Source: Actinomycetes bacterium
GTDB taxonomy: Bacteria; Actinomycetota; Acidimicrobiia; Acidimicrobiales; Acidimicrobiaceae
Assembly (NCBI GenBank): GCA_021799875.1
Contig: JAJYZP010000005.1
Coordinates: forward strand, 1 to 64,000
DNA length: 64,000 bases
Reading direction: 5' to 3'
Shown here: positions 1-64,000 of the stretch, piece after piece
Layout: each line of letters begins with the position of its first letter
Numbering within the stretch: the first letter of the stretch is position 1
Translations under genes and position numbers: made by a program
The notes under the pieces: generated by a model
Seen by the model: only the letters and a program-made list of their open reading frames with translations
The model's database searches: none
What the model was told of the DNA's origin: nothing

Positions 1-358
1 GCGGATAGGTAGCTGTTGATGGGCGATAGAGATCTAGCTCCGGAAAAGGGTATCCGTCCGGTTCGGCTAATCCGGCGAAGGGGTCGATGGAGGAGTATCG
101 GACGTTCTCTCGGGCGGCCGCTAGGGTCGCCTCCAGGTCCGGCTCGGTCAGGCTTCCCGCATAAGCGTATCCAACTTTGCCGCTCGAAACGATCCGTATC
201 CCAATACCCGCCTGAGTTGCCTGCGTGAGTGATTCCACTGCCGCATCGTACGCTCGAATCTCGGTCTCGACGCTTCGTTCAACTATGACTTCCAGCGCCT
301 CTCCGGGGCGGGCTTTGCTGAGAACGTCGTGAGCCATCTGAAGGAGGCTTCTATCCAC
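1..358 (-). CDS. pmbA: TldE/PmbA-type protease subunit, N-terminal part (cut by window edge)
   Basis: Reading the minus strand from a GTG at 358 gives about 119 codons of uninterrupted protein running off the window. It has the typical TldE/PmbA N-terminus, with EVIVERSVETEIRAYDAAVE followed by QAGIGIRIV and GYAYAGSLTEPDLEAT. TldE (PmbA) is the partner of TldD in a cytoplasmic protease that processes small peptides and degrades unfolded segments; TldE itself lacks the metal site. The GTG is preceded by GGAGG at good spacing and overlaps the tldD stop by 8 nt, so the two are translationally coupled; an ATG at 337 is the alternative start. Family assignment rests on the N-terminus plus the tldD neighbour. 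Confidence 0.85.
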   Translation of the reverse strand, partial: MDRSLLQMAHDVLSKARPGEALEVIVERSVETEIRAYDAAVESLTQATQAGIGIRIVSSGKVGYAYAGSLTEPDLEATLAAARENVRYSSIDPFAGLAEPDGYPFPELDLYRPSTATYP

Positions 359-1742
359 GGCTCGTACCTCCGAGGGTCATTTCGGAGATACGCAGCGTGG
401 CCTGACCCGTTCCGACCGGCACGCTCTGCCCTTGTTTCCCACATGTTCCAGGAGTCATTGCGAAATCGTCACCGATTGCGTCGATCTTTGCGAGGGTTTC
501 CGGTCCGTTTCCAATGAGTTGGGTATCGCGCAGTGGGGCCGTGAGGTGTCCGTCTTCGATCAAGTACGCCTCTTGAGTTCCGAAGACAAAATCACCGGTC
601 GCCGTGTTGACCTGACCGCCGGTGAGTGCAGCAACGTAGACTCCGTACGGAGTGGATGCGATGATGTCTTCTGGGTTGGTATCTCCGGCAAGGAGGAAGG
701 TATTCGTCATCCTCACCATAGGGAGGTGTTCGTAGCTCTGCCTGCGCCCATTGCCGGAGGAGCTTCTCTTCGACTTGACTCCCGATTTGCGATCCCAGAG
801 ATAGTCAACAAGTACTCCGTTTTCGATCAAGACGTTACGTTGTCCGAGGTGACCCTCGTCATCGATAGCGTACGTGCCCCACTCGTCCGCCACAGTACCG
901 TCGTCGACCAAGGTGACGAGTGGGCTTGCGACCATCTGCCCGAGCCTGTCCGCGTACACCGAAGAACGCTTCACGATGTGGTCGGCCTCGAGGCCATGTC
1001 CGCATGCTTCATGAAAGAGTATTCCCCCGGAGCCACGCTTGAGAATAACCGGCAGGTTTCCCGATGGAGCCGGTCTCGCTTTGAGTTTGCTAAGGGCTCG
1101 GCGGGAAGCGGTTGTCGCAAGGTCATCGAGATCGATTTCGGCGAGGAATCGGTTGAAATCAATGGTGTAGGCGGCCGGAACACTGCCACTTTGCAGGCCT
1201 GTATCTCCCGATGCGATGGCACTCACAGAGGCACGCGTACGCTGCGTGGTGCTACTGGCGAAGACTCCGTCTGAGTTTGCTACGAGGAAGCTTCTTGCGG
1301 CCGTGGAGATGCCGGCCATGACTTGTACGATGCTACCGCTCGTTGAGCGGGCTACCTCGTCGAGGCGAGCAAGTACCTGGACTCCTTGTTCTTTGAACGA
1401 CGAAGAGTGATCATCGGCATTCCCACCATGGCCGCTGATTGATCTTCGTGGTTCAAGCGCTACCGAGATCGATGAACCACCAGTTGCAACGGAGCGTGCC
1501 GTTTCCGCTATGGCGATAAGCCCAGGTTCGCTGAGATCCGTCGTGTGCGCGAAGCCGGTCGTGTCGCCGTAGACCACTCGCAGTCCGGCACCGAGCGAGA
1601 TCACGTCAGAGACTGACTCTACTCGCCTGTCTTCGAATGAGAGAGATGAGCCGCGCCGATCTTCGACAAATATCTCGGCGAAGTCGGCGCCCTGCGCAAG
1701 CGCGACGTTGAGGACTCGGTTGGCTAACTCTTGATCGATCAT
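351..1742 (-). CDS. tldD: TldD metalloprotease subunit
   Basis: 463-residue protein, close to the usual length of TldD. The zinc-site motif HEACGH (HExxxH type) followed by GLEADHIVK lies near residue 245, and the C-terminal region MTPGTCGKQGQSVPVGTGQ is typical. TldD with TldE forms a heterodimeric cytosolic protease in which TldD carries the catalytic metal centre. The ATG at 1742 has GGGAG just upstream. The gene is first in a two-gene minus-strand unit with pmbA, whose GTG overlaps the tldD stop. The 123 bp separating it from the divergent membrane-protein gene must hold promoters for both directions. Nothing abnormal is seen in the reading frame. Confidence 0.93.
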   Translation of the reverse strand: MIDQELANRVLNVALAQGADFAEIFVEDRRGSSLSFEDRRVESVSDVISLGAGLRVVYGDTTGFAHTTDLSEPGLIAIAETARSVATGGSSISVALEPRRSISGHGGNADDHSSSFKEQGVQVLARLDEVARSTSGSIVQVMAGISTAARSFLVANSDGVFASSTTQRTRASVSAIASGDTGLQSGSVPAAYTIDFNRFLAEIDLDDLATTASRRALSKLKARPAPSGNLPVILKRGSGGILFHEACGHGLEADHIVKRSSVYADRLGQMVASPLVTLVDDGTVADEWGTYAIDDEGHLGQRNVLIENGVLVDYLWDRKSGVKSKRSSSGNGRRQSYEHLPMVRMTNTFLLAGDTNPEDIIASTPYGVYVAALTGGQVNTATGDFVFGTQEAYLIEDGHLTAPLRDTQLIGNGPETLAKIDAIGDDFAMTPGTCGKQGQSVPVGTGQATLRISEMTLGGTSRG

Positions 1743-1865
1743 GAGCGCTCCATTCCCAATATTTGTCGTAAACTCTACTCGGCGGCTCCGAAGTGGCGGA
1801 CTTTCGGAGCTCTAGCTAGCGGAATCCCGGCCGGCTACGGGGTGCGCTCGAACCCTGGAGGTGTA

Positions 1866-2822
1866 GTGCTGGCACGTGCGAAGCTTGTGTGGCCACGGGT
1901 TCGTCTCGTTCTGTCCGTTGCCCTGTTGGCTTGGTTATTGCACTCCGTGCATTGGTCGAGGATTCTTCCTCATCACCACGGAACCTTACGACTTCTTTTT
2001 GTCGCCTCGGTGATCGGTCTCGCTGCAGTTCTTCTCTCGGTACTACGCTGGCAGCGAGTTTTGATCGCACTTGGCAGACCGATGCGTCTAGCCGTTCTCG
2101 TCCGCATGTACTTTGCATCACTCTTTGTATCGAACTTCCTTCCATCGACGGTTGGCGGGGATATTGTCCGCGTGACGTGGCTGAGGCGACGATCTGGACT
2201 GGGTGATGCCGTTGCATCGGTGGTCTTGGAGCGCTTGACTGGGTGGATCGTGCTTCCCTTCATCACATTGATAGGGTTGCTTTCGAATCCTCAGCTTCTG
2301 AATCTCGGTTCACCTTCTCGCATAGCGATAGCGATAGCGCTCTGCACGCTTTTTGGCTTGGTGGTGATCGTAGGTCTTGCCACTTGGATGGAGCCGAAGC
2401 CATCGGACGAAGGAGGAACAATTCGTAGCGTTGTCAGCGCTGTTCGCTATGGAATTGTTCGCTTTTCGGCGAGTCCGAGGAGCGTCGTCGAGGTACTGCT
2501 CGTCAGTATGGCCTATCAACTGACCGTGGTGGTGACTGCACTTGCAGTGGCGGATGCGTTAGGCCTTGGGCTATCGCTCACCGTGATGCTCGCCTTCGTG
2601 CCTGCCGTCGCTATCGTTCAGGTCTTTCCTTTGACGATCGGTGGTCTCGGACTTCGCGAGGGGGCTTTTGTTCTTTTTTTGCACCCTCTCGGGGTGTCGA
2701 CATCTCAGGCAGTTGCACTCGGTTTGATGATCTATCTAGTGAATCTTCTTGTCTCCCTGCTTGGAGGTCCGGCTTTTGCCCTGGGGAGCGATCGAAAGCA
2801 GGAAGAAGCCGTTGGCATCTAG
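1866..2822 (+). CDS. AglD/LPG-synthase TM-domain-like integral membrane protein
   Basis: Polytopic membrane protein of about 318 residues. The segments RLVLSVALLAWLLHS and LPSTVGGDIVRV, and the late GGLGLREGAFVLF, are hallmarks of the UPF0104 / lysylphosphatidylglycerol synthase transmembrane-domain family. Members are predicted to move or modify polyprenyl- or diacyl-linked lipids, but the activity of stand-alone members is mostly unknown. I chose GTG at 1866 because GGAGG lies 4 nt upstream and the first membrane segment starts soon after; the frame is open further upstream but with an implausible soluble, Arg-rich N-terminus. It stands 53 bp before the polyprenyl diphosphate synthase gene on the same strand, so a role around isoprenoid lipids is reasonable but is inference. 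Confidence 0.75.
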   Translation: MLARAKLVWPRVRLVLSVALLAWLLHSVHWSRILPHHHGTLRLLFVASVIGLAAVLLSVLRWQRVLIALGRPMRLAVLVRMYFASLFVSNFLPSTVGGDIVRVTWLRRRSGLGDAVASVVLERLTGWIVLPFITLIGLLSNPQLLNLGSPSRIAIAIALCTLFGLVVIVGLATWMEPKPSDEGGTIRSVVSAVRYGIVRFSASPRSVVEVLLVSMAYQLTVVVTALAVADALGLGLSLTVMLAFVPAVAIVQVFPLTIGGLGLREGAFVLFLHPLGVSTSQAVALGLMIYLVNLLVSLLGGPAFALGSDRKQEEAVGI

Positions 2823-2875
2823 GTTAACAAAAGGGTCGTCTGTGCGTAGTGAGCCGTTCCATCTAAGCTCGTGGA

Positions 2876-4000
2876 ATGAGTGTTGATGGCGGAGTGAAGC
2901 TGGAAAGCGTGCAAGTGGACGGAGTTGCTCGATCGCAGCCTGTGACAGCTGGTGATCCTGGAGGGTTGAATCGGATAGCCCGCGTCGTCGAGGAACGGCT
3001 TAGAGCTGTTTTTGATCAGGAGCGTCGTCGCTGGGGCGACGTTGACGCTCGGTTCTCCGCTCCCCTGAAAGAGCTCGAGGCCTTCGTTTTGAATGGTGGT
3101 AAGCGGCTGCGTCCGGTCTTTTGTCACTGGGCTTTCGTTGGCGCAGGCGGAGACCCCTTCGATGCTCTTGTGCTTGACGCCGGTTGTGCACTGGAACTTC
3201 TTCACAGTTTTGCCTTGATCCACGATGATGTTATGGATGGTTCTCCGACTCGACGTGGACTCCCCTCTGTACACGTCCGTTATAGCGATCTTCATGCTGC
3301 CTCGGAGTGGTCTGGAGAGTCGCGACGCTTCGGCGACGGGGTAGCGATCCTACTTGGAGATCTTGCATTCGTCTACGCTGACCAGCTGCTTGAAGGTGCC
3401 TCTCTTGCGGCGCGTCGTGTCTTCACCGAGCTTCGTATAGAGGTAAATCTGGGTCAGTATCTCGATGTAGTAGGAACGGCGGAACGAATTAGCGATGTGA
3501 AGTTTGCGCAAGAAGTTGCTATCTATAAGTCTGGGAAGTACTCCGTTGAGCGCCCTTTGCATCTCGGAGCTGCGCTCGCTGGTCGCTTGGATGAGCTTGC
3601 CCCGAGTCTCTCTGCATACGGTATGCCTCTTGGCGAAGCGTTCCAACTTCGAGATGACATCCTTGGCGTTTTTGGCGAAACGAGCGAGACCGGTAAGCCG
3701 GTGGGCGACGATATCGTCGAAGGAAAGCCTACGTTGCTCTATGCCCTGACTAAAGAGCGGGCGACGTCACGTCAACGGCTCGTTCTCGATGAACTTTTTG
3801 GGCGTCCGGATCTCGGTAGTGGCGAGATAAAACTAGTTCAGGATCTCTTCGTTGATTGCGGTGCGCTCGATAGCGTTGAGCTTCGCATCGAAGAACTCGT
3901 CAATGTAGCGGTCAATGGGTTGGACGGTGCTCTACTTCTTGATGAGGCAAGTGAGTCACTGAGAGAGCTTGCTCTGTTCGTTGCGCGTCGAAGGAGCTAG
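2876..4000 (+). CDS. crtE: Polyprenyl diphosphate synthase (probable GGPP synthase)
   Basis: 374-residue trans-isoprenyl diphosphate synthase. The first aspartate-rich motif is in LIHDDVMDGSPTRRG (DDxxD as DDVMD), GKRLRP marks the N-terminal substrate loop, and the second motif lies in LRDDILGVFG. These enzymes condense IPP with allylic diphosphates in the cytoplasm. The gene is followed after 6 bp by crtI and then crtB, so geranylgeranyl diphosphate for carotenoids is the likely product; chain length cannot be fixed from sequence alone. The 374-residue length includes a non-conserved N-terminal tail of about 30 residues. Start ATG at 2876. TAAGCT 13 nt upstream fits a TANNNT -10 box. Confidence 0.88.
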   Translation: MSVDGGVKLESVQVDGVARSQPVTAGDPGGLNRIARVVEERLRAVFDQERRRWGDVDARFSAPLKELEAFVLNGGKRLRPVFCHWAFVGAGGDPFDALVLDAGCALELLHSFALIHDDVMDGSPTRRGLPSVHVRYSDLHAASEWSGESRRFGDGVAILLGDLAFVYADQLLEGASLAARRVFTELRIEVNLGQYLDVVGTAERISDVKFAQEVAIYKSGKYSVERPLHLGAALAGRLDELAPSLSAYGMPLGEAFQLRDDILGVFGETSETGKPVGDDIVEGKPTLLYALTKERATSRQRLVLDELFGRPDLGSGEIKLVQDLFVDCGALDSVELRIEELVNVAVNGLDGALLLDEASESLRELALFVARRRS

Positions 4001-4006
4001 GTTTCC

Positions 4007-5515
4007 GTGAAGATAGCAGTTATTGGTGCAGGACTCTCGGGACTCTCGGCAGCCTGTCATCTGAGTCGAAGCGGACACGAAGTATCTGTCTACGAGGCGA
4101 GCGAGCACTGCGGCGGTAGGGCCGGCTACTTCGGAGATGGCGGGTTCCATATCGACAACGGGCCGACAGTTTTGACGATGACGGAACTCGTGGCGAACGC
4201 CATTGCGGCAACGGGATCAACGCTCGATCAACATCTTGAGCTCATCCGGATCGAACCGGGATATCGGGCCTTCTTTGCAGGGCCCGGAGGATTCGACGAT
4301 GACGGTGTGTTGTCGATCTACTCGTCTACGCAGAGAATGTACGAGGAGATACGTGCAAACTGCTCACAACGAGATGCGGATGCGTATCTGCGCTTTGTCA
4401 AGTATCTCACTGAGCTTTATCATGCGGAGTTTGCAAGCTTTATTGATCGAAACTTCTCCTCACTTGTAGATCTAGCTCGGCCAGTGTCAGCTGGGCTCCG
4501 CCTTCTTCGTCTTGGTGCGTTTCGCCGTCTTGATGCGGTTGTGAAGTCCTACTTTGACGATCCTCGCTTGCGAAAGATCTTTTCCTTTCAGGCACTCTAT
4601 GCCGGGCTTTCACCTCTCGATGCGTTAGCGGTCTATGCCATTATTACGTACATGGATTCTGTTGAGGGTGTCTGGTTTCCTAAAGGCGGAATGCATCAAG
4701 TAGCGGTCGCCATGGAGGAGGCCTCCCGACTCGCGGGGGTCCACTATCACTACGGAGCACGAGTTACCCAGGTCGTACGACGCGCAGATGGGGTGAGAGA
4801 CCAGGTTGAAGCGCTGATCGTTGATGGAATCGGTCGAGTCGATTGTGACGTTGTCATTGCCACGGCTGAACTTCCACTCGTCTATGACGAGCTTTTAGAT
4901 GGGTTAACGACACCTCCGAAGCTCGTAACCGGTGAGTACTCTCCCTCTGCGTGCCTACTGCTGCTCGGTGTCAACCATGTCATGCCAGCCGGAACGACAC
5001 ACCATAATATCTTTTTCGGGCAGGGCTGGGAGAGCTCCTTCCAGGCGCTCTTACGTGACGGGGAACGCATGCCGGATCCTTCGATCTTGGTATCCGTACC
5101 GACCGTAACCGATCCTTCACTGGCACCGTCAGGCTCGAGCATCCTCTACGCCTTGGAGCCGGTGCCGAACTTGAGTGGTCAGATCGAATGGTCGGAGACC
5201 CGACAGGTCGTTCGTGATGAACTCGTTCAACGTCTAACCTCGTGGTCGCTCTTGCAGTCAACCGACTCGATTGTGCAGGAGAAGATGTACGACCCAACCG
5301 ACTGGCTGGAAGGGGGAATGGCGATGGGAACCCCCTTTGGTTTGTCACATCGGTTCTTTCAGAGTGGACCCTTTCGACCCTCAAACGTCGACAAGCGAGT
5401 CGAAAACCTAGTTTTTGCCGGCTCCTGTACCGTTCCTGGCGTCGGAGTCCCGATGGTCATCATCTCTGGAAAATTGGCGGCCGACAGAGTAAAAGTCCTC
5501 TTGGGGTCGCAATGA
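4007..5515 (+). CDS. crtI: Phytoene desaturase (CrtI type)
   Basis: 502 residues, standard CrtI length. The N-terminal dinucleotide-binding motif MKIAVIGAGLSGLSAACHL is followed by YEASEHCGGRAG; the C-terminal FAD-region signature is LVFAGSCTVPGVGVPMVIIS. CrtI enzymes use FAD to desaturate phytoene at the membrane, usually to lycopene. GTG start at 4007, 6 bp after the prenyltransferase stop. Its stop overlaps the crtB start as ATGA, so crtE-crtI-crtB form a tight operon. A lycopene product is inferred from the presence of lycopene cyclase genes nearby; related 4,4'-diapophytoene or neurosporene desaturases cannot be excluded by sequence alone. Confidence 0.92.
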   Translation: MKIAVIGAGLSGLSAACHLSRSGHEVSVYEASEHCGGRAGYFGDGGFHIDNGPTVLTMTELVANAIAATGSTLDQHLELIRIEPGYRAFFAGPGGFDDDGVLSIYSSTQRMYEEIRANCSQRDADAYLRFVKYLTELYHAEFASFIDRNFSSLVDLARPVSAGLRLLRLGAFRRLDAVVKSYFDDPRLRKIFSFQALYAGLSPLDALAVYAIITYMDSVEGVWFPKGGMHQVAVAMEEASRLAGVHYHYGARVTQVVRRADGVRDQVEALIVDGIGRVDCDVVIATAELPLVYDELLDGLTTPPKLVTGEYSPSACLLLLGVNHVMPAGTTHHNIFFGQGWESSFQALLRDGERMPDPSILVSVPTVTDPSLAPSGSSILYALEPVPNLSGQIEWSETRQVVRDELVQRLTSWSLLQSTDSIVQEKMYDPTDWLEGGMAMGTPFGLSHRFFQSGPFRPSNVDKRVENLVFAGSCTVPGVGVPMVIISGKLAADRVKVLLGSQ

Positions 5516-6366
5516 CGGATCTTGAACGCTCCTATCGTGAGTGCCGAAGACTTAACAAGCGATTTGGAAAGACGTACTACTACTCGACCCTGTTGCTTCC
5601 AAAACCTTGGCGTCCCCACGTCCACGCGCTCTACGGTTTCTGTCGATATGTGGACGACATCGTGGACGATCTTGGAGACGTTCCAGTCTCAGACCGTGTC
5701 AGAGCAGTGGAGAAGTTTAGTTCCTCCTTCTTTAGCGATCTTGAACGGGGCTCTTCAGAAGATCTCGTGCTTGCTGCCGTTGTCGATACGGTCAGGAAGT
5801 TCCAGATGGACCACGAACTGTTTCGTCGTTTTCTGCGTTCGATGAAGATGGACTTCACGATTGCAAGCTACGAGACGTTTGAAGATCTGCTCGATTACAC
5901 AGATGGTTCTGCTGCGGTGATCGGAGAGATGCTGTTGCCGATCATCGCTTATGATCGTGAGGCGGCCCAAGCCGGAGCGAGGGATCTTGGCGTTGCCTTC
6001 CAACTCACTAACTTTTTGCGAGACATCAATGAGGATCTCGATCGTGGGAGAGTCTACATTCCACAGGTGGATATTCGGAGGTTTGGTGCTGGTGGGGCCT
6101 TGCAGACCCGTACGGCGAACGACTCATTCCGTGATCTGATTCGCTTTGAGATCGCCAGGACACGAGATCTCTATCGATCGTCAACTAAAGGCGATCAGTT
6201 CCTTCGACCTGAAGCACAGAAGTGCATCCAAGCTGCTCGCCAATTGTACTCGGCCATTTTGGGGCGCATTGAGTTACTTGACTTCGATGTATTTGCGACC
6301 CGAGCTGAAGTCCCCCGTTTTCAGAAGATCCTGGCCGTTTCGAAGCTCGCCATCTTCGCCAAATAG
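5512..6366 (+). CDS. crtB: Phytoene synthase
   Basis: 284-residue squalene/phytoene synthase family protein. FCRYVDDIVDD and LTNFLRDINEDLDRGRVYIP supply the two aspartate-rich Mg-diphosphate motifs; KTYYYSTLLLP is the typical N-terminal signature. It joins two GGPP molecules into phytoene. The ATG at 5512 overlaps the crtI stop by 4 nt; longer upstream readings run through crtI and are not credible. Unusually, the last 93 bp lie antisense to the 3' end of crtZ on the other strand, so both stops are inside each other's coding sequence. Confidence 0.93.
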   Translation: MTDLERSYRECRRLNKRFGKTYYYSTLLLPKPWRPHVHALYGFCRYVDDIVDDLGDVPVSDRVRAVEKFSSSFFSDLERGSSEDLVLAAVVDTVRKFQMDHELFRRFLRSMKMDFTIASYETFEDLLDYTDGSAAVIGEMLLPIIAYDREAAQAGARDLGVAFQLTNFLRDINEDLDRGRVYIPQVDIRRFGAGGALQTRTANDSFRDLIRFEIARTRDLYRSSTKGDQFLRPEAQKCIQAARQLYSAILGRIELLDFDVFATRAEVPRFQKILAVSKLAIFAK

Positions 6367-6822
6367 AGTTTTTGCCTGGAGGCGAATCCGCTTCGGTACG
6401 ATGGGCATCAACATTCCATAGGGTTCTCCGTCAAAGAGATGGTGGAGAATATGAGCCCGCTTGAGTACCTCGAGTGGCCGAATCACTCCGACTTGGAAGA
6501 AGCGGCCGTGTATGTAGACGTCGTGGACGAAAGAGTAGACAGCGCCGTAGAGGGTGACGCCGATTCCAATTGGGACGAGGACCCGTAGCGAACTGATTGA
6601 GGTGCCAAGGGCCAGCATCACGATCGTAATAGCTGCGAACATGACTGGAAAGAGGTCATTGAGCTCGACTCTTGTCTCTCGTGGACGATGATGAGAGGCG
6701 TGCAATGTCCAACCCACTCCGTGCATGACATAGCGGTGAGCAAGGTAGGTGAGCGGCTCCATGAGAATGAAGACCAAGATCACAACAATAAAGGAAGGCA
6801 CAGCAACTCCTTTCAAGCCCAT
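6274..6822 (-). CDS. crtZ: Beta-carotene hydroxylase (CrtZ type)
   Basis: 182-residue membrane-bound di-iron hydroxylase. The four histidine boxes are visible in order: HRYVMH, HASHH, HDVYIH and HILHH, separated by membrane segments (FIVVILVFILMEPLTYLA; AAITIVMLALGT). CrtZ hydroxylates the beta rings of beta-carotene to give zeaxanthin. The family normally ends shortly after the last His box and a short basic stretch; here about 30 further residues (ending SSGRKYIEVK) are encoded antisense to the crtB 3' end. The gene is convergent with crtB and shares a strand with the lycopene cyclase genes, 75 bp downstream of crtYd. Confidence 0.9.
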   Translation of the reverse strand: MGLKGVAVPSFIVVILVFILMEPLTYLAHRYVMHGVGWTLHASHHRPRETRVELNDLFPVMFAAITIVMLALGTSISSLRVLVPIGIGVTLYGAVYSFVHDVYIHGRFFQVGVIRPLEVLKRAHILHHLFDGEPYGMLMPIVPKRIRLQAKTLFGEDGELRNGQDLLKTGDFSSGRKYIEVK

Positions 6823-6897
6823 TCTACCTGTTCCTCTACTCGGTAGTTACGCGCTCATAGGTCCACTCTCAGCTAGACCTTGTGAACCGAGAGGGCG

Positions 6898-7272
6898 TTA
6901 GGTCGCACCGTCGTCGCTCCCCAGACGTTTCCAGATAGAGACGGTGAGAAGGAGAAGGGCGAGCCCGTAGATGAAGTCTTCAACTGGAGAGGAGAAGAAG
7001 ATTCGAATGCCGGAGAGGTGATGGGGCGAGTACTGAACGATTGGCGAAGAGAGTTTTGTGAGCCAGCCATCAACAAAGATCTGAAAGAAGCTGACAATGA
7101 GTGCGGCAATCCAGAACTGTGCAGTCTTGACTACCTTTGTGCGTAGAACAAATAGGTCGACGATAACGACGAGAGCAAGAGCGAGTACGGCTCCGATGGT
7201 GTAAGCGTGCACGGAGGTGAGCCTTACCGTTCTTCTAACGAGCTTCGTCGTTCGCGCAGCCAGTCTCCCCAT
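6898..7272 (-). CDS. crtYd: Lycopene beta-cyclase subunit CrtYd
   Basis: 124-residue protein with three hydrophobic segments (YTIGAVLALALVVIVDLFVL; FWIAALIVSFFQIFVDGWL; PVEDFIYGLALLLLTVSIW). The PVEDFIYG motif mirrors PIEEVAFF of the partner, as in the duplicated domains of the heterodimeric actinobacterial lycopene cyclase. The two small integral membrane subunits together cyclise lycopene ends to beta-ionone rings. It overlaps crtYc by 49 bp in another frame, which supports coupled translation. ATG at 7272. The order crtYc-crtYd-crtZ on one strand gives cyclisation followed by ring hydroxylation. Confidence 0.88.
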   Translation of the reverse strand: MGRLAARTTKLVRRTVRLTSVHAYTIGAVLALALVVIVDLFVLRTKVVKTAQFWIAALIVSFFQIFVDGWLTKLSSPIVQYSPHHLSGIRIFFSSPVEDFIYGLALLLLTVSIWKRLGSDDGAT

Positions 7273-7589
7273 GCCTTCACTGCCTCAGTAGATCCGCGCA
7301 CGGCCCCGTAGGTCAACAGGCCGCAGGTGGGAATTACGAGGAAGAAGGCAACTTCTTCGATGGGGAGTCGCCCGAAGAGGTCGATTCCGGTGGTGAAGCG
7401 TTGGGAATAGTGCCACCAACCCCAAGAGATTGACGCGTAGTCAAAGACCGAGAATAAGAGGGCTACGGGAACGATTGTCAGCAGGAGCCGGCGCCACTGC
7501 CGATAGACACGGGCGCGGAGCGCAAGCTCCAGTGGGAGAGTTACGATCAGACATGCTCCGAGCAGAATCAAGTACTGGAGATGCTCCAT
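7224..7589 (-). CDS. crtYc: Lycopene beta-cyclase subunit CrtYc
   Basis: 121 residues with three membrane segments. It carries the cyclase signature RLPIEEVAFFLVIP and FDYASISWGWWHYS. In actinobacteria CrtYc and CrtYd are separate halves of the fused fungal/archaeal-type lycopene cyclase. ATG at 7589 is 59 bp from the divergent start (7649) of the unknown membrane protein, so a bidirectional promoter region sits between. The gene is first in the minus-strand crtYc-crtYd-crtZ unit and faces the crtE-crtI-crtB operon. Confidence 0.9.
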   Translation of the reverse strand: MEHLQYLILLGACLIVTLPLELALRARVYRQWRRLLLTIVPVALLFSVFDYASISWGWWHYSQRFTTGIDLFGRLPIEEVAFFLVIPTCGLLTYGAVRGSTEAVKAWGDWLRERRSSLEER

Positions 7590-7648
7590 ATCAGAAGATA
7601 GGTTATCGGTAGTCAGGAAAAGAGTCTCCGTTGACGTAGCCTAATCCC

Positions 7649-9340
7649 GTGTTTCGCTTCCCAAAGGCCATTCGCTTGTGGTGCCTAGTAGCGCTCCTCG
7701 AGAGCGTCTACTTGGTTTGGCTTGGTCCGCTCGGGGTTGATATCTGGGCCCACACGTACTATTTGTCATTGCTAGAGCGGGGCCGGCTAGACCTCTGGAA
7801 CTTTCGCTGGTATAGCGGTTCGTACGTTTTCGTTGGATACGGGATTCTCCCGTATCTCCTTGCCCTTGTCTTGACATTAAAAGGGGTGGAGTTTCTATCA
7901 ATAGCGCTGACAGTCATCGCAGCTTTAGAGGTTGGCCGAAGGCTGCAGCATCGTGTTGGCTGGGCGGGACCAGTGCTTGTGGCGGTGACCTTTCCGCTGA
8001 CAACAATGAGCGGTGCGCTCCCGTATCTGTGTGCGGTAGCGCTCTGCAGCTTGGCATTCGTAGCTGTTCTGGCTCGTCGACGTGTTGTATTTGCTGGGTG
8101 TGTGATTGCTGGTGTGCTCTGCTCTGCTCTTGCGATAGCTTTTTTTGGGCTTATCCTTCTGGCACTTTTAATCTCTGAATGTGCAGTGGTGGACGACGTC
8201 GGAAAATTGCGACGATTTATCGCCGACATGGCTCACGCTTCTCTGCGCTTCTACGTGCTTGTAGTACTAGCCGCATTAGCTCTGTTTGGCCTGGTCGATC
8301 GCGCTTTTCCGACGGGTGGTCGCTACCCCTTCTTCGTCTCAGATCTCCTCATGATTATCGTTATCTCGGGGCTCGTGGTTGCATCACTCTTTGTGGCTCC
8401 TCTCTCTCTCGACCCAACGCTTCGACGAGCGCTCCTAGCGGGTTCGGTACTCTACGCCGCATCGTCGTTGGTCCTCTTTTTCATACCGAGCCCCGTTGGG
8501 GCGAATCTGTCGCGTCTCTCGGAGTTCGGACTCCCTCTGCTTGGCCTCCTGATGGTCGGTGTGACGCGTAAGGGGTCGCAGGCGACGAAGGGGAGGAGTA
8601 TCCGACCTGCAGCGATCTTCTGTCTACTTGCACTGGTGGTAGTGGTCGTACCTTGGAGTTTTACCTCCGTTGATGGCCCATTGTTTAACCCCAGTGCAGC
8701 GCGGACTGGACGTGCGAGCTACTGGAGTGGTGCTACTGCTTACCTTGCTTCGCACCTTCAGAGTGGACAGCGGGTTGAGCTCGTCGATCCAGCTTCTCAT
8801 TCCGGTGACTACTTTTTAGCGCACGCAGGTATCTCGCTGGTTCGGGGTTGGTTTCGTCAAGACGATTTTCCTCTGAACGAGACGCTCTACTCACCTACGC
8901 TGTCAGCAGTACAGTACCTTCATTTTTTGCGGACACGAGCTGTCTCTTTTGTCGTCCTTCCAGGTGGACCGTATGATTTCTCTTCGCAACGAGAAGCGGC
9001 TATTGTCTCGCAGCATCCATCTGGACTTCGGCTCGTTTGGCGAAGAGGGTCGGTCGAAGTTTTTGCTGTTCGCCAGACAGACCCACTCATTTCAGGAGGC
9101 ACAGTACTCGTGCTCCACCAGAGCACTCTGACCGTACGACTCGTGGGTCGCACTACCCACCTGATCCGAATTAACTACTCGCCCTATCTCGTACCGTCGC
9201 AGGGCTGTCTCGAACGAGTTGGACCGGGCCTCATGCGATGGGTTGGGGCCGCTGGCGGCGATCGGACAATCTCTTTCAACCTCTCGTTCGAACGGATACT
9301 TACCGAGAGTGTGGTCCCCGCAAGTCGAACCTGTTCCTAA
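7649..9340 (+). CDS. Large polytopic membrane protein of unknown function (GT-C-like layout)
   Basis: 563 residues. About ten hydrophobic segments occupy the first 340 residues, followed by a soluble C-terminal part of roughly 220 residues that looks beta-rich. The N-terminus has GVDIWAHTYYLSLLERGRL followed by the W/Y-rich NFRWYSGSYVFVGYG; an acidic residue in the first external loop plus W/Y-rich loops is the layout of GT-C fold glycosyltransferases and YfhO-like proteins. I do not recognise a specific family. GTG start at 7649. It lies between the carotenoid cyclase genes and dxs, so a role in modifying an isoprenoid or a polyprenyl-linked sugar is possible but unproven. Confidence 0.6.
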   Translation: MFRFPKAIRLWCLVALLESVYLVWLGPLGVDIWAHTYYLSLLERGRLDLWNFRWYSGSYVFVGYGILPYLLALVLTLKGVEFLSIALTVIAALEVGRRLQHRVGWAGPVLVAVTFPLTTMSGALPYLCAVALCSLAFVAVLARRRVVFAGCVIAGVLCSALAIAFFGLILLALLISECAVVDDVGKLRRFIADMAHASLRFYVLVVLAALALFGLVDRAFPTGGRYPFFVSDLLMIIVISGLVVASLFVAPLSLDPTLRRALLAGSVLYAASSLVLFFIPSPVGANLSRLSEFGLPLLGLLMVGVTRKGSQATKGRSIRPAAIFCLLALVVVVVPWSFTSVDGPLFNPSAARTGRASYWSGATAYLASHLQSGQRVELVDPASHSGDYFLAHAGISLVRGWFRQDDFPLNETLYSPTLSAVQYLHFLRTRAVSFVVLPGGPYDFSSQREAAIVSQHPSGLRLVWRRGSVEVFAVRQTDPLISGGTVLVLHQSTLTVRLVGRTTHLIRINYSPYLVPSQGCLERVGPGLMRWVGAAGGDRTISFNLSFERILTESVVPASRTCS

Positions 9341-9448
9341 GAGGCTTCGATGAGACAAACCCAACAAGGTCAGAATTGGTCTTAGAATTGTGGAAGGTTT
9401 CTCCGCCGAACTCGTTGCAACGGTGGAACGGGCGATTGGAGTGCATGT

Positions 9449-11398
9449 ATGTGGCTTGAGCAGTTGAGCTCCCCGGACGATCTAGCTGCGCTCTCGTATG
9501 CAGAACTTGACGAACTGAGCGAAGAGATTCGGACCTTCATCATCGATGTCGTTTCCAGCCATGGTGGCCACCTTGGCTCAAATCTTGGTGCAGTTGAGTT
9601 GACCATTGCGCTCCATCGAATCTTTCACTCACCGCGAGATGTCATCTTGTTCGACACGGGTCATCAAGCATACGTTCACAAGCTCCTCACTGGTCGAAGC
9701 AAGGATTTCGAGTCGCTTCGACGCTCCGGTGGTCTCTCAGGATACCCAAATCGCCGGGAATCAGAGCACGATTGGATTGAAAACTCACATGCCTCGACAG
9801 CTCTGAGCTATGCCTATGGGCTTGCTGCCTCGCTTCGGCTCGGTCGTGGTCCTCTTCCAGGCTCAACTCAAAGCGCTCGAGACCCTGGAGCTCCTCGACG
9901 AGTCGTTGCCGTAGTGGGAGATGGAGCCTTGACCGGTGGAATGGCTTACGAAGCGTTGAACAATATTGGTCACTCTCAGTCAGAGATTACGATCATTTGG
10001 AACGATAACGGTCGCTCGTATGCCCCGACGATCTCGCGCTTGTCTCAGTCGATTACGAAGATTCGGCTCCACCCTTCCTATATCCAGGCCCGGAGCCGAT
10101 TAGGTCGGATGATCTCGGAGATACCGGCCGTTGGCGGTCTTGCGTCATCGTCGTGGACGGGCCTTACCGGGGCGCTTCGTGAGGCCATCGAACCACGAGT
10201 GTTTTTTGAAGCTCTGGGCGTTCGCTACGTTGGACCGGTAGATGGTCACGATATCGCGGAGCTCGAGTATGCCTTGGAAGGCGCTTCGGGATGGTCCGGA
10301 CCGATTGTGGTTCACGTCCTCACGCAAAAGGGTCGCGGATATGGACCGGCAGAGGATGACGAAATCAACTGCATGCATGATTTGAAGGCTCCTCAAGTTA
10401 CCAAGGTCGTCGATGGAGAGCCGCTTCGTTCGTTCACGGAAGAGTTTTCCAAGTCCCTGATTGCGCTCGCACAGCAGCGCCCTGAAGTCGTTGCAATCAC
10501 TGCGGCGATGCCTGGTCCGACCGGCCTCTTGGCGTTTGCCGAGCAGTTTCCCGACCGGTTCTTTGACGTCGGCATAGCAGAACAGCACGCTGCCACAAGC
10601 GCTGCTGGTATGGCAATGGGTGGCCTGCGACCTGTTGTGGCAATCTATTCGACTTTTCTCTCGAGGGCTTTCGATCAAATCAATCTGGATGTTGGACTGC
10701 ATGGTTCACCCGTAGTATTTGCGATCGATCGTGCTGGAGTCACTGGCGAGGATGGACCGTCGCATCACGGGGTGCTTGATATTGTGCAGATGCTCTCGAT
10801 CCCGAATATGGTGGTCTTTGCTCCTTCCTCAACGGACGAGGTTGGTGAGATGCTCCGCACTGCTCTAGAGCTACCAGGTCCGAGCTCCATTCGATTTCCC
10901 AAAACTCCGGGCCTCAAACGGATTGCGGGCGAGATTGGTTCGGGGTGCAATGCGCGGAAGATACTCGCAAATGGTGGTCGTTTAGCGGTTGTTGGCGTTG
11001 GAAAGATGGTTGCTCCAGCGTATGAAGTCGTGCTCGGACTCGTTGAGGACTCAGTTCCCGTCGACCTTTGGGATCCACGCTGTCTGCAGCCTCTTGACTC
11101 TGCTATGCTCGATGAACTCTCTAGCGCCTCCTTGGTGGTCACGATCGAGGATGGCTTAGTGCACGGCGGAGCTGGTGAGCACGTAGCGTCCTGTCTGCGA
11201 AGTCGTCGGCAGAATATCGTTGTGGTGAATCTCGGTCTGCCAACGTCGTTTCTACCGCATGGGAATGCTGATGCCCTGTTGGCAGAGTTGGGACTTGATG
11301 TTGAAGGAATCCGTGCAACGATCACGGCACATTGGAAGGTTGTCGAAGCATCTTCGGTGGGCTTAGGAGATGCCATCGAGCGCACGTGGGACGTGTGA
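9449..11398 (+). CDS. dxs: 1-deoxy-D-xylulose-5-phosphate synthase
   Basis: 649-residue transketolase-like enzyme of expected length. GGHLGSNLGAVELTIALH and the ThDP motif GDGALTGGMAYEALNNIG are present (N- and middle-domain signatures), with the catalytic-region DVGIAEQHA and GPSHHGVLDI. DXS condenses pyruvate with glyceraldehyde-3-phosphate, the first step of the MEP pathway that feeds IPP/DMAPP to the neighbouring prenyltransferase and carotenoid genes. ATG at 9449. An insert rich in P, S and R near residues 133-150 (between LRLGRGPLPG and the ThDP motif) is longer than in typical DXS. TAGAAT near 9384 could be a -10 box, giving its own promoter. Confidence 0.95.
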   Translation: MWLEQLSSPDDLAALSYAELDELSEEIRTFIIDVVSSHGGHLGSNLGAVELTIALHRIFHSPRDVILFDTGHQAYVHKLLTGRSKDFESLRRSGGLSGYPNRRESEHDWIENSHASTALSYAYGLAASLRLGRGPLPGSTQSARDPGAPRRVVAVVGDGALTGGMAYEALNNIGHSQSEITIIWNDNGRSYAPTISRLSQSITKIRLHPSYIQARSRLGRMISEIPAVGGLASSSWTGLTGALREAIEPRVFFEALGVRYVGPVDGHDIAELEYALEGASGWSGPIVVHVLTQKGRGYGPAEDDEINCMHDLKAPQVTKVVDGEPLRSFTEEFSKSLIALAQQRPEVVAITAAMPGPTGLLAFAEQFPDRFFDVGIAEQHAATSAAGMAMGGLRPVVAIYSTFLSRAFDQINLDVGLHGSPVVFAIDRAGVTGEDGPSHHGVLDIVQMLSIPNMVVFAPSSTDEVGEMLRTALELPGPSSIRFPKTPGLKRIAGEIGSGCNARKILANGGRLAVVGVGKMVAPAYEVVLGLVEDSVPVDLWDPRCLQPLDSAMLDELSSASLVVTIEDGLVHGGAGEHVASCLRSRRQNIVVVNLGLPTSFLPHGNADALLAELGLDVEGIRATITAHWKVVEASSVGLGDAIERTWDV

Positions 11399-11610
11399 TC
11401 TCCTGTGGCTATTCTTGCGCAAGAGCGGCGACCAGACTCGGGACCTATGTAAGAGAGCGTGGCGAGTACTCGGGCGTTTGACCTGGTGGGTAGGACGCTT
11501 GTTCGAGTCGATAGTGCCTGAGCGTTCTCCCTCCGGGGTGGGGTTCTCATGGGACTCGATCGCAGTCTTCTGTGGACTCGTAGCCTGGTCGATACCTGGA
11601 GTTGGGTTCT

Positions 11611-12369
11611 TTATTGAAAAAGAGAGTCGGTCTCCTCGGGCTTTGTTATGAGCTCGGGCCAGTCGTTGCGAACCGAATTAACTCGAGGATCGGCCTCTTG
11701 GGCTCGCAGTGGAAGCGGTCGAGCGAGGTGCTCGAGGAGCAGAGGTTGAATCGGTTTGCCGTGCTCACCGATCCAAAGTGGGAGGGTCTCGGGAGTAAGC
11801 ACGACCGGCTGTCGATCATGGATAGATCTGAGGTTCTCGTGTGCTGCGGTAGTGAGGGTTGCAAACTCTTGCTCTCCCGTTTCGTGATTGGTACGTGAGA
11901 TGGCGGCTAAAAGGAGTATCGGCGAGGTTGGGTCGCTGATGAAGTACGGTTTCTTACTCGGCTCCACCGTCAAGCGCTGCCACTCGTAGTAACCGTTTGC
12001 AGGAACTACTTTGCGACCTTTGAGGAAGGCGGAGCGGAAGAACGATTTGCTCGCGATTGTTTCAATTCGAGCATTGATCGGCCTGAGCGATCCTCCTCCA
12101 CTTCCGGCTCTGCTTTGGTGCAAGCCCCAGCGTAGGGTACACGATTGGAGCTGTCGGTTTTGGTTGCCGATGCTCTCCGGCAGCGGTTCGAGTCCGATGA
12201 CTTGTTGCGTAGGAGCTACGTTATAGCGAGCAGGCAAGTTCACCGGTGCGCTAGAGTCGTATCCAGCTTCGTTGGACCGGATCGTTGCGAGGATCAGAGC
12301 GTATCCAGCGCTCGACAATGCATCAGAGATGTCATCCTCTGTGAGGGCTTGGACGAATCTGCCGCACAT
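11611..12369 (-). CDS. SRAP-domain protein (YedK/HMCES family)
   Basis: 252 residues starting MCGRFVQ. Cys2, exposed after Met removal, is the catalytic residue that forms a thiazolidine crosslink with abasic sites in single-stranded DNA. Further family signatures are YNVAPTQQV, NARIET, PANGYYEWQ and the late HDRQPVVL. The protein is expected to shield abasic sites in ssDNA during replication. Length fits bacterial members. It is transcribed convergently with dxs and divergently from the MFS exporter gene, with 96 bp between the two starts. Confidence 0.92.
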   Translation of the reverse strand: MCGRFVQALTEDDISDALSSAGYALILATIRSNEAGYDSSAPVNLPARYNVAPTQQVIGLEPLPESIGNQNRQLQSCTLRWGLHQSRAGSGGGSLRPINARIETIASKSFFRSAFLKGRKVVPANGYYEWQRLTVEPSKKPYFISDPTSPILLLAAISRTNHETGEQEFATLTTAAHENLRSIHDRQPVVLTPETLPLWIGEHGKPIQPLLLEHLARPLPLRAQEADPRVNSVRNDWPELITKPEETDSLFQ

Positions 12370-12465
12370 GCTCTGCAGTGTAGATCCTCAAGGGCACGAC
12401 CGTCCTGTCGAGAATGCAGGAAGAAATAGTGGAATAGTACAACTACAGCGAAGGTTGAAGCCCAT

Positions 12466-14049
12466 ATGTCGAAGCAGAACCTGAAGGTAACCTCGTCGGA
12501 GGTGAGCGCTGCCTCCGTAGATGAGGATGACCCACAGCCTCGGACCTACACCCACCGAGAGATCATGACGATTTTTTCAGGGCTGATGCTGGCGATGCTG
12601 CTTGCTGCGCTGGATCAGACGATCGTTTCGACCGCCTTACCGAGGATTGTATCGCAACTCGGCGGGGTTTCGCATCTGTCGTGGATTGTGACTGCATATC
12701 TTCTGGCATCGACGATCGTTACCCCTCTCTATGGGAAGATCTCGGATCTCTACGGTCGGAAGAGGATCTTTCAGTTCGCTATCGTCCTCTTTCTCATCGG
12801 CTCAGCTCTGAGCGGACTTTCTCAGAATGTCTATCAGCTCATTGCGTTTCGTGCGCTCCAAGGTCTTGGCGGAGGCGGACTATTCGCTCTGGCGCTAGCG
12901 ATCATCGGAGATATTGTTCCGCCGAGGGAACGTGGCCGGTACCAGGGTTACACAGGAGGAGTCTTTGCCTTTGCGAGCGTTGGTGGACCTCTGATCGGTG
13001 GTTTCTTGACCGACGCGATCTCCTGGCGGTGGATCTTCTACGTCAATATTCCAATCGGCATCGCTGCGTTGGTGGTCACCTCGGCAGTGCTGAAACTCTC
13101 TGTTCGTCGAGTCGAACACTCGGTCGACTACCTCGGTGCAGGGCTCGTTGCGGGTGGAAGCGGCGGAGTCCTACTGGTCACGGTTTGGGGAGGTGCAACG
13201 TATCCGTGGGGCTCGTGGCAGGTGATCTCTCTGTCGATCGTCAGTGTCGTACTGCTCGGTCTCTTTATTTGGCGTCAAAGTACTGCTCGAGAGCCAATTC
13301 TACCGCTGAAGCTTTTTAGGAACCGAACCTTCTCGGTCTCTTCGCTCGTCGCATTTCTCGTCGGCTTAGCGCTCTTTGGAGCGGTTATCTTTCTGCCCGA
13401 GTACCAACAGTTAGTTCTGGGCGACTCGGCTATTAAATCTGGTCTGGCGCTCACACCCCTCACGCTCGGCATCGTGGTTGGATCGGTCGGTTCAGGTCAG
13501 CTGACCACGAGAACCGGCAAATACAAAATCTTTCCTATTCTCGGTATGCCCATTTTGATCCTTGGGTTTGTGATTCTCTCTCGTCTAACTTTGACGACCT
13601 CGTACGCTCTGATGGCAGTAGCGATGGCGATCGTCGGTCTTGGACTCGGGCTCTCTATTCAGATTGTGGTGCTAGCGACCCAGAACGCCGTTGAATTCAA
13701 AGATATGGGTACAGCGACATCAGCGATTACCTTTTTCCGTAGCCTCGGTGGATCCCTTGGAACCTCTATTTTCGGGTCGATCTTGATCAATCGGCTGGCC
13801 TATAACTTCCATCGGTATCTTCCACCTTCGTCGGGAAGTTCGAAGATCTCGCCGGAGTCGCTAGCAGGAGCTTCGCAACTTAATGGTCTGTCGACAGCAG
13901 TTCGGAATGGAGTGCTGCAGAGTTTTGTGCACAGTATCGATGCAGTCTTTCTCTGGGCGGTTCCCTTCGCCGCTTTGGCCCTGATAGCAGCGATTTTCCT
14001 ACCGGAGCTTCCACTTCGAAGCCGTGGGCCTGCCGTTATGGCCGAGTAA
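12466..14049 (+). CDS. MFS drug exporter, DHA2 (EmrB/QacA) type, 14 TM
   Basis: 527-residue major facilitator. Motif A appears as GKISDLYGRKRIF, motif C-like glycine-rich segments follow, and LDQTIVSTALPRI is the D1 motif of proton-coupled DHA2 multidrug exporters. Fourteen hydrophobic segments can be counted, after a hydrophilic N-terminal tail of about 35 residues. It probably exports toxic compounds using the proton gradient; no substrate can be inferred. ATG at 12466. A second MFS gene follows 129 bp downstream on the same strand, so they may be co-transcribed. No regulator gene lies beside it. Confidence 0.88.
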   Translation: MSKQNLKVTSSEVSAASVDEDDPQPRTYTHREIMTIFSGLMLAMLLAALDQTIVSTALPRIVSQLGGVSHLSWIVTAYLLASTIVTPLYGKISDLYGRKRIFQFAIVLFLIGSALSGLSQNVYQLIAFRALQGLGGGGLFALALAIIGDIVPPRERGRYQGYTGGVFAFASVGGPLIGGFLTDAISWRWIFYVNIPIGIAALVVTSAVLKLSVRRVEHSVDYLGAGLVAGGSGGVLLVTVWGGATYPWGSWQVISLSIVSVVLLGLFIWRQSTAREPILPLKLFRNRTFSVSSLVAFLVGLALFGAVIFLPEYQQLVLGDSAIKSGLALTPLTLGIVVGSVGSGQLTTRTGKYKIFPILGMPILILGFVILSRLTLTTSYALMAVAMAIVGLGLGLSIQIVVLATQNAVEFKDMGTATSAITFFRSLGGSLGTSIFGSILINRLAYNFHRYLPPSSGSSKISPESLAGASQLNGLSTAVRNGVLQSFVHSIDAVFLWAVPFAALALIAAIFLPELPLRSRGPAVMAE

Positions 14050-14178
14050 GGCGATTCACGTAATGAAGACTGTCGGTCGTCACTTTTCGCTTTGCGGGTG
14101 TAGCGGTGGTGCGAATTTCCTAACGAGCTACCTTTTGGATGGACGAGCTCGTTCAGTAGTCATGTTTGAGGATGTCCG

Positions 14179-15429
14179 GTGCGGCTAACGAGCGTTCTTC
14201 GACGGATGTTTAGCTCCTTGGCAACGAGAAACTTTAGAATCTATCTCATCGGTCAAGTGATCTCGAACACCGGTACCTGGATGCAGTCGATTGCGATGAG
14301 CTGGCTCGTAATACGTGTGACGGGATCTGGAGTGGACTTGGGCCTGGTCTCGGCGGCTTCGTTCCTACCGGTTTTAATCTTTGGGACCTTTGCGGGCGTG
14401 GTCGTTGATCGCTTTCCGCGCAGGACCATTCTGCTGATCACTCAGAGCCTGTTCTTGCTGCAGGCGCTTGGATTTTTTGTCCTTACCTACAGTGGCTCGA
14501 TCAAATTGTGGATGATATTCGCACTGTCTCTCTTTTTTGGAGCGGTAAATACCGTTGACCCCACGGCTCGACAGAGCTTCGTAGAACAGCTGGCAGGACG
14601 AGATCGACTTCAAAATGCCGTGAGCCTCAACTCGGTGACCTTCAACGCTTCTCGTGCTGTCGGTCCTGCGATAGCGGGCATCTTGATTCTGACCGTCGGA
14701 CTCTCCTATGCCTTTCTCTTCAACGCAATCTCATTCATTGCGGTAATCGTTGCTCTTTTTGCGCTTCGCAAGAGTGAGATGTATCCCTATCAGCCTCAAG
14801 TGCGGAGCAAGGGCCAGGTTCGTGAAGGACTGGCATACGTTCGAGAGCACTCCATCTTGGCGGTTACGCTGATCGGTATCTTCCTCGTTGGCACACTGGC
14901 ATACAACTTCAACGTGACTTTGCCGCTTCTTGCGAAGTATACGTTTCACGGAAATGCCGGGACTTTGTCGCTGCTCACTTCTTGTTTTGGAGTAGGTGCG
15001 ATCGCTGGCGGCCTCTGGACGGCACTTGCCGCGGATGCGAAGCTCGCCCGACTGGCAAAACTTGCTGCGGTCTTCGCTCTGGCCATGCTCGGGCTCACGA
15101 TCTCTCCCAATGTGTGGCTCGCTTCCGGTGCACTGTTGTTGATGGGAGCCTTCTCGCTCGCTTTCATAGCTCAAGCGAACTCGCTCTTACAGCTGAACTC
15201 CGAGCCGGCCTTGCGGGGTCGAGTTATGGCGCTATATTCCGTGGGATTTCTCGGAAGCACCCCGATTGGCTCGCCGATCATTGGTTGGGTGGCTCAAACC
15301 TATGGGGTCCGGTGGTCCCTCTTGCTCGGCGTGCTCTCGATCGCAGCGACGGCCTGGCTCTTTCATCTTTGGGCCGTGAGGAAGAGGGTCGCTACTCTCG
15401 GTGTCGTTGAGGCCACCACGATCAGCTAG
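14179..15429 (+). CDS. MFS transporter, EntS/MFS_3 type
   Basis: 416-residue permease with about 12 membrane segments. FRIYLIGQVISNTGTWMQSI and VDRFPRRTILLITQ are typical of the enterobactin-exporter (EntS-like) MFS subgroup. GTG start at 14179 has GAGGA about 7 nt upstream; ATG at 14206 is an alternative that removes nine residues. Function as an efflux permease is inferred from family only. It ends at 15429 with no gene close behind, followed by nearly 800 bp of apparently non-coding DNA. Confidence 0.85.
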   Translation: MRLTSVLRRMFSSLATRNFRIYLIGQVISNTGTWMQSIAMSWLVIRVTGSGVDLGLVSAASFLPVLIFGTFAGVVVDRFPRRTILLITQSLFLLQALGFFVLTYSGSIKLWMIFALSLFFGAVNTVDPTARQSFVEQLAGRDRLQNAVSLNSVTFNASRAVGPAIAGILILTVGLSYAFLFNAISFIAVIVALFALRKSEMYPYQPQVRSKGQVREGLAYVREHSILAVTLIGIFLVGTLAYNFNVTLPLLAKYTFHGNAGTLSLLTSCFGVGAIAGGLWTALAADAKLARLAKLAAVFALAMLGLTISPNVWLASGALLLMGAFSLAFIAQANSLLQLNSEPALRGRVMALYSVGFLGSTPIGSPIIGWVAQTYGVRWSLLLGVLSIAATAWLFHLWAVRKRVATLGVVEATTIS

Positions 15430-16217
15430 CTCTCCGAGCGTTCCTCGGCGTTCTAAGCTGCTCGTGAAGGCGCTGCACTTTTGCTTTGCAAGTGAGGGTG
15501 GACGAAAAGTCGAAGTTCTGCGTAGTCCTGAGTCGATCTGTTTGGACGTTAAACCTGGGTGAGTAGGGGGACTCTCAGTGTCCTACCTACCGTAATACCT
15601 CGATGTCTTGAGGTTACGGTTCCCTCTGTCATGACAGGTTGTCTCGTTGGGTGGCGAAGCGTGAAAAGGAGTCTGCCTTCGCCCTGGTTGCTTTGTGGGC
15701 TTGTGACGAAGTGTGGTACGAGAACCATGGGGTTGATCGAGAGTAAAGGATCGTCGAGGTCATGTGGAGTGCACCGGTATGCTTGAAAGAGCGGTGCTTC
15801 TCGTTGACGAGTCCGATCTCAGTGCGTTCTGGCGCTCGCGTTGAGGTCGGGGTGACTGAATACCCAAGTATTGTGGCACCGACCGGATAACGGGAGGCAT
15901 CGTATCGATGAATGAAGATTTAAGTTTCGGTAAATACTTCTAGAGTCACCGGTCTCTCCATTTAAGTTGTGGTGAGAAGTGCGCTCCCTTCGGTTCGCAG
16001 GGATGTACGAGCGTGGCAGAGCGGTGCTCTGGCTGCACGGTCATTCGTGGCCTTGTCCTGCGTTTGACTACCGTCGTGACAGCAGGGAACCTGCTCGTGC
16101 AAGCGAGACTTGTGGCTATGTGATACCTCGCCCCTCTACGACGAGCGGGCCTTGTTTGGCTTGTGTATGAGGTAGCCTCGTGGTGAAGAACAAGCGAGCA
16201 AGCAGGGGTCGAACGAG
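15430..16217. other. Long intergenic stretch, no convincing gene
   Basis: No frame here has a good start, SD and family-like sequence together. An imperfect hairpin (11-bp stem with a 2-nt bulge) joins 15589-15601 with 15610-15620, and a GTCATGAC palindrome follows near 15628. Short protein-like stretches occur in shifting frames (for example CDEVWYENHGVDRE ending at a TAA near 15746, and MLERAVLLVDESDLSAF near 15780), which could be remnants of decayed genes, but they are too short to name. No tRNA, RNase P, tmRNA or SRP RNA signature was seen. Confidence 0.5.
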
Positions 16218-17561
16218 TTGGTTGAGAGCAGGGAGGCGTCGCACGCGCAACCACGACCGCTTCGGATCGCCTTTCTTCTTTATCGTGGAAATCCTCACTC
16301 CGGAGGCCAAGGTGTCTACACCAAGTACCTCACCCGAGAGCTCGTTCGTCTCGGTCACTCAGTAGAAGTATTCTCTGGCCCTCCTTACCCAGAACTCGAC
16401 GAAGCGGTTCGATTGACCAAGGTCCCTTCGCTCGATCTCTATCGTGAGCCTGATCCATTTCGCGTACCGCGTCTTAGGGAGTTCCAGACGCTCGCAGATA
16501 TTTTGGAGTTTGTACTCATGTGTACCGGCGCATTTCCCGAGCCGCGCAGCTTTGGCTGGAGAGTAGCTTCAATCTTGGGACCCAGACTCGACGAGTTCGA
16601 CCTTATTCACGACAATCAATCGTTATCTTGGTCGGTGCTGCGGATGCAGTCACGGGGAATGCCGGTGGTAGCGTCGATCCATCATCCGATTACGGTTGAT
16701 CGACGCCTCGGGCTGCAGAGCGCCAGGACACTCAAAGAGACCGTTGGACTTGTGAGGTTCTATGGTTTTCTTCGGATGCAGTGTGCAGTAGCACGTCGTC
16801 TTCGGCGAATTATCACCGTCTCGCACGTTTCTTGCGCTGATATCTGCTCGGAGATGGCTGTCGATCGAAGCAATATCTCAGTTGTCCCAATTGGCGTTGA
16901 TACCGATACCTTTAGGCCACTCCCGCTGATCGAGCGCCGAAAGGGACTGATTGTGACAACGGCATCCGCCGATGTTCCGTTAAAGGGACTGCGGTATCTC
17001 GTTGAGGCAGTGCGCTTAATAAAGGGTCGAGGCGATATCGAGGTTGAGCTGAAAATTATTGGTGCTCGTCGTTCAGACAGCGAGGTTCAGCGGATCGTGG
17101 AGCGCTATGGCCTCGAAGAAGAGGTGACGTTCCTCGGGACCTTGGAGCAGTTTGAGATGGTCGAGCACTACGCAAGGGCATCGGTCGCAGTGGTTCCCTC
17201 GCTGTACGAGGGTTTTTCGCTTCCGACGATCGAGGCGATGGCGTGTGGGACGCCCTTGGTCGTAACCGATGGTGGTGCTCTGCCGGAGGTGGTGGGAGTG
17301 GGCGGAGACTGCGCACTGGTTGCGCGTGCTGGCGACGCTGAGGATCTCGCAGCCAAGATCAGCGAGGTGCTTCTTGATCCGCAGGCTGCGCTCAGTCGTG
17401 CAGCTAACGGACTGCAGCGAGTCTTTGATCGGTACTCTTGGCGAGCTGCTGCGATCGACACCGTCGCCGTCTACGAGGAGGTAATCGACTCTCACCGGTC
17501 TCGGGTCAAGGCTGAAGATCGTCTGGACGACGATGTCGATGACATTACGGGCCTGCGCTGA
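16218..17561 (+). CDS. Family 4 glycosyltransferase
   Basis: 447 residues with a GT-B fold GT4 layout. The N-terminal domain has RIAFLLYRGNPHSGGQGVY (glycine-rich acceptor loop). The C-terminal nucleotide-sugar domain has PIGVDTDTFRP and the EX7E motif in YEGFSLPTIEAMACGTPLVV. It should transfer a sugar from an NDP-sugar to a cytoplasmic acceptor. The start is TTG at 16218; no ATG or GTG lies in frame before the conserved N-terminus. Its TGA overlaps the ATG of the next methyltransferase by one base, and the toroid-protein gene follows, so the three form one operon. The acceptor is unknown. Confidence 0.85.
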   Translation: MVESREASHAQPRPLRIAFLLYRGNPHSGGQGVYTKYLTRELVRLGHSVEVFSGPPYPELDEAVRLTKVPSLDLYREPDPFRVPRLREFQTLADILEFVLMCTGAFPEPRSFGWRVASILGPRLDEFDLIHDNQSLSWSVLRMQSRGMPVVASIHHPITVDRRLGLQSARTLKETVGLVRFYGFLRMQCAVARRLRRIITVSHVSCADICSEMAVDRSNISVVPIGVDTDTFRPLPLIERRKGLIVTTASADVPLKGLRYLVEAVRLIKGRGDIEVELKIIGARRSDSEVQRIVERYGLEEEVTFLGTLEQFEMVEHYARASVAVVPSLYEGFSLPTIEAMACGTPLVVTDGGALPEVVGVGGDCALVARAGDAEDLAAKISEVLLDPQAALSRAANGLQRVFDRYSWRAAAIDTVAVYEEVIDSHRSRVKAEDRLDDDVDDITGLR

Positions 17562-18280
17562 TGTTGACAGTTCGTCTTGAGCGACTCATGCTTCGACAAG
17601 GTTCGATGGTGCTTGATCTCGGAGCGGGTGGAGGTCGTCATAGCTATGCGGCTTGCGCACGAGGTTGTAATGCCGTAGCAGTTGACTTGCGTAGGGAAGA
17701 TCTCATTGGGGCTCGGCGGGGCTTTGCAGAGTACAAAGAGATGGTCGGACTAGACGGTTCGCTGGAGCTTGACGTCGTTCAAGGAGATGCCCGCAGTCTG
17801 CCTCTTGGCGACTGTACCTTCGATGCGGTTATCTGCTCCGAGGTGCTGGAGCATATCGTTGAGGATACGTGGGTAGTTGATGAGATCGTACGTGTACTGA
17901 AGCCTGGTGGCCACGTTGCACTGACCGTTCCGCGCTGGGGGCCGGAGGTCGTGAATTGGTTGCTTTCGAGGGAGTACCACAGTGCTGACGGAGGCCACAT
18001 ACGCATCTTCACCCGTCGTCGTGTCCTGGCTTCGATGCTGGGTACGAAAAGTAGTGCGGTTCGCCTGCAGGGTTCTCACCATGCACATGCGCTGCACAGT
18101 CCCTACTGGTGGGTTCGATCGTGGATGGGCATCGAGAACGATCAGGCCTGGATCGTACGAGCATTGACGAAAGTGGTCGTCTATGAGATGATGCATCCCG
18201 GTGGATGGTGGACCAAGATCGAACGAGTTTTGAACCCACTGTTCGGCAAGAGTTTAGTTGTCTACGGTGTTAAGGTCTAG
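17561..18280 (+). CDS. Class I SAM-dependent methyltransferase
   Basis: 239 residues. Motif I VLDLGAGGGRHSYAAC, motif II acidic AVDLR and the FDAVICSEVLEHI plus LKPGGHVALTVP segments identify a UbiE/Methyltransf_11-like Rossmann enzyme. The substrate cannot be read from sequence. Translation is coupled to the upstream GT4 (TGATG junction) and the gene ends 6 bp before the toroid-protein gene. The cluster suggests methylation of a sugar or lipid-linked intermediate made by the GT4 enzyme; that is inference from context. Confidence 0.85.
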   Translation: MLTVRLERLMLRQGSMVLDLGAGGGRHSYAACARGCNAVAVDLRREDLIGARRGFAEYKEMVGLDGSLELDVVQGDARSLPLGDCTFDAVICSEVLEHIVEDTWVVDEIVRVLKPGGHVALTVPRWGPEVVNWLLSREYHSADGGHIRIFTRRRVLASMLGTKSSAVRLQGSHHAHALHSPYWWVRSWMGIENDQAWIVRALTKVVVYEMMHPGGWWTKIERVLNPLFGKSLVVYGVKV

Positions 18281-18286
18281 AAGTCC

Positions 18287-19354
18287 TTGGCGTCTCAACC
18301 TCAGCTTCGAATTGAGCGGTATGGTGAGTCCGCGTGTTCGGTGCTTTCGGCAACGGAACGCGAGCTGACTCTTGACTATCTCGCAAATCTGCAGCGCCCG
18401 AATGGGATGGTGCCATGGTTTGATGGGGGCCATAGTGACATCTGGAACCACTGCGAGGCCGTGATAGCGTTCTTCCTCGGTGGAAGGATCGAACATGGGC
18501 TTGCAGGACTCGATTGGGTCCGGGAGCGACAGCATCGGGACGGTTCCTTTGCTCACTACTACTTCGATTGCGGGGTACAAGAACCGCGTCGTGAGCTGAA
18601 CTGTTCGATCTATCCCGCGGTTGCCGTGCTCGTGGCCACTCGGTTGCTCGATCGGTCATGGATTCTCGATCGTTATTGGCCGATGCTCGAACGGTCTCTC
18701 GAGTATGTTCTGCGCTATCAAGACGACGAGGGGCGATTTCCATGGGCAGTGGAGCCGGGAGGTCGGGCTATGTCTCGATATCTAAAGACCGGAAACTCTT
18801 CGATGCTCACGTCTCTTGACGCCGCTCTAGCGCTGCGAAGTGGATCGACTGCTTTCCGTGCAAAAGTACTCCGGGCGCGAGATTCCTTAGCAGAAGTACT
18901 GGTGCGATCGGAGTTTGGCGAGAGTTGGCTCATGGATGATAAGAGCGATTGGGCGATGGATTGGTACTATCCAGTTCTGGCTGGCAGTATTGATCCGGAG
19001 CTGACACGCGAGAAGACCCGTTATCTTCTGCGTCGTCACTTTGAGCCGGGCCATGGGATTCGATGCCTTGGCTCTTCACGGTGGGTTACCACTGCTGAGA
19101 CTGCAGAGTTTGCCATGGCGTTGAGTCTCGGGGGCTCTTCCGATGCTGCTCGCTCGCTTTTGTCGCTTGTGGAGACACGGCGATCTGTTCACGGAGGATA
19201 TCTCACCGGACTCTCACTTCCATCCGGTAACTCGTTTCCAAGTGATGAGTACAGTAGTTACTCTGCAGCTGCAGTAATTTTGGCCGACCACGTGATCTCT
19301 ACCGGAGTGCGAGGTTCGCTCATTGATGCTCTCGTTGGAGGATATGACGGGTGA
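18287..19354 (+). CDS. Alpha-alpha-toroid (prenyltransferase/terpene-cyclase-like repeat) protein
   Basis: 355 residues, mainly helical. Three repeats in the N-terminal half share the pattern Q-x2-[DN/E]-G-x-[FV]: LQRPNGMVPWF, RQHRDGSFAHYY and YQDDEGRFPWAV, reminiscent of the QW-type repeats of alpha/alpha-barrel prenyltransferase and squalene-cyclase domains. Such proteins are often annotated 'prenyltransferase', but the catalytic DCTA/VSDCT-like aspartate motif is not visible, so cyclase or transferase activity is not supported; a glycan-binding or six-hairpin-glycosidase-like role is also possible. Start TTG at 18287, 6 bp after the methyltransferase stop. It faces a second methyltransferase whose end lies 22 bp away. 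Confidence 0.65.
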   Translation: MASQPQLRIERYGESACSVLSATERELTLDYLANLQRPNGMVPWFDGGHSDIWNHCEAVIAFFLGGRIEHGLAGLDWVRERQHRDGSFAHYYFDCGVQEPRRELNCSIYPAVAVLVATRLLDRSWILDRYWPMLERSLEYVLRYQDDEGRFPWAVEPGGRAMSRYLKTGNSSMLTSLDAALALRSGSTAFRAKVLRARDSLAEVLVRSEFGESWLMDDKSDWAMDWYYPVLAGSIDPELTREKTRYLLRRHFEPGHGIRCLGSSRWVTTAETAEFAMALSLGGSSDAARSLLSLVETRRSVHGGYLTGLSLPSGNSFPSDEYSSYSAAAVILADHVISTGVRGSLIDALVGGYDG

Positions 19355-19376
19355 TGCGTTGGTTCGGTTGGTTCCC

Positions 19377-20012
19377 TCAACGGTTCTTACGAAGAAGACC
19401 TCGCAAACTCCCGACTTCAAGTACCAGTTCGAACTCGCCACTGTGAAGCGCTGCGAGGAAGAGGCCGTACGGCACCTGTCCGCCATCTCGTGGGTCGGCG
19501 AACACGTCATGAATCGCAAGAATGCCACCGTACTTGACGCTTGAGACCCATCCATCGTAGTCGATCCATGCTGGAAGGGCTCCGTGACCTCCGTCGATGA
19601 AAAGCAGCGAGCTCGTCACGGTAACTGCGGCTGCGATCGTGCTGGATGCACCTACGAGGGCAACAACGGTGTCTTCAAACCCTGCGAGACGGATGGTCTG
19701 TTGGAAGGGTAGAAGCGTGTTGATTTGGGCGCTGTATGGCTCGACGAGTTTGTGATCCGTGTAAGGAAACGGAGGGTAGTTCTCCTCTGACCCTTTGTGG
19801 TGATCGATTGAGAGTACTGTGGCGCGCTCCGGCTGAGCTGCAGCGGCGAGATAGAGGGTGGACTTTCCGCAGTAGGAACCGACCTCCACGATCGGTTCAC
19901 TTGCGGAAGGTCGTGATCGGCGGGCGAGGTTGTAGAGAGCCATTCCTTCGTCCTCCGGCATAAAGCCTGGAGTGGCGGCGATCAGGCGCCGTAGCGCCTC
20001 TTGCGGTTCCAT
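19377..20012 (-). CDS. Class I SAM-dependent methyltransferase (Methyltransf_24-like)
   Basis: 211 residues from the ATG at 20012. PIVEVGSYCGKSTLYLAAAA is the SAM-binding motif I; LSIDHHKGSE and LLFIDGGHGALPAWIDYDGW, then GGILAIHDVF, match class I methyltransferases related to cephalosporin-hydroxylase/CmcI-like and Methyltransf_24 proteins. I preferred ATG 20012 because AAGG lies 8 nt upstream; an upstream TTG at 20069 and GTG at 20039 lack any SD. The gene is convergent with the GT4 operon, 22 bp apart, and probably belongs to the same pathway. Divergently, a decayed gene begins 61 bp away. Confidence 0.78.
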   Translation of the reverse strand: MEPQEALRRLIAATPGFMPEDEGMALYNLARRSRPSASEPIVEVGSYCGKSTLYLAAAAQPERATVLSIDHHKGSEENYPPFPYTDHKLVEPYSAQINTLLPFQQTIRLAGFEDTVVALVGASSTIAAAVTVTSSLLFIDGGHGALPAWIDYDGWVSSVKYGGILAIHDVFADPRDGGQVPYGLFLAALHSGEFELVLEVGSLRGLLRKNR

Positions 20013-20073
20013 AGGAGAGACCTTAGGTGCTTGCTTCACGGTGCTGAGCTCGTAAGTGGCCTTCTCCAAAGAG

Positions 20074-20818
20074 ATGTGGGCAGTGGGTGTAGGAGTTCGT
20101 CACCGTCACCGGGTCGTGCATTGAGCTCGAGCCTCTCTCAGGTTCTGAGTCGCATGTCGTACTGCTTATACGTGAGAGGGAAGTCCCCTGATGATCGATC
20201 TCGTTTGGTATCGAAGAGATGGTAACGCTCGACGCTACAGAAGAGCTGCTCTGAGATCGATCTACTTCCACTGTCTGGAACTTGGAGGGCAGAGGTGTTG
20301 CGCTCCCGAGATGCAGAGGCGAAGATGCCTCGGTATTCTTGGGTGTATCGACTCGTGCAGGTCAAGAGATTTAATCCTTCGAGGTCGATGAGTCCCAGGT
20401 CGACGTTCGTATTGAGAAGGTTGGCCCCGACGGTTACGCGGTAGCTCTTTTGGTGCGCCGTCGTGAAAACCGTATTGACAGAGGCTCGAGGTGATAGCTG
20501 ACCTGGAGTTGTCTCATGCTCGTAGCCTGGGTGGCATCGAGTGTGTCGAACTCTCCAAGATCTTGCACAAGCACTCGGATTCGGTCGGTCTCAGATCAGA
20601 TTACTGACGATGTAGTACATCTCCTCAGGATCGGAGCTCGCTGATCAGGGCCCGCAAGAGTGAATTTGGTAGGACGCGAGTGGTCCGACGATTTTGTCTG
20701 CAAGGCTACGAAGGGGTCGCCGCTCTACAGATTTCATATCTTCTTCAAGATTCTGGGCCGTGATATCGAACGCTACCGTGAGCTAGGCCCACTTCTCCAA
20801 TCGCTCGACGAACCGTGA
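20074..20818 (+). pseudogene. Decayed protein-coding gene, unknown family
   Basis: Coding-like sequence of about 245 codons is scattered over the three plus-strand frames. It begins with ATG at 20074 (MWAVG). Then come a frame with EFVTVTGSCIELEPL and HVVLLIREREVP that stops at 20189 and 20192, the same frame with FGIEEMVTLDATEELL, a shift at about 20252 to EIDLLPLSGTWRAEVLRSRD and RYSWVYRLVQVKRFNP, and a shift back at about 20378 to FEVDESQVDVRIEKVGPDGY and LLVRRRENRIDRG. A further shift gives IADLELSHARSLGGIECVEL, and a final frame with one internal TGA (20639) gives RVNLVGREWSDDFVCKATKG and FFKILGRDIERYRELGPLL, ending TGA at 20816-20818. I do not recognise the family. Sequencing error is an alternative, but at least four shifts and several stops argue for true decay. 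Confidence 0.6.
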
Positions 20819-20829
20819 ACCGTGAACCG
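20811..20829. repeat. Short 7-bp tandem repeat (AACCGTG, about 2.7 copies)
   Basis: AACCGTG is repeated directly twice and followed by AACCG at the very end of the decayed gene, covering its final TGA. Such a short repeat is compatible with slippage and may be chance. Confidence 0.6.
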
Positions 20830-20902
20830 AAAGGTCTCAGGGGTCATGCTCCCTGATACTTCAGGTACTCGATCGATTTGTTGGCGTATGACTCTCGCAA
20901 GA

Positions 20903-20934
20903 CGCGCGCTCATCGGGGCTCCGATGAGCGCGCG
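20903..20934. terminator. Perfect 14-bp GC-rich hairpin (possible U-less terminator)
   Basis: Arms at 20903-20916 and 20921-20934 are perfectly complementary (core GCGCGCTCATCGG) around a 4-base loop GGCT. There is no T-run on either side. It lies 85 bp past the end of the decayed gene and may be its old terminator, of the U-tract-less kind reported in actinobacteria. Confidence 0.5.
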
Positions 20935-20939
20935 GGACG

Positions 20940-20966
20940 GTGGTCACCCGAGATCGATGTGACCAC
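20940..20966. other. Second inverted repeat next to the hairpin
   Basis: GTGGTCAC at 20940-20947 and GTGACCAC at 20959-20966 are perfect inverted copies separated by 11 bp. They start only 5 bp after the preceding 14-bp hairpin. The spacing also suits a dimeric regulator site, but no gene starts nearby. Confidence 0.4.
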
Positions 20967-21825
20967 TCCTGCGCAAGGAAGCGAGCTGGCCAGTTGTCTG
21001 CGAGATGAGTGGATGGGTGATTAAAGTGTGCTGCAATCCGAACGACGTACTCTTAGGGAGGGTCTTTATTCCTCTAATGGTTTGATGCGCAAAGGGCGTG
21101 ACGAGGGCATGCGCTCAAGTTCTCACGGTGTAGAAGCTCGACTTCGGCGCTCGTAATGGTTCTACCTGTCGGAGCGGACGAGGTGAACGCCAATGTATTC
21201 TTGCAGACCTCAAGAGTGCCATGATCTTGGCAGCGGAGATCATCACCTGTAAGCGAGCTGCTGCGATGAAGCGTGAAAATGCTGGCGAGATTACTTCCTC
21301 AGCGTGAGTGCATCACCGTACCGGCGCCGGCAAGGTAACGCCGTCTTGGCGGTTCGAATATCACTCCCCGAAGGGGATTGTGGCCTCCGGTCACTCACCG
21401 AGGAGGCGGGTTCGATGGCGAAAGCTGCGTGGGTGGGCGACGAATTCGGTTGATGGGCAGAGTTTGACGCCACTACTCCATTCTCGATCTAAGGCTTGTC
21501 AGCATCTATCTCTGCGCATCGACCAGGGTAGAGAAGGTCGAAGCGCCTGCTGGTGGAGCTCGGGATTCAATCAGGCTGAATCTGTTGCGCTACCGGGACC
21601 GTCACGTCAATCATTGAGCCGCCAGATGCTGATGAACGAGCGTATCGAGGGTCTCTTCGTGATAGGACGCTTGACGAACGGTAGACTTTTCTGCTCGTCC
21701 GACCTGGAGCGCGTTTCGCTCTGGGGATTCATCGTCCGCAATGCGAACACGGGAGCGCGCTCGACGATGGATCGGGTGAGGGTCCTTCTCAGTGGTCAAT
21801 GGTCAGTGATCGTTCTCGATGATCC
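20967..21825. other. Gene-poor stretch
   Basis: No convincing gene was found. A 183-codon plus-strand frame (21308-21859) has Arg/Ser-rich, non-family-like sequence, no SD, and runs into the 3' end of pepN on the other strand. Minus-strand frames near 21180-21300 and 21611-21799 give short protein-like stretches without good starts. With the decayed gene just upstream, this is probably eroding sequence. Confidence 0.45.
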
Positions 21826-24399
21826 TTACGGAGCAATCGATTCGAGGCGTCCACTGTAGTTCTCTCGAAAGCGTAGGTTGAGTTGGTAGCGTTCGAGCGT
21901 TTGGGCCAAGAGCCGACCTCCAGTGCGTGGAGGATGGGCATCGATGAAGGCTACAACGGAGCTGGCGTGAGGCGCACTTCGTTCCCCACAGAGTGTTGGG
22001 ATGCTTGCAAGCATGCTGACGTGGGCTCTGGGGGGGAATCGATCGGTTAAAAACTCCCAATTATCTACTGCCAGTTGAAACATTTCTAGTCCTGCAGTCT
22101 TGTTGGCGATGAGCCGAGCTATCACGCCAAAAGCATCTTGGATACGAACCTCTTCTTTGGCCATGGTAAAGGCTCTGGTCAGGAGGCTGGCGCTGTTGAA
22201 CTGAGTCAATGCGTAGAGGTTTCGCAGGCGATCTTGGGGATCTCGAGGATGTCGATATCGGTCGAGGAGAAATGCGAACTCAGTGTCGTCTCCATGCTGA
22301 GCCACAAGATTCAAAATCGATGACGCAAGATCGGGTGCGAGGTGTTCGACTCCTGACATGTCGCGCCTGAACTGTTCGAGTGCACTTTCAATCACCAAAG
22401 GATCACCTGCAAGGGAACCGAGTGCCTCGAGCGCAAGAGCCCGGTTTAGGCGATCGTTTTGGCCGTCTTGCTCTCGAGGCTCGTAACCGACTTCATCGAC
22501 GACTGGTTGAAAAATCTCGCGTGCCCAGTTCGCAACGTATTCCTGCTCGTCCGTCTGGGCTATCCGATGGACGAGATTCATGGACGAAGAGACGAGTTTT
22601 AGTACGTTTGGATCTCGTTCCGTTGCACACGCCCGAGTAAGGGCAACGTACTCGTGGAGGCTCTCATGCTCGGAGAGGGTCAGAGACCAGGTATCTGAGA
22701 TTAAGTTGAAGCGTTCAAGGACGGAGAGCTCGCCGTAGTGGGAAGTGATGCGGGAGAGCAAGGTTGCGTCATAGCGTGTCCGAAATACACCGGCGCCTCC
22801 GGCGTTGATCACTACGGTACTGGACGGATCGTCGAGGACTATCGATGTGGTAGCCTCAGTGAGCAATCGTTGCTCGTTCCCGGAGCCTGTCTGGATTGAG
22901 ACTGGTACGAACCAGTGACTCCCGATTGCACCGTTGTCATCGGTTGCTCTTCCGAGGAATCGAAAAGGTGTCTGAGAGAGTGTGAGTTGGTTGCCTTCAA
23001 GCGATGCGGAGACGAGCGGATGACCGCCTTGAAAGACCCAGCTCGTCATGATCTCGTCGATTGGTTCGCCGCTCGTCTCGGATAGGGCCCGCCAAAGATC
23101 GGACGTCTCTGCGTTCGAGTAAGCGTAGGTCTCAAGATAGTGCCGTACACCATCTCGAAATCGGTCGGAACCGAGATATTTCTCGAGCATACGGAGGACT
23201 GAAGCGCCCTTTTCATAGGTCAGAAGGTCAAACATATCTTCAGCATCATTGGGCGCTATCACTTCGTACTCGATAGGTCTCGTCGACGGCAAGCCATCGA
23301 CGTCAAGCGCGGCGAGTCGTGTCATTCCGAAGGATTCCCAGCGTTTCCAGGCCGGGTTGAATGCGTCGCAGGCCAAAAGTTCCATGTAGGTGGCGAACGC
23401 CTCGTTGAGCCAGATACCGTTCCACCACTTCATCGTGACGAGGTCACCGAACCACATGTGAGCAAGCTCGTGGCAGATGACGTCGGTGACTCTCTCGAGT
23501 TCTGACTTCGACGCTTGTGCTTCGTCGACGAGCAGGACAGCCTCTCGATAGGTAACCGCGCCGAGGTTCTCCATTGCACCAGCAGCAAAATCCGGAAGTG
23601 CGATCATGTCGAGCTTCGGTGCCGGATAGGGGATCGAGAACCATTCCGCAAAAAACCGCAGCGCATGGGTACCGACTTTTTGAGCAAAGCTCGTGAGGTG
23701 CATGCGTTCTGGAATGGCGACCACTCTGAGAGGTACGCCTGATTCACTTGAAGGTGGCGTCGCCTGGAGTCGTCCGACGATGAAGGCTAGAAGGTAGGTC
23801 GACATCACCATTGTGGTTTGGAACTTCACGCGCTGTGTTGTTCCATCGTTGAGAACGGTCGTAGAGACCTCGGGGTAGTTCGATATGGCCATCAGTCCTT
23901 GAGGGACGTCGAGGGTCACAGCGAAGGTCGCCTTCATGGCGGGCTCGTCGAAGCAGGGAAAGGCACGGCGAGCATCGGTCGATTCAAACTGCGTCGTGGC
24001 TATCACATGCTCTTGGTCGTGATCATCGACGTAGGTGGAACGGTAAAATCCGGCGAGGTCGTCGTCGAGCACGCCAGAGAAGGTGAGTGAGATGCAATAT
24101 TGGCCAGGTTGCAGTTCGTTCGGCGCGAGGAGACGAAGTATCTCGTGTTCCTGGTCAATCTCGATGCCAAGGCTGGAGAGTGGCTCGTCTCCAGGCTGGG
24201 ACGATAACACTGCAGAGGTGATTTCGAGTTTCGAAGAGTTGAGCTCAAGGGTGGACAGAGGGACTTCTGTCTTTAACGAGATTGAGACCTCGCCATCGAA
24301 GCTTGCCTCTTCGAGATGGGGCTGAAGCGCAAGGTCGTAGTGGATTGGAGTCACGCCTTGTGATAAACGGTATGGATTGTTTTCTCTCACCCTTATCAC
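21826..24399 (-). CDS. pepN: M1-family membrane-alanyl/ERAP-type aminopeptidase
   Basis: 857 residues, full length for PepN/tricorn-factor-like M1 aminopeptidases. The exopeptidase motif GAMENLGAV is followed by the zinc site HELAHMWFGDLV...NEAFA, giving HExxH-x18-E. The N-terminal beta domain (FDGEVSISL), the catalytic domain and a long helical C-terminal ERAP1-like domain are all present. It releases N-terminal residues from peptides in the cytoplasm. No signal peptide is seen. Start ATG at 24399; the 253 bp to the divergent PfkB-kinase gene contain no other gene. A paralogous use in antigen-like peptide trimming is not implied; general peptide turnover is the safe call. Confidence 0.93.
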   Translation of the reverse strand: MIRVRENNPYRLSQGVTPIHYDLALQPHLEEASFDGEVSISLKTEVPLSTLELNSSKLEITSAVLSSQPGDEPLSSLGIEIDQEHEILRLLAPNELQPGQYCISLTFSGVLDDDLAGFYRSTYVDDHDQEHVIATTQFESTDARRAFPCFDEPAMKATFAVTLDVPQGLMAISNYPEVSTTVLNDGTTQRVKFQTTMVMSTYLLAFIVGRLQATPPSSESGVPLRVVAIPERMHLTSFAQKVGTHALRFFAEWFSIPYPAPKLDMIALPDFAAGAMENLGAVTYREAVLLVDEAQASKSELERVTDVICHELAHMWFGDLVTMKWWNGIWLNEAFATYMELLACDAFNPAWKRWESFGMTRLAALDVDGLPSTRPIEYEVIAPNDAEDMFDLLTYEKGASVLRMLEKYLGSDRFRDGVRHYLETYAYSNAETSDLWRALSETSGEPIDEIMTSWVFQGGHPLVSASLEGNQLTLSQTPFRFLGRATDDNGAIGSHWFVPVSIQTGSGNEQRLLTEATTSIVLDDPSSTVVINAGGAGVFRTRYDATLLSRITSHYGELSVLERFNLISDTWSLTLSEHESLHEYVALTRACATERDPNVLKLVSSSMNLVHRIAQTDEQEYVANWAREIFQPVVDEVGYEPREQDGQNDRLNRALALEALGSLAGDPLVIESALEQFRRDMSGVEHLAPDLASSILNLVAQHGDDTEFAFLLDRYRHPRDPQDRLRNLYALTQFNSASLLTRAFTMAKEEVRIQDAFGVIARLIANKTAGLEMFQLAVDNWEFLTDRFPPRAHVSMLASIPTLCGERSAPHASSVVAFIDAHPPRTGGRLLAQTLERYQLNLRFRENYSGRLESIAP

Positions 24400-24652
24400 G
24401 CTAACTCGGGCCCTTGATGCCGACGTCCCTCTGGTGGTATTGATTTTTCAGACGGTAAGGGTTTCACGAGGTTTATGAGGTGATAACGGTCGGGGGTGAG
24501 GATGACGTGTTGATGCAGGGTGTACGGCCAGGGATCGATCGCAAGGTGTGAGTAGCTAAGTACCGTGTTCGCGTGATGACGAGTGCGTGCGTTCACCCCC
24601 TCATCGTCTTGCCGTTCTAAGCTCGAGGGCACAGTGAGACCCAGGAGGTTCT

Positions 24653-25630
24653 GTGGGGATAAGTATCAATGAGGTTGGAGTCGCTTGCATCGGTGCTGCG
24701 ATCGTCGATCTCATCGCATCGGTCGACGACGCTCAGCTACGTGAGATAGGACTTGTGAAAGGGACGACGGTTCTCGTGAGTGGACCAGAGAGCGATCGTC
24801 TCCGTACGCTCGTGAGCGTCGAACGAGAGATCGGCGGAGGCTCTGCTGCAAACACGGCAGTCGGCGTCGCTGCTTTGAATCATCGGAGCACACTGATTGC
24901 TCGAGCGGTAGGCGACACTTTGGGCAGGGTCTATGCGGATCAGCTTCGGGGCTGCGGAGTGAGCCTTGTGGACGACCCCACCGAATTGGATCTCGAAACC
25001 GGCCGTTGTTTGGTCTTGGTAACTGAAGATGGTGAAAGGACGATGGCGACCTATCTCGGCGCGTCACAGAACTATTTTCGCCAGGGAATCGACCTGGACT
25101 ACCTTGTCAGATGTGAGGCGCTCTACTTCGAGGGATATCTGCTCGATTCCGATGGCGCCCTCGAGGGCTTGACGGCGGTTGCGAGAGAACTGAGGAGTCA
25201 CCAGGTACCTGTGATCCTGTCGCTCTCCGACTCACTTCTCGTCGAGCGACAGCGGACCGCTATCGATCATCTGCTACGCTCGGGCGTCTCCCACGTAATT
25301 GGCAATGAGGCTGAAGTCGGAACGTACACCGGTTCCGATAGCAGTATCGCAATGGCGCAACACCTTCGTTCGATGGGCGTGTCTGGTGTGATAACACTCG
25401 GTGAGCACGGTGCTTTGGGCTTTGACGACAGAGATATCGTTACCGTACCCGCTGTTCCTGGCGTCAAGGTGGTCGACACAACTGGGGCGGGAGATCTCTT
25501 TGCGGCAGGATACCTCGTTGGCCTTGTCGAGCATCAGTCTCTTCAGGACTCTTTGAATCTCGGTACCCAGGCAGCGGCACATGTGATCGCACACTTCGGG
25601 GCGCGTCCTACTCGATCGTTGCGGGAGTAG
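24653..25630 (+). CDS. PfkB-family carbohydrate/nucleoside kinase
   Basis: 325-residue ribokinase-fold kinase. The first signature GGGSAANTAVGVAALN and the second DTTGAGDLFAAGYLVGL (with the catalytic Asp of GAGD) are clear. The pattern resembles the adenosine-kinase-like subgroup, but substrate (adenosine, ribose, fructose) cannot be decided. GTG start at 24653 has AGGAGG 5 nt upstream. TAAGCT at 24617-24622 lies in the same TCTAAGCTCG context found before the polyprenyl synthase gene, and could be a -10 element. A stand-alone gene divergent from pepN. Confidence 0.85.
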   Translation: MGISINEVGVACIGAAIVDLIASVDDAQLREIGLVKGTTVLVSGPESDRLRTLVSVEREIGGGSAANTAVGVAALNHRSTLIARAVGDTLGRVYADQLRGCGVSLVDDPTELDLETGRCLVLVTEDGERTMATYLGASQNYFRQGIDLDYLVRCEALYFEGYLLDSDGALEGLTAVARELRSHQVPVILSLSDSLLVERQRTAIDHLLRSGVSHVIGNEAEVGTYTGSDSSIAMAQHLRSMGVSGVITLGEHGALGFDDRDIVTVPAVPGVKVVDTTGAGDLFAAGYLVGLVEHQSLQDSLNLGTQAAAHVIAHFGARPTRSLRE

Positions 25631-25640
25631 CGGGGCATAG

Positions 25641-25883
25641 TTACAGGCGTTGGTGCGATGAGTCTGTCGGGAGTGGTGTCACGTTCGGTCGTTCGCTCGC
25701 TTTAACGAAGAAATGAGCGCCAGAGACTTCACAGGGTGCCTCGGTCGAAAGTGGGTTCAGTTCGAGCACGGTAGAGCTGGGGTACGTGAGCTGCTCTCTT
25801 CCTTTCACAGCCTGCGCGGTGTCTTTCCATGACACGGTGAGATTTGATAGTGATGCGCTGATGGGGCTGCGACGGCGACTCAT
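25641..25883 (-). CDS. Possible small protein of 80 residues, unknown
   Basis: ATG at 25883 is preceded by AAGGAAG at 5 nt. The peptide begins MSRRRSPISASLSNLTVSWK and continues with VLELNPLSTEAPCEVSGAHF, ending 10 bp from the convergent PfkB-kinase gene. Composition looks more protein-like than most chance frames here, but there is no family, no membrane segment, and only weak support. An ATG six codons upstream is a less well placed alternative start. Confidence 0.35.
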   Translation of the reverse strand: MSRRRSPISASLSNLTVSWKDTAQAVKGREQLTYPSSTVLELNPLSTEAPCEVSGAHFFVKASERPNVTPLPTDSSHQRL

Positions 25884-26412
25884 GCGATCTTCCTTCGCCA
25901 TGAGCAGCGAAGCTCCGCAGCCGCGCGCTGCTTCTGCACGAAGGAGGTGAGGTGGTTTTGAACAAGGGAGCTACGTGACCAGGTGCACAAAGTTTGAGAG
26001 CACGCGCATGCTGGCTAGTGAGAGTCCGATGAGCTGACTCGAAGGTCGTCAGGGACTGAGCCTCCTTAGTTCGGTAGCAGAGAAGTCAGACCGAAACAGG
26101 CGGGTTGTAATTGCATCAGCCTGTGCCGCTGAGTGTGGCTATCCAAATGATCGTGTCGTAACCGAAGTGAGTCCTCCTCTCTTGACGTAGGTCTAGTTCT
26201 CCGTGGTGACTGGGTCTCTCTTAGGTCAACGATGACTCTGTTCAGCCGATCGACGTTGGTATTGGTGATGTTACGAACTTTTTGATCTTTTGTATCGCTG
26301 ATTTAACGGTAGCGAGAGATAGTCAGCGTGATGGATATCGTCGGGCTCGCGACTGCTCGTGCCACGGTTTCGTCCTTGACTTAGGTTTCGAGAATTTGGC
26401 CTAGGGTTAAAG
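25884..26412. other. Intergenic stretch upstream of zwf
   Basis: No gene was recognised in these 529 bp. Frames are short or start-less. TTGACT near 26377 and TAGGGT near 26402 could be promoter elements for zwf, but their 20-bp spacing is longer than usual. Confidence 0.4.
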
Positions 26413-27840
26413 GTGGTCAGAGCAGTGCTCAAGGGATCAAAGAACGAGGTGTGCGTGAGAACTGATCGGAAATCGCCACTCGATGGTGGAGTCATAGTAC
26501 TTTTTGGGGCCTCAGGTGATCTGGCAAGGAAAATGCTTTTGCCTGCTCTCTTCTTGCTGCACCAGCGTCGTCGAGAACCGATCCGCCTAATCGGCGTATC
26601 CTCCACGACATATAGTGATGAGCAGTTTCGAGATCTTGCAGAAGAGTCCATACGTAAGTCGAATGAGTCCTTTGACGAGGAAGATCTCCGGTCATTCCTC
26701 CAAGGCGTGGGCTATGAAGCGGGGGATTACAACTCGATCGACACCTTCGAAAGGCTCCGGGAGCGAGTGGGACCCGAGTCACATGCCCTGTTCTACCTGG
26801 CAATTCCTCCGGCGATGTTCGCAAAGGTGGTCAACTCGTTGGGAGAGGTCGGCCTTTCTCGTCAAGGCCGATTGATCGTGGAGAAGCCTCTTGGCCGTGA
26901 TCTGGTATCTGGTGATGAGCTCAATGACTCGCTGGTGTCGGTCTTCCCGGCAAATCAGATCTTTCGGATCGATCACTTTTTGGGTAAGGATGCTATTCAG
27001 AACCTCCTGGTCTTCCGCTTTGCGAATTCGGTCCTCGAGCCGCTCTGGAACAGAAACTTCATCTCTCGCGTAACGGTAACGATGGCAGAGGACTTCGGTG
27101 TTGAGGGTCGAGGTGCGTTCTATGAGTCGGTCGGCGCTATCCGAGATGTCTTCCAAAATCATCTTCTTCAGATCATCTGTCTCCTTGCGATGGAACCACC
27201 AATTTCGATGGAGGCTCAGGACATTTCAGATGAGAAGCTCAAGGTGTTGCGGGCGATGCCTCCCATTGCAGTTGAAGATCTGGTAGCAGGACAGTACGAC
27301 GGGTACCGTAGCGAAAATGGCGTGGAGCCTACATCACGGGTGCCTACCTTCTTTGCTCTTCGGGCGTCGATTCAGTCGTGGAGGTGGGCCGGAGTCCCGT
27401 TCTACGTGCGCGCCGGCAAGGCGCTCAAAGAGACCGTGACCGAAGCGGTGGTAGAGTTCAAGCGTCCCCCAACCTCGATCTTTGGTGACGGTGTGCGGAC
27501 AAGGCTTCCCGAAGCTAATCGATTGATCTTTCGTTTCAAACCTGATGCCACGATCTCGTTGCGAGTACAGGCGAAGACCCCAGGAGCTCGAGCTGTGTCG
27601 CATGAAGTAGATTTGAGGGTCTCGGAGTCAGAGAGTCAGGATCAAGGTTTTGAGAGTTACTCAAAACTGATCGAAGATGCACTCGACGGTGACCAGAGCC
27701 GCTTTGCTACCGAGGAGTCGATCCATGAGTCGTGGCGTATCGTCGAGGAGATTCTCTCCCCAGAAGATATTTTCCCTTATGCTCGTGGGTCATGGGGACC
27801 GCTCAAAGCCGACGTCTTGCTTGGTGAAGCACGTCTGTGA
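26413..27840 (+). CDS. zwf: Glucose-6-phosphate 1-dehydrogenase
   Basis: 475 residues. The Rossmann NADP motif [18 protein letters not shown] is at the N-terminus, the substrate-binding signature [20 protein letters not shown] in the middle, and the later [15 protein letters not shown] completes the family pattern. It oxidises glucose-6-phosphate to 6-phosphogluconolactone in the oxidative pentose phosphate or Entner-Doudoroff route. Start GTG at 26413, with AAAGG just upstream. No gnd, pgl or tal genes are adjacent, so it appears to be transcribed alone. Confidence 0.94.
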
Positions 27841-28088
27841 AGGTTTCTCGAGGGATCTCTGAGCTTTGAGAGAAGGGCCGCCCAGGTATGACGTCTCTTA
27901 GTGCTAGAGAGAGAACCATATCGTGACAAGTTCTCCGTAGAGAGCGTTGTAAACGTGCCGAGAGTGACAGTTCGGTGAATAATCCTTGATGAGAGTGGGT
28001 GCGTCGCGAATCGAAAGCGATGCTGAATTTTCTTTACTGAGTGCCGCTCGTACCTGCTGCCTTGCTGAAGGATTCAGTGTCCTACGGT

Positions 28089-28700
28089 CTAAGAGTCTTC
28101 TGCTGGGTTGTCATCTGGCATAATGTAGCTCAGATTGAGATCGGAGAGCCGAACTAGCAACGTGGCTAGCCACTGACCAATCGGAGCAAACTGTTTGTCA
28201 AAGGAGGTAGTGTCGCCCAAATCCTCTTCGTCAATCCTCAGAATTGCTTCGTAAGCGAACTCTGCGGTAAACTCATTGCGCTCGGTCGCCACATCGAAGT
28301 TGCGTTCACACGAGCTTCCTGTGAGGTCGAAGGCGCTCTCAAAAACCTCTGGTGATCGGCGAGGAAGTTGGCGGACCACCTCCTCGACGTTTAAGTCGTG
28401 TGCGATTCCGCCCAGGCGCAGAGCGATCTCGATGTCCACTTCGATTGGTTCTGCGAGCCCCTCTCCGAGAGTCCAGGATCGATAGGCCGATTGGCTCCAC
28501 GTGGACCATTCAACCGAGATATCGGCGCGAACTCGGGGAGGATCCTCTTCTCCAGGGAGCGTGTAGGAGGTCTCAAAAGACAGATCACCGGCCCAGACAT
28601 CGAACTGTAATCGCTCTTCAGTGATTGGAGCTTCCAGCATTGAGGTTGCGAGAGAGCCTTTGAGTGCGTTGACGAGATCGAGAAGGACGTGATCGAACAT
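28089..28700 (-). CDS. Acidic hypothetical protein
   Basis: 203 residues, strongly acidic (many D/E, for example VDIEIALRLGG, RIDEEDLGD), soluble, without signal peptide or membrane segment. Alternating hydrophobic/polar strands (LQFDVWAGDLSFETSYTL; RVRADISVEWSTW) suggest a beta-rich fold. No family was recognised. ATG at 28700; the divergent GDPD gene begins 37 bp away, so the two share a very short promoter region. Coding nature is supported by length and by amino-acid composition unlike the surrounding shadow frames. Confidence 0.6.
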   Translation of the reverse strand: MFDHVLLDLVNALKGSLATSMLEAPITEERLQFDVWAGDLSFETSYTLPGEEDPPRVRADISVEWSTWSQSAYRSWTLGEGLAEPIEVDIEIALRLGGIAHDLNVEEVVRQLPRRSPEVFESAFDLTGSSCERNFDVATERNEFTAEFAYEAILRIDEEDLGDTTSFDKQFAPIGQWLATLLVRLSDLNLSYIMPDDNPAEDS

Positions 28701-28737
28701 TTCTTGAGTGCGAGCTTTCCTGACTAAGGTGATAACT

Positions 28738-29598
28738 ATGACGAACCCATGGCTAGATCGGCGGGTGCTTTCTATCGCACACCAAGGTGGGTCGCATGAG
28801 GCTCCCTCTTCAACAATATTCGCTATTGAGTGCGCCCTTGCTAACGGCGCCGATGGAATTGAGTTGGATCTTCATCCGACTCTAGACGGAGGTATCGTCT
28901 GTCTTCACGATGACACTCTTGAGCGGACGACGAATCTTGCGGGCTACGTTCATGACTTTGATATGGAGGACCTAGCAGAAGCTGATGCGGCGTACTACTT
29001 CGTGCTCGATTCCGGTGAGGCTATTGTCACTGGGGCGCCGGAGGAGGCTTATATCTACCGCGGACGAGTCGCGGAGGATCACCGCTTTGGGATACCAACT
29101 CTGGCAGAGATCCTCCGGGACCCAGCGCCAAAGCTCTTTAACCTTGATATTAAGGAAGATCTCGGTCCAGAAGGCAATTTCGAAGCTGAGCTAGGAACCA
29201 TGATTCAGTCCACGGGCTCTACGGATCGGACCATCGTTGCGTCCTTTCTGCAAGAACCGTTGTCGAGATTTCGAGAGCAGTACCCCAACGTCGCTACCTC
29301 TGCATCACCCGAAGAGGCGTTGAACTTCTATCAGGGATTTTTGAGTGGAGAGAGACCTCCCTCGGTGGAGTTCGAGGTCTTACAGATCCCAGCGTCCTAC
29401 GGAGGGATCGAGTATGTTGACCCTGGGCTCATCAGCTTCGCCCATGATTGTGGAGTTGCTGTACACCTTTGGACCATCAATGACGAGGCCGACATGGAAC
29501 GCTTTGTTGGTTACGGAGCCGATGGTTTGATGACCGACCGGCCGTCGGTGTTGCGACGAGTACTCGAGCGCACTGAGTCCATGTGGCTTGGTGTCTGA
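28738..29598 (+). CDS. Glycerophosphodiester phosphodiesterase
   Basis: 286 residues, GDPD TIM-barrel family. RRVLSIAHQGGSHEAPSST and GADGIELDLHPTLDGGIVCLHDDTL hold the metal-binding E and D and the catalytic His pair; GADGLMTDRPSVLRRVL is the typical end. It hydrolyses glycerophosphodiesters to glycerol-3-phosphate and an alcohol. I chose ATG 28738 because AAGGTG lies 7 nt upstream; a GTG ten codons earlier is possible. No signal peptide, so cytoplasmic. mnmA follows 14 bp downstream and is likely co-transcribed. Confidence 0.88.
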   Translation: MTNPWLDRRVLSIAHQGGSHEAPSSTIFAIECALANGADGIELDLHPTLDGGIVCLHDDTLERTTNLAGYVHDFDMEDLAEADAAYYFVLDSGEAIVTGAPEEAYIYRGRVAEDHRFGIPTLAEILRDPAPKLFNLDIKEDLGPEGNFEAELGTMIQSTGSTDRTIVASFLQEPLSRFREQYPNVATSASPEEALNFYQGFLSGERPPSVEFEVLQIPASYGGIEYVDPGLISFAHDCGVAVHLWTINDEADMERFVGYGADGLMTDRPSVLRRVLERTESMWLGV

Positions 29599-29612
29599 GG
29601 AGTTTGGTCTAA

Positions 29613-32793
<3,181 letters not shown>

Positions 32794-32838
32794 CATGAGT
32801 GCTGGAACGGTGCATTGGAACGGATTGAGTAGGGGCGA

Positions 32839-34896
32839 TTGAGCGGTACCGGCGATGACAAGGTAGGCGAAGTCCTTGGTGGTCGCTATAGACTCGTGGC
32901 CCCGATTGGCGCGGGCTCTTCTGGAAATGTGTACCGAGGTCGAGATCTCAAACTTGAACGTGAAGTTGCCGTCAAGGTGCTCCATGGCGTGCTTGGTAGC
33001 GACGTTATGTTTCTCCGACGATTTCAAGCCGAAGCGCGAGCGGCCGCCCAACTGTCGAGTCCCTACATCGTTGCGGTCTACGATTCCGGAACCTCTGATG
33101 GACTTCCCTTCCTCGTTCTAGAACTCTTAGATGGTGGATCATTGCGGGAGCACTTCTCGTCGTCACGTCCGCTCTCGCTTCCTCAGATCGTGCGAGCATC
33201 GCTACAAGTTGCGAGCGGGCTGGCCTTTGCTCATGCCAAGGCGTACGTACATCGTGATCTCAAGCCAGCGAACCTCTTGTTCTCCGGTGGTGGGGATCTG
33301 AAGATTGCAGACTTTGGATTAGCCGTTGCGCTCTCCGCCGCAGCCCATACTGAGCCAGTTGGCGTACTAATGGGAACTGCGAAGTATGCCTCACCTGAGC
33401 AGGCGAGAGGCGTCGCCGTCGGTGCTCCAAGCGACCTCTACTCGCTCGGGCTCATCATGTACGAGGCCATTGCATTCAAGCTTCCCTTTGTCGGTGATAC
33501 AACGTTCTCTCTGCTCATGGCTCGACTGGACCGTGATGTTGAGGCTCCAGCGGGATCTGGTGGTCTTGGAAGCCTCATCGAGCGCTGTCTTCGCAGTAAT
33601 CCCGAGGAGAGAATTACCGCTCTCGAGCTCGTTCGTGAACTGGATCGATTGGCTCGAACGCTTGAACCACCTGAAACGATCTTGCCGCTGCACTCCCCAT
33701 CGGGACCCTACGGCCTGCGCACGAGCGGTGATAACGATGGTGGTGACCGTACCTCGGTATTGGGGGTTTCAGATATCACCGAGCATATCGGTGGATGGCT
33801 CTCTCCGAGTGACGGAGCGGCGACTGCATATGCATCGTCCTTGTACGACCTCGAGGATGATAACGCCACGAGCGCTACGGACACTGCACAAATTCGGGCG
33901 ACCACTACCTCGGTGGTTGCTGTGGATAGTGGGGCTTGGACCTCGATGACGGATGCGGCCGATGGCACGGTGGATGTCAACGGTCGAGGGGAACGAGATG
34001 ATCGCCCAAGAGCTCGGCGCAAGCGAATCTTGTTAATCTGGGTCATCATTACGCTCGTCCTAAGTCTCTTGGCGGCGGGAGGTGCATATCTCTACGCCTC
34101 CCTGACGAGAACTACGGTCCCAAACCTGGTCGGTCTGTCGGTCTCGCGGTCCCGAGCGGTGGCGAAGCTGTCGGATTTGAGCCTTCTGGTCACCGGTCAT
34201 CGGTACTCGCTTTCGATTCCACAAGGTGATGTCATTGGCGCTTTCCCTCGAGCCGGTGTGGTCGTTGCTAAGAAATCTATTGTGGATGTGACGCTCTCGC
34301 TTGGTCCTGCTCCGGTCAAGGTTCCACCTCTTGTCGGTGAAGATCAAGCTGAGATCGTTGCACAGTTGACGGCACTGCACTTCAAGGTGGCATTCACTCA
34401 TTCGTACTCTGAGACGGTCCCCAGTGGGCAGTTTGTTTCTGCTCAACCGGCCCCCGGAGCGGTCGTGCAGTATGGATCTACCGTGCAGATCGTGCTGTCA
34501 AAGGGACCGGTTCCTCGCAAGGTTCCGAACTTGGTTGGTGACTCCCAGGGAACGGCAACGTCGGTGCTCGCAAGTGAGCAACTGGAGATCTCGGTGTCGA
34601 CGCAGTACTCAAATACCGTCGCCAAAAACGATGTAATCTCTCAAGCCACGACGCCTGGGTCTCTGGTGCCGCGAGGTTCGACGATCGATGTTTCGGTCTC
34701 TCTTGGACCACACTACGTAACGGTGCCCAACGTGCTCGGAGACTCCCAGGCTGCGGCGGAGGCTGCGCTTCAGGCCGCCGGGCTGACAGTGGGAAGGGTA
34801 TTTGTGACCCTTGGTAATACCAACGTCATCTTGACCTCTCCGGCTTACGGTACTCAAGTGCTGTATGGTAGTGCAGTGAGCATGGTGGTTGATTAG
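32839..34896 (+). CDS. pknB: Serine/threonine protein kinase with four PASTA repeats
   Basis: 685 residues. The N-terminal kinase domain has the Gly loop GAGSSGNVYRG, VAVKVLH lysine, catalytic HRDLKPANLLF and DFG. A linker of about 120 acidic/Thr-rich residues leads to one membrane span (ILLIWVIITLVLSLLAAGG), then four extracellular PASTA repeats beginning TVPNLVG, VKVPPLVG, RKVPNLVG and VTVPNVLG. PknB/StkP-type kinases sense muropeptides or lipid II and control cell-wall synthesis and division. Start TTG at 32839 has AGGGG upstream. It sits alone between ligA and GatCAB rather than with the usual division and RodA/PBP genes. Confidence 0.92.
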   Translation: MSGTGDDKVGEVLGGRYRLVAPIGAGSSGNVYRGRDLKLEREVAVKVLHGVLGSDVMFLRRFQAEARAAAQLSSPYIVAVYDSGTSDGLPFLVLELLDGGSLREHFSSSRPLSLPQIVRASLQVASGLAFAHAKAYVHRDLKPANLLFSGGGDLKIADFGLAVALSAAAHTEPVGVLMGTAKYASPEQARGVAVGAPSDLYSLGLIMYEAIAFKLPFVGDTTFSLLMARLDRDVEAPAGSGGLGSLIERCLRSNPEERITALELVRELDRLARTLEPPETILPLHSPSGPYGLRTSGDNDGGDRTSVLGVSDITEHIGGWLSPSDGAATAYASSLYDLEDDNATSATDTAQIRATTTSVVAVDSGAWTSMTDAADGTVDVNGRGERDDRPRARRKRILLIWVIITLVLSLLAAGGAYLYASLTRTTVPNLVGLSVSRSRAVAKLSDLSLLVTGHRYSLSIPQGDVIGAFPRAGVVVAKKSIVDVTLSLGPAPVKVPPLVGEDQAEIVAQLTALHFKVAFTHSYSETVPSGQFVSAQPAPGAVVQYGSTVQIVLSKGPVPRKVPNLVGDSQGTATSVLASEQLEISVSTQYSNTVAKNDVISQATTPGSLVPRGSTIDVSVSLGPHYVTVPNVLGDSQAAAEAALQAAGLTVGRVFVTLGNTNVILTSPAYGTQVLYGSAVSMVVD

Positions 34897-34975
34897 CGAA
34901 AAACCCTTTTCCCTCTTGCATCTCTGCCCGCGTCAGCGATCTCACATCACCTCGTTGGTGCGGGGAACGAAGGAG

Positions 34976-35389
34976 CTACTCGAGAGTGATCGCTTTGATA
35001 CCTCCGAGGATATCGCCCCCGTCGCTCGGCGTCATCAGTGCTTGGAGGGAGAGAAGCTTGGTCATATCGCCCGTGACTCGAATCTTCCCTGCCATGAACG
35101 CCTCGATAGCAGCTTGAGGATTCCCATCCACGAAGATGGCTTTCGTCGTCGCGTAGTCGATGGTCACGGTTACCTCGGCGTCGCTCAGCTCGCCGAGCTC
35201 GAGATCGACGAACCCTTCGGTCGTTCGTACATAGGCTCGTAACTCGTCTTGCTCGAACGGCAGCTCGGTGACGATGAGATTCATCGTGATCTTGGCTTCC
35301 AGCGATGGACTCTCCGAGGCGTGCTCCTTGCGTAGTGTTCGGACACGCTCGATCCACTCAGGGGACAAGAAGAGAGACTTTTCGCTCAT
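34976..35389 (-). CDS. SCP2 sterol-carrier-domain protein
   Basis: 137 residues from ATG 35389, which has GGAGG 5 nt upstream. The sequence matches stand-alone SCP2 domains: strands around VTVTIDYATTKAIFVD and the helix AIEAFMAGKIRVTGDMTKLLSLQ. Such proteins bind lipids or acyl chains in a hydrophobic tunnel; the physiological ligand in bacteria is unknown. The gene is convergent with pknB and divergent from the small ferredoxin gene 94 bp away. Confidence 0.85.
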   Translation of the reverse strand: MSEKSLFLSPEWIERVRTLRKEHASESPSLEAKITMNLIVTELPFEQDELRAYVRTTEGFVDLELGELSDAEVTVTIDYATTKAIFVDGNPQAAIEAFMAGKIRVTGDMTKLLSLQALMTPSDGGDILGGIKAITLE

Positions 35390-35483
35390 AGGAACCTCCA
35401 CAACGTCAGTGATAGTGACCTTGTTGGCAAGCCTAAGGGAGAGTTCGATGCGGTCAGACCGGCTCGACTAAGGTGAGTTGGTT

Positions 35484-35702
35484 GTGAGCACGATTCATCA
35501 AGTCGCCTTTGTCGATCACCTACGATGTGTGGGGTGTCAACGCTGCGTTGACTGCTGTGCCGAAGTCGTCGATGCGATTCGGCTTCGACCGTATTGGGCA
35601 AGTGTGGACGCTGACCTTTGTATCGGCTGTCTCCGGTGTATTCCAGTCTGCCCGACGGGTGCAATAGGTGTAGTGGTGAGTCCTTGTATCGCAGGGTTGT
35701 GA
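35484..35702 (+). CDS. Small ferredoxin-like protein with two 4Fe-4S-type Cys clusters
   Basis: About 72 residues. CVGCQRCVDCC and CIGCLRCIPVCPTGAIG give two CxxCxxCxxxC-like groups, the second being a perfect 4Fe-4S motif followed by P; the first ends CVDCC, with its last Cys displaced, so it may bind a cluster atypically. A bacterial-type electron carrier is likely. GTG at 35484 has AAGGTGAG 6 nt upstream; an in-frame TTG at 35478 is possible. Its end overlaps a small frameshifted-looking frame. Confidence 0.72.
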   Translation: MSTIHQVAFVDHLRCVGCQRCVDCCAEVVDAIRLRPYWASVDADLCIGCLRCIPVCPTGAIGVVVSPCIAGL

Positions 35703-35880
35703 TCATCGACGAAGCATCTCTGAACGACGTGCTGATCTTTCAGGTCTGCAGCCGGTCGCAGAGTTGGAAGCGAACCTCATGGAGGTACCGTCTCCCGAGT
35801 TGGTCTCGATACTTCCCCACGGTGGAACGATGACCCGAGAGGTCGAGAGCGCTCTCGCTTTGGCGTATCGTTTGGAGTGA
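35699..35880 (+). pseudogene. Small coding fragment, probably frameshifted
   Basis: GTG at 35699 overlaps the ferredoxin stop and opens VIIDEASLNDVLIFQ, after which the frame loses protein character. Around 35744 the next frame continues plausibly as LQPVAELEANLMEVPSPELV, then SILPHGGTMTREVESALALA, and stops with TGA at 35878-35880. A single frameshift would join them into a protein of about 60 residues. I do not know the family. A genuine frameshift, programmed shifting or a sequencing error would all fit. Confidence 0.4.
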
Positions 35881-35993
35881 TCAAAACTCGGCGACTGTAC
35901 GGTCGAGAAGTGCTGCGCTGGGAGAGAAGGAAGACGATACGATAGCTTTCAGTGTTGAGTTTCGTCTTGGGCCAAGACGGGGAAGCTGGGGAG

Positions 35994-36698
35994 ATGTCAG
36001 AGGTAACCGTTCTCGTAGTTCATGGCTTTACTGGATCTCCTCAATCTTTTGAGCTGCAGATCGCCAGTTTTGAAAGACAGGGTTATGAGGTCATTGCCCC
36101 GACGCTTCCTGGTCACGATAGCTCTCCTGAAGAGCTCGCCGAGCTTCGCTACGATGACTTTTATCGCTCTCTCCACGCGCGGTACCATGAACTCTCCGAT
36201 CGCTCGAATCTCTTCGTCATGGGTCTGTCGATGGGCGGGACACTGCTCTGTGACCTTTTGACGAAGCACCATGAACCGGCGGGGGCCATCTTGGTGAATC
36301 CGCTGGTCGTTCCGCCTCACGAGTCGTACATCGCAGTTGTTGAGGAGATGCTCGAGGGAGGTACAGTCTTTGTGCCAGGGATTGGCTCGGACATCAAGAG
36401 AACAGATCGCTCCGAGCGAGCCTATGACCGAACCCCACTTGCTCCTGCTCGGTCGCTTTTCCGGGCAACCGAACTCCTCCAAGGTCGTCTCGGCGACATT
36501 ACGACCAAGACCCTTCTGTTCTCCTCTCGAGAAGACCACGTAGTACCTGTCGAATCCGGCGAACTACTGGCCCAGGTCTGCGGTGACCTTGTAGACCGGC
36601 GAGTCCTAGAGGACAGCTACCACGTAGCAACGCTCGATTTTGATGCTGAGCGCATCTCGGAGGAGAGTATTGAATTCATTGAAACGTTAAAGCTCTGA
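35994..36698 (+). CDS. Alpha/beta-hydrolase, carboxylesterase/lipase (Est30-like)
   Basis: About 234 residues. HGFTGSPQSFE forms the oxyanion region, the nucleophile elbow is GLSMGG (GxSxG), and the C-terminal DSYHVATLDFD carries the catalytic His, closely resembling Est30-type thermostable carboxylesterases that hydrolyse short-chain or monoacylglycerol esters. Start ATG 35994 with GGGGAG upstream; an ATG 14 codons earlier adds a poor N-terminus. No signal peptide. Stand-alone gene; GatCAB begins 126 bp later. Confidence 0.82.
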   Translation: MSEVTVLVVHGFTGSPQSFELQIASFERQGYEVIAPTLPGHDSSPEELAELRYDDFYRSLHARYHELSDRSNLFVMGLSMGGTLLCDLLTKHHEPAGAILVNPLVVPPHESYIAVVEEMLEGGTVFVPGIGSDIKRTDRSERAYDRTPLAPARSLFRATELLQGRLGDITTKTLLFSSREDHVVPVESGELLAQVCGDLVDRRVLEDSYHVATLDFDAERISEESIEFIETLKL

Positions 36699-36824
36699 GA
36701 GAGCTCTGTCGTTCGGCGTGATTGCGTCGAGCTACTTGCATTCCGGAGCAGAATTCGGTGATCGGTCTGGCCCTCTGTATGATGATCTCGCATAGTCACT
36801 TGGTGTTGAACGTAGGATGGGTGC

Positions 36825-37127
36825 ATGGCATTGAAGATCACGAGGGACGAGGTCGCGCACGTTGCGTTTCTGGCTCGTCTATTGATCGATCCCTCTGAGA
36901 TCGATCAATATGCTGAACAGCTTTCGAGCGTTCTTGAGCATGCGGCCGATATTGAGGCGCTCGAGTTGAACGATGTGGAACCGACCTTTCGTCCGATTCC
37001 ACTTGAGAACGTGCTCCGAGAGGACGTTGTCACGGTGTCGCTGCCTCGGGATACGGTACTTTCTCAGGCTCCCGAGACTGCGCAAAACATGTTCTTGGTA
37101 CCGAAGATTCTGAGCGAGGCCCCATGA
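36825..37127 (+). CDS. gatC: Asp/Glu-tRNA amidotransferase subunit C
   Basis: 100 residues, typical GatC: ITRDEVAHVAFLARLLID, LSSVLEHAADIEALELNDVEP and the C-terminal LREDVV. GatC is the small scaffold that holds GatA and GatB together. Together they amidate misacylated Glu-tRNA(Gln) and/or Asp-tRNA(Asn). ATG at 36825; the stop overlaps gatA by 4 nt. TAGGAT lies 6 bp before the ATG, so a promoter very close to the start is possible. Confidence 0.93.
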   Translation: MALKITRDEVAHVAFLARLLIDPSEIDQYAEQLSSVLEHAADIEALELNDVEPTFRPIPLENVLREDVVTVSLPRDTVLSQAPETAQNMFLVPKILSEAP

Positions 37128-38608
37128 CTGCCGACCCGTCGATCTTCGAGGTCGCTCGTGCGGTTCAAGACGGTAGTCAGGCCTGTCTCCCCACGGTAGA
37201 GGCGATACTGGCGACTATTGCGGCCCGTGAACCAGAGATTCGTGCCTTCTTGTTCCACGATCCCGAGCAGGTGTTGCGAGAGGCCCAGGCGATTGACGAC
37301 CGGGCTCGTGCTGGCGATGTTGTGGGTCCTCTTGCCGGAGTCACGGTCGCCTTGAAAGATAATCTCACCACTGAAGAAACTCCAACAACCTGTGCATCGA
37401 AGATATTAGAACATTGGGTGCCCCCGTACAGTGCCACAGTTGTCGAGCGCCTGCGTGCTGCGGGAGCAATCGTCATTGGTAAGACCAACCTCGACGAGTT
37501 TGCAATGGGGTCTTCTACGGAGAACTCTGCCTTTCAAGTTACGAAAAATCCGCTTGATACCACTCGAGTCCCAGGCGGTTCGTCGGGGGGCTCGGCCGCT
37601 GCGGTAGCGGCTCGATTTGCTCATGTAGCGCTCGGATCGGATACAGGAGGCTCGATTCGCCAGCCTGCAGCTCTCTGTGGGGTTGTGGGCTTCAAGCCAA
37701 CGTACGGACTCGTCTCACGTTACGGACTTATAGCGTTTGCATCTTCGCTCGATCAGATCGGTCCATTTGGTCGATCTGTCGAGGATGCGGGTGCTCTTTT
37801 TGAGATTATTGCCGGTCACGATAGCAGAGACTCAACAAGTCTTGACCGACCCGCTCCTCAGGTCCTTGATCGTAAGGACCGTGGCGTTGAAGGTTTGAGG
37901 GTCGGCGTTGTCGCCGATCTGGTGAACTTTTGTTCTCCAGACGTGGTTCGACGCTGCCGAGAGGCGGCAGACGGGCTTGCACGGGCCGGCGCACTCGTCG
38001 AAGAGGTTTCGGTTCCAGCCACCACCTTGGGACTGTCTGCGTACTACATCATTGCACCCGCAGAAGCTTCTTCGAATCTGGCTCGCTTTGACGGCGTGCG
38101 GTTCGGGCTGCGAGAGGAGGGCGCCGATATGACGGAGACCTACGTCAAGACTCGGTCGGCCGGCTTTGGCGCGGAGGTAAAGCGTCGAATCATGCTCGGG
38201 ACCTATGCCCTCTCCGCTGGGTACTACGAGGCGTACTATGGAAAGGCACAGCGAGTTCGAACCCTCATCATTAGGGCGTTCGATGAGATATATCGTCGAT
38301 TTGATCTCCTGCTCTGCCCAACCTCTCCCACGACGGCATTTCGCACCGGTGATAAGGCCAACGACCCAATGGCCATGTATCTCAACGACGTCTGCACAAT
38401 TCCATCGAGTCTCGCTGGACATCCTGCTATGAGCGTCCCCTTCGGCGAAGGGGACGATGGTCTACCAGTTGGAGTCCAGCTCTTAGGACCGGCTCTCTCT
38501 GACCCTCTACTCTTTCAGGCTGCATTCGTTCTGCAGGAGATGGCGAACGAGCACAAGCGGCTCTCTGCAGCTCGTTTGGATCGTACTGACCGTGGAGGTG
38601 ACGTGTGA
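37124..38608 (+). CDS. gatA: Asp/Glu-tRNA amidotransferase subunit A
   Basis: 494-residue amidase-signature protein. The Ser-cis-Ser-Lys triad is visible: Lys in VALKDN, the Ser-rich loop PGGSSGGSAAAVAARF, and GSDTGGSIRQPAALCG. GatA releases ammonia from glutamine (or asparagine) and channels it to GatB. ATG at 37124 overlaps the gatC stop; its stop overlaps the GTG of gatB by 4 nt, so gatCAB is fully coupled. Confidence 0.95.
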   Translation: MTADPSIFEVARAVQDGSQACLPTVEAILATIAAREPEIRAFLFHDPEQVLREAQAIDDRARAGDVVGPLAGVTVALKDNLTTEETPTTCASKILEHWVPPYSATVVERLRAAGAIVIGKTNLDEFAMGSSTENSAFQVTKNPLDTTRVPGGSSGGSAAAVAARFAHVALGSDTGGSIRQPAALCGVVGFKPTYGLVSRYGLIAFASSLDQIGPFGRSVEDAGALFEIIAGHDSRDSTSLDRPAPQVLDRKDRGVEGLRVGVVADLVNFCSPDVVRRCREAADGLARAGALVEEVSVPATTLGLSAYYIIAPAEASSNLARFDGVRFGLREEGADMTETYVKTRSAGFGAEVKRRIMLGTYALSAGYYEAYYGKAQRVRTLIIRAFDEIYRRFDLLLCPTSPTTAFRTGDKANDPMAMYLNDVCTIPSSLAGHPAMSVPFGEGDDGLPVGVQLLGPALSDPLLFQAAFVLQEMANEHKRLSAARLDRTDRGGDV

Positions 38609-40077
38609 GCGGTAAAGATGACACGATGTTTGAAGAGATCTCTGATGCTTGGGAACTTGTGGTGGGTCTTGAAGTTCATACCGAGCTCAAGACCACGACC
38701 AAGCTCTTCTGCGGTTGTTCGAATCAGTTTGGTTCTGAGCCGAATACCAACATCTGCCCGGTCTGTCTTGGCCTACCAGGCTCGCTGCCCGTCTTGAATC
38801 GACACGCTGTTGAGCTCTCGATTCGAGTTGGTTTGGCCCTGAACTGTACGGTTCAGGCCTCTCTTTTCCATCGAAAAAACTACTTCTACCCTGATATGCC
38901 TAAGGACTATCAGATCTCCCAGTACGACTTGCCGCTCAATATTCGCGGTCACCTCGTGTTACCTTCTGGGCATCGTGTCGGTATCGAGCGCGCCCACATG
39001 GAAGAGGACACGGGAAAGAGCTCCCATCTCGGCGGTTCGGGACGCATCTCATCGGCGTCAGCATCGCTCATTGACTACAACCGATCGGGCGTTCCTCTCG
39101 TTGAGATCGTGAGCGCTCCCGATATCCACACTCCCGAGCAGGCTCGAGAGTACGTCTCTGAGCTGCGTTCGGTCTTGGTCGCAGTCGGTGCTAGTGATGG
39201 AAAAATGGAGGAAGGTTCTCTTCGGGTCGATGCAAACGTTTCGGTTCGCCCGAGGGGGTCGACGGAACTTCGGACACGATGCGAGATAAAGAACTTGAAC
39301 TCGCTTCGTTCCTTGGGGCGCGCAATAGCCCATGAGGCGAATCGACATATTGCTCTCTACGAGAGTGGTGAGAGTCCGACGCAACAGACTCGATTCTGGG
39401 ATGAGAGTGGTCAAGTAACCGGGGCGCTGCGAACGAAGGAGGAGGCGAACGATTATCGGTACTTTCCCGAGCCAGATCTCGTACCGCTTGCTCCAAGTCA
39501 AGAGTGGATTCAGTCGATTCGGGACACTCTCCCGGAGCTGCCGCAGCAGCGTCGCGAGTGGGTGATGGATCTCTGTGGCGAAGCAACGACTAATGACCGC
39601 ATCGAGACCGCTATCTCCGATGAGCTCTACCCATTTCTCGTTGCGACCCTTCGATCCGGTCTGTCACCGCAGCGAGTAGTTGCTCGCACGTCTAACGAGC
39701 TTGCTGCAGAACTGCCGCTGCCGAACTACTTCTCCACAGAACGCTTCGTCGAGATCTGTTCGCTCGAGGAGCGTGGAGAACTGACGCCGACGCAGGTGAA
39801 AACTCTCTTGACAGAGGCGACCCACGACGATGCTCCGATTAGCGAACTGATAGCTCGACTCGGTCTGGTTGCAATCTCGGCGGACTCGCTGGCGGAGATC
39901 GTCAACTCGGTAATCGAAGAGTCTCCGGCTGAGTGGACTCGTTTTGTTGAGGGCGAGCAACAGCTCCGTGGGTTTTTGGTCGGCAAGATCATGAAGGCCT
40001 CGAAGGGCAAGGCAGACGGCAAAGTGGTCGGTGAGATGCTAGTCGAACGAGTTTCGGCCGCAAAGAAGGTCGGGTAG
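38605..40077 (+). CDS. gatB: Asp/Glu-tRNA amidotransferase subunit B
   Basis: 490 residues. The N-terminal cradle has VVGLEVHTELKTTTKLFCGC, NTNICPVCLGLPGSLPVLN and YFYPDMPKDYQISQYDLPLN; the C-terminal YqeY-like helical tail ends MKASKGKADGKVVGEML. GatB activates the tRNA-bound Glu/Asp with ATP and amidates it. GTG 38605 overlaps the gatA stop; an ATG seven codons later is a possible alternative. It is followed by a 116-bp gap and then ilvD. Confidence 0.95.
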   Translation: MSGKDDTMFEEISDAWELVVGLEVHTELKTTTKLFCGCSNQFGSEPNTNICPVCLGLPGSLPVLNRHAVELSIRVGLALNCTVQASLFHRKNYFYPDMPKDYQISQYDLPLNIRGHLVLPSGHRVGIERAHMEEDTGKSSHLGGSGRISSASASLIDYNRSGVPLVEIVSAPDIHTPEQAREYVSELRSVLVAVGASDGKMEEGSLRVDANVSVRPRGSTELRTRCEIKNLNSLRSLGRAIAHEANRHIALYESGESPTQQTRFWDESGQVTGALRTKEEANDYRYFPEPDLVPLAPSQEWIQSIRDTLPELPQQRREWVMDLCGEATTNDRIETAISDELYPFLVATLRSGLSPQRVVARTSNELAAELPLPNYFSTERFVEICSLEERGELTPTQVKTLLTEATHDDAPISELIARLGLVAISADSLAEIVNSVIEESPAEWTRFVEGEQQLRGFLVGKIMKASKGKADGKVVGEMLVERVSAAKKVG

Positions 40078-40193
40078 CGTCTCTCCAGCTTCGCCTCGAG
40101 CGAAACCAAAAGAGCGAAGACGAAGTACGGACTGTAGAACAATGGTCGATGTGGTAGCGGTGTGGGACCGTCGAGAAGAGGAGTGGAGTATCA

Positions 40194-41891
40194 GTGGTGC
40201 AGGAGAACGATGTGAAGATCAGAAGCTTCGAGGTGACCGAGGGCTTTCGCAGAGCACCTGCACGCGCCATGCTCCGTGCCGTTGGCATGAAGGACGAAGA
40301 CTTCTCCAAGGCTCAGATAGGCGTTGCGTCCTCTCACAACGAGGTGACTCCTTGTAACCTGCCGCTCCGTCCGCTCGCGGCACATGTCAAAGACGGCGTC
40401 TTTCAGGCCGGTGGTTTTCCGCTTGAGTTCACGACGATCGCAGTCTCCGATGGGATATCGATGGGTCATGAAGGCATGAGAGCTTCGTTGGTCTCTCGTG
40501 AGATTATCGCCGATTCGGTCGAGATCATGATGCACGCTGAGCGCCTCGATGCCTTGGTGACGCTTGCGGGTTGTGATAAATCGCTACCGGGGATGCTCAT
40601 GGCAGCGGCGCGTCTTGATCTGCCTTCGGTCTTTCTCTATGGGGGTTCCATTCTCCCTGGCCACTATCGAGACCAAACACTCGATGTGGTCTCGGTCTTT
40701 GAGGCCGTTGGCTCTGTGGCGGTGGGTGAGCTCACTGAAGAGGAGCTTGGAATGATCGAACGCGCAGCCTGTCCAACGATCGGTTCGTGTGCTGGAATGT
40801 TTACGGCCAACACGATGGCCTCGGTGGGCGAGGCGCTCGGTATGTCATTGCCCGGCTCTGCATCGGCCCCAGCTGTCGACCGTCGACGAGAAGACTATGC
40901 GAGGGCTTCGGGCGTCGCCGTGATGGAGCTGCTTCGTTCGGGCATTACTGCGAGACAGATCATGACTAAAGGTGCGTTCGAGAATGCAATCGCGGTGGTG
41001 ATGGCTCTTGGGGGCTCTACCAATGCGGTGCTGCATTTGATGGCGATAGCCTTTGAAGCTGGAGTTTCGCTCGAACTTGATGACTTCAATCGCATTGGTG
41101 CTCGGGTTCCTCACATCGCTGACACGAAGCCACATGGAAAGTTTCACATGACCGATGTCGACCGAATCGGAGGGATTCCAGTGGTGATGGCGGAACTGCT
41201 TGAAGCTGGTCTGTTGCACGGAGATGAGATAACGGTGACGGGGCGTACCGTTGCCGAGAATCTCGAAGCGCTCGATCCGCCACAACCTGATGGCGTAGTC
41301 GTTCACGGACTCGATGATCCAATACATGTCATGGGTGGAATCGCGATTTTGTCCGGTTCGCTCGCTCCAAAGGGCTCCGTTGTCAAGGTCGCCGGTATCG
41401 ATCAGCAGCAGTTTCGAGGTGTAGCCCGAGTCTTTGATGGTGAACAGGCTGCTCTCGATGCGATCCTTGCCGGTTCGATTGAGCCCGGATCCGTCGTAGT
41501 GATTCGCTACGAAGGACCAAAAGGCGGCCCAGGCATGCGAGAGATGCTAGCCGTAACCGGTGCCATGAAGGGTGCAGGACGGGGATCTGACTGTGCTCTA
41601 GTCACTGATGGACGTTTCTCGGGTGGGACCCACGGTTTCTGTGTTGGTCACGTAGCTCCAGAGGCGATCGATGGAGGTCCGATCGCTTACGTTCAAGACG
41701 GAGACATCATTGACATCGATGTCGCAAACTACAGTATTGAACTCAATGTCGATGCGGCCGAGCTCGAGCGCCGAGCGCATACCGTTCGAGCTCCTGAAGC
41801 CCGCTATCGCACTGGTGCCTTGGCAAAGTACGCACGTCTTGTACAAGGTGCAGAGGTCGGTGCGGTTACAAGTGCAGAGGCGTTGAACTAG
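40194..41891 (+). CDS. ilvD: Dihydroxy-acid dehydratase
   Basis: 565 residues. The cluster cysteines are in [17 protein letters not shown] and [12 protein letters not shown]; the C-terminal [27 protein letters not shown] is characteristic. IlvD dehydrates dihydroxy-isovalerate and dihydroxy-methylvalerate to the keto acids of valine/leucine and isoleucine. GTG start at 40194. The gene directly precedes ilvB, so ilvD-ilvB-ilvN-ilvC may be read together, with the ilvB leader as a control point in between. Confidence 0.95.
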
Positions 41892-41917
41892 GGTATGGTG
41901 AAGGTCTCTGACAAGTT

Positions 41918-42008
41918 GTGTCGGCAGAGCTGTCGTTGCACCAAGCACTCCTGCGGTTTAGGAGCGCTTGAGACCTCCCGGAGGGAGGTCTTTGCATTTC
42001 TCCGGGAG
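41918..42008 (+). promoter_or_regulatory. ilvB leader with mutually exclusive hairpins and possible leader peptide
   Basis: A 9-bp perfect stem with a GGA loop joins 41971-41979 to 41983-41991 and is followed by a weak T-rich stretch (TTTGCATTT). The segment 41975-41983 (CTCCCGGAG) is instead exactly complementary to 42000-42008 (CTCCGGGAG), which contains the ilvB SD (GGGAG, 8 nt before the ATG at 42017). Only one of the two stems can form. A 17-codon frame from GTG 41918 (MSAELSLHQALLRFRSA) contains four Leu codons and ends at 41971, on the first base of the stem. An attenuator or SD-sequestering switch is inferred. Confidence 0.5.
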
Positions 42009-42016
42009 ATAGTGAG

Positions 42017-43714
42017 ATGAAGCTGACAGGAGCGCAAGCGCTCATCAAGTCGTTAGAACTGCAAGGTGTCGAAGCAATCTTTGGCCTGCCGGGTGGCGCG
42101 ATCCTTCCCGTCTACGATCCTTTGCTCGAGTCTTCGATTCGCCATATCCTCGTGCGTCACGAGCAGGGTGCTGGCCATATGGCCGAGGGCTATGCGCAGG
42201 CCACCGGTCGCCCGGGAGTGGCGATGGTGACATCGGGACCGGCGGCGACCAATATCGTGACGCCGCTCGCCGACGCATACATGGACTCCATCCCGTTAGT
42301 TGTCATCACCGGACAGGTGGCAGCCTCGGTGATCGGTAGTGACGCCTTTCAAGAGGCCGACACCACGGGAATCACCATGTCGATTACTAAACACAACTGG
42401 TTGATAACTGATCCATACGACATCCCTCGGATCGTGCGAGAGGCATTTCACGTCGCAACTACCGGTCGGCCCGGTCCGGTCGTCATCGACTTCCCGAAAG
42501 ATATTGCGACCGGTGAGTTGGAGTGGTATTGGCCCAAGTCGATAGACCTTCCAGGGTATCGACCGACAACAAAGGGTCATCCAAAGATGATTCGTGAGGC
42601 GTTATCTCTCATTTTGCAAGCGGAACGCCCAGTCATCTACGCTGGTGGCGGGGTTATTCGAGGTCGTGCCTGTGAGGAGCTGGTAGCGTTCGCGGAGCGG
42701 ACCGGCATTCCAGTGGTGACGACCCTGATGGCTCGAGGCGCAATTCCTGACTCCCACCACCTCTGTCTAGGCATGCCGGGTATGCACGGCAACTACACGG
42801 CCGTCACCTCGCTGCAGCGAGCGGATCTCTTGATTACCCTTGGAGCGCGCTTTGACGATCGAGTTACGGGCAAGGTCAGCGCGTTTGCACCGAACGCCAA
42901 GGTCATTCATGTCGATATCGATCCGGCCGAGCTCGGAAAGATTCGGCGACCCGACGTGCCTATTGTTGGAGACGTGCGGCAGGTTGTTGCGGAGTTTCTC
43001 CGGGGGCTTGGTGAAGGAGATCTCGGCCAACAGGCCGATCTTGCGCCCTGGTGGGCACAGCTCGAGCAGTGGCGAAAGGCGTACCCATACACCTACGATC
43101 GAACCAATGAAGCTCCACCAATCAAACCTCAATTCGTAGTGGAGACCTTGAATCGGATGGCGCCTCCAGATACGATCCTCGCCTCTGGTGTGGGTCAACA
43201 TCAGATGTGGTCGTCGCAGTACTGGAGCTTTGAAGGCCCAAATCGGTGGATTAACTCTGGCGGTCTCGGAACAATGGGTTTTGCGATTCCTGCCGCTATT
43301 GGAGCCAAGGTCGGTCGTCCCGAGTCGACAGTTTGGGCGATCGATGGTGACGGGTGTTTCCAGATGACGGCTCAGGAGCTCGTTACTGCAACGACCGAGC
43401 GGATCCCGATCAAGGTAGCGATCTTGAACAACGCTTATTTGGGCATGGTTCGCCAATGGCAGGAGATGTTCTATGAGGAGCGATACTCTGAGGTCTACCT
43501 CTCTCCCGACCTGCCAGACTATGTGAAGTGGGCCGAGGCGATGGGGTGTGTCGGCATGAAGGTCGAAGACCCAAGTGAGGTGGAGTCGGCGATAGCGAAG
43601 GCGAACTCGATCGACGATCGACCGGTTGTGATTGATTTTCGCACCGATACCTCCGAGAAGGTCTTTCCAATGGTGCCCTCAGGTCACTCAAATGACGATA
43701 TTGTCCTCGGTTAG
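42017..43714 (+). CDS. ilvB: Acetolactate synthase large subunit
   Basis: 565 residues, ThDP-dependent. N-terminal [17 protein letters not shown] and [18 protein letters not shown] give the catalytic Glu region; the ThDP motif is [16 protein letters not shown] through [14 protein letters not shown]. It makes acetolactate or acetohydroxybutyrate, the first common step of valine, leucine and isoleucine synthesis. ATG at 42017. ilvN follows after 9 bp and ilvC overlaps ilvN by one base, giving an ilvBNC operon downstream of the structured leader. Confidence 0.96.
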
Positions 43715-43723
43715 GAGCTGACT

Positions 43724-44308
43724 ATGGCCGCTGATTCGCCGTCTTCTCTGGTGCCGATCGGAGGAGCTATCCGCACTCCAAAGGAGTTTCGTCACCATAT
43801 TCTCTCTGTCGTTGTCGAGAACAAGACCGGTGTGCTCGCGAGAGTAGCGATGCTGTTCTCTCGTCGGGGCTACAACATTTTTTCGCTAGCGGTTGCGCCG
43901 ACCGATGACGAGCGCTTCTCGAGGCTTACGATCGTCGTTGACGTTGACACCGCTCCGCTCGAGCAGATCACGAAACAGCTCCATAAGTTGGTCAACGTAA
44001 TTCGAATCTCTGAGATCGACCCTTCTGAGGCGGTCGAGTGTGAGCTGCTTTTGGCGACCGTTCAGGCGGATGCAGCTACGCGAGCCCAAGTCATCGAGCT
44101 CGTCAATCTTTTCGATGGTCGAATCGTTGATGTAGGATCGTCCAAGCTGACCGTGATGGTGGGATCGTCGCCTCACAACCTTGACAACTTTGAGTCGCTT
44201 TTATCGGAGTACGGCATCAGCGAGATTCAGCGAACCGGTAGAGTAGCTCTACAAAGATTAGAGATGCCCACCTCGAAGAGGCGGCAGAGCAGAGGAAGGG
44301 TCTCCTAG
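43724..44308 (+). CDS. ilvN: Acetolactate synthase regulatory (small) subunit
   Basis: 194 residues with an N-terminal ACT domain: [28 protein letters not shown] followed by FSRLTIVVD; the second domain contains [13 protein letters not shown]. The subunit activates IlvB and gives feedback inhibition by valine. It is longer than the usual 160-175 residues because of a 20-residue N-terminal lead-in and a basic C-terminal tail ([12 protein letters not shown]). ATG 43724; the final A of its TAG stop... in frame ends at 44308, where the ilvC GTG begins. Confidence 0.94.
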
Positions 44309-45330
44309 TGGCCAAGTTGTTCTACGAGTCCGATGCGGATCCACAGCTTATTCTTGAACGTCGAGTTGCGATCATCGGCTACGGCTCCCAAGGTCACGCG
44401 CACGCTCTGAACTTGCTCGAGAGCGGCGTCGATGTCACCGTTGGCCTCAAGGAGGGTTCGTCATCTCGGGAGAAGGCGCTTGCGTCTGGGCTTCGGGTTA
44501 CTTCTGTGGCTGAGGCCAGCGCATGGGCAAATCTCGTCATGATTCTCGCTCCGGACACCTCACAGCGAGAGATCTATGAATCTGAGATTGCACCAAACCT
44601 CCAACCGGGCGATGCTTTAGCATTTGCACACGGGTTTAATATCCGCTATGGGCAGATAGAGCCCCCGGCCGATATCGATGTCGTCATGATCGCTCCAAAG
44701 GGTCCGGGCCACCTCGTTCGACGGACCTACGAGGAGGGAGGGGGTACTCCGTCGCTTATTGCCGTCGCTCAGGATGCTAGCGGTGGAGCTCAGGCCCTCG
44801 CTCTCTCCTACGCTTGGGGCATTGGGTCGACCAAGGCCGGTGTGTTGGAGACAACGTTCTCGGAGGAGACCGAGACCGATCTCTTTGGCGAGCAGGTAGT
44901 CCTCTGTGGCGGACTCGCAGCTATGGTTCAGGCCGGATACGAGACTCTCGTTGAGGCTGGATATCAGCCAGAATCGGCCTATTTCGAGTGTCTGCACGAG
45001 TTGAAGCTCATCGTAGATCTCGTGTACGAACATGGACTCTCCGGTATGTGGTTCTCAGTATCAGAGACAGCCGAGTACGGTGGTCTTACGAGGGGTTCGA
45101 GAGTTGTGACCGATGCAGTCAAGGCGGAGATGCGATCGATTCTCTCTGAGATTCAAGACGGTCGCTTCGCTACGGAGTGGATAGCGGAGAACGAGGCTGG
45201 CCAGCCGAGCTTTAATCGACTTCGTAAGGCCTCCGCTGAACATCCGATCGAAGAGGTGGGAAGAAAGCTTCGAGCCATGATGCCGTTTCTCGCTTCGGCA
45301 CGAGATATCAAGGGTGTGTCAGGGGGCTAA
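44308..45330 (+). CDS. ilvC: Ketol-acid reductoisomerase
   Basis: 340 residues, class I KARI. NADPH-binding motif [20 protein letters not shown], the metal and substrate residues in [31 protein letters not shown], and the helical knot region with [12 protein letters not shown] are all present. It converts acetolactate to dihydroxy-isovalerate. GTG start at 44308 overlaps the ilvN stop by one base. The unknown membrane protein starts 6 bp after its stop, so the operon may extend further. Confidence 0.96.
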
Positions 45331-45336
45331 AGCGAC

Positions 45337-46779
45337 GTGAGTCCTCGCTCGAGATCGCTCTCTCCTCGGCGTAGTCGAGGTGGGAACGGTACTCCCAGTG
45401 ATCGAGTGGTCTGGTCGATCGTTGCGCTCATTCTTCTCTTTCTCATCTTCTTCCGAGTTCATGGATCAGAGGCATCGCCGGTTCAACAGCGGGCGTTGTT
45501 GTGGTGGATTGCTGCAGTTGTACTCGTCGGACTCGTGATCGAGCTAGCTGAAGCCGCAGCAGACGGCCGAGCAAGAGCCAGTTCGGGTTTTTGGTTCGCT
45601 CAACAAGTTGTGCCTGAAGGCTTGGGGAGCGAGGAGACACGTTCCTCGTTCGCAACGACGACGGGCACGTACGGCTCTGCGCTGGTTGTGGTCGATCTCG
45701 TCCTGTCGGCCGCTCTGTGGAAGTGGTCTCGACTCTCACCTTTCACAGTGGTGATAGCGACCACCGTTGGACTGGGGCTCCTGCTTTGGGGTGCGCGGCC
45801 GAGCAGGGCTGCTGTGAAGATGACCGGTCACCTCGTTCCGGCTCTCCGAGGTAGACGCAGCGCAGTCCTACTGACGATGGCGCTGGTGCTGATTGTTGAG
45901 CTTGTACGGCTTCACATCCCCACGAGCAACGGAGGAGTCGTTAGCTCGGATCTCGCTGCGGTGGTGGGTGTTGTTGGGAGCGGAGTCGTAGTCGGGCTCT
46001 TGATAGCGAGCGGTTCTCTCGTGCGTCAGCTGCGCCTGCGCACTCGAGGCCATAGTAGTGATCAAGCTCTCGGTATACGTAGCACTATGTTGGAGGCCCG
46101 TGTGCTGCGAGGGATTCAAAGTGCGCCGGGTTTCTTTGTTTCGCTGGTGCTGTTGGCTCGTGGAGGGCTCGTTGGTGTTGTGACGTTGTTTCTCCTCCAA
46201 GCGATGACGCTCTTGGGCGCAGAGTTCGCAGTACAGTCGGGCTCTGTTGCTGGATTTATCGCTGTAGGCCTGAGTCTGGGGATTCTCAGTGATCGACTTG
46301 CTCGAACTGTGGTGGCGCGCAGTTCAGCAGGAACGGTCCTTGTGCTGTTGCGACAAGGGGCTACGAGGCTTCAACGGAGTATGACGCTGACGGTAGCAAC
46401 GATTGCAAGTCTTGTCGGTATTCTTGCCACCGTGGCCCTGGGAGTGGCGCTTCGCAGTTCATCTCTCGTTATCGATCTGGGGATTCTCTTCATCGTTCCT
46501 GCAACGTTGAGCGCAGTGGTTGGTTCTATCTGCATGCGATTGGTGGAGCTAGAGGATGCCGTCGTTGCGTCGAGCCGTAGTAAGAGGGCAGAGTTCTTGC
46601 ATCGGAGCACGCTACCGCTCTACCTAGCTGTGTCCTTACTTCCTCTCGTGCAGATTCGTAGTGCTCTCGAGAGCGGTAGTGATCTGCTGTCGCCCGCTAT
46701 CTCCTCTGCGTTCTTTCTCCTCCTTTTTCCACTCGCCGGATTGGCTTGGATCTCGCGTCGAGAGGTTCGGCGAGGTTAG
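45337..46779 (+). CDS. Polytopic membrane protein, unknown (partner of degenerate ABC ATPase-like gene)
   Basis: 480 residues with about 12 predicted membrane segments (for example VVWSIVALILLFLIFF near residue 25; LLWWIAAVVLVGLVIEL; FVSLVLLARGGLVGVVTLFLL; STLPLYLAVSLLPLVQI) and an Arg/Ser-rich cytoplasmic N-terminus (SPRSRSLSPRRSRGG). No family signature was recognised. GTG at 45337, 6 bp after ilvC. The following gene, 2 bp beyond its stop, encodes an ABC-ATPase-like protein lacking catalytic motifs, so the two may form a membrane complex of ABC-like architecture. A role linked to BCAA transport is speculation from position only. Confidence 0.65.
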   Translation: MSPRSRSLSPRRSRGGNGTPSDRVVWSIVALILLFLIFFRVHGSEASPVQQRALLWWIAAVVLVGLVIELAEAAADGRARASSGFWFAQQVVPEGLGSEETRSSFATTTGTYGSALVVVDLVLSAALWKWSRLSPFTVVIATTVGLGLLLWGARPSRAAVKMTGHLVPALRGRRSAVLLTMALVLIVELVRLHIPTSNGGVVSSDLAAVVGVVGSGVVVGLLIASGSLVRQLRLRTRGHSSDQALGIRSTMLEARVLRGIQSAPGFFVSLVLLARGGLVGVVTLFLLQAMTLLGAEFAVQSGSVAGFIAVGLSLGILSDRLARTVVARSSAGTVLVLLRQGATRLQRSMTLTVATIASLVGILATVALGVALRSSSLVIDLGILFIVPATLSAVVGSICMRLVELEDAVVASSRSKRAEFLHRSTLPLYLAVSLLPLVQIRSALESGSDLLSPAISSAFFLLLFPLAGLAWISRREVRRG

Positions 46780-46781
46780 CG

Positions 46782-47474
46782 GTGGTACAGGAGGGTCGTG
46801 CGAGGCGGAGTCTCGAGAAGGCAGTGGTGGTGTTGGATTCTCTGATGATTACCGATGGTGTTGGTGACACCCTCGGACCGCTGTACTACAAGTTTGAGCG
46901 ATCTAGCCTCGTCCAACTCGGCGGAATTGAGGAGAGGACCGTATCGACTCTACTGCAGACGATAGCAGGTCTCCGTCAGCCGCTGGGTGGAGCGGTCTCG
47001 CTCTACGGAGCTGTGGCACACAGCGACGAGGGCCGCTCGATCGTTGCCTATAGCTCGCCATCGATTCGGCTCCTGCCAGGTCTGACGGTCGTTGAGAATG
47101 CTGTGCTCTGTGGATGTTGTCGGGCAAACGGAGAGAGGATCGACGGCCTCCCCGATGAGCTCGCTGATCTGTTGTTGCCGGCAGAACTGCTCCAGAGCAC
47201 TCTCGCTGGTGAGCTGGATCCGCTCAAAGCTGCGAGAGCTGCGCAGGTCGTTCTGCTTGCATCGCTAGCAAGGGTGATCTGCCTCGACGGCTCGTTAGAA
47301 AACTTTGATCGAGATGAGCGCCTTATTCTCGCTCGCTACCTTGAGGCTCGGACCGATGCAGGTGCAGTCGTACTTACGTCTCCTGCAGTGGGATCTGCTC
47401 TGGGGCTCCCTATCGGGGTGGTAGCAATAGCTGCGACCACTCAACCTCCCGTTCGGAAGCGACGTCGCCGCTGA
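46782..47474 (+). CDS. Degenerate ABC-transporter ATPase-like protein
   Basis: About 230 residues. The order and spacing follow an ABC ATPase: LVQLGGIEERTVSTLLQTIAGL sits where the Walker A P-loop and following helix should be but has no GK[ST]; SIRLLPGLTVVENAVLCG matches the Q-loop/LTVxEN segment; the signature region is DPLKAARAAQVVLLASLA without SGG; the Walker B counterpart is VICLDGSLENFD with Asp kept but catalytic Glu lost; and the H-loop region VVLTSPAVG has no His. It is therefore probably unable to hydrolyse ATP. Start taken at GTG 46782 (GAGG upstream, 2 bp after the membrane-protein stop); GTG 46824 is an alternative. It ends in KRRRR. Confidence 0.65.
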   Translation: MVQEGRARRSLEKAVVVLDSLMITDGVGDTLGPLYYKFERSSLVQLGGIEERTVSTLLQTIAGLRQPLGGAVSLYGAVAHSDEGRSIVAYSSPSIRLLPGLTVVENAVLCGCCRANGERIDGLPDELADLLLPAELLQSTLAGELDPLKAARAAQVVLLASLARVICLDGSLENFDRDERLILARYLEARTDAGAVVLTSPAVGSALGLPIGVVAIAATTQPPVRKRRRR

Positions 47475-47740
47475 GCGAAACGAGGTTGCGCCATGACGCT
47501 GGGACGAGGCTCGGACTCTCATCGTGTGTGACGGTGCCGCTGGAGACCCGGTGCCTCTTGGGGTCGTGCACGCTTCGATGAGTTGTGGTGGTTTGAGGTC
47601 ATGGAGTAGTAGAAGATCCGAGTGGTAAGAGCGATGAACGGGATCTCGGTCTGATGAGCTCTGGTCTCTGATGCGTGGAGACGAAGAGAGCATCTGTTGG
47701 TACTGAGCAAAACTTCGCCGTAGGGTCGTCGCTGTAGTGT
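47475..47740. other. Intergenic, possible decayed coding fragments
   Basis: No intact gene was found. Plus-strand stretches such as ARTLIVCDGAAGDPVPLGVV (near 47510-47575) followed in another frame by FDELWWFEVME, two stops, then KIRVVRAMNGISV look like remnants of one small gene. Evidence is weak, and chance frames are frequent in this genome. Confidence 0.3.
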
Positions 47741-47816
47741 CTCTGATATATGAGAGTTATGGAAGTAGCGACTTGAGAGATAGGATGCTCCTTGCGCTAT
47801 TATACGATATATCGTA
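47741..47816. promoter_or_regulatory. Two GATATAT palindromic sites upstream of the PadR gene
   Basis: A perfect 14-bp palindrome TACGATATATCGTA lies at 47803-47816 inside an AT-rich patch that stands out from the surroundings. A related imperfect site, CTCTGATATATGAGAG, is at 47741-47756, about 62 bp upstream. AT-rich dyads with a GATATAT/ATATATC core are typical operators for PadR-family repressors, so autoregulation of the gene starting at 47920 is the likely purpose. Confidence 0.5.
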
Positions 47817-47919
47817 ATAGATTGATGATAGAGCGTAGTGACCTAGCGACGGTGCCCGTAGCTCGGCGATACGACGATTCGATCGCTCTAGCGATAGCGG
47901 ATAGAGAGGAGATAGAACG

Positions 47920-48498
47920 ATGCATGGACCACATGGACCACACGATGATATGCAAGGCGGCCCTGGGGGACGACGAGGAGGCTTCCGGGGTATGGGCGGT
48001 CCTCCCCCGTGGGGCTTTGGGGGTTTTCGCGGTGAATTCACTGGACGCGGACCGCGCGCCGGCCGAGGCAATATTCGTCAGGCCATCTTGGCGCTCCTCA
48101 GCGAAGAGCCGCGGCATGGCTATCAGATTATGCAGATTCTCGAGGAGCGAAGTGGAGGCGCTTGGCGTCCAAGTCCAGGCTCGATCTATCCTACGCTTCA
48201 GGCCCTAGAGGACGAAGGAATGATCACGGCCGAGCTCATCGACGGAAAGAAGGTGTTTTCGCTCACTGAAGCAGGGAAAGGTTACTGTGCCGCCTCAGCC
48301 TCGAGTGAAGCTCCATGGGAGAGCTTTCGAGGTGGTCCTCGAGAGCAGTTGCAAGGATTTCGAGAACAGATCTTCCAACTTGGTGCAGCAGTGATGCAGG
48401 TGGCCCAGGGAGGGACTCCTGAGCAACTTGAGCAGGCTAAGGCAATCGTCACCGAGGCGAAGAAGAAGATCTACCGACTCCTCGCGGAAGAAGCGTAG
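47920..48498 (+). CDS. PadR-family transcriptional regulator with Gly/His-rich N-terminal tail
   Basis: 192 residues. The winged helix-turn-helix starts at about residue 50: IRQAILALLSEEPRHGYQIMQILEE, then PSPGSIYPTLQALEDEGMIT, the hallmark of PadR. A C-terminal helical dimerisation region follows (LEQAKAIVTEAKKKIYRLL). The first 48 residues are rich in G, R, P and H (MHGPHGPHDDMQGGPGGRRG), a low-complexity tail found on some PadR proteins. ATG at 47920 with AGGAG about 9 nt upstream. Two palindromic sites upstream suggest autoregulation. Ligand and targets are unknown. Confidence 0.85.
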   Translation: MHGPHGPHDDMQGGPGGRRGGFRGMGGPPPWGFGGFRGEFTGRGPRAGRGNIRQAILALLSEEPRHGYQIMQILEERSGGAWRPSPGSIYPTLQALEDEGMITAELIDGKKVFSLTEAGKGYCAASASSEAPWESFRGGPREQLQGFREQIFQLGAAVMQVAQGGTPEQLEQAKAIVTEAKKKIYRLLAEEA

Positions 48499-48519
48499 GA
48501 GTGCGAACACTGAAGTGCC

Positions 48520-48565
48520 AGCGTGACGTGTCGATTCTCTCAGGGAGTGATCGACACGTCACGCT
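48520..48565. terminator. Perfect 16-bp stem between convergent PadR and leuA genes
   Basis: Arms 48520-48535 and 48550-48565 (AGCGTGACGTGTCGAT and its complement) are perfectly paired around a 14-base loop. The leuA stop codon (48540-48542) lies in the loop and one arm is leuA coding sequence. No T-run follows on either strand. It could serve as a bidirectional U-less terminator. Confidence 0.5.
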
Positions 48566-50087
48566 GCTCTAACCTAGTGCGCATACGCACCAGACGGTTG
48601 AGACCGTCAAGGTAGGCCTTGGCCGCAGCTTCGACGACATCGGTCGAGATAGCTCGTCCAGAGACTTTTAGCCCGGTGGAGGATTCGAGCTGTACAACTG
48701 CCGTTCCGACCGCGTCTACTCCTCCGGTGAGAGCTGTGATCGAGAGAGACGTGAGACGAGCCTCTAATTTGGTGGCCTCTGAAAGTGCTTGTGCTGCCGC
48801 ATCGAGCATGCCGTTTCCGGTAGCTGTGGTCGTCACGGATTGATGTTGAGAGGTCACGGTCACGGTTGCTGTCGCCAGGTCCGTCGACGACCCCGATACT
48901 GCAAGGTTGTCGAGCTGGAAGAAAGAGTCTTCGTGGACTCCCACCTCCTCCGTAACGATTGCTTCGATGTCTGCTTCGGTGATCTCTACTTTCCGATCGG
49001 CCAGGTCTTTGAACCGTTGAAACGCTGCGTTCAAGGCGTCACCCTGGATCGTTAAGCCCATTTTTGCGACGGTATCGGAGAAAGCATGGCGTCCGGAGTG
49101 TTTGCCGAGAACGATCTGAGATGCAGTCTGTCCAACACTCTCTGCGGCGATGATCTCATACGTCGAGCGATTCGAGAGCACACCGTGTTGGTGGATACCT
49201 GATTCGTGTGCGAACGCGTTGCGACCGACGACGGATTTATTGTATTGGACTGGGTATCCAGTCAATCTGCTGACGAGCCTGGAGGTTCGCGCGAGCTCCT
49301 CGGTCTTGATCTGCGTAGTTGCATTGGCGAAGATGTCGGAGCGGATCGTGAGTGCCATGACAACCTCCTCGAGTGCGGCGTTTCCGGCGCGCTCTCCGAG
49401 TCCATTGATGCAGACCTCTACCTGGCGCGCTCCGTTTTGGACTCCGGCAAGGGAGTTGGCGGTTGCGAGGCCGAGGTCGTTATGGCAGTGAGTCGAGATG
49501 ATGTACTCTCCGTGTATCTCCTTGGAGATATTGGCGATGAGGTCGCCGAACTCCCACGGGATACCGTAACCGACGGTATCGGGGATATTGAGAGTGGTTG
49601 CTCCGGCATCAACGGCACATTGCAGTACCTCTAACATGAAGTCATAGGGTGTTCGGGTTGCATCTTGTGGCGAAAATTCAACGTCAGCAGTGTGCTCTCG
49701 AGCGCGAGATACACCCGCTTTCGTCTCGGCAAGTACTTGGCTTGGGGACATCTTGAGCATGTGTTCCATGTGTGAAGGGCTCGTGGAGATGAAGACGTGA
49801 ATGCGTGCCTTATCAGCGTCTCGGAGCGCCTCCCAACAACGGTCAACGTCAGAGAGATGAGTGCGTGAGAGCGCTGCGATAGTCGGTCCTTGGACCGAGC
49901 GGGCAATGGCTGCGACCGCCTCAAAGTCGCCTTGCGATGCAACTGGAAAACCGGCTTCGATGTAGTCGACGTTGAGGCGAGCAAGTTGCTCTGCTATCTC
50001 TAGCTTCTCTGCGGCATCGAGGGAGATGCCGGGCGACTGCTCCCCGTCTCGAAGCGTGGTATCGAAGATGATGATTTTCTCTTGCAT
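48540..50087 (-). CDS. leuA: 2-isopropylmalate synthase
   Basis: 515 residues. IIIFDTTLRDGEQSPGISLD carries the metal/substrate residues of the TIM barrel, HCHNDLGLATANSLAGVQ the His pair, and GLGERAGNAALEEVVMAL the G-loop; a C-terminal LeuA allosteric domain (LSSITALTGGVDAVGTAVVQLE region) gives leucine feedback. It condenses acetyl-CoA with 2-ketoisovalerate. ATG at 50087 has AAAGGAG upstream; the longer in-frame reading to 50168 passes through the attenuator terminator and is not the start. Expression is probably controlled by the leader peptide and terminator just upstream. Confidence 0.95.
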   Translation of the reverse strand: MQEKIIIFDTTLRDGEQSPGISLDAAEKLEIAEQLARLNVDYIEAGFPVASQGDFEAVAAIARSVQGPTIAALSRTHLSDVDRCWEALRDADKARIHVFISTSPSHMEHMLKMSPSQVLAETKAGVSRAREHTADVEFSPQDATRTPYDFMLEVLQCAVDAGATTLNIPDTVGYGIPWEFGDLIANISKEIHGEYIISTHCHNDLGLATANSLAGVQNGARQVEVCINGLGERAGNAALEEVVMALTIRSDIFANATTQIKTEELARTSRLVSRLTGYPVQYNKSVVGRNAFAHESGIHQHGVLSNRSTYEIIAAESVGQTASQIVLGKHSGRHAFSDTVAKMGLTIQGDALNAAFQRFKDLADRKVEITEADIEAIVTEEVGVHEDSFFQLDNLAVSGSSTDLATATVTVTSQHQSVTTTATGNGMLDAAAQALSEATKLEARLTSLSITALTGGVDAVGTAVVQLESSTGLKVSGRAISTDVVEAAAKAYLDGLNRLVRMRTRLEQRDVSITP

Positions 50088-50142
50088 ACCGATTTCTCCT
50101 TTGTGTTCCAGTGAAGATCGACGTTGGCACTTCGCTTTGCCA

Positions 50143-50176
50143 ATAAAAAAACCTCCTGGCGCAAGCACAGGAGGTT
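50143..50176 (-). terminator. Intrinsic terminator/attenuator in the leuA leader
   Basis: On the minus strand AACCTCCTG (50176-50168) and CAGGAGGTT (50158-50150) form a perfect 9-bp stem with a 9-base loop, followed directly by a run of T (TTTTTATT). It is located 56 bp before the leuA ATG and after a Leu-codon leader peptide, so it fits an attenuator rather than a gene-end terminator. Confidence 0.8.
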
Positions 50177-50200
50177 CGACGACCGCAGGGGCGATCGTCG
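50177..50200 (-). promoter_or_regulatory. Upstream hairpin of the leuA attenuator
   Basis: CGACGATCGC and GCGGTCGTCG pair over 10 bp with one G-U wobble and a 4-base loop. It abuts the leader-peptide stop on one side and the terminator stem on the other, the position expected for an anti-antiterminator or pause hairpin. Confidence 0.6.
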
Positions 50201-50242
50201 TTACATAAGTAGTAGGTTCGAGGTGATACTCACCGCTGGCAT
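50201..50242 (-). CDS. leuL: leuA leader peptide with three consecutive Leu codons
   Basis: Thirteen codons from ATG 50242 encode MPAVSITSNLLLM, stop TAA. The Leu codons CTA CTA CTT are contiguous and lie right before the stop. No SD precedes the ATG; TAGCAT 7 bp upstream matches a TANNNT -10 box, so translation from a leaderless transcript is possible. Classical ribosome-mediated attenuation by leucine is inferred. Confidence 0.7.
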   Translation of the reverse strand: MPAVSITSNLLLM

Positions 50243-50358
50243 GAACGAGATGCTAGCACACTTCAGTAGTGCGGCGGCCTCCTATACGATGGAGGAGAGC
50301 GATATGGTTCTGACTCGGCCTCTCGATCGGCCGTTGAGACCCCGGTCGGCCTCGAGAT

Positions 50359-51930
50359 CTACGAGCACGAGACCGATCGGGCATAGATGATTCCCTCGGC
50401 GCTGTCGAGTTGGTCGATGATCTCTTTAGGAACCTCTGACCCCACCGCCAAGATCATGAGCGCCGTTCCGTCAGACTCTGTGGGTGATACACCCATAGAC
50501 GAGATTGAGATTCCTGCTTCTCCGAGAACGGTGCCGACCAGTCCGATCTTGCCGGGGCGATCATCGTTACGCACCGCGAGCATGTGTGCCGACGGAGGGA
50601 CCTCAACACCGTGACCGTCGACTTCGACGATTCGGGGTTCCGAGGCATTTCCGATGAACGTTCCGGAGACCGAGTGCGCCGGAGTCCTGAGCGTGACGAG
50701 CGAGACGTAGTGTTGACGTGGAGTAGCCGTGGTGGTCTCAGTGACCTCAAGGCCCCTCTCTGAAGCGAGTTGGGGGGCATTGACGTACGATACCGGTTCG
50801 TTTGTCCCGGCGGCAAAAATACCTTTAAGAGCCGCAAGGGTGAGGATTCTCGTGTCTTCGCCTGCCAGAACCCCTTGATACTCGATGTCGAGTCGTTCTG
50901 GGAGTCCGCCGTTGAGTGTTGCGAGGAAGCGACCAAGGGATTCGGTGAGACTGAGAAATGGCTTGATGACATCGGAAGCTTCGCCGGCATCGACGTTGAC
51001 CGCAAAGGGTACGAAGTCTCCACGAAATGCAAGAAGCAGTTGCTCTGCGATCGTGACGCCCGCCTTATCTTGTGCCTCTGAGGTTGAGGCACCGAGATGA
51101 GGGGTCACGACGACGTTCTCGAGGGTAAGGAGCGGTGAGTCCGTCGGTGGTTCTGACGCGAACACGTCGAGAGAGGCGCCACCCAACTGTCCGGAGACGA
51201 GCGCATCGTAGAGAGCGGCCTCGTCGACGATTCCTCCTCTCGCAGCATTGATGATGCGGAGACCTGGCTTGGCCTTCGCAAGCAGTTCTTTGTCGATGAG
51301 GCCTAGCGTTTCCTTCGATTTGGGAAGGTGAATGGTAAGAAAATCGGAGGTGGCGACGACCTGGTCTAACGCCATGAGCTCGACTCCCATCCTTCGCGCA
51401 CGCTCTTGCGAGACGTAGGGGTCATAGGCGACGAGCGACATTCCAAAGGCGAGGCATCGTTGGGCGACTAGCGCCCCGATTCGGCCAAGTCCGACGATTC
51501 CGATCGTCTTTCCGTAGAGCTCGACACCCTCCCACTTCGATCGCTCCCATCGTCCAGCAACAAGAGCATTGTGAGCTTGTGGAACGTTTCGAGCTTGAGA
51601 GAGCAGGAGTGCCATAGTGAGCTCTGCCGCGGAGAGGATATTTGATTGGGGAGCATTTACCACCATGACGCCGCGACTCGTTGCGACTGCGACATCAACG
51701 TTGTCGAGACCGATACCCGCGCGACCGACTACCTGGAGAACATCGGCAGCCTCAAGAACCTCTCGAGTTACCTTGGTGGCAGAACGAATAATCATGGCGT
51801 GCACGCCTTTGACGGCATCTAAAAGGCTGGTGGGGCTCGTGGTGAGATCGATAATGACCTCGTGCCCCGCCTTTCGTAGGAGTTCGAGTCCGTTGTCGGC
51901 TATCTCTTCGGTCACCAATATTTTTGCCAT
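50359..51930 (-). CDS. serA: D-3-phosphoglycerate dehydrogenase (long type)
   Basis: About 523 residues from ATG 51930 (GGAGA upstream); a start seven codons earlier is less likely. NAD motif GIVGLGRIGALVAQRCLAFG, substrate-binding Arg region NAARGGIVDEAALYDAL and catalytic His in VVTPHLGASTSEAQ are present. An intervening (ASB-like) domain and a C-terminal ACT domain (NDDRPGKIGLVGTVLGEAGI) make it the long, serine-regulated actinobacterial form. It oxidises 3-phosphoglycerate, the first step of serine synthesis; serC lies 1.4 kb away. Confidence 0.95.
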   Translation of the reverse strand: MAKILVTEEIADNGLELLRKAGHEVIIDLTTSPTSLLDAVKGVHAMIIRSATKVTREVLEAADVLQVVGRAGIGLDNVDVAVATSRGVMVVNAPQSNILSAAELTMALLLSQARNVPQAHNALVAGRWERSKWEGVELYGKTIGIVGLGRIGALVAQRCLAFGMSLVAYDPYVSQERARRMGVELMALDQVVATSDFLTIHLPKSKETLGLIDKELLAKAKPGLRIINAARGGIVDEAALYDALVSGQLGGASLDVFASEPPTDSPLLTLENVVVTPHLGASTSEAQDKAGVTIAEQLLLAFRGDFVPFAVNVDAGEASDVIKPFLSLTESLGRFLATLNGGLPERLDIEYQGVLAGEDTRILTLAALKGIFAAGTNEPVSYVNAPQLASERGLEVTETTTATPRQHYVSLVTLRTPAHSVSGTFIGNASEPRIVEVDGHGVEVPPSAHMLAVRNDDRPGKIGLVGTVLGEAGISISSMGVSPTESDGTALMILAVGSEVPKEIIDQLDSAEGIIYARSVSCS

Positions 51931-52056
51931 GTTTAATTGGTCTCCTCGCACTGGTTAATTGTCCACTCGATCTGTGTTAGCGCCTAGGTATGCGTCTACG
52001 TTACGGCCGACAACTAGAGAAGATCCTAGCCGATGTTACCGCTGGTTCGATGACGG

Positions 52057-52088
52057 GACGTTCGGGTGAGGATACTCCTCGGAACGTC
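52057..52088. terminator. Hairpin downstream of the aminotransferase gene
   Basis: GACGTTC (52057-52063) pairs with GAACGTC (52082-52088), and GAGGA (52068-52072) with TCCTC (52076-52080) inside it, giving a two-part stem. It lies 14 bp past the minus-strand stop at 52102. No T-run is visible, so termination is uncertain. Confidence 0.4.
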
Positions 52089-52101
52089 TCTGGTTCGTGA
52101 C

Positions 52102-53313
52102 TTAGCCCTCTGCAGAGTTGACAAAGTCGGTGAAGCGTTTGATACCTTCGACGAGGTCTGCCTCTGCGAGTGCGTAGGAGAATCGTAGGTAACCAGGAGC
52201 CCCAAATGCCTCTCCGGGAACAACAGCGATCTTGGCCTGATCGAGAAGCAGCTCTGCGAGTTCCATCGTTGAAGTGACCGATTGATTACCGAAACGCTTC
52301 TTGAGGAGGTCTCCAACGTAAGGGAAGGCGTAGAAGGCACCCTGGGGAAGCTCGAGATCGACGCCTTCGATACTACTGAGCATTGAGGTCATCGTTCGAC
52401 GGCGCTGGTCGAAGGCGTCGATCATTGGTTGAACCGCTGACAGATCGGCCGTAAGAGCTGCGAGAGCTGCCCTCTGGGATACGTTTGAAATGTTGGAGGT
52501 GACCTGGGATTGGAGATTGGCAGCGGCTTTGGTTACTGGCGGGGGGGCGATCATCCAACCGATTCGCCAGCCCGTCATAGCGTAGGTTTTGGCTACACCA
52601 TTGACGATTACGCCGGTCTCTTTCAGCGCCTCCGAACACGCGAAGATTGAAGTAGATCGGTTGCCATCGTAGGTGAGATGTTCGTAGATCTCGTCGGCCA
52701 TGACCGCGACGTCGTGATCTGCGAGGAATGTTGCGAGCTCGGAGGTCTCTTGGGGTGTGTAGAGCGCGCCAGTGGGGTTCGACGGTGAGACGTGTAGGAA
52801 GAGTCTCGTGTGCTTGGTGAGATACGGTTCTATCGTCGCAGGGGTAACCTTGAACCCGTTCTCATGGGTCGTTGGTATCTCGATTGGCACTCCACCGGCG
52901 AGACGTACGAGCTCTGGGTAGGTCGTCCAAAATGGTGATGGGACAAGAACCTCGTCTCCTTCATCAACCATGGTAACAATGGTGTTGAAAATTGCGTGTT
53001 TTGCTCCGTTGGTAACGATTATCTGAGATGGTTCGTATCGTAGGCCCGAGTCTCGGAGGGTCTTGATCGCAATAGCCTCTTTCAGTTCGGGCAGACCGGT
53101 TGCTGCGGTGTAGTGATGATTCTTTGGGTCTGAGGTTGCACGGGCTGCAGCTTCGACGATAAAGTGAGGAGTAGGGAAGTCTGGTTCGCCAGCACCGAAG
53201 CCGATGATATCGATTCCCGCAGCTGAAAGAGCCTTAGCCTTCGCGTCGATGGCGAGCGTCGCTGATTCTGCAACTCGAGTGATTCGCTGTGAGATACGGA
53301 TCTCGCTGGGCAT
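52102..53313 (-). CDS. Class I pyridoxal-phosphate aminotransferase (aspartate type)
   Basis: 403 residues from ATG 53313 (GGCGGAG 4 nt upstream); the longer frame to 53457 reaches into serC and is rejected. FGAGEPDFPTPHFIVEAA, the PLP-contact SPSNPTGALY and ADEIYEHLTYDG, and the PLP lysine in VNGVAKTYAMTGWRIGW identify the AspC-like subgroup I. Substrate could be aspartate or a broader amino acid range. It is divergent from serC with only 41 bp between start codons. Confidence 0.88.
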   Translation of the reverse strand: MPSEIRISQRITRVAESATLAIDAKAKALSAAGIDIIGFGAGEPDFPTPHFIVEAAARATSDPKNHHYTAATGLPELKEAIAIKTLRDSGLRYEPSQIIVTNGAKHAIFNTIVTMVDEGDEVLVPSPFWTTYPELVRLAGGVPIEIPTTHENGFKVTPATIEPYLTKHTRLFLHVSPSNPTGALYTPQETSELATFLADHDVAVMADEIYEHLTYDGNRSTSIFACSEALKETGVIVNGVAKTYAMTGWRIGWMIAPPPVTKAAANLQSQVTSNISNVSQRAALAALTADLSAVQPMIDAFDQRRRTMTSMLSSIEGVDLELPQGAFYAFPYVGDLLKKRFGNQSVTSTMELAELLLDQAKIAVVPGEAFGAPGYLRFSYALAEADLVEGIKRFTDFVNSAEG

Positions 53314-53354
53314 GGAACTCCGCCTTTGTAGTTGGACTAGTGAAGGGTAGTTTA

Positions 53355-54479
53355 ATGAGTGATAGAACGTCGCTGACGATACCGAAGGAATTGCTTCCTC
53401 ACGATGGTCGTTTTGGCTCGGGACCGTCCAAGGTTCGTCCGGAAGCGGTGCAGTCACTCGCCGAGTTTGGCACGACCTATCTCGGCACCAGTCATCGTCA
53501 AGCGACCGTCAAAGACATTGTCGGTCGATTACGGCAAGGTCTGATGAACCTCTTCGAGCTTCCAGAGGGCTACGAAGTCATGCTTGGTAATGGAGGTTCG
53601 ACGTGCTTTTGGGATGCTGCGACCTTCTCGCTGATAGAACGTAAGAGTCAGCACCTCTCCTTCGGTGAGTTCTCTTCGAAGTTCGCTACCGCAGCATCGC
53701 TCGCTCCTCATCTGCAGGCGCCTGAAGTCATTGAATCTGAGGCCGGAACTCATCCCGAGGCAGTCGTACGCTCGGACGTGGATACCTACGCCTTGACCCA
53801 CAACGAGACCTCTACCGGCGTATCGATGGAGATCGTTCGTCCCGTTGGTTCGAGTGGCATTGTGGCGGTTGATGCGACGTCGGGCGCCGGAGCACTGCGA
53901 GTAGACCCAGCAGAGTTTGATTGCTACTACTTTGCCCCCCAGAAGAGTTTTGCATCCGATGGCGGACTCTGGCTGGCCTTACTCTCACCCCAGGCCGTCG
54001 AACGAATCGCAACGATCAAAGCGTCGGGACGATGGGTGCCGGCCTTTTTAGACCTGTCGATTGCGCTGGAGAACTCTCGTCTCAACCAAACATACAACAC
54101 TCCGGCTCTAGCAACGATCTACCTGATGCTGAATCAGGTCGAGTGGATGCTCCAAAATGGCGGCTTGAGCTTTGCGGTTGGTAGATCGGATGCCTCAGCA
54201 GAACTACTGTACGGATGGGCAGAGCGATCGACTTTTGCTCGACCATTTGTACAAAATCCTCGAGATCGTTCTCACGTTGTAGGAACGATCGACTTTGTTG
54301 ATGGTATCGATGCTGCACGAATCGCTTCGGTTTTGCGATCAAATCAGGTCGTCGATACCGAGCCGTATCGCAAACTCGGTAGAAATCAACTTCGCATAGC
54401 GATGTTTCCCGCAGTCGATCCCGCTGATGTAGAGGCGCTTACACACTGCATTGACTACGTCGTCGAGAGGCTGAGCTAG
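53355..54479 (+). CDS. serC: Phosphoserine aminotransferase (mycobacterial type)
   Basis: 374 residues from ATG 53355, with AAGGGTAG upstream; the upstream in-frame ATG at 53289 lies inside the divergent gene. GRFGSGPSKVRPEAVQSLAE, YEVMLGNGGSTCFWDAATF and the PLP lysine in FAPQKSFASDGGLW match the actinobacterial SerC family. It makes 3-phosphoserine from 3-phosphohydroxypyruvate, following SerA, whose gene is nearby on the other strand. Confidence 0.92.
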   Translation: MSDRTSLTIPKELLPHDGRFGSGPSKVRPEAVQSLAEFGTTYLGTSHRQATVKDIVGRLRQGLMNLFELPEGYEVMLGNGGSTCFWDAATFSLIERKSQHLSFGEFSSKFATAASLAPHLQAPEVIESEAGTHPEAVVRSDVDTYALTHNETSTGVSMEIVRPVGSSGIVAVDATSGAGALRVDPAEFDCYYFAPQKSFASDGGLWLALLSPQAVERIATIKASGRWVPAFLDLSIALENSRLNQTYNTPALATIYLMLNQVEWMLQNGGLSFAVGRSDASAELLYGWAERSTFARPFVQNPRDRSHVVGTIDFVDGIDAARIASVLRSNQVVDTEPYRKLGRNQLRIAMFPAVDPADVEALTHCIDYVVERLS

Positions 54480-54705
54480 GACGAAACGCACTTCTCTGTG
54501 GAGAGGACCTTCGCTGCGTCGGCGAGATTGTGGGTACTCCGATAGTGTGCTGTGGCGGGGCCGATGGCATCTTAGAATTGTTTGGCGTTCCATTGGTGGG
54601 TCCTCCGCAGGGGCAAGTAGGTGGTCGTACCTCTGACGAGGGGAAACTCAAGGTAGTGCACAAGATCACCGGGTCGCAGCTCGGCAGTTGTCGGAGTGGT
54701 TTGAG

Positions 54706-55635
54706 GTGAGTCGACGTGCTCTTGTGCTCTTTGTAGCTCTCGGGGTGATGTGGGGTAGTTCCTACACGTTGATCAAGGTTGCGGTTGCACACCTCTCCGC
54801 TCTCGATCTCGTTACCTACCGAGTCTTTGCAGCTGCGATTGTGACATCTGCGCTCGCCCTTCGCGCAGAGCGTCGTCGATTTATCACAAGCTTGAGGCCG
54901 CGGGTGCTGATGGTGCTTATCCTCTCGAGCCTCGTCTCCTTTGTTGCTCCATATCTCTTGATTACCTGGGGAGAGACCTCTGTCGCAGCCTCGCTCGCTG
55001 GGATGTTGAACACGCTGACGCCTATCTTCACTGCACTTCTGAGCCCGCTCTTTTTTCGGGGCCGTGCTCTGGGGCGATCGACTTGGGTGGGTATCGTTGT
55101 TGGTCTCACCGGAGCCGTCTTGGTCTTTCACCCTTGGTATGGAGTTGGACATACTGGGGCCACCGCTACCGTGGGAATTATCGTGGCTGCCGCCTCCTAT
55201 GGTCTCGGAATCATTGTGCAGAAGCGGTATCTGCTGCAACTTGGCTTGACCTCTCTCCAGCTCATTGCAGTTCAGCTCGTCGTCGCTTCGATACTGTGTT
55301 TGGGGCTAGACCCCGGAATCATTGGGCGATCTGCTCACGCTCCGCTCGATGCCTTTCTTATAGCGTGCGCTCTGGGGATTTTTAATACCGGTTTGACCGC
55401 ACTTTTGATGCTCAAGCTGGTCGCTACGGCGAGCGCCACGCTCTCATCTTCAGTGACCTATCTCATCGCCATCATCTCTGTATTCGAGGGAGCAGTGGTT
55501 CTCGGAGAGCCGCTCGGCCTCACCTTTGTGGCTGGATCAATCGTGATAGTTCTTGGAGTCGTGATCGTCGGTCTCGGACCTACGATGCACGCTTATGTGC
55601 GCCGAGCTAAAGCCGCGTTGTTGGGAGCCAGCTAG
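54706..55635 (+). CDS. EamA/DMT-family permease
   Basis: About 309 residues with ten membrane segments and two EamA repeats (VLFVALGVMWGSSYTLIKVA; SYGLGIIVQKRYLLQLG onwards). DMT permeases export or import metabolites such as amino acids and nucleosides. GTG 54706 was chosen since GGAG lies about 9 nt upstream; TTG 54688 and GTG 54697 are alternatives. The last 29 bp overlap the 3' end of leuD on the other strand. With serC and BCAA genes around, an amino-acid exporter is plausible but unproven. Confidence 0.82.
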   Translation: MSRRALVLFVALGVMWGSSYTLIKVAVAHLSALDLVTYRVFAAAIVTSALALRAERRRFITSLRPRVLMVLILSSLVSFVAPYLLITWGETSVAASLAGMLNTLTPIFTALLSPLFFRGRALGRSTWVGIVVGLTGAVLVFHPWYGVGHTGATATVGIIVAAASYGLGIIVQKRYLLQLGLTSLQLIAVQLVVASILCLGLDPGIIGRSAHAPLDAFLIACALGIFNTGLTALLMLKLVATASATLSSSVTYLIAIISVFEGAVVLGEPLGLTFVAGSIVIVLGVVIVGLGPTMHAYVRRAKAALLGAS

Positions 55636-56209
55636 CTCGCGTTTGCTCGAAGGAGGTGATATTCGCCTCGTAACGAAGCGTGAGAGCAATATCATCGAGG
55701 CCCTGGATGAATCGCTCCTGGGTAAAGGGGTCGAGCGGGAACGACGCTGTCACGGAGCGGTCTCCGCTCTCGGCGTGAATGGTCAGTTCGGAGAGATCGA
55801 TGGTGATCTCGCTGCTCGGAGAGCTCTCTATCAAGGTCTGTAACGCCTCGACGCAAGACTCGTCGATCATGACCGGTACGACACCAACTTTTGTGCAGTT
55901 GCTTCGGAAGATGTCTCCAAAGCGTGCGGACACAACGGCCTCAAAGCCGTAGTCCTGGAGTGCCCAGACGGCGTGCTCTCTTGAGGACCCAACGCCAAAA
56001 TTCGCACCGGCGACGAGAATCTTTGCTCCACGGTAGCGCTCGTCGTTCAAGACAAAGGAAGGGTCCTCCCTCCACTCGGAGAAGAGCCCGGATCCAAAAC
56101 CGGTCCGTTCAACTCGCTTGAGCCATTCGCTGGGGATGATTTGATCTGTATCGACATCGGAACGACGCAGTGGAACACCGCTAGCGCGGATGATGGTTGT
56201 GGGTTTCAT
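55607..56209 (-). CDS. leuD: 3-isopropylmalate dehydratase small subunit
   Basis: 200 residues, swivel-domain aconitase-like: GVPLRRSDVDTDQIIPSEWLKR, GANFGVGSSREHAVWALQDYGFEAVVS and FRSNCTKVGVVPVMID are the family signatures. With LeuC it isomerises 2- to 3-isopropylmalate. ATG 56209 lies 28 bp after the leuC stop. Its 3' end overlaps the convergent EamA permease by 29 bp. Confidence 0.95.
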   Translation of the reverse strand: MKPTTIIRASGVPLRRSDVDTDQIIPSEWLKRVERTGFGSGLFSEWREDPSFVLNDERYRGAKILVAGANFGVGSSREHAVWALQDYGFEAVVSARFGDIFRSNCTKVGVVPVMIDESCVEALQTLIESSPSSEITIDLSELTIHAESGDRSVTASFPLDPFTQERFIQGLDDIALTLRYEANITSFEQTRASWLPTTRL

Positions 56210-56237
56210 GACGAGAAGGCTCCTCTATCAGGTTGAA

Positions 56238-57635
56238 CTAGATGTCGGTCGGTGTCGCAAAATGTCCTGCGATGGCGGTCGCAGCAGCTATCGCTGGCGA
56301 GACGAGATGGGTTCGTCCACCTTTTCCTTGGCGACCCTCAAAGTTGCGATTCGATGTGGAGGCACTACGCTCTCCGACCGATAACTGGTCGGGATTCATG
56401 CCAAGGCACATAGAGCAGCCGGCCTCTCTCCATTCGAAGCCAGCTGAGGTAAAGATAACGTCGAGCCCTTCCTGCTCTGCTTGAGCCTTGACTCGTTGTG
56501 AGCCTGGAACGACGAGTCCTCGCACCCCCGGAGCGATCTTTTTGCCGTCAACTATCGAGGCAGCCAGCCGCAGATCTTCAATGCGTGAGTTTGTGCAAGA
56601 ACCGAGAAAAACGGTATTGATCGGTATCTCTCGGATCGGGGTACCCGGCTTGAGGCCCATATAGGTAAGGGCTCGACGAGCTGATTCAACTGCGTCTGGT
56701 TCGGTGAAACTCTCAGGATCGGGGATAGATCCATCGATTGAGGCCACCTGTGCAGGGTTAGTGCCCCATGAGACGTGCGGCGTAAGCTCCGATCCCGAGA
56801 TGTTGACCTCGAGGTCGAATCGAGCATCGGCATCGCTTCGGAGGGTCTGCCAGTACGCAACGGCCTCATCGAATGCGGAACCCTTCGGCGCGTGGGTGCG
56901 TCCCTCGAGGTAGGAAAAAGTGGTTTCGTCTGGAGCGATCATGCCTGCGCGCGCACCGGCTTCAATCGACATGTTACAGATCGTCATCCGACCTTCCATG
57001 GAGAGGTTTCGGATGACCTCGCCTCGATACTCAATAACGTATCCAATGCCACCGCCAGTTCCGATTTTGCCAATGATCGCCAAGATGACGTCTTTCGCGG
57101 TGACGCCGATCGGAAGCTGGCCATCGATCGTAATCGCCAATGTCTTTGGGCGAGATTGAGGCAGGGTCTGGGTCGCGAGGACGTGTTCTACCTCAGAGGT
57201 ACCGATGCCGAACGCAAGTGCTCCGAAAGCCCCATGCGTGGCGGTATGGGAGTCACCGCACACGATGGTCATACCTGGAAGTGTGATACCTTGCTCTGGC
57301 CCAATTACGTGAACAATCCCCTGATTTGGTGAGCCCATAGGGTACAAGGTGATATCGAACTCAGCGCAGTTCGCTGCTAGCGCTTCTAGTTGCTTGGCTG
57401 AGATCGGATCTTGTAGTGGTGCAAAGATGTCTTGGGTTGGAACGTTGTGATCCGCCGTCGCAAGCGTCAGGTCAGGCCGTCGAACGGTTCTCCCTGCCAT
57501 GCGTAGTCCGTCGAAGGCTTGAGGAGAGGTCACCTCATGAATGAGGTGTAGATCGATATAGAGGAGGTTGGGCTCGCCGTCCCGTGACACGACGACGTGA
57601 TCGTCCCAGACCTTCTCTGACAGAGTTTTCCCCAT
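56238..57635 (-). CDS. leuC: 3-isopropylmalate dehydratase large subunit
   Basis: 465 residues. The [4Fe-4S] ligands appear as the Cys in [13 protein letters not shown] and the pair in [30 protein letters not shown] and [15 protein letters not shown] complete the family pattern. ATG at 57635 has GAGGAG 6-7 nt upstream. leuC-leuD form an operon. The 216 bp between greA and leuC contain no clear Leu-rich leader peptide; a short hairpin AGCTAC/GTAGCT is the only structure seen. Confidence 0.95.
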
Positions 57636-57851
57636 AATGTACTCCTCTAAAGGGTTGCGAGCTACGTGGTAGCTGTGCGGATTCTTAAGTTAGAGGCAGC
57701 TTCCCGTTACCTCTGCCGCATCGATCCTCCACTTGAAAGTCGGCAGCAGGTATTCGAGTGAGATCTGCGAGCAGCAGAGCCGCACCGAACTGGGAAGCAG
57801 TTCGATTTTTGACCGTATCGGAGGATCTGGCGGGGCTCGGGCTGAGGAACG

Positions 57852-58325
57852 TCACGATCGTATTCCGATAATCTCGACTTGGAGGCGACCTCCCGGTGCG
57901 TCGTAGGCAACGAGGTCACCGACGTGCGCTCCGATGAGGCTTTGACCGAGTGGCGAGGTAGGGGAGAGAACATCGACTCCGTCTCGCTTCTCCTCAATGG
58001 ATCCGACGAAGTACTCCATGACTTCGTCATCGCCGACGTACTTGAGGGCTACGATGAGACCTTGTGCTACGCTCTCTGTGCTTAAGGCTTCGTCGTCGAT
58101 GATCACAGCGTCGGAGAGAAGCGCCTGAAGCTGTCGAATGCGGGCTTCCATCTTGCCTTGGGTGTCTTTCGCCGCGTGATAGTCTCCGTTCTCTTTGAGG
58201 TCGCCGAGAGCCCTCGCAGCTTCAATGGTGGCTGCAACCTCGATGCGGCCTCGAGTTGTGAGATCTTCAAGCTCTTGGACGAGTCGATCGTATGCTTGGC
58301 GGGAAAGGGTGGTCTCGTTACTCAT
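57852..58325 (-). CDS. greA: Transcription elongation factor GreA
   Basis: 157 residues. The N-terminal antiparallel coiled coil with LKENGDYHAAKDTQGKMEARI (acidic tip) and the C-terminal FKBP-like domain with VLSPTSPLGQSLIGAHVGD and APGGRLQVEIIGI are typical. GreA enters the RNA polymerase secondary channel and stimulates cleavage of backtracked transcripts. ATG at 58325. It is divergent from the leuB leader; the interval 58326-58650 carries the leuB promoter and attenuator. Confidence 0.94.
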   Translation of the reverse strand: MSNETTLSRQAYDRLVQELEDLTTRGRIEVAATIEAARALGDLKENGDYHAAKDTQGKMEARIRQLQALLSDAVIIDDEALSTESVAQGLIVALKYVGDDEVMEYFVGSIEEKRDGVDVLSPTSPLGQSLIGAHVGDLVAYDAPGGRLQVEIIGIRS

Positions 58326-58446
58326 GCGCTATAGAGTACCCCGATGCATCTTTAGTGGACACGGCGCCGTGCCTAACGGCAGTGCCCGCGCTTGTCGGCG
58401 CTGGCGAAGCGATCTCTCGCACTTTGCATCTTCTCGGTAGAGCGGT

Positions 58447-58475
58447 TTGCAATCTCTCTTTGGTGCGGCTAGAGT
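58447..58475 (+). promoter_or_regulatory. Promoter of the leuB-ilvE-cimA operon
   Basis: TTGCAA (58447-58452) and TAGAGT (58470-58475) are separated by exactly 17 bp and match -35 and actinobacterial TANNNT -10 elements. The leader-peptide ATG is at 58485, 9 bp after the -10 box, so the transcript may be leaderless or nearly so. Confidence 0.65.
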
Positions 58476-58484
58476 GTGTCGCAC

Positions 58485-58532
58485 ATGGAGCAGGGTACCG
58501 TCGAAGCTATCACTTTTCAGATTATTTTCTAA
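58485..58532 (+). CDS. leuB operon leader peptide with adjacent Ile codons
   Basis: Fifteen codons encode MEQGTVEAITFQIIF, stop TAA at 58530-58532. Two adjacent Ile codons (ATT ATT) lie next to the end, with a third Ile (ATC) earlier. The stop overlaps the first base of a perfect hairpin, and an intrinsic terminator follows, the geometry of an amino-acid attenuator. CimA in the operon feeds isoleucine synthesis, which fits Ile as the signal. Confidence 0.6.
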   Translation: MEQGTVEAITFQIIF

Positions 58533-58556
58533 CTCACACCGAGTTTCGGTGTGAGT
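58532..58556 (+). promoter_or_regulatory. Upstream hairpin of the leuB attenuator
   Basis: A perfect 10-bp stem (58532-58541 with 58547-58556; ACTCACACCG and its complement) has a 5-base loop. It starts on the last base of the leader-peptide stop. CGGT at 58547-58550 could alternatively pair with ACCG at 58562-58565 of the terminator arm, though this antiterminator is short. Confidence 0.65.
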
Positions 58557-58558
58557 AT

Positions 58559-58588
58559 AAGACCGGCCACGCTGTGGGCGGTCTTTTT
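58559..58588 (+). terminator. Intrinsic terminator/attenuator before leuB
   Basis: AAGACCG-G-CCAC and GTGG-G-CGGTCTT form an 11-bp stem with one G-G mismatch and a GCT loop, followed by TTTTT at 58584-58588. It is 62 bp before the leuB ATG (58651), so it acts within the leader. Confidence 0.82.
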
Positions 58589-58650
58589 GTTTCTAGGCCT
58601 GTGATCGATGAGCGAATGTTGGTTCGGTCGTATTTTGAGAGAGAGGATCG

Positions 58651-59682
58651 ATGGTGACGTATTCACTCGGGGTAATTGGAGGTGACGGGATCGGTCCGGA
58701 GGTAACCCAAGAGGCCCTGAAGGCGGTGGAAGCCTCTGGCGTCGATGTTGCCACGACCTTCTTCGATCTCGGTGCTTCGCGGTACCTCCGCACCGGGGAT
58801 GTGTTACCTGAAAGTGATCTCGATTCGATTCGGAAGCTCGATGCCGTTCTACTCGGAGCCATAGGACCGGCGATTGGCTCTACCGATGTGCCATCTGGAA
58901 TCTTGGAGCGAGGTCTTCTACTGAAATTGAGATTCGAGCTGGATCTCTATATCAATCATCGACCGTTTCGCTCACCATCACCGGAAAGTGGTTACGTTGG
59001 CAAAGCCGTCGACATGGTGGTCGTGAGAGAAAATACTGAAGGAAGCTATGCCGGAGAAGGAGGTATTCTGCGTCGGGGTACGCCTCACGAGGTGGCTACA
59101 CAAGGGTCGGTGAATACTCGTTTCGGTGTCGAACGTACGATCCGCTACGCATTTGATCTAGCGAGGTCTCGAAAGGCTCGTCACCTGACCTTGGTCCACA
59201 AGACGAACGTCTTGACCTTCTCAGGAGATCTTTGGCAGCGCACCTTCGACAGCGTTGCAGAGGAGTATCCCGATGTTGAAACCGCTTACAATCACGTTGA
59301 CGCTGCGTGTATCTATCTCGTTGAGGCGCCAGAACGCTACGACGTCATCGTGACGGACAACCTCTTCGGGGATATTTTAACCGATCTCTGTGGGGCCATC
59401 TCTGGTGGAATTGGGTTGGCCGCTTCGGGCAACCTCAACCCAGAGCGAACGGGGCCCTCGCTCTTTGAACCGGTGCATGGAGCGGCTCACGACATCGTGG
59501 GGACGGGGCGGGCAAACCCAACAGCGGCAATTTTGTCGGCGGCGCTCATGCTCAATTTTCTCGGAGAGCGAGAGGCGGCTAGTCGTATCGAAGCGGCACT
59601 ACAGCCCGCTCCGCCGGTTGGACTTTCAACGCAAGATATCGGCGACTGGGTCGCAGAAAGGATACGTCATGGCAATAACTGA
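58651..59682 (+). CDS. leuB: 3-isopropylmalate dehydrogenase
   Basis: 343 residues of the actinobacterial LeuB subtype. [18 protein letters not shown] at the N-terminus, [15 protein letters not shown] for substrate contact, and [31 protein letters not shown] for Mg and NAD binding. It oxidatively decarboxylates 3-isopropylmalate in leucine synthesis; homologous methylmalate oxidation in the citramalate route is also possible given cimA in the operon. ATG 58651 with GAGAGGA upstream; the stop overlaps ilvE by 14 bp. Confidence 0.93.
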
Positions 59683-60592
59683 ATCGGAACGGATCTGGAT
59701 GGACGGGAAAATGGTGGATTGGGCTGATGCCAAGATCCACGTGTTGACCCATGCACTTCACTATGGATCTGGAGTGTTTGAGGGTATCCGGGCGTATGAG
59801 ACGCCTCGTGGGCCAGCGATTTTCAGACTCAATGACCATATCGATCGTTTTTTCAAGTCGGCCAAAATTCTCCTCATGGATATGCCCTTCAGTCGCGAAG
59901 AACTGATAGCTGCGACGAAGGCCGTCGTAGTCGAGAACAAGTTGAAGTCGTGCTATCTGCGGCCCATTGCCTATCTTGGTTATGGCGAGATGGGTTTGAA
60001 TCCTCTCCTATCAAAGACGAACGTTGCCATCGCTGCGTGGCCATGGGGCGCGTATCTGGGAGAAGAGGGCTTAGCTAAGGGTATTCGCGTCAAGATTTCG
60101 TCCTGGCAGCGGCACGACCCGAACGCGATACCGCCGGCTGCGAAGTGTACGGGAATGTATGTCAATTCCTCCTTGGCAAAGATCGAAGCGGTGAAAAGTG
60201 GATATGACGAGTGCATTCTGCTCTCGCCGCAAGGAACCGTGTCGGAGTGTACAGGTGAGAATATCTTCATAGTTAAAGGTCGTCGAGTGATTACCCCACC
60301 GATCTCTGCTGGTGCTCTCGATGGATTGACTAGAGACGCGATCATGGTTCTGGCTCGCGAGCACGACTTCGAGGTTCAAGAAGGAACTCTCTTGCGGTCT
60401 GATCTGTACTTAGCTGATGAGATCTTTCTGACCGGAACCGCTGCTGAAGTGGTGCCAGTGGCGTCAGTCGACGATCGTGAGGTAGGTGACGGAAGGCCTG
60501 GATCTGTCACGAAGGAGCTGCAGGCTGCTTACTTCGATCTCGTGAAGGGTAAGTCCTTGACGCACCCCGAGTGGCTGGACTATGTCGAGTAG
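59669..60592 (+). CDS. ilvE: Branched-chain amino acid aminotransferase
   Basis: 307 residues, fold-type IV PLP enzyme. [21 protein letters not shown] at the N-terminus, the PLP lysine in [19 protein letters not shown], and the [12 protein letters not shown] and [17 protein letters not shown] signatures are present. It performs the last step of valine, leucine and isoleucine synthesis. ATG 59669 lies inside the leuB 3' end with AAAGGA upstream; the ilvE stop overlaps the cimA start by 11 bp. The longer frame from 59390 is a leuB shadow. Confidence 0.94.
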
Positions 60593-62225
60593 TCTCCTTC
60601 CTCGACTTCCCGGTTCGGTCGATATCTACGACACAACCTTGAGGGATGGTTCACAGCAAGAGGGAATCTCCCTTACGGTTGAGGACAAGCTCAAGGTTGC
60701 ACAGCAACTAGATCGTCTTGGTGTCAGTTTCATCGAAGGGGGATGGCCCGGTGCCAACCCGAAGGATGAAGAGTTTTTTCGAAGGGCACCGTCGGAGTTG
60801 AAGCTTGAGACAGCTCGTCTTGTTGCCTTTGGGTCTACGCGTCGACCGAACTCGAGGGCTGAAGACGACCCAACGCTGCAGGCCCTTGTTGCGGCTGGGA
60901 CCGATGCGGTCTGTATCGTTGCAAAGTCGTGGGACTACCACGTCACAGAGGCGTTGCGCACCACCTTGGATGAGGGCGTTGCAATGGCGTTAGAGTCTGT
61001 GAGGTATCTGACCTCTCATGGATTGGAGGTCTTTTTCGATGCGGAGCACTTCTTCGACGGTTACCGGGCCAACCCAAGATTCGCTCGCTCGATCCTTGAG
61101 GCCGCACAAGAGGGTGGCGCACGCACGCTGGTGCTCTGTGATACCAACGGAGGTACACTTCCCCATGAGATCGCAGCCACGCTCGAGGAGCTAGAGGGTG
61201 CGTTCTCAAGTGAACTGGGTGTTCATTTTCACAACGATTCCGGTTGTGCCGTTGCAAATTCGCTCACTGCCGTCTCTCTGGGCGTGACCCATGTTCAAGG
61301 ATGCGTCAACGGTTATGGAGAGCGAACTGGGAACGCGAACCTCTCAACTGTCGTACCAAATCTGACATTGAAGATGGGCGTAGAGACGATTCCTCGGGAG
61401 AGGATCACCCTTTTGACTTCGATCTCGCGTCATCTCGCTGAGATCGTCAATGTCCCTCTCGCTAGTCAGGCTCCCTATGTCGGATTCTCTGCGTTCGCGC
61501 ATAAGGCGGGGTTGCACGTCTCTGCCATCGCCCGGAGGAAGGACGCTTACGAGCACCTCGAGCCCGAACTAGTAGGAAACGGCTCCAAGTTTGTGGTCTC
61601 TGAGATGGCCGGTAGACAGAGCATCGCCATGAAAGCGGGGGAGCTCGGCGTAGAACTTGATTCCGAGTCGATCGTCAAGGTCGTTGAACGCTTGAAATCG
61701 CTCGAGCACTCGGGATATCACTTCGAGGCGGCAGATGGATCGCTCGAGCTTCTGCTGCGCGATACCGTCGGCTGGAGACAAGAGTTTTTTACCCTCGAGT
61801 CCTTTCGAGTCTTGACCGATTACTCAGAGGGCGGTCTCGCTTCCACGGAGGCAACGGTTAAGCTCACCGTCAACGGCGAACGTCACATAGCGACGGCCGA
61901 AGGCAATGGTCCAGTGGCCGCTCTCGACGGAGCGCTTCGTCAGGCGCTCGGAAGATACTTCACGGAGCTCTCGCAGATTCACCTCACAGACTTCAAAGTC
62001 CGTGTTCTCGACTCCGAGAAGGCGACGGACGCCACAGTCAGGGTCCTGATTGATTCCGCTGATCATCAAGGCGTGTGGTCAACGATTGGGGTCTCGACAA
62101 ACGTTATCGAGGCATCATGGCACGCTCTGGTCGACTCGGTAGTGATTGGACTCTTGCGGCAGGTCTCCACTACGGTGGATCGTCACCAGTCCTCGGGCGA
62201 GGTCGGTTCTGAACTGTCCTTCTGA
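60582..62225 (+). CDS. cimA: (R)-citramalate synthase
   Basis: 547 residues. VDIYDTTLRDGSQQEGISLT and FIEGGWPGANPKDEEFF are signatures of the CimA/AksA-like family, distinct from the FDTTLRDGEQSPG of the LeuA here; VHFHNDSGCAVANSL has the metal His residues, and a LeuA-type regulatory domain ends the protein. It condenses pyruvate with acetyl-CoA, giving 2-ketobutyrate for isoleucine without threonine. Its place behind leuB and ilvE agrees with this route. ATG 60582. Confidence 0.92.
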   Translation: MSSSLLPRLPGSVDIYDTTLRDGSQQEGISLTVEDKLKVAQQLDRLGVSFIEGGWPGANPKDEEFFRRAPSELKLETARLVAFGSTRRPNSRAEDDPTLQALVAAGTDAVCIVAKSWDYHVTEALRTTLDEGVAMALESVRYLTSHGLEVFFDAEHFFDGYRANPRFARSILEAAQEGGARTLVLCDTNGGTLPHEIAATLEELEGAFSSELGVHFHNDSGCAVANSLTAVSLGVTHVQGCVNGYGERTGNANLSTVVPNLTLKMGVETIPRERITLLTSISRHLAEIVNVPLASQAPYVGFSAFAHKAGLHVSAIARRKDAYEHLEPELVGNGSKFVVSEMAGRQSIAMKAGELGVELDSESIVKVVERLKSLEHSGYHFEAADGSLELLLRDTVGWRQEFFTLESFRVLTDYSEGGLASTEATVKLTVNGERHIATAEGNGPVAALDGALRQALGRYFTELSQIHLTDFKVRVLDSEKATDATVRVLIDSADHQGVWSTIGVSTNVIEASWHALVDSVVIGLLRQVSTTVDRHQSSGEVGSELSF

Positions 62226-62254
62226 TCGAATCTTGAGCTATCATCGCAATCACC

Positions 62255-62902
62255 ATGACACAACCTGACGCTGTTCCACTCACCGTACCAATAGCTCGAT
62301 TCTGGAGACAGGGTCCGCCGCACGCTGAGATTAGCGGTCGCCCGGGGGAGCTTCGAGGACGTCGTCGACCTCAGGGTCGACTTCTCGGTAGTCCGGGTCC
62401 GGATCAGGGCTACGCCTTAAAGCTTGCTGACATCGCACTCGAGCGAGCCCGACTTGCTCCTCACGAACGCCGGTCCGATGTGCGTGTCGCGATGGTTTCA
62501 TTGGCGATGCGCCGTTCGTCTCTCTTCGGCCGGGCTCCGATTCCTGAAGATCTACTCGTAGCGCTTGCTATCTTCGGATATCTGATGGACGCGCCTGAGG
62601 ATCTGATCAAACTGCGTCGTAGCTTCATTGACGGGATTGGTCACGACTACTACCTCCAGCGAACTCTGGCAGACCTGATACCAGAAGAGCTTCTGCGTCT
62701 TCGACTTCACGACCTGACCGATGTCGTTGGTATCTGGTCGGAGTGGCTCTCAAACGACTCAACTTCTGTTCAGGTACCAGGCGGCATCGATGCGAGTGAT
62801 GCGACTGCGGCGCAGACGAACGCTCAGCGTGCAGAGGTCGTTCAGGGAGACGATTCAGGACAGCGAGCGTCTGAGTGGAACGATGACGAGCCCTCGAGCT
62901 GA
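62255..62902 (+). CDS. Hypothetical protein with basic N-terminus and acidic tail
   Basis: 215 residues. An Arg/Gly/Pro-rich N-terminal stretch (PGELRGRRRPQGRLL) precedes a helical core (LKLADIALERARLAPHERRS; IPEDLLVALAIFGYLMDAPE) and an acidic, Q/D/S-rich C-terminal tail. No family was recognised; no signal peptide or membrane span is evident. It starts 29 bp after cimA, and its end overlaps the next small gene. Function unknown. Confidence 0.6.
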   Translation: MTQPDAVPLTVPIARFWRQGPPHAEISGRPGELRGRRRPQGRLLGSPGPDQGYALKLADIALERARLAPHERRSDVRVAMVSLAMRRSSLFGRAPIPEDLLVALAIFGYLMDAPEDLIKLRRSFIDGIGHDYYLQRTLADLIPEELLRLRLHDLTDVVGIWSEWLSNDSTSVQVPGGIDASDATAAQTNAQRAEVVQGDDSGQRASEWNDDEPSS

Positions 62903-63113
62903 GAAGGACGAAGCTCTGGTTGCTCAAGGCTGCGACACGCTGCGGCTCGGAACGAATGACGAGACAGGGCTACCGAACTGTGCACATTGCGAGGAACGTC
63001 AGTTGGAGATTCGGCGTCTTCGCTCTCGGATTGCGGAGCTTGACGCTGAGGTCGCTGCTCTGCGGGAGAGGCTGCTGCGTAATGAGTTTGAGAGACCGCC
63101 GCACTATGGATGA
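62883..63113 (+). CDS. Small coiled-coil protein with CxxC-like pair
   Basis: 76 residues from ATG 62883, with GAGTGGA upstream and a 20-bp overlap with the preceding gene. NCAHCEERQLEIRRLRSRIA and LDAEVAALRERLLRNEF show a CAHC pair directly before a heptad-like coiled coil. The arrangement resembles small zinc-knuckle/coiled-coil regulators, but no family is recognised. Coupled to the upstream hypothetical gene. Confidence 0.55.
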   Translation: MTSPRAEKDEALVAQGCDTLRLGTNDETGLPNCAHCEERQLEIRRLRSRIAELDAEVAALRERLLRNEFERPPHYG

Positions 63114-63246
63114 GTCGGTGCGATGATCGACCCAAGGGTCGTGAGCCTTTCGGTAGGGTACGCTACCTGTTGACGAAGGGCAAGAGCTCGCTCAAGATCT
63201 GCCTCTGAACAAACGGTAGATCCTTGGATCGCTCGTGGATCAGATT

Positions 63247-64000
63247 TCAGAATCGGTAAAAGTGGTGTCGAACTTCAAAGGTCTCGTCGTTTGCGTCGAA
63301 GGTCTCTATCTCTGATTCTTTGATGGCGAAGTAGCAACGCGCGAGGAGATCGCCAAGTGCGTCGACGAGGAGTTCGTTGCGACGAAGGTTGTTCAGAGCT
63401 TCTGCGAGTGTCGACGGAAGGTTGATGATTCCACAACGCTCCCGTTCCTCTGTGGCCATTATCGCTGGATCGTGCTGCGCGGGTGCTGCGGGTTCAAGGC
63501 TCCGGCGGATCCCGTCAAGACCACAGATAATGATCGCTCCAAGAGCGAGATATGGGTTCGCGCTCGCATCGCACGGTTTGTACTCCAAGTTAAAAGAGGC
63601 CTCTTCTCTTTGAAAGAATGGAGATGCAACACGCACCGCTGCCTCTCGATTATCGAAGCCCCACGCAGTTGTGGACGATGCCCAGGCACTGGGTTGTAAC
63701 CGACGATAGGAGTTGTAACTTGGAGCAGTGAGGGCGACGAGGCTCGGGAGATGCTCTGTGATACCTCCGATGAAGTGGCGGCCGAGCTCTGACAGTGTGC
63801 CTGTGCCCTGGGGATCGTAGAGCAGGGATCGTTGCGTGGCAGGGTCCCAGAGGCTCATATGTACGTGGGCGCCGCTACCGATCTCGTTTGGCCAGGGTTT
63901 TGGCGCAAAAGATGCGTAGAGGTCGTGTCGGAGTGCCACCCCGCGCACCGTATCGCGAAACTTCATTTGATTGTCGGCCGCACGGAGAGCATCAGCGTAT
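63247..64000 (-). CDS. Glutamine synthetase family protein, C-terminal part (cut by window edge)
   Basis: About 250 codons enter from the window edge (YADALRAADNQMKFRDTVRG before the ATG at 63966, which is internal) and end at 63247. FAPKPWPNEIGSGAHVHMSL carries metal/ATP-contact residues, RREAAVRV-like NREAAVRVASP and the EYKPCDASANPYLALGAII region are characteristic of glutamine synthetases of the GlnA4/gamma-glutamylpolyamine-synthetase-like subgroup rather than the housekeeping GlnA. The N-terminus is outside the window, so the exact class is unsure. Confidence 0.85.
   Translation of the reverse strand, partial: YADALRAADNQMKFRDTVRGVALRHDLYASFAPKPWPNEIGSGAHVHMSLWDPATQRSLLYDPQGTGTLSELGRHFIGGITEHLPSLVALTAPSYNSYRRLQPSAWASSTTAWGFDNREAAVRVASPFFQREEASFNLEYKPCDASANPYLALGAIIICGLDGIRRSLEPAAPAQHDPAIMATEERERCGIINLPSTLAEALNNLRRNELLVDALGDLLARCYFAIKESEIETFDANDETFEVRHHFYRF

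Follow-up and report, generated by a model that had tools for sequence, protein, structure and literature searches.

On the minus strand of the 64,000 nt stretch of DNA analysed here (the window), a gene for 2-isopropylmalate synthase (leuA) is preceded by a short leader ORF ending near three consecutive leucine codons, a first hairpin (A) and an intrinsic terminator hairpin (T). The coordinates are given in Table 1. The ORF, its CTA CTA CTT codons, the 10-bp hairpin, the 9-bp T-tailed terminator and the leuA ATG had been listed in a preliminary description of this DNA, and all are present in the sequence. The parts are tightly packed, with a gap of 0 nt between the stop codon and hairpin A and a linker of 0 nt between A and T. 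The leader region folds better than any of 200 dinucleotide shuffles (z = -5.8 and -5.5; 0 shuffles as good). An internal GTG (50233) is a possible alternative start for the leader ORF, and the ATG is favoured because it lies 7 nt after the TAGCAT sequence. The upstream neighbour on the same strand, an ORF that looks like serA, ends at 50359, 116 nt before the leader. Terminator T was overlooked by a simple terminator scan of the window, as that scan permits loops of 3–8 nt only, and an Rfam scan of the element matched no family, even at E 5.

Table 1. Features of the leuA upstream region in the window.
Feature	Position (nt)	Strand	Basis or remark
Candidate -10 box TAGCAT (TAnnnT), preceded by TGc	50250–50255	-	Sequence; TAnnnT common in relatives
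Leader ORF MPAVSITSNLLLM*, 13 codons; ATG 50242-50240, stop TAA 50203-50201	50201–50242	-	Probably leaderless
Control codons CTA CTA CTT (Leu-Leu-Leu)	50207–50215	-	CTN-only runs kept in relatives
Hairpin A, CGACGATCGC/GCGGTCGTCG, 10 bp, -15.7 kcal/mol	50177–50200	-	Fold and covariation
Terminator hairpin T, AACCTCCTGtGC/GCCAGGAGGTT, 9 bp + bulge + 2 bp	50150–50176	-	Fold and covariation
U-run 3' of terminator T	50145–50149	-	T run is 50151-50145 including the stem end
leuA, 2-isopropylmalate synthase, putatively controlled gene; ATG 50087	48540–50087	-	TIGR00973, above curated cut-off

Within the family and the order (Acidimicrobiales), relatives of leuA were located in 60 genomes, and 42 upstream regions were read. 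All 42 share the layout of leader, hairpin A and terminator T. The leaders are usually 11–13 codons long and end with a Leu run, 0–2 other residues and the stop codon; hairpin A (8–13 bp) begins -3 to +2 nt from the end of the stop codon, and is joined to a terminator of 11–14 bp by a linker of 0–4 nt (0 in 26/42). The same spacing holds in a set of 110 leuA-type elements, part of which was parsed automatically: the gap between stop codon and A is -3 to +2 nt in every one, and the A–T linker is 0 nt in 64 and 0–4 nt in 105. An architecture scan was positive for 40 of the 42 real leuA upstream regions and for 2 of 168 shuffled ones, so that the arrangement is far beyond chance. The preliminary description had proposed looking for relatives that lack the Leu codons or the terminator; the relatives keep the codons, both stems and the terminator, and the proposal survives this comparison.

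The proximity of the serA-like ORF, which ends on the same strand just upstream, might be taken to mean that T is an unregulated terminator, for example the end of a serA transcript, accompanied by a chance ORF. The sequences 5' of the element differ among relatives, however, while the element stays put before leuA, and both the Leu codons and the position of the stop codon are conserved. As the leader codons also track the downstream gene (see below), this reading can practically be dismissed.

Both helices are supported by covariation. Among 16 alignable members, 97.3% of cells are paired and nine pairs are doubly changed, values equalled by 0 of 500 shuffles, and pairing drops to 33–52% when the structures are slid along the alignment. 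In helix 1 (hairpin A), both sides have changed in six of nine pairs. Two simple nested hairpins suffice for the covariation observed in the element. The sequence of hairpin A varies freely among relatives and that of terminator T far less; readings of the element as a Rho, protein-binding or riboswitch site were rejected, given this freedom of A to vary. The terminator (50176-50150 and its relatives) keeps CCTCCTG...CAGGAGG across genera, with 7 of 12 pairs invariant in the 16 members. These conserved arms resemble anti-Shine-Dalgarno and Shine-Dalgarno sequences, and no reason for their conservation was found; pairing of the Leu codons with the terminator 3' arm (AGGAGG) is not above that of swapped partners (p = 0.18).

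A first covariance model (R1), built on the raw MAFFT alignment, missed hairpin A and was replaced by a model with an explicit structure based on 16 well-aligned members (R2). With the covariance model the window gives one match, and the source genome as a whole also gives one. Within the class, 144 of 296 genomes match; across the phylum, matches were obtained in 41 of 396 genomes, of which 16 lie outside the class (two of these are partial, terminator-only matches). The Acidimicrobiales relatives include the cultured Ferrithrix thermotolerans (DSM 19514), which has the same element.

The leader is probably translated from a leaderless transcript. A Shine-Dalgarno core precedes none of the 42 leaders, compared with 35 of the 42 leuA starts, and in 29 of the 42 loci a TAnnnT box ends 5–9 nt 5' of the leader start, a per-position frequency about 12-fold over background. 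This spacing matches that of leaderless promoters in Streptomyces, where TAnnnT lies 6.3 nt from the transcription start site (PMC8079986). The choice of leucine codons is also strongly skewed. The 142 Leu codons near the leader ends comprise 71 CTT, 38 CTA, 24 CTC, 9 CTG and no TTA or TTG, where the leuA genes of the same genomes would lead one to expect 24.8 CTT, 14.2 CTA, 46.2 CTC, 32.7 CTG and 24.1 TTR. A skew as extreme arose in 0 of 20000 simulations, a statistic that ignores relatedness among the genomes. CTT serves as the final Leu codon in 29 of 42 leuA leaders, and 21 of the 42 have Thr as their C-terminal residue, preferences that may matter for stalling or for slow release at the stop codon.

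The same architecture occurs 5' of ilvB, cimA and leuS, and the codons at the end of the leader change with the gene: Leu before leuA and leuS, Val/Leu/Ile before ilvB, and Ile before cimA. Matches to the leuA model include four loci before ilvB, with leaders ending in VLILM (L088), VVVLVT (L090), VVLVVVV (L092) and ILVLT (L111), one before cimA (IIIN, L086) and one before leuS (LLRL, L099). The element is also present 5' of another leuA type that is distantly related to the first, TIGR00970 (L070, L085), and outside the class it is found before leuS (LLL), ilvB and leuA, gene names here being judged from sequence. Four genomes each carry two elements with different codons (L085/L086, L087/L088, L089/L090 and L091/L092). 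A model-free scan of the class upstream of family-defined genes covered the 30 best-scoring loci per search for ilvB and cimA: Val/Leu/Ile-rich leader ends were present in 19 of the 30 ilvB loci and Ile runs (III/IIII) in 9 of the 30 cimA loci. The negative control, trpE, gave 1/30 positive, which had no Trp run. For leuS within the class, the scan returned a single match in 30 that had no meaningful run and was judged spurious. No line of evidence for decoding of the leader as a sensor of the end product is stronger than this switching of codons with the downstream gene, and it argues strongly that the codons serve to sense amino acids. It is very likely, then, that the element is a leucine-sensing attenuator, and it would belong to a family of BCAA attenuators present in the Acidimicrobiia and in some other Actinomycetota.

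With a leader, control codons and a terminator all in place, the element might be expected to work by classical three-way attenuation, in which a stalled ribosome releases an RNA segment to form a 2:3 antiterminator with the 5' arm of the terminator, the scheme known from E. coli trp and leu. This was examined by folding the transcript as far as the terminator loop with the ribosome footprint masked, and calculating how much free energy it costs to free the terminator 5' arm. The footprint was set at 12 nt past the first A-site base, the E. coli value; both footprint and RNA energies are approximate. Six E. coli attenuators (leu, trp, his, thr, ilv and phe) served as controls, and in these the cost was 7.9–13.3 kcal/mol with the ribosome in mid-run and 0–3.6 with the ribosome at the stop codon. 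In the 110 leuA-type elements the median was 0.47 kcal/mol mid-run (maximum 4.5) and 3.3 at the stop. Native upstream segments paired more strongly than swapped ones in the E. coli controls (p = 0.016–0.03), whereas in the 110 elements swapped segments paired equally or more strongly than the native ones (p = 1). The 28 ilvB/cimA elements likewise showed no upstream segment that sequesters the terminator 5' arm on stalling. The low mid-run cost, together with native pairing that does not exceed swapped pairing, indicates that in these modelled folds there is no conserved antiterminator duplex. Some members do offer an alternative pairing of a few kcal/mol with the ribosome at the last Leu codon or at the stop, but the classical scheme is an improbable account of the element. 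A duplex between the 3' arm of A and the 5' arm of T was considered for the ribosome at the stop codon; its median of 3.3 kcal/mol is not above that of swapped (p = 0.99) or shuffled (p = 0.76) sequences, and it appears not to be selected. Of the stalling-controlled attenuator put forward in the preliminary description, ribosome-dependent control by leucine is thus strongly supported by the relatives and by codon switching; the search for an antiterminator that binds the 5' arm of the terminator gave a negative result.

The geometry is inverted with respect to the textbook arrangement. Hairpin A has a median of 10 bp, of which 10, 9 and 7 remain while the ribosome occupies the first, middle and last control codon, respectively, and 1 remains once it occupies the stop; a stalled ribosome leaves A in place, and only a ribosome at the stop codon melts it. 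No structure other than hairpin A distinguishes the stalled from the finished state of the ribosome. The first three nucleotides of T are paired upstream with a median probability of 0.17, exceeding 0.5 in only 21 of the 110 elements, and thermodynamically T is free to form while A is formed.

If starvation turns these genes on, as physiology would require of leuA, ilvB, cimA and leuS, hairpin A is the best candidate for the structure that prevents termination. That leucine limitation relieves termination would follow from this physiology. The chance that A is the antiterminating element appears evenly balanced. With leucine plentiful, the ribosome would reach the stop codon and cover the 5' arm of A, leaving A unformed, whereupon T would close and transcription stop. 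When Leu-tRNA is short, the ribosome would stall two to four codons earlier, with its footprint ending at or just past the stop codon, and A could fold. That A and T are almost always 0–4 nt apart suggests a steric clash at the base of T: the folded hairpin would prevent the basal pairs of T from closing inside the RNA exit channel, and with T kept open RNA polymerase would read into leuA. Such steric blocking by an abutting hairpin draws on general knowledge of intrinsic termination, and a literature search returned no direct precedent for an upstream hairpin acting in this way. Taken as a whole, a ribosome-dependent leucine attenuator of leuA in which hairpin A blocks terminator T on stalling is probably the best explanation.

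Alternatively, A could be a pause hairpin that keeps ribosome and RNA polymerase in step, with antitermination brought about by another factor or by ribosome–polymerase coupling. Pausing of polymerase at the first hairpin is known for E. coli trp, and A is placed such that a paused polymerase would stand within the 5' arm of the terminator. In the ilvBNC leader of C. glutamicum, H1 has been proposed to cause pausing (PMC11857589). Pausing alone, however, explains neither the relief of termination by stalling nor the short A–T linker, and this role is considered unlikely to be the answer.

The steric model would describe a class of attenuator that has no antiterminator duplex. Its switch would be a hairpin anchored at the stop codon and abutting a terminator with which it shares no bases; this hairpin would sterically deny T its basal pairs on stalling and melt with the ribosome at the stop. 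We put this generalisation forward tentatively, as a serious possibility that falls a little short of an even chance. If it is true, an untranslated leader would be ON, unlike in trp-type attenuators. Were hairpin A the switch, mutually exclusive base pairing would not be required for attenuation, adjacency being enough, and a simple modular design for amino-acid sensors would be available.

Leader-peptide control of actinobacterial BCAA genes is already known (PMC1262725, PMC4046766, PMC8079986, PMC10272879). The leuA attenuators of other actinobacteria to which the preliminary description had appealed are the LEU elements of Streptomyces, Mycobacterium and Corynebacterium, in which a pseudoknot pairs Leu codons with the Shine-Dalgarno sequence and there is no terminator (PMC1262725); they are a different thing. 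They do share the gene and the Leu-run leader 5' of it, which in S. lividans is leaderless (PMC8079986), so one could suppose that here too the Leu codons pair with the leuA Shine-Dalgarno sequence and that control is translational or exerted by a bound protein. The Acidimicrobiales element has an intrinsic terminator, however, and precedes ilvB and cimA as well, and the pairing of the Leu run with the leuA Shine-Dalgarno sequence is as strong with swapped partners (-6.44 kcal/mol) as with native ones (-6.55 kcal/mol; p = 0.39), which makes such a mode of control highly improbable.

By analogy, the closest relative of the leuA element appears to be the ilvBNC attenuator of C. glutamicum, a 'fast attenuator' with the ilvB-II motif, the model of which has mutational support (PMC11857589, PMC10272879). 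Its BCAA leader is near-leaderless, and in both systems a hairpin adjoins the base of the terminator, the antiterminating role of A being a proposed one. In C. glutamicum the antiterminator lies directly against the terminator, with a GCC triplet common to both (PMC11857589), an additional anti-antiterminator overlaps the start, and most of P1 is spanned by the ORF. In the leuA element, by contrast, no nucleotide belongs to both A and T, and A starts at the stop codon. The E. coli leuL and trpL leaders (Rfam Leu_leader and Trp_leader) have in common with it a leader ORF with a run of control codons, a first hairpin, an intrinsic terminator and a biosynthetic gene. They differ in having the control codons inside strand 1 of the first hairpin and in the 2:3 antiterminator, neither of which is present here; the control codons end 5' of hairpin A, outside its 5' strand. 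A further likeness is to the Streptomyces leuS leader MRAVRLLLSEPR (PMC8079986), which is leaderless and carries LLL followed by a hairpin and a U-run. Streptomyces leuS is a classical attenuator, for which both an antiterminator and a terminator were drawn by Seliverstov et al. (PMC1262725), and it is likened to the present element by description. Elements before leuS with the layout of the leuA element were found in other actinobacterial classes. As the leuA elements described previously differ, and a literature search on Acidimicrobiia, attenuation and leader peptides found no paper, the element is regarded as a new variant within known attenuators.

Several other loci are of related interest. 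One genome (G138) carries an element before a TIGR00970-type leuA (L070) and another before a leuA about 63% identical to that of the window (L081). In a second genome (G373), a weaker model match (L148) shows the two-hairpin layout before an aminotransferase-like gene, with a leader-like ORF, VKLTRRSNK, that has no codon run. In the window itself, cimA (TIGR00977; 60609-62141, plus strand) starts within about 20 nt of the end of the upstream ORF and has no leader. A weak model match at 41942-41993 (plus strand), 5' of the window's ilvB (match 42020-43537), corresponds to a pair of adjoining hairpins that resemble A and T; the first of the pair has no leader with BCAA codons running up to it, and the pair is possibly a decayed copy of the element carried by 19 of the 30 ilvB loci.

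Follow-up and report, generated by a model that had tools for sequence, protein, structure and literature searches.

In Escherichia coli, the trp, leu and ilv operons are preceded by a leader peptide with codons for the end product, followed by an intrinsic terminator. For the ilvB1NC operon of Mycobacterium tuberculosis, a model has been presented in which stalling of the ribosome lets an antiterminator hairpin form, whereas a ribosome at the stop codon masks it (PMC13236596). In ilvBNC of Corynebacterium glutamicum, the antiterminator hairpin directly adjoins that of the terminator, with an overlap of only 3 nt (PMC11857589). A survey of actinobacteria described leader open reading frames (ORFs) with branched-chain amino acid (BCAA) codons upstream of ilvB and leuA, reported that some attenuator parts are missing, and presented the leuA leader as the LEU element, a pseudoknot over the Shine-Dalgarno (SD) box without a terminator; it included no Acidimicrobiia and contains nothing before leuB or cimA (PMC1262725). 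Leaderless short poly-Cys ORFs are found in mycobacteria (Canestrari 2020, as cited in PMC13236596). Our literature search yielded nothing relevant on citramalate synthase in connection with leader peptides and no paper on leader peptides of Acidimicrobi*. Attenuation mediated by ribosomes is a known kind of control, as are leader peptides with BCAA codons and leader peptides translated from leaderless mRNA.

Here we analyzed a stretch of 64,000 nucleotides, referred to as the window (positions 1 to 64,000 of contig JAJYZP010000005.1, assembly GCA_021799875.1), from an acidophilic actinomycete of the family Acidimicrobiaceae, in which a leader with a hairpin P and a terminator T precedes leuB-ilvE-cimA. 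As in E. coli, the leader peptide of this leader contains codons for the end product and is followed by an intrinsic terminator; unlike the E. coli leaders, it lacks a strand-sharing 2:3 antiterminator and carries its control codons directly before the stop codon. With M. tuberculosis ilvB1NC it shares a BCAA-rich leader ORF, an intrinsic terminator and, in the model, a stall-dependent antiterminator hairpin, while the M. tuberculosis system differs in its gene, ilvB1, its 166-nt leader and the mutually exclusive structures of its model (PMC13236596). A leaderless BCAA leader peptide and neighbouring hairpins are also features of C. glutamicum ilvBNC and the ilvB-II motif; in Corynebacterium, however, the ORF extends across the first hairpin, and both hairpins need a common segment for which they compete, either a GCC trinucleotide or P2a with the P1 loop (PMC11857589, PMC10272879), whereas in the leuB leader P starts at the stop codon and no shared segment is conserved. 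The mycobacterial poly-Cys ORFs are likewise leaderless regulatory ORFs ending in control codons, and differ in the amino acid, cysteine, and in acting by translational attenuation (PMC13236596).

The leader region upstream of leuB

A preliminary description of this locus had listed a TTGCAA-17-TAGAGT promoter, a 15-codon frame, a 10-bp hairpin and an 11-bp mismatched stem with TTTTT, the last 62 nt before leuB, and all of these elements were found by direct reading (Table 1). The operon that it named, leuB-ilvE-cimA, was confirmed by curated protein models (NF002898, NF005146/TIGR01122 and TIGR00977).

Table 1. Positions of the leader elements and operon genes in the window.
Feature	Positions	Strand	Basis
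Sigma-70-like promoter (predicted), TTGCAA-17-TAGAGT	58447..58475	+	Sequence; TTGCAA 58447-58452, TAGAGT 58470-58475
Leader-peptide ORF, 15 codons, MEQGTVEAITFQIIF-stop	58485..58532	+	Sequence; orthologous ORFs in the leuB leaders of relatives
Ile control codons (putative) ATT ATT, positions -3 and -2 before the stop	58521..58526	+	Conservation and codon statistics
Hairpin P, 10 bp, abutting the stop codon	58533..58555	+	Sequence, folding, geometry, covariation
Intrinsic terminator T (predicted)	58559..58588	+	Sequence, folding, order-wide core
leuB (3-isopropylmalate dehydrogenase), opening the operon	58651..59682	+	NF002898, 480.7 bits, cut-off 393
ilvE, branched-chain aminotransferase	59669..60592	+	NF005146/TIGR01122 above cut-off
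cimA, citramalate synthase (threonine-independent isoleucine route)	60582..62225	+	TIGR00977, 684.9 bits, cut-off 450
Sister leader before leuA: ORF MPAVSITSNLLLM-stop, then P, then terminator	50150..50242	-	Equal layout and Leu-rich end in relatives

The -10 box TAGAGT lies 9 nt before the leader ATG at 58485, and transcription is predicted to start at this ATG or within a few nt of it. The position of the promoter implies a leaderless leader peptide, a point absent from the preliminary description. The leader ORF terminates with TAA at 58530-58532 and contains Ile codons at 58509, 58521 and 58524; Ile occupies both codon -3 and codon -2, and no Val occurs within the last five. The first base of P (CTCACACCGA-GTT-TCGGTGTGAG) follows directly after the stop codon, and an 11th base pair can be formed by A58532-U58556. 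The stem of T (58559-58585) comprises 11 bp with a single G.G mismatch (58566 x 58578), the five T residues occupy positions 58584-58588, and 62 nt separate the end of this U-tract from the leuB ATG at 58651. The leader RNA folded better than its dinucleotide shuffles (z = -3.4), with 1 of 200 shuffles as good.

A generic promoter/terminator scanner listed neither the leader promoter nor T, because TTGCAA/TAGAGT scores 8/12 and the stem of T carries a mismatch. T was also considered as the terminator of a neighbouring gene, which was ruled out: the upstream greA is divergent, lies on the opposite strand and points away.

Conservation across genomes

We located leuB in 60 genomes, that of the window included, and read the upstream regions; a leader of a common plan preceded the gene in 40 of them. 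A covariance model built from 21 of these 40 leaders matched 173 of 248 genomes and 120 of 155 genera of the order Acidimicrobiales, and its best 30 matches were all located directly before leuB. Other orders of the class were also matched (64 of the 119 genomes of the class sample), and matches continued at low frequency in the remaining classes of the phylum (28 of 246 genomes, own class included). The 40 and 30 leader records together provided 64 distinct leuB leaders, whose carriers include Acidithrix ferrooxidans, and T with its U-tract was present in every leader tabulated. By its named relatives, the window belongs to the Acidimicrobiaceae within the order Acidimicrobiales. No leader was found before leuB in other genera of the Acidimicrobiaceae (three genus groups, including Acidimicrobium and Ferrimicrobium); since these members of the same family do without it, the leuB leader is dispensable.

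Among 58 distinct sequences, P showed compensatory changes at 8 of 9 pairs and was paired to 98.5%, and standard pairs filled 97.4% of the alignment cells, in an alignment that was made by the covariance model and therefore leans towards the structure. The observed pairing values were reached by none of 500 shuffles, and slid structures collapsed. Also in unaligned sequences the arms of P plainly differ, as in GCGCACGCC/GGCGTGCGC, CTCACACCGA/TCGGTGTGAG and AGCTTGTGGTTCAC/GTGGATCACAAGCT. The comparative data are far above chance, and the leader element is not a chance arrangement.

The core of T reads CCG[T/G/A]CC...GG[G/A]CGG throughout the order. Both terminator types have conserved an imperfection in the middle of the stem: in 57 of the 58 leuB-type sequences, a non-Watson-Crick pair stood at the mismatch position, and most leuA-type terminators carried a one-nt bulge. 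The terminator sequence drifts far less than P, as if it were constrained beyond pairing.

Control codons and start of the leader peptide

In the 64 distinct leuB leaders, the share of Ile or Val was 94% at codon -2, 78% at -3, 75% at -4 and 77% at -5, and fell to 5% at codon -6. The combined Ile and Val share amounted to 0.70 in the last five codons versus 0.095 elsewhere in the same leaders (z = 16.5, shuffling within peptides). Isoleucine, which the preliminary description had proposed as the signal, occupied codon -2 in 58 of the 64 leaders, and the leaders of lone cimA genes end in pure Ile runs; this part of the proposal holds, and it was incomplete in that Val is also a conserved control codon beside Ile in the relatives. 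The same description had named beforehand a lack of codon conservation across relatives as evidence against an attenuator; we found the peptide codons conserved in the 64 distinct leaders.

Codon usage was compared between the leader and the leuB gene in 14 genomes from other families of the order. GTA made up 11 of 20 Val codons in the leaders versus 8 of 427 in leuB (odds ratio 64, p = 3e-12), and ATT made up 9 of 25 Ile codons versus 6 of 182 (odds ratio 16.5, p = 4e-6). The rare synonyms GTA and ATT are thus preferred in the leader, indicating that selection acts on the codons, as expected if the speed of decoding matters.

The best promoter scores upstream of the ORF averaged 6.5 in 70 leader records, compared to 2.0 in shuffles. 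Because a -10-like hexamer usually precedes the leader start codon by about 6-11 nt and an SD-like core was seen upstream of the ORF in only 4 of 64 leaders, the leader peptide is probably translated from a leaderless or near-leaderless mRNA.

TAG served as the stop codon in 45 of the 64 leuB leaders, including 29 of the 30 best-scoring ones, while TGA would be expected as the commonest stop in GC-rich genomes. The excess of TAG may be related to its G, which often joins P, or to a slower release at UAG.

Leaders of leuA, ilvB and lone cimA genes

The leuA leader of the window consists of an ORF (50242-50201) ending in ...NLLLM-stop, a hairpin P (50200-50177) and a terminator (about 50176-50150). 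In relatives, the common layout with Leu at codon -2 was seen in all 28 leuA leaders that could be read. The preliminary description had considered the leuA leader mechanistically more complete than that of leuB, which is not the case, as both have an equal two-hairpin layout. The leuA leaders read here carry an intrinsic terminator, unlike the LEU element as described (PMC1262725).

Leaders of ilvB, obtained as second matches of the covariance model, contain Leu, Val and Ile codons and end, for example, in ...LVVIT-stop or SVVLVLI-stop. The control codons of lone cimA leaders, which were likewise among the second matches, are exclusively Ile (AIASIIIIS-stop, AARIIIIR-stop, VPFIIIP-stop). Arranged by downstream gene, the control codons are Leu for leuA, Leu/Val/Ile for ilvB, Ile for lone cimA and Val plus Ile for leuB-ilvE-cimA. 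This correspondence with the pathway argues most strongly for an ORF that senses amino acids and for isoleucine as a right signal here. The layout of stop codon, hairpin and terminator also occurs in distant actinobacterial classes before ilvB (NLVLIT-stop), leuB-ilvE (...QVVIIR-stop) and leuA (MSQNLLLT-stop). No such layout was seen upstream of the trpE-like and homoserine dehydrogenase genes in the genome of the window.

Upstream of the ilvB gene of the window (42017), the region 41880-42016 (+) has kept the terminator GACCTCCCGGAGGGAGGTC and a P-like hairpin. A BCAA leader peptide with its stop codon before P was not found there, whereas relatives have one, e.g., MAFIRTSVVLVLI-stop; the ilvB leader peptide seems to have been lost or changed in the window.

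Geometry and proposed mechanism

In leuB and leuA leaders, P starts at -3 to +2 nt relative to the last base of the stop codon, and a classical pause hairpin that includes the control codons was accordingly not found. The 5' arm of P measures 7-17 nt (median 10-11), and the gap between P and T is 0-8 nt (median 2 for leuB and 1 for leuA), with 8 nt in one leader. A ribosome covers about 12 nt counted from the first base of the A-site codon. By this footprint estimate, a ribosome at the stop codon would mask all or nearly all of the P 5' arm, and a ribosome stalled at codons -5 to -2 would mask between 0 and 3-4 nt of P. The mean folding energy of P changed from -15.7 to -9.5 and -2.0 kcal/mol when 0, 3 and 9 nt were masked; the corresponding values for the window are -15.9, -8.9 and 0 kcal/mol. 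Because of the footprint geometry and this drop in energy, P would form on stalling and not on finishing of the leader peptide.

Taken together, the sequence comparisons argue strongly for a functional attenuator that very probably senses isoleucine. It is also probable that attenuation is ribosome-mediated, acts on transcription and sets the expression of leuB-ilvE-cimA by the supply of charged Ile-tRNA, and of Val-tRNA too in the relatives. With plentiful isoleucine, the ribosome would reach the stop codon and cover about 10 nt beyond it, so that P would be blocked, T would form and transcription would end. When isoleucine is short, the ribosome would stall on Ile (or Val) codons 2-5 before the stop and P would form. 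A folded P directly upstream may then be too bulky for the lower stem of T to close in the exit channel of RNA polymerase, and the operon would be transcribed. The conserved mid-stem imperfection may keep T marginal or weak enough for P to have this effect.

The notion of adjacency arises because P must hinder T to raise expression, yet does not pair with it; we suggest only tentatively that P is an antiterminator acting in this way. In equilibrium folds P and T can form together, so that exclusion by adjacency would rest on sterics or kinetics. Moreover, P could re-form after release of the ribosome and spoil termination, and the model hence needs a ribosome that dwells at the stop codon while RNA polymerase passes T. 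The 8-nt gap between P and T in one leader and the lack of a leuB leader in other genera of the family likewise count against the overall reading.

Alternative explanations

The main alternative holds that the stalled ribosome itself, coupled to RNA polymerase by a NusG/uS10 bridge, hinders T, while P is merely a pause site or shortens the linker. We regard it as rather unlikely. The ribosome would be present only in the stalled state, its coupling to RNA polymerase is known to counter intrinsic terminators (PMC5021804), and the strength and constant position of P, together with its changing sequence, fit the role of a pause hairpin. However, by the coordinates a distance of about 65-70 nt separates the stalled ribosome from the 3' end at T, and coupling predicts neither the short gap between P and T nor the match of the P 5' arm to the footprint of a ribosome at the stop codon.

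A classical attenuator would have a mutually exclusive antiterminator in which an arm of T pairs with the 3' arm of P or with some other segment upstream. E. coli attenuators as a rule use antiterminators that share a strand with the terminator, and one has been proposed for Corynebacterium ilvB (PMC10272879). Four approaches to such an antiterminator revealed no conserved competing pairing above shuffled controls, which makes this design improbable here. The pairing CGGT/ACCG suggested in the preliminary description (5 bp including a G-U) is present in the window and in some relatives, but it did not prove to be conserved among 40 leaders. In the state before the 3' arm of T is made, pairing of the T 5' arm with the P region equalled that of shuffles (mean 0.51 versus 0.50), and the duplexes between the two were weaker than shuffled ones (-5.7 versus -6.6 kcal/mol; 40 leaders in both cases). 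T was still predicted in nearly all of 40 leaders when 6, 9 or 12 nt of P were masked to mimic a ribosome. A position scan of 64 leuB and 25 leuA leaders detected no consistent upstream segment complementary to the T 5' arm. The T 3' arm showed weak complementarity to the P 5' arm in leuB leaders only (mean z = -1.2), where the 3' arm of P itself outcompetes it.

The arrangement that defines ilvB-II, an upstream ORF spanning P1 and a terminator arm pairing with the P1 loop, was not found either: P lies after the ORF, and apart from this weak complementarity the T 3' arm has no conserved upstream partner. An overlap of an extended P with the base of T, in the style of C. glutamicum, was not above shuffled tails (30 versus 43 and 10 versus 12).

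A mechanism of opposite polarity, in which P promotes T, for instance by stacking coaxially on it, and is disrupted by a stalled ribosome, could draw on the near-abutting position of the two hairpins, which would permit stacking. The footprint geometry speaks against it, as P is disturbed more by a ribosome at the stop codon than by one on the control codons. Starvation would consequently raise termination, which is physiologically senseless for a biosynthetic operon, and we consider this polarity improbable as well. A riboswitch, a T-box or a protein-bound leader with an incidental ORF is highly improbable: the unusual conservation of the T core would fit a third partner, but in four leader types the amino acids at codons -2 to -5 match the pathway in which the downstream gene acts, and Rfam release 15 gave no family at gathering thresholds for the window and 20 related loci and only chance-level matches at lax settings.

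A possible family of attenuators

If P acts on T by adjacency, the leaders of leuB/cimA, leuA and ilvB in Acidimicrobiia and deep actinobacterial classes might represent a class-wide family of BCAA attenuators in which a stop-abutting hairpin blocks the terminator by its position in the exit path of the polymerase and not by pairing. We consider such a family conceivable, though doubtful. In that case, loss of leader translation would give read-through, unlike in E. coli. Irrespective of this step, the leader before leuB-ilvE-cimA probably links the threonine-independent isoleucine route to isoleucine supply in a large, mostly uncultured class, and at least four leader types constitute a coherent regulon whose control codons spell out the downstream pathway. 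A design without a part regarded as essential in textbooks raises the question of whether a hairpin can switch off a terminator by position alone. The answer could also bear on Mycobacterium and Corynebacterium, as antiterminators that were absent or unusually small had been noted in two older surveys and models of BCAA leaders from actinobacteria.

The terminator of the leuA leader has a further peculiarity. Immediately upstream of the U-tract, its 3' arm forms a perfect SD-like AGGAGGT, while the 5' arm is similar to the anti-SD sequence (ACCTCCT); both are conserved in many relatives.
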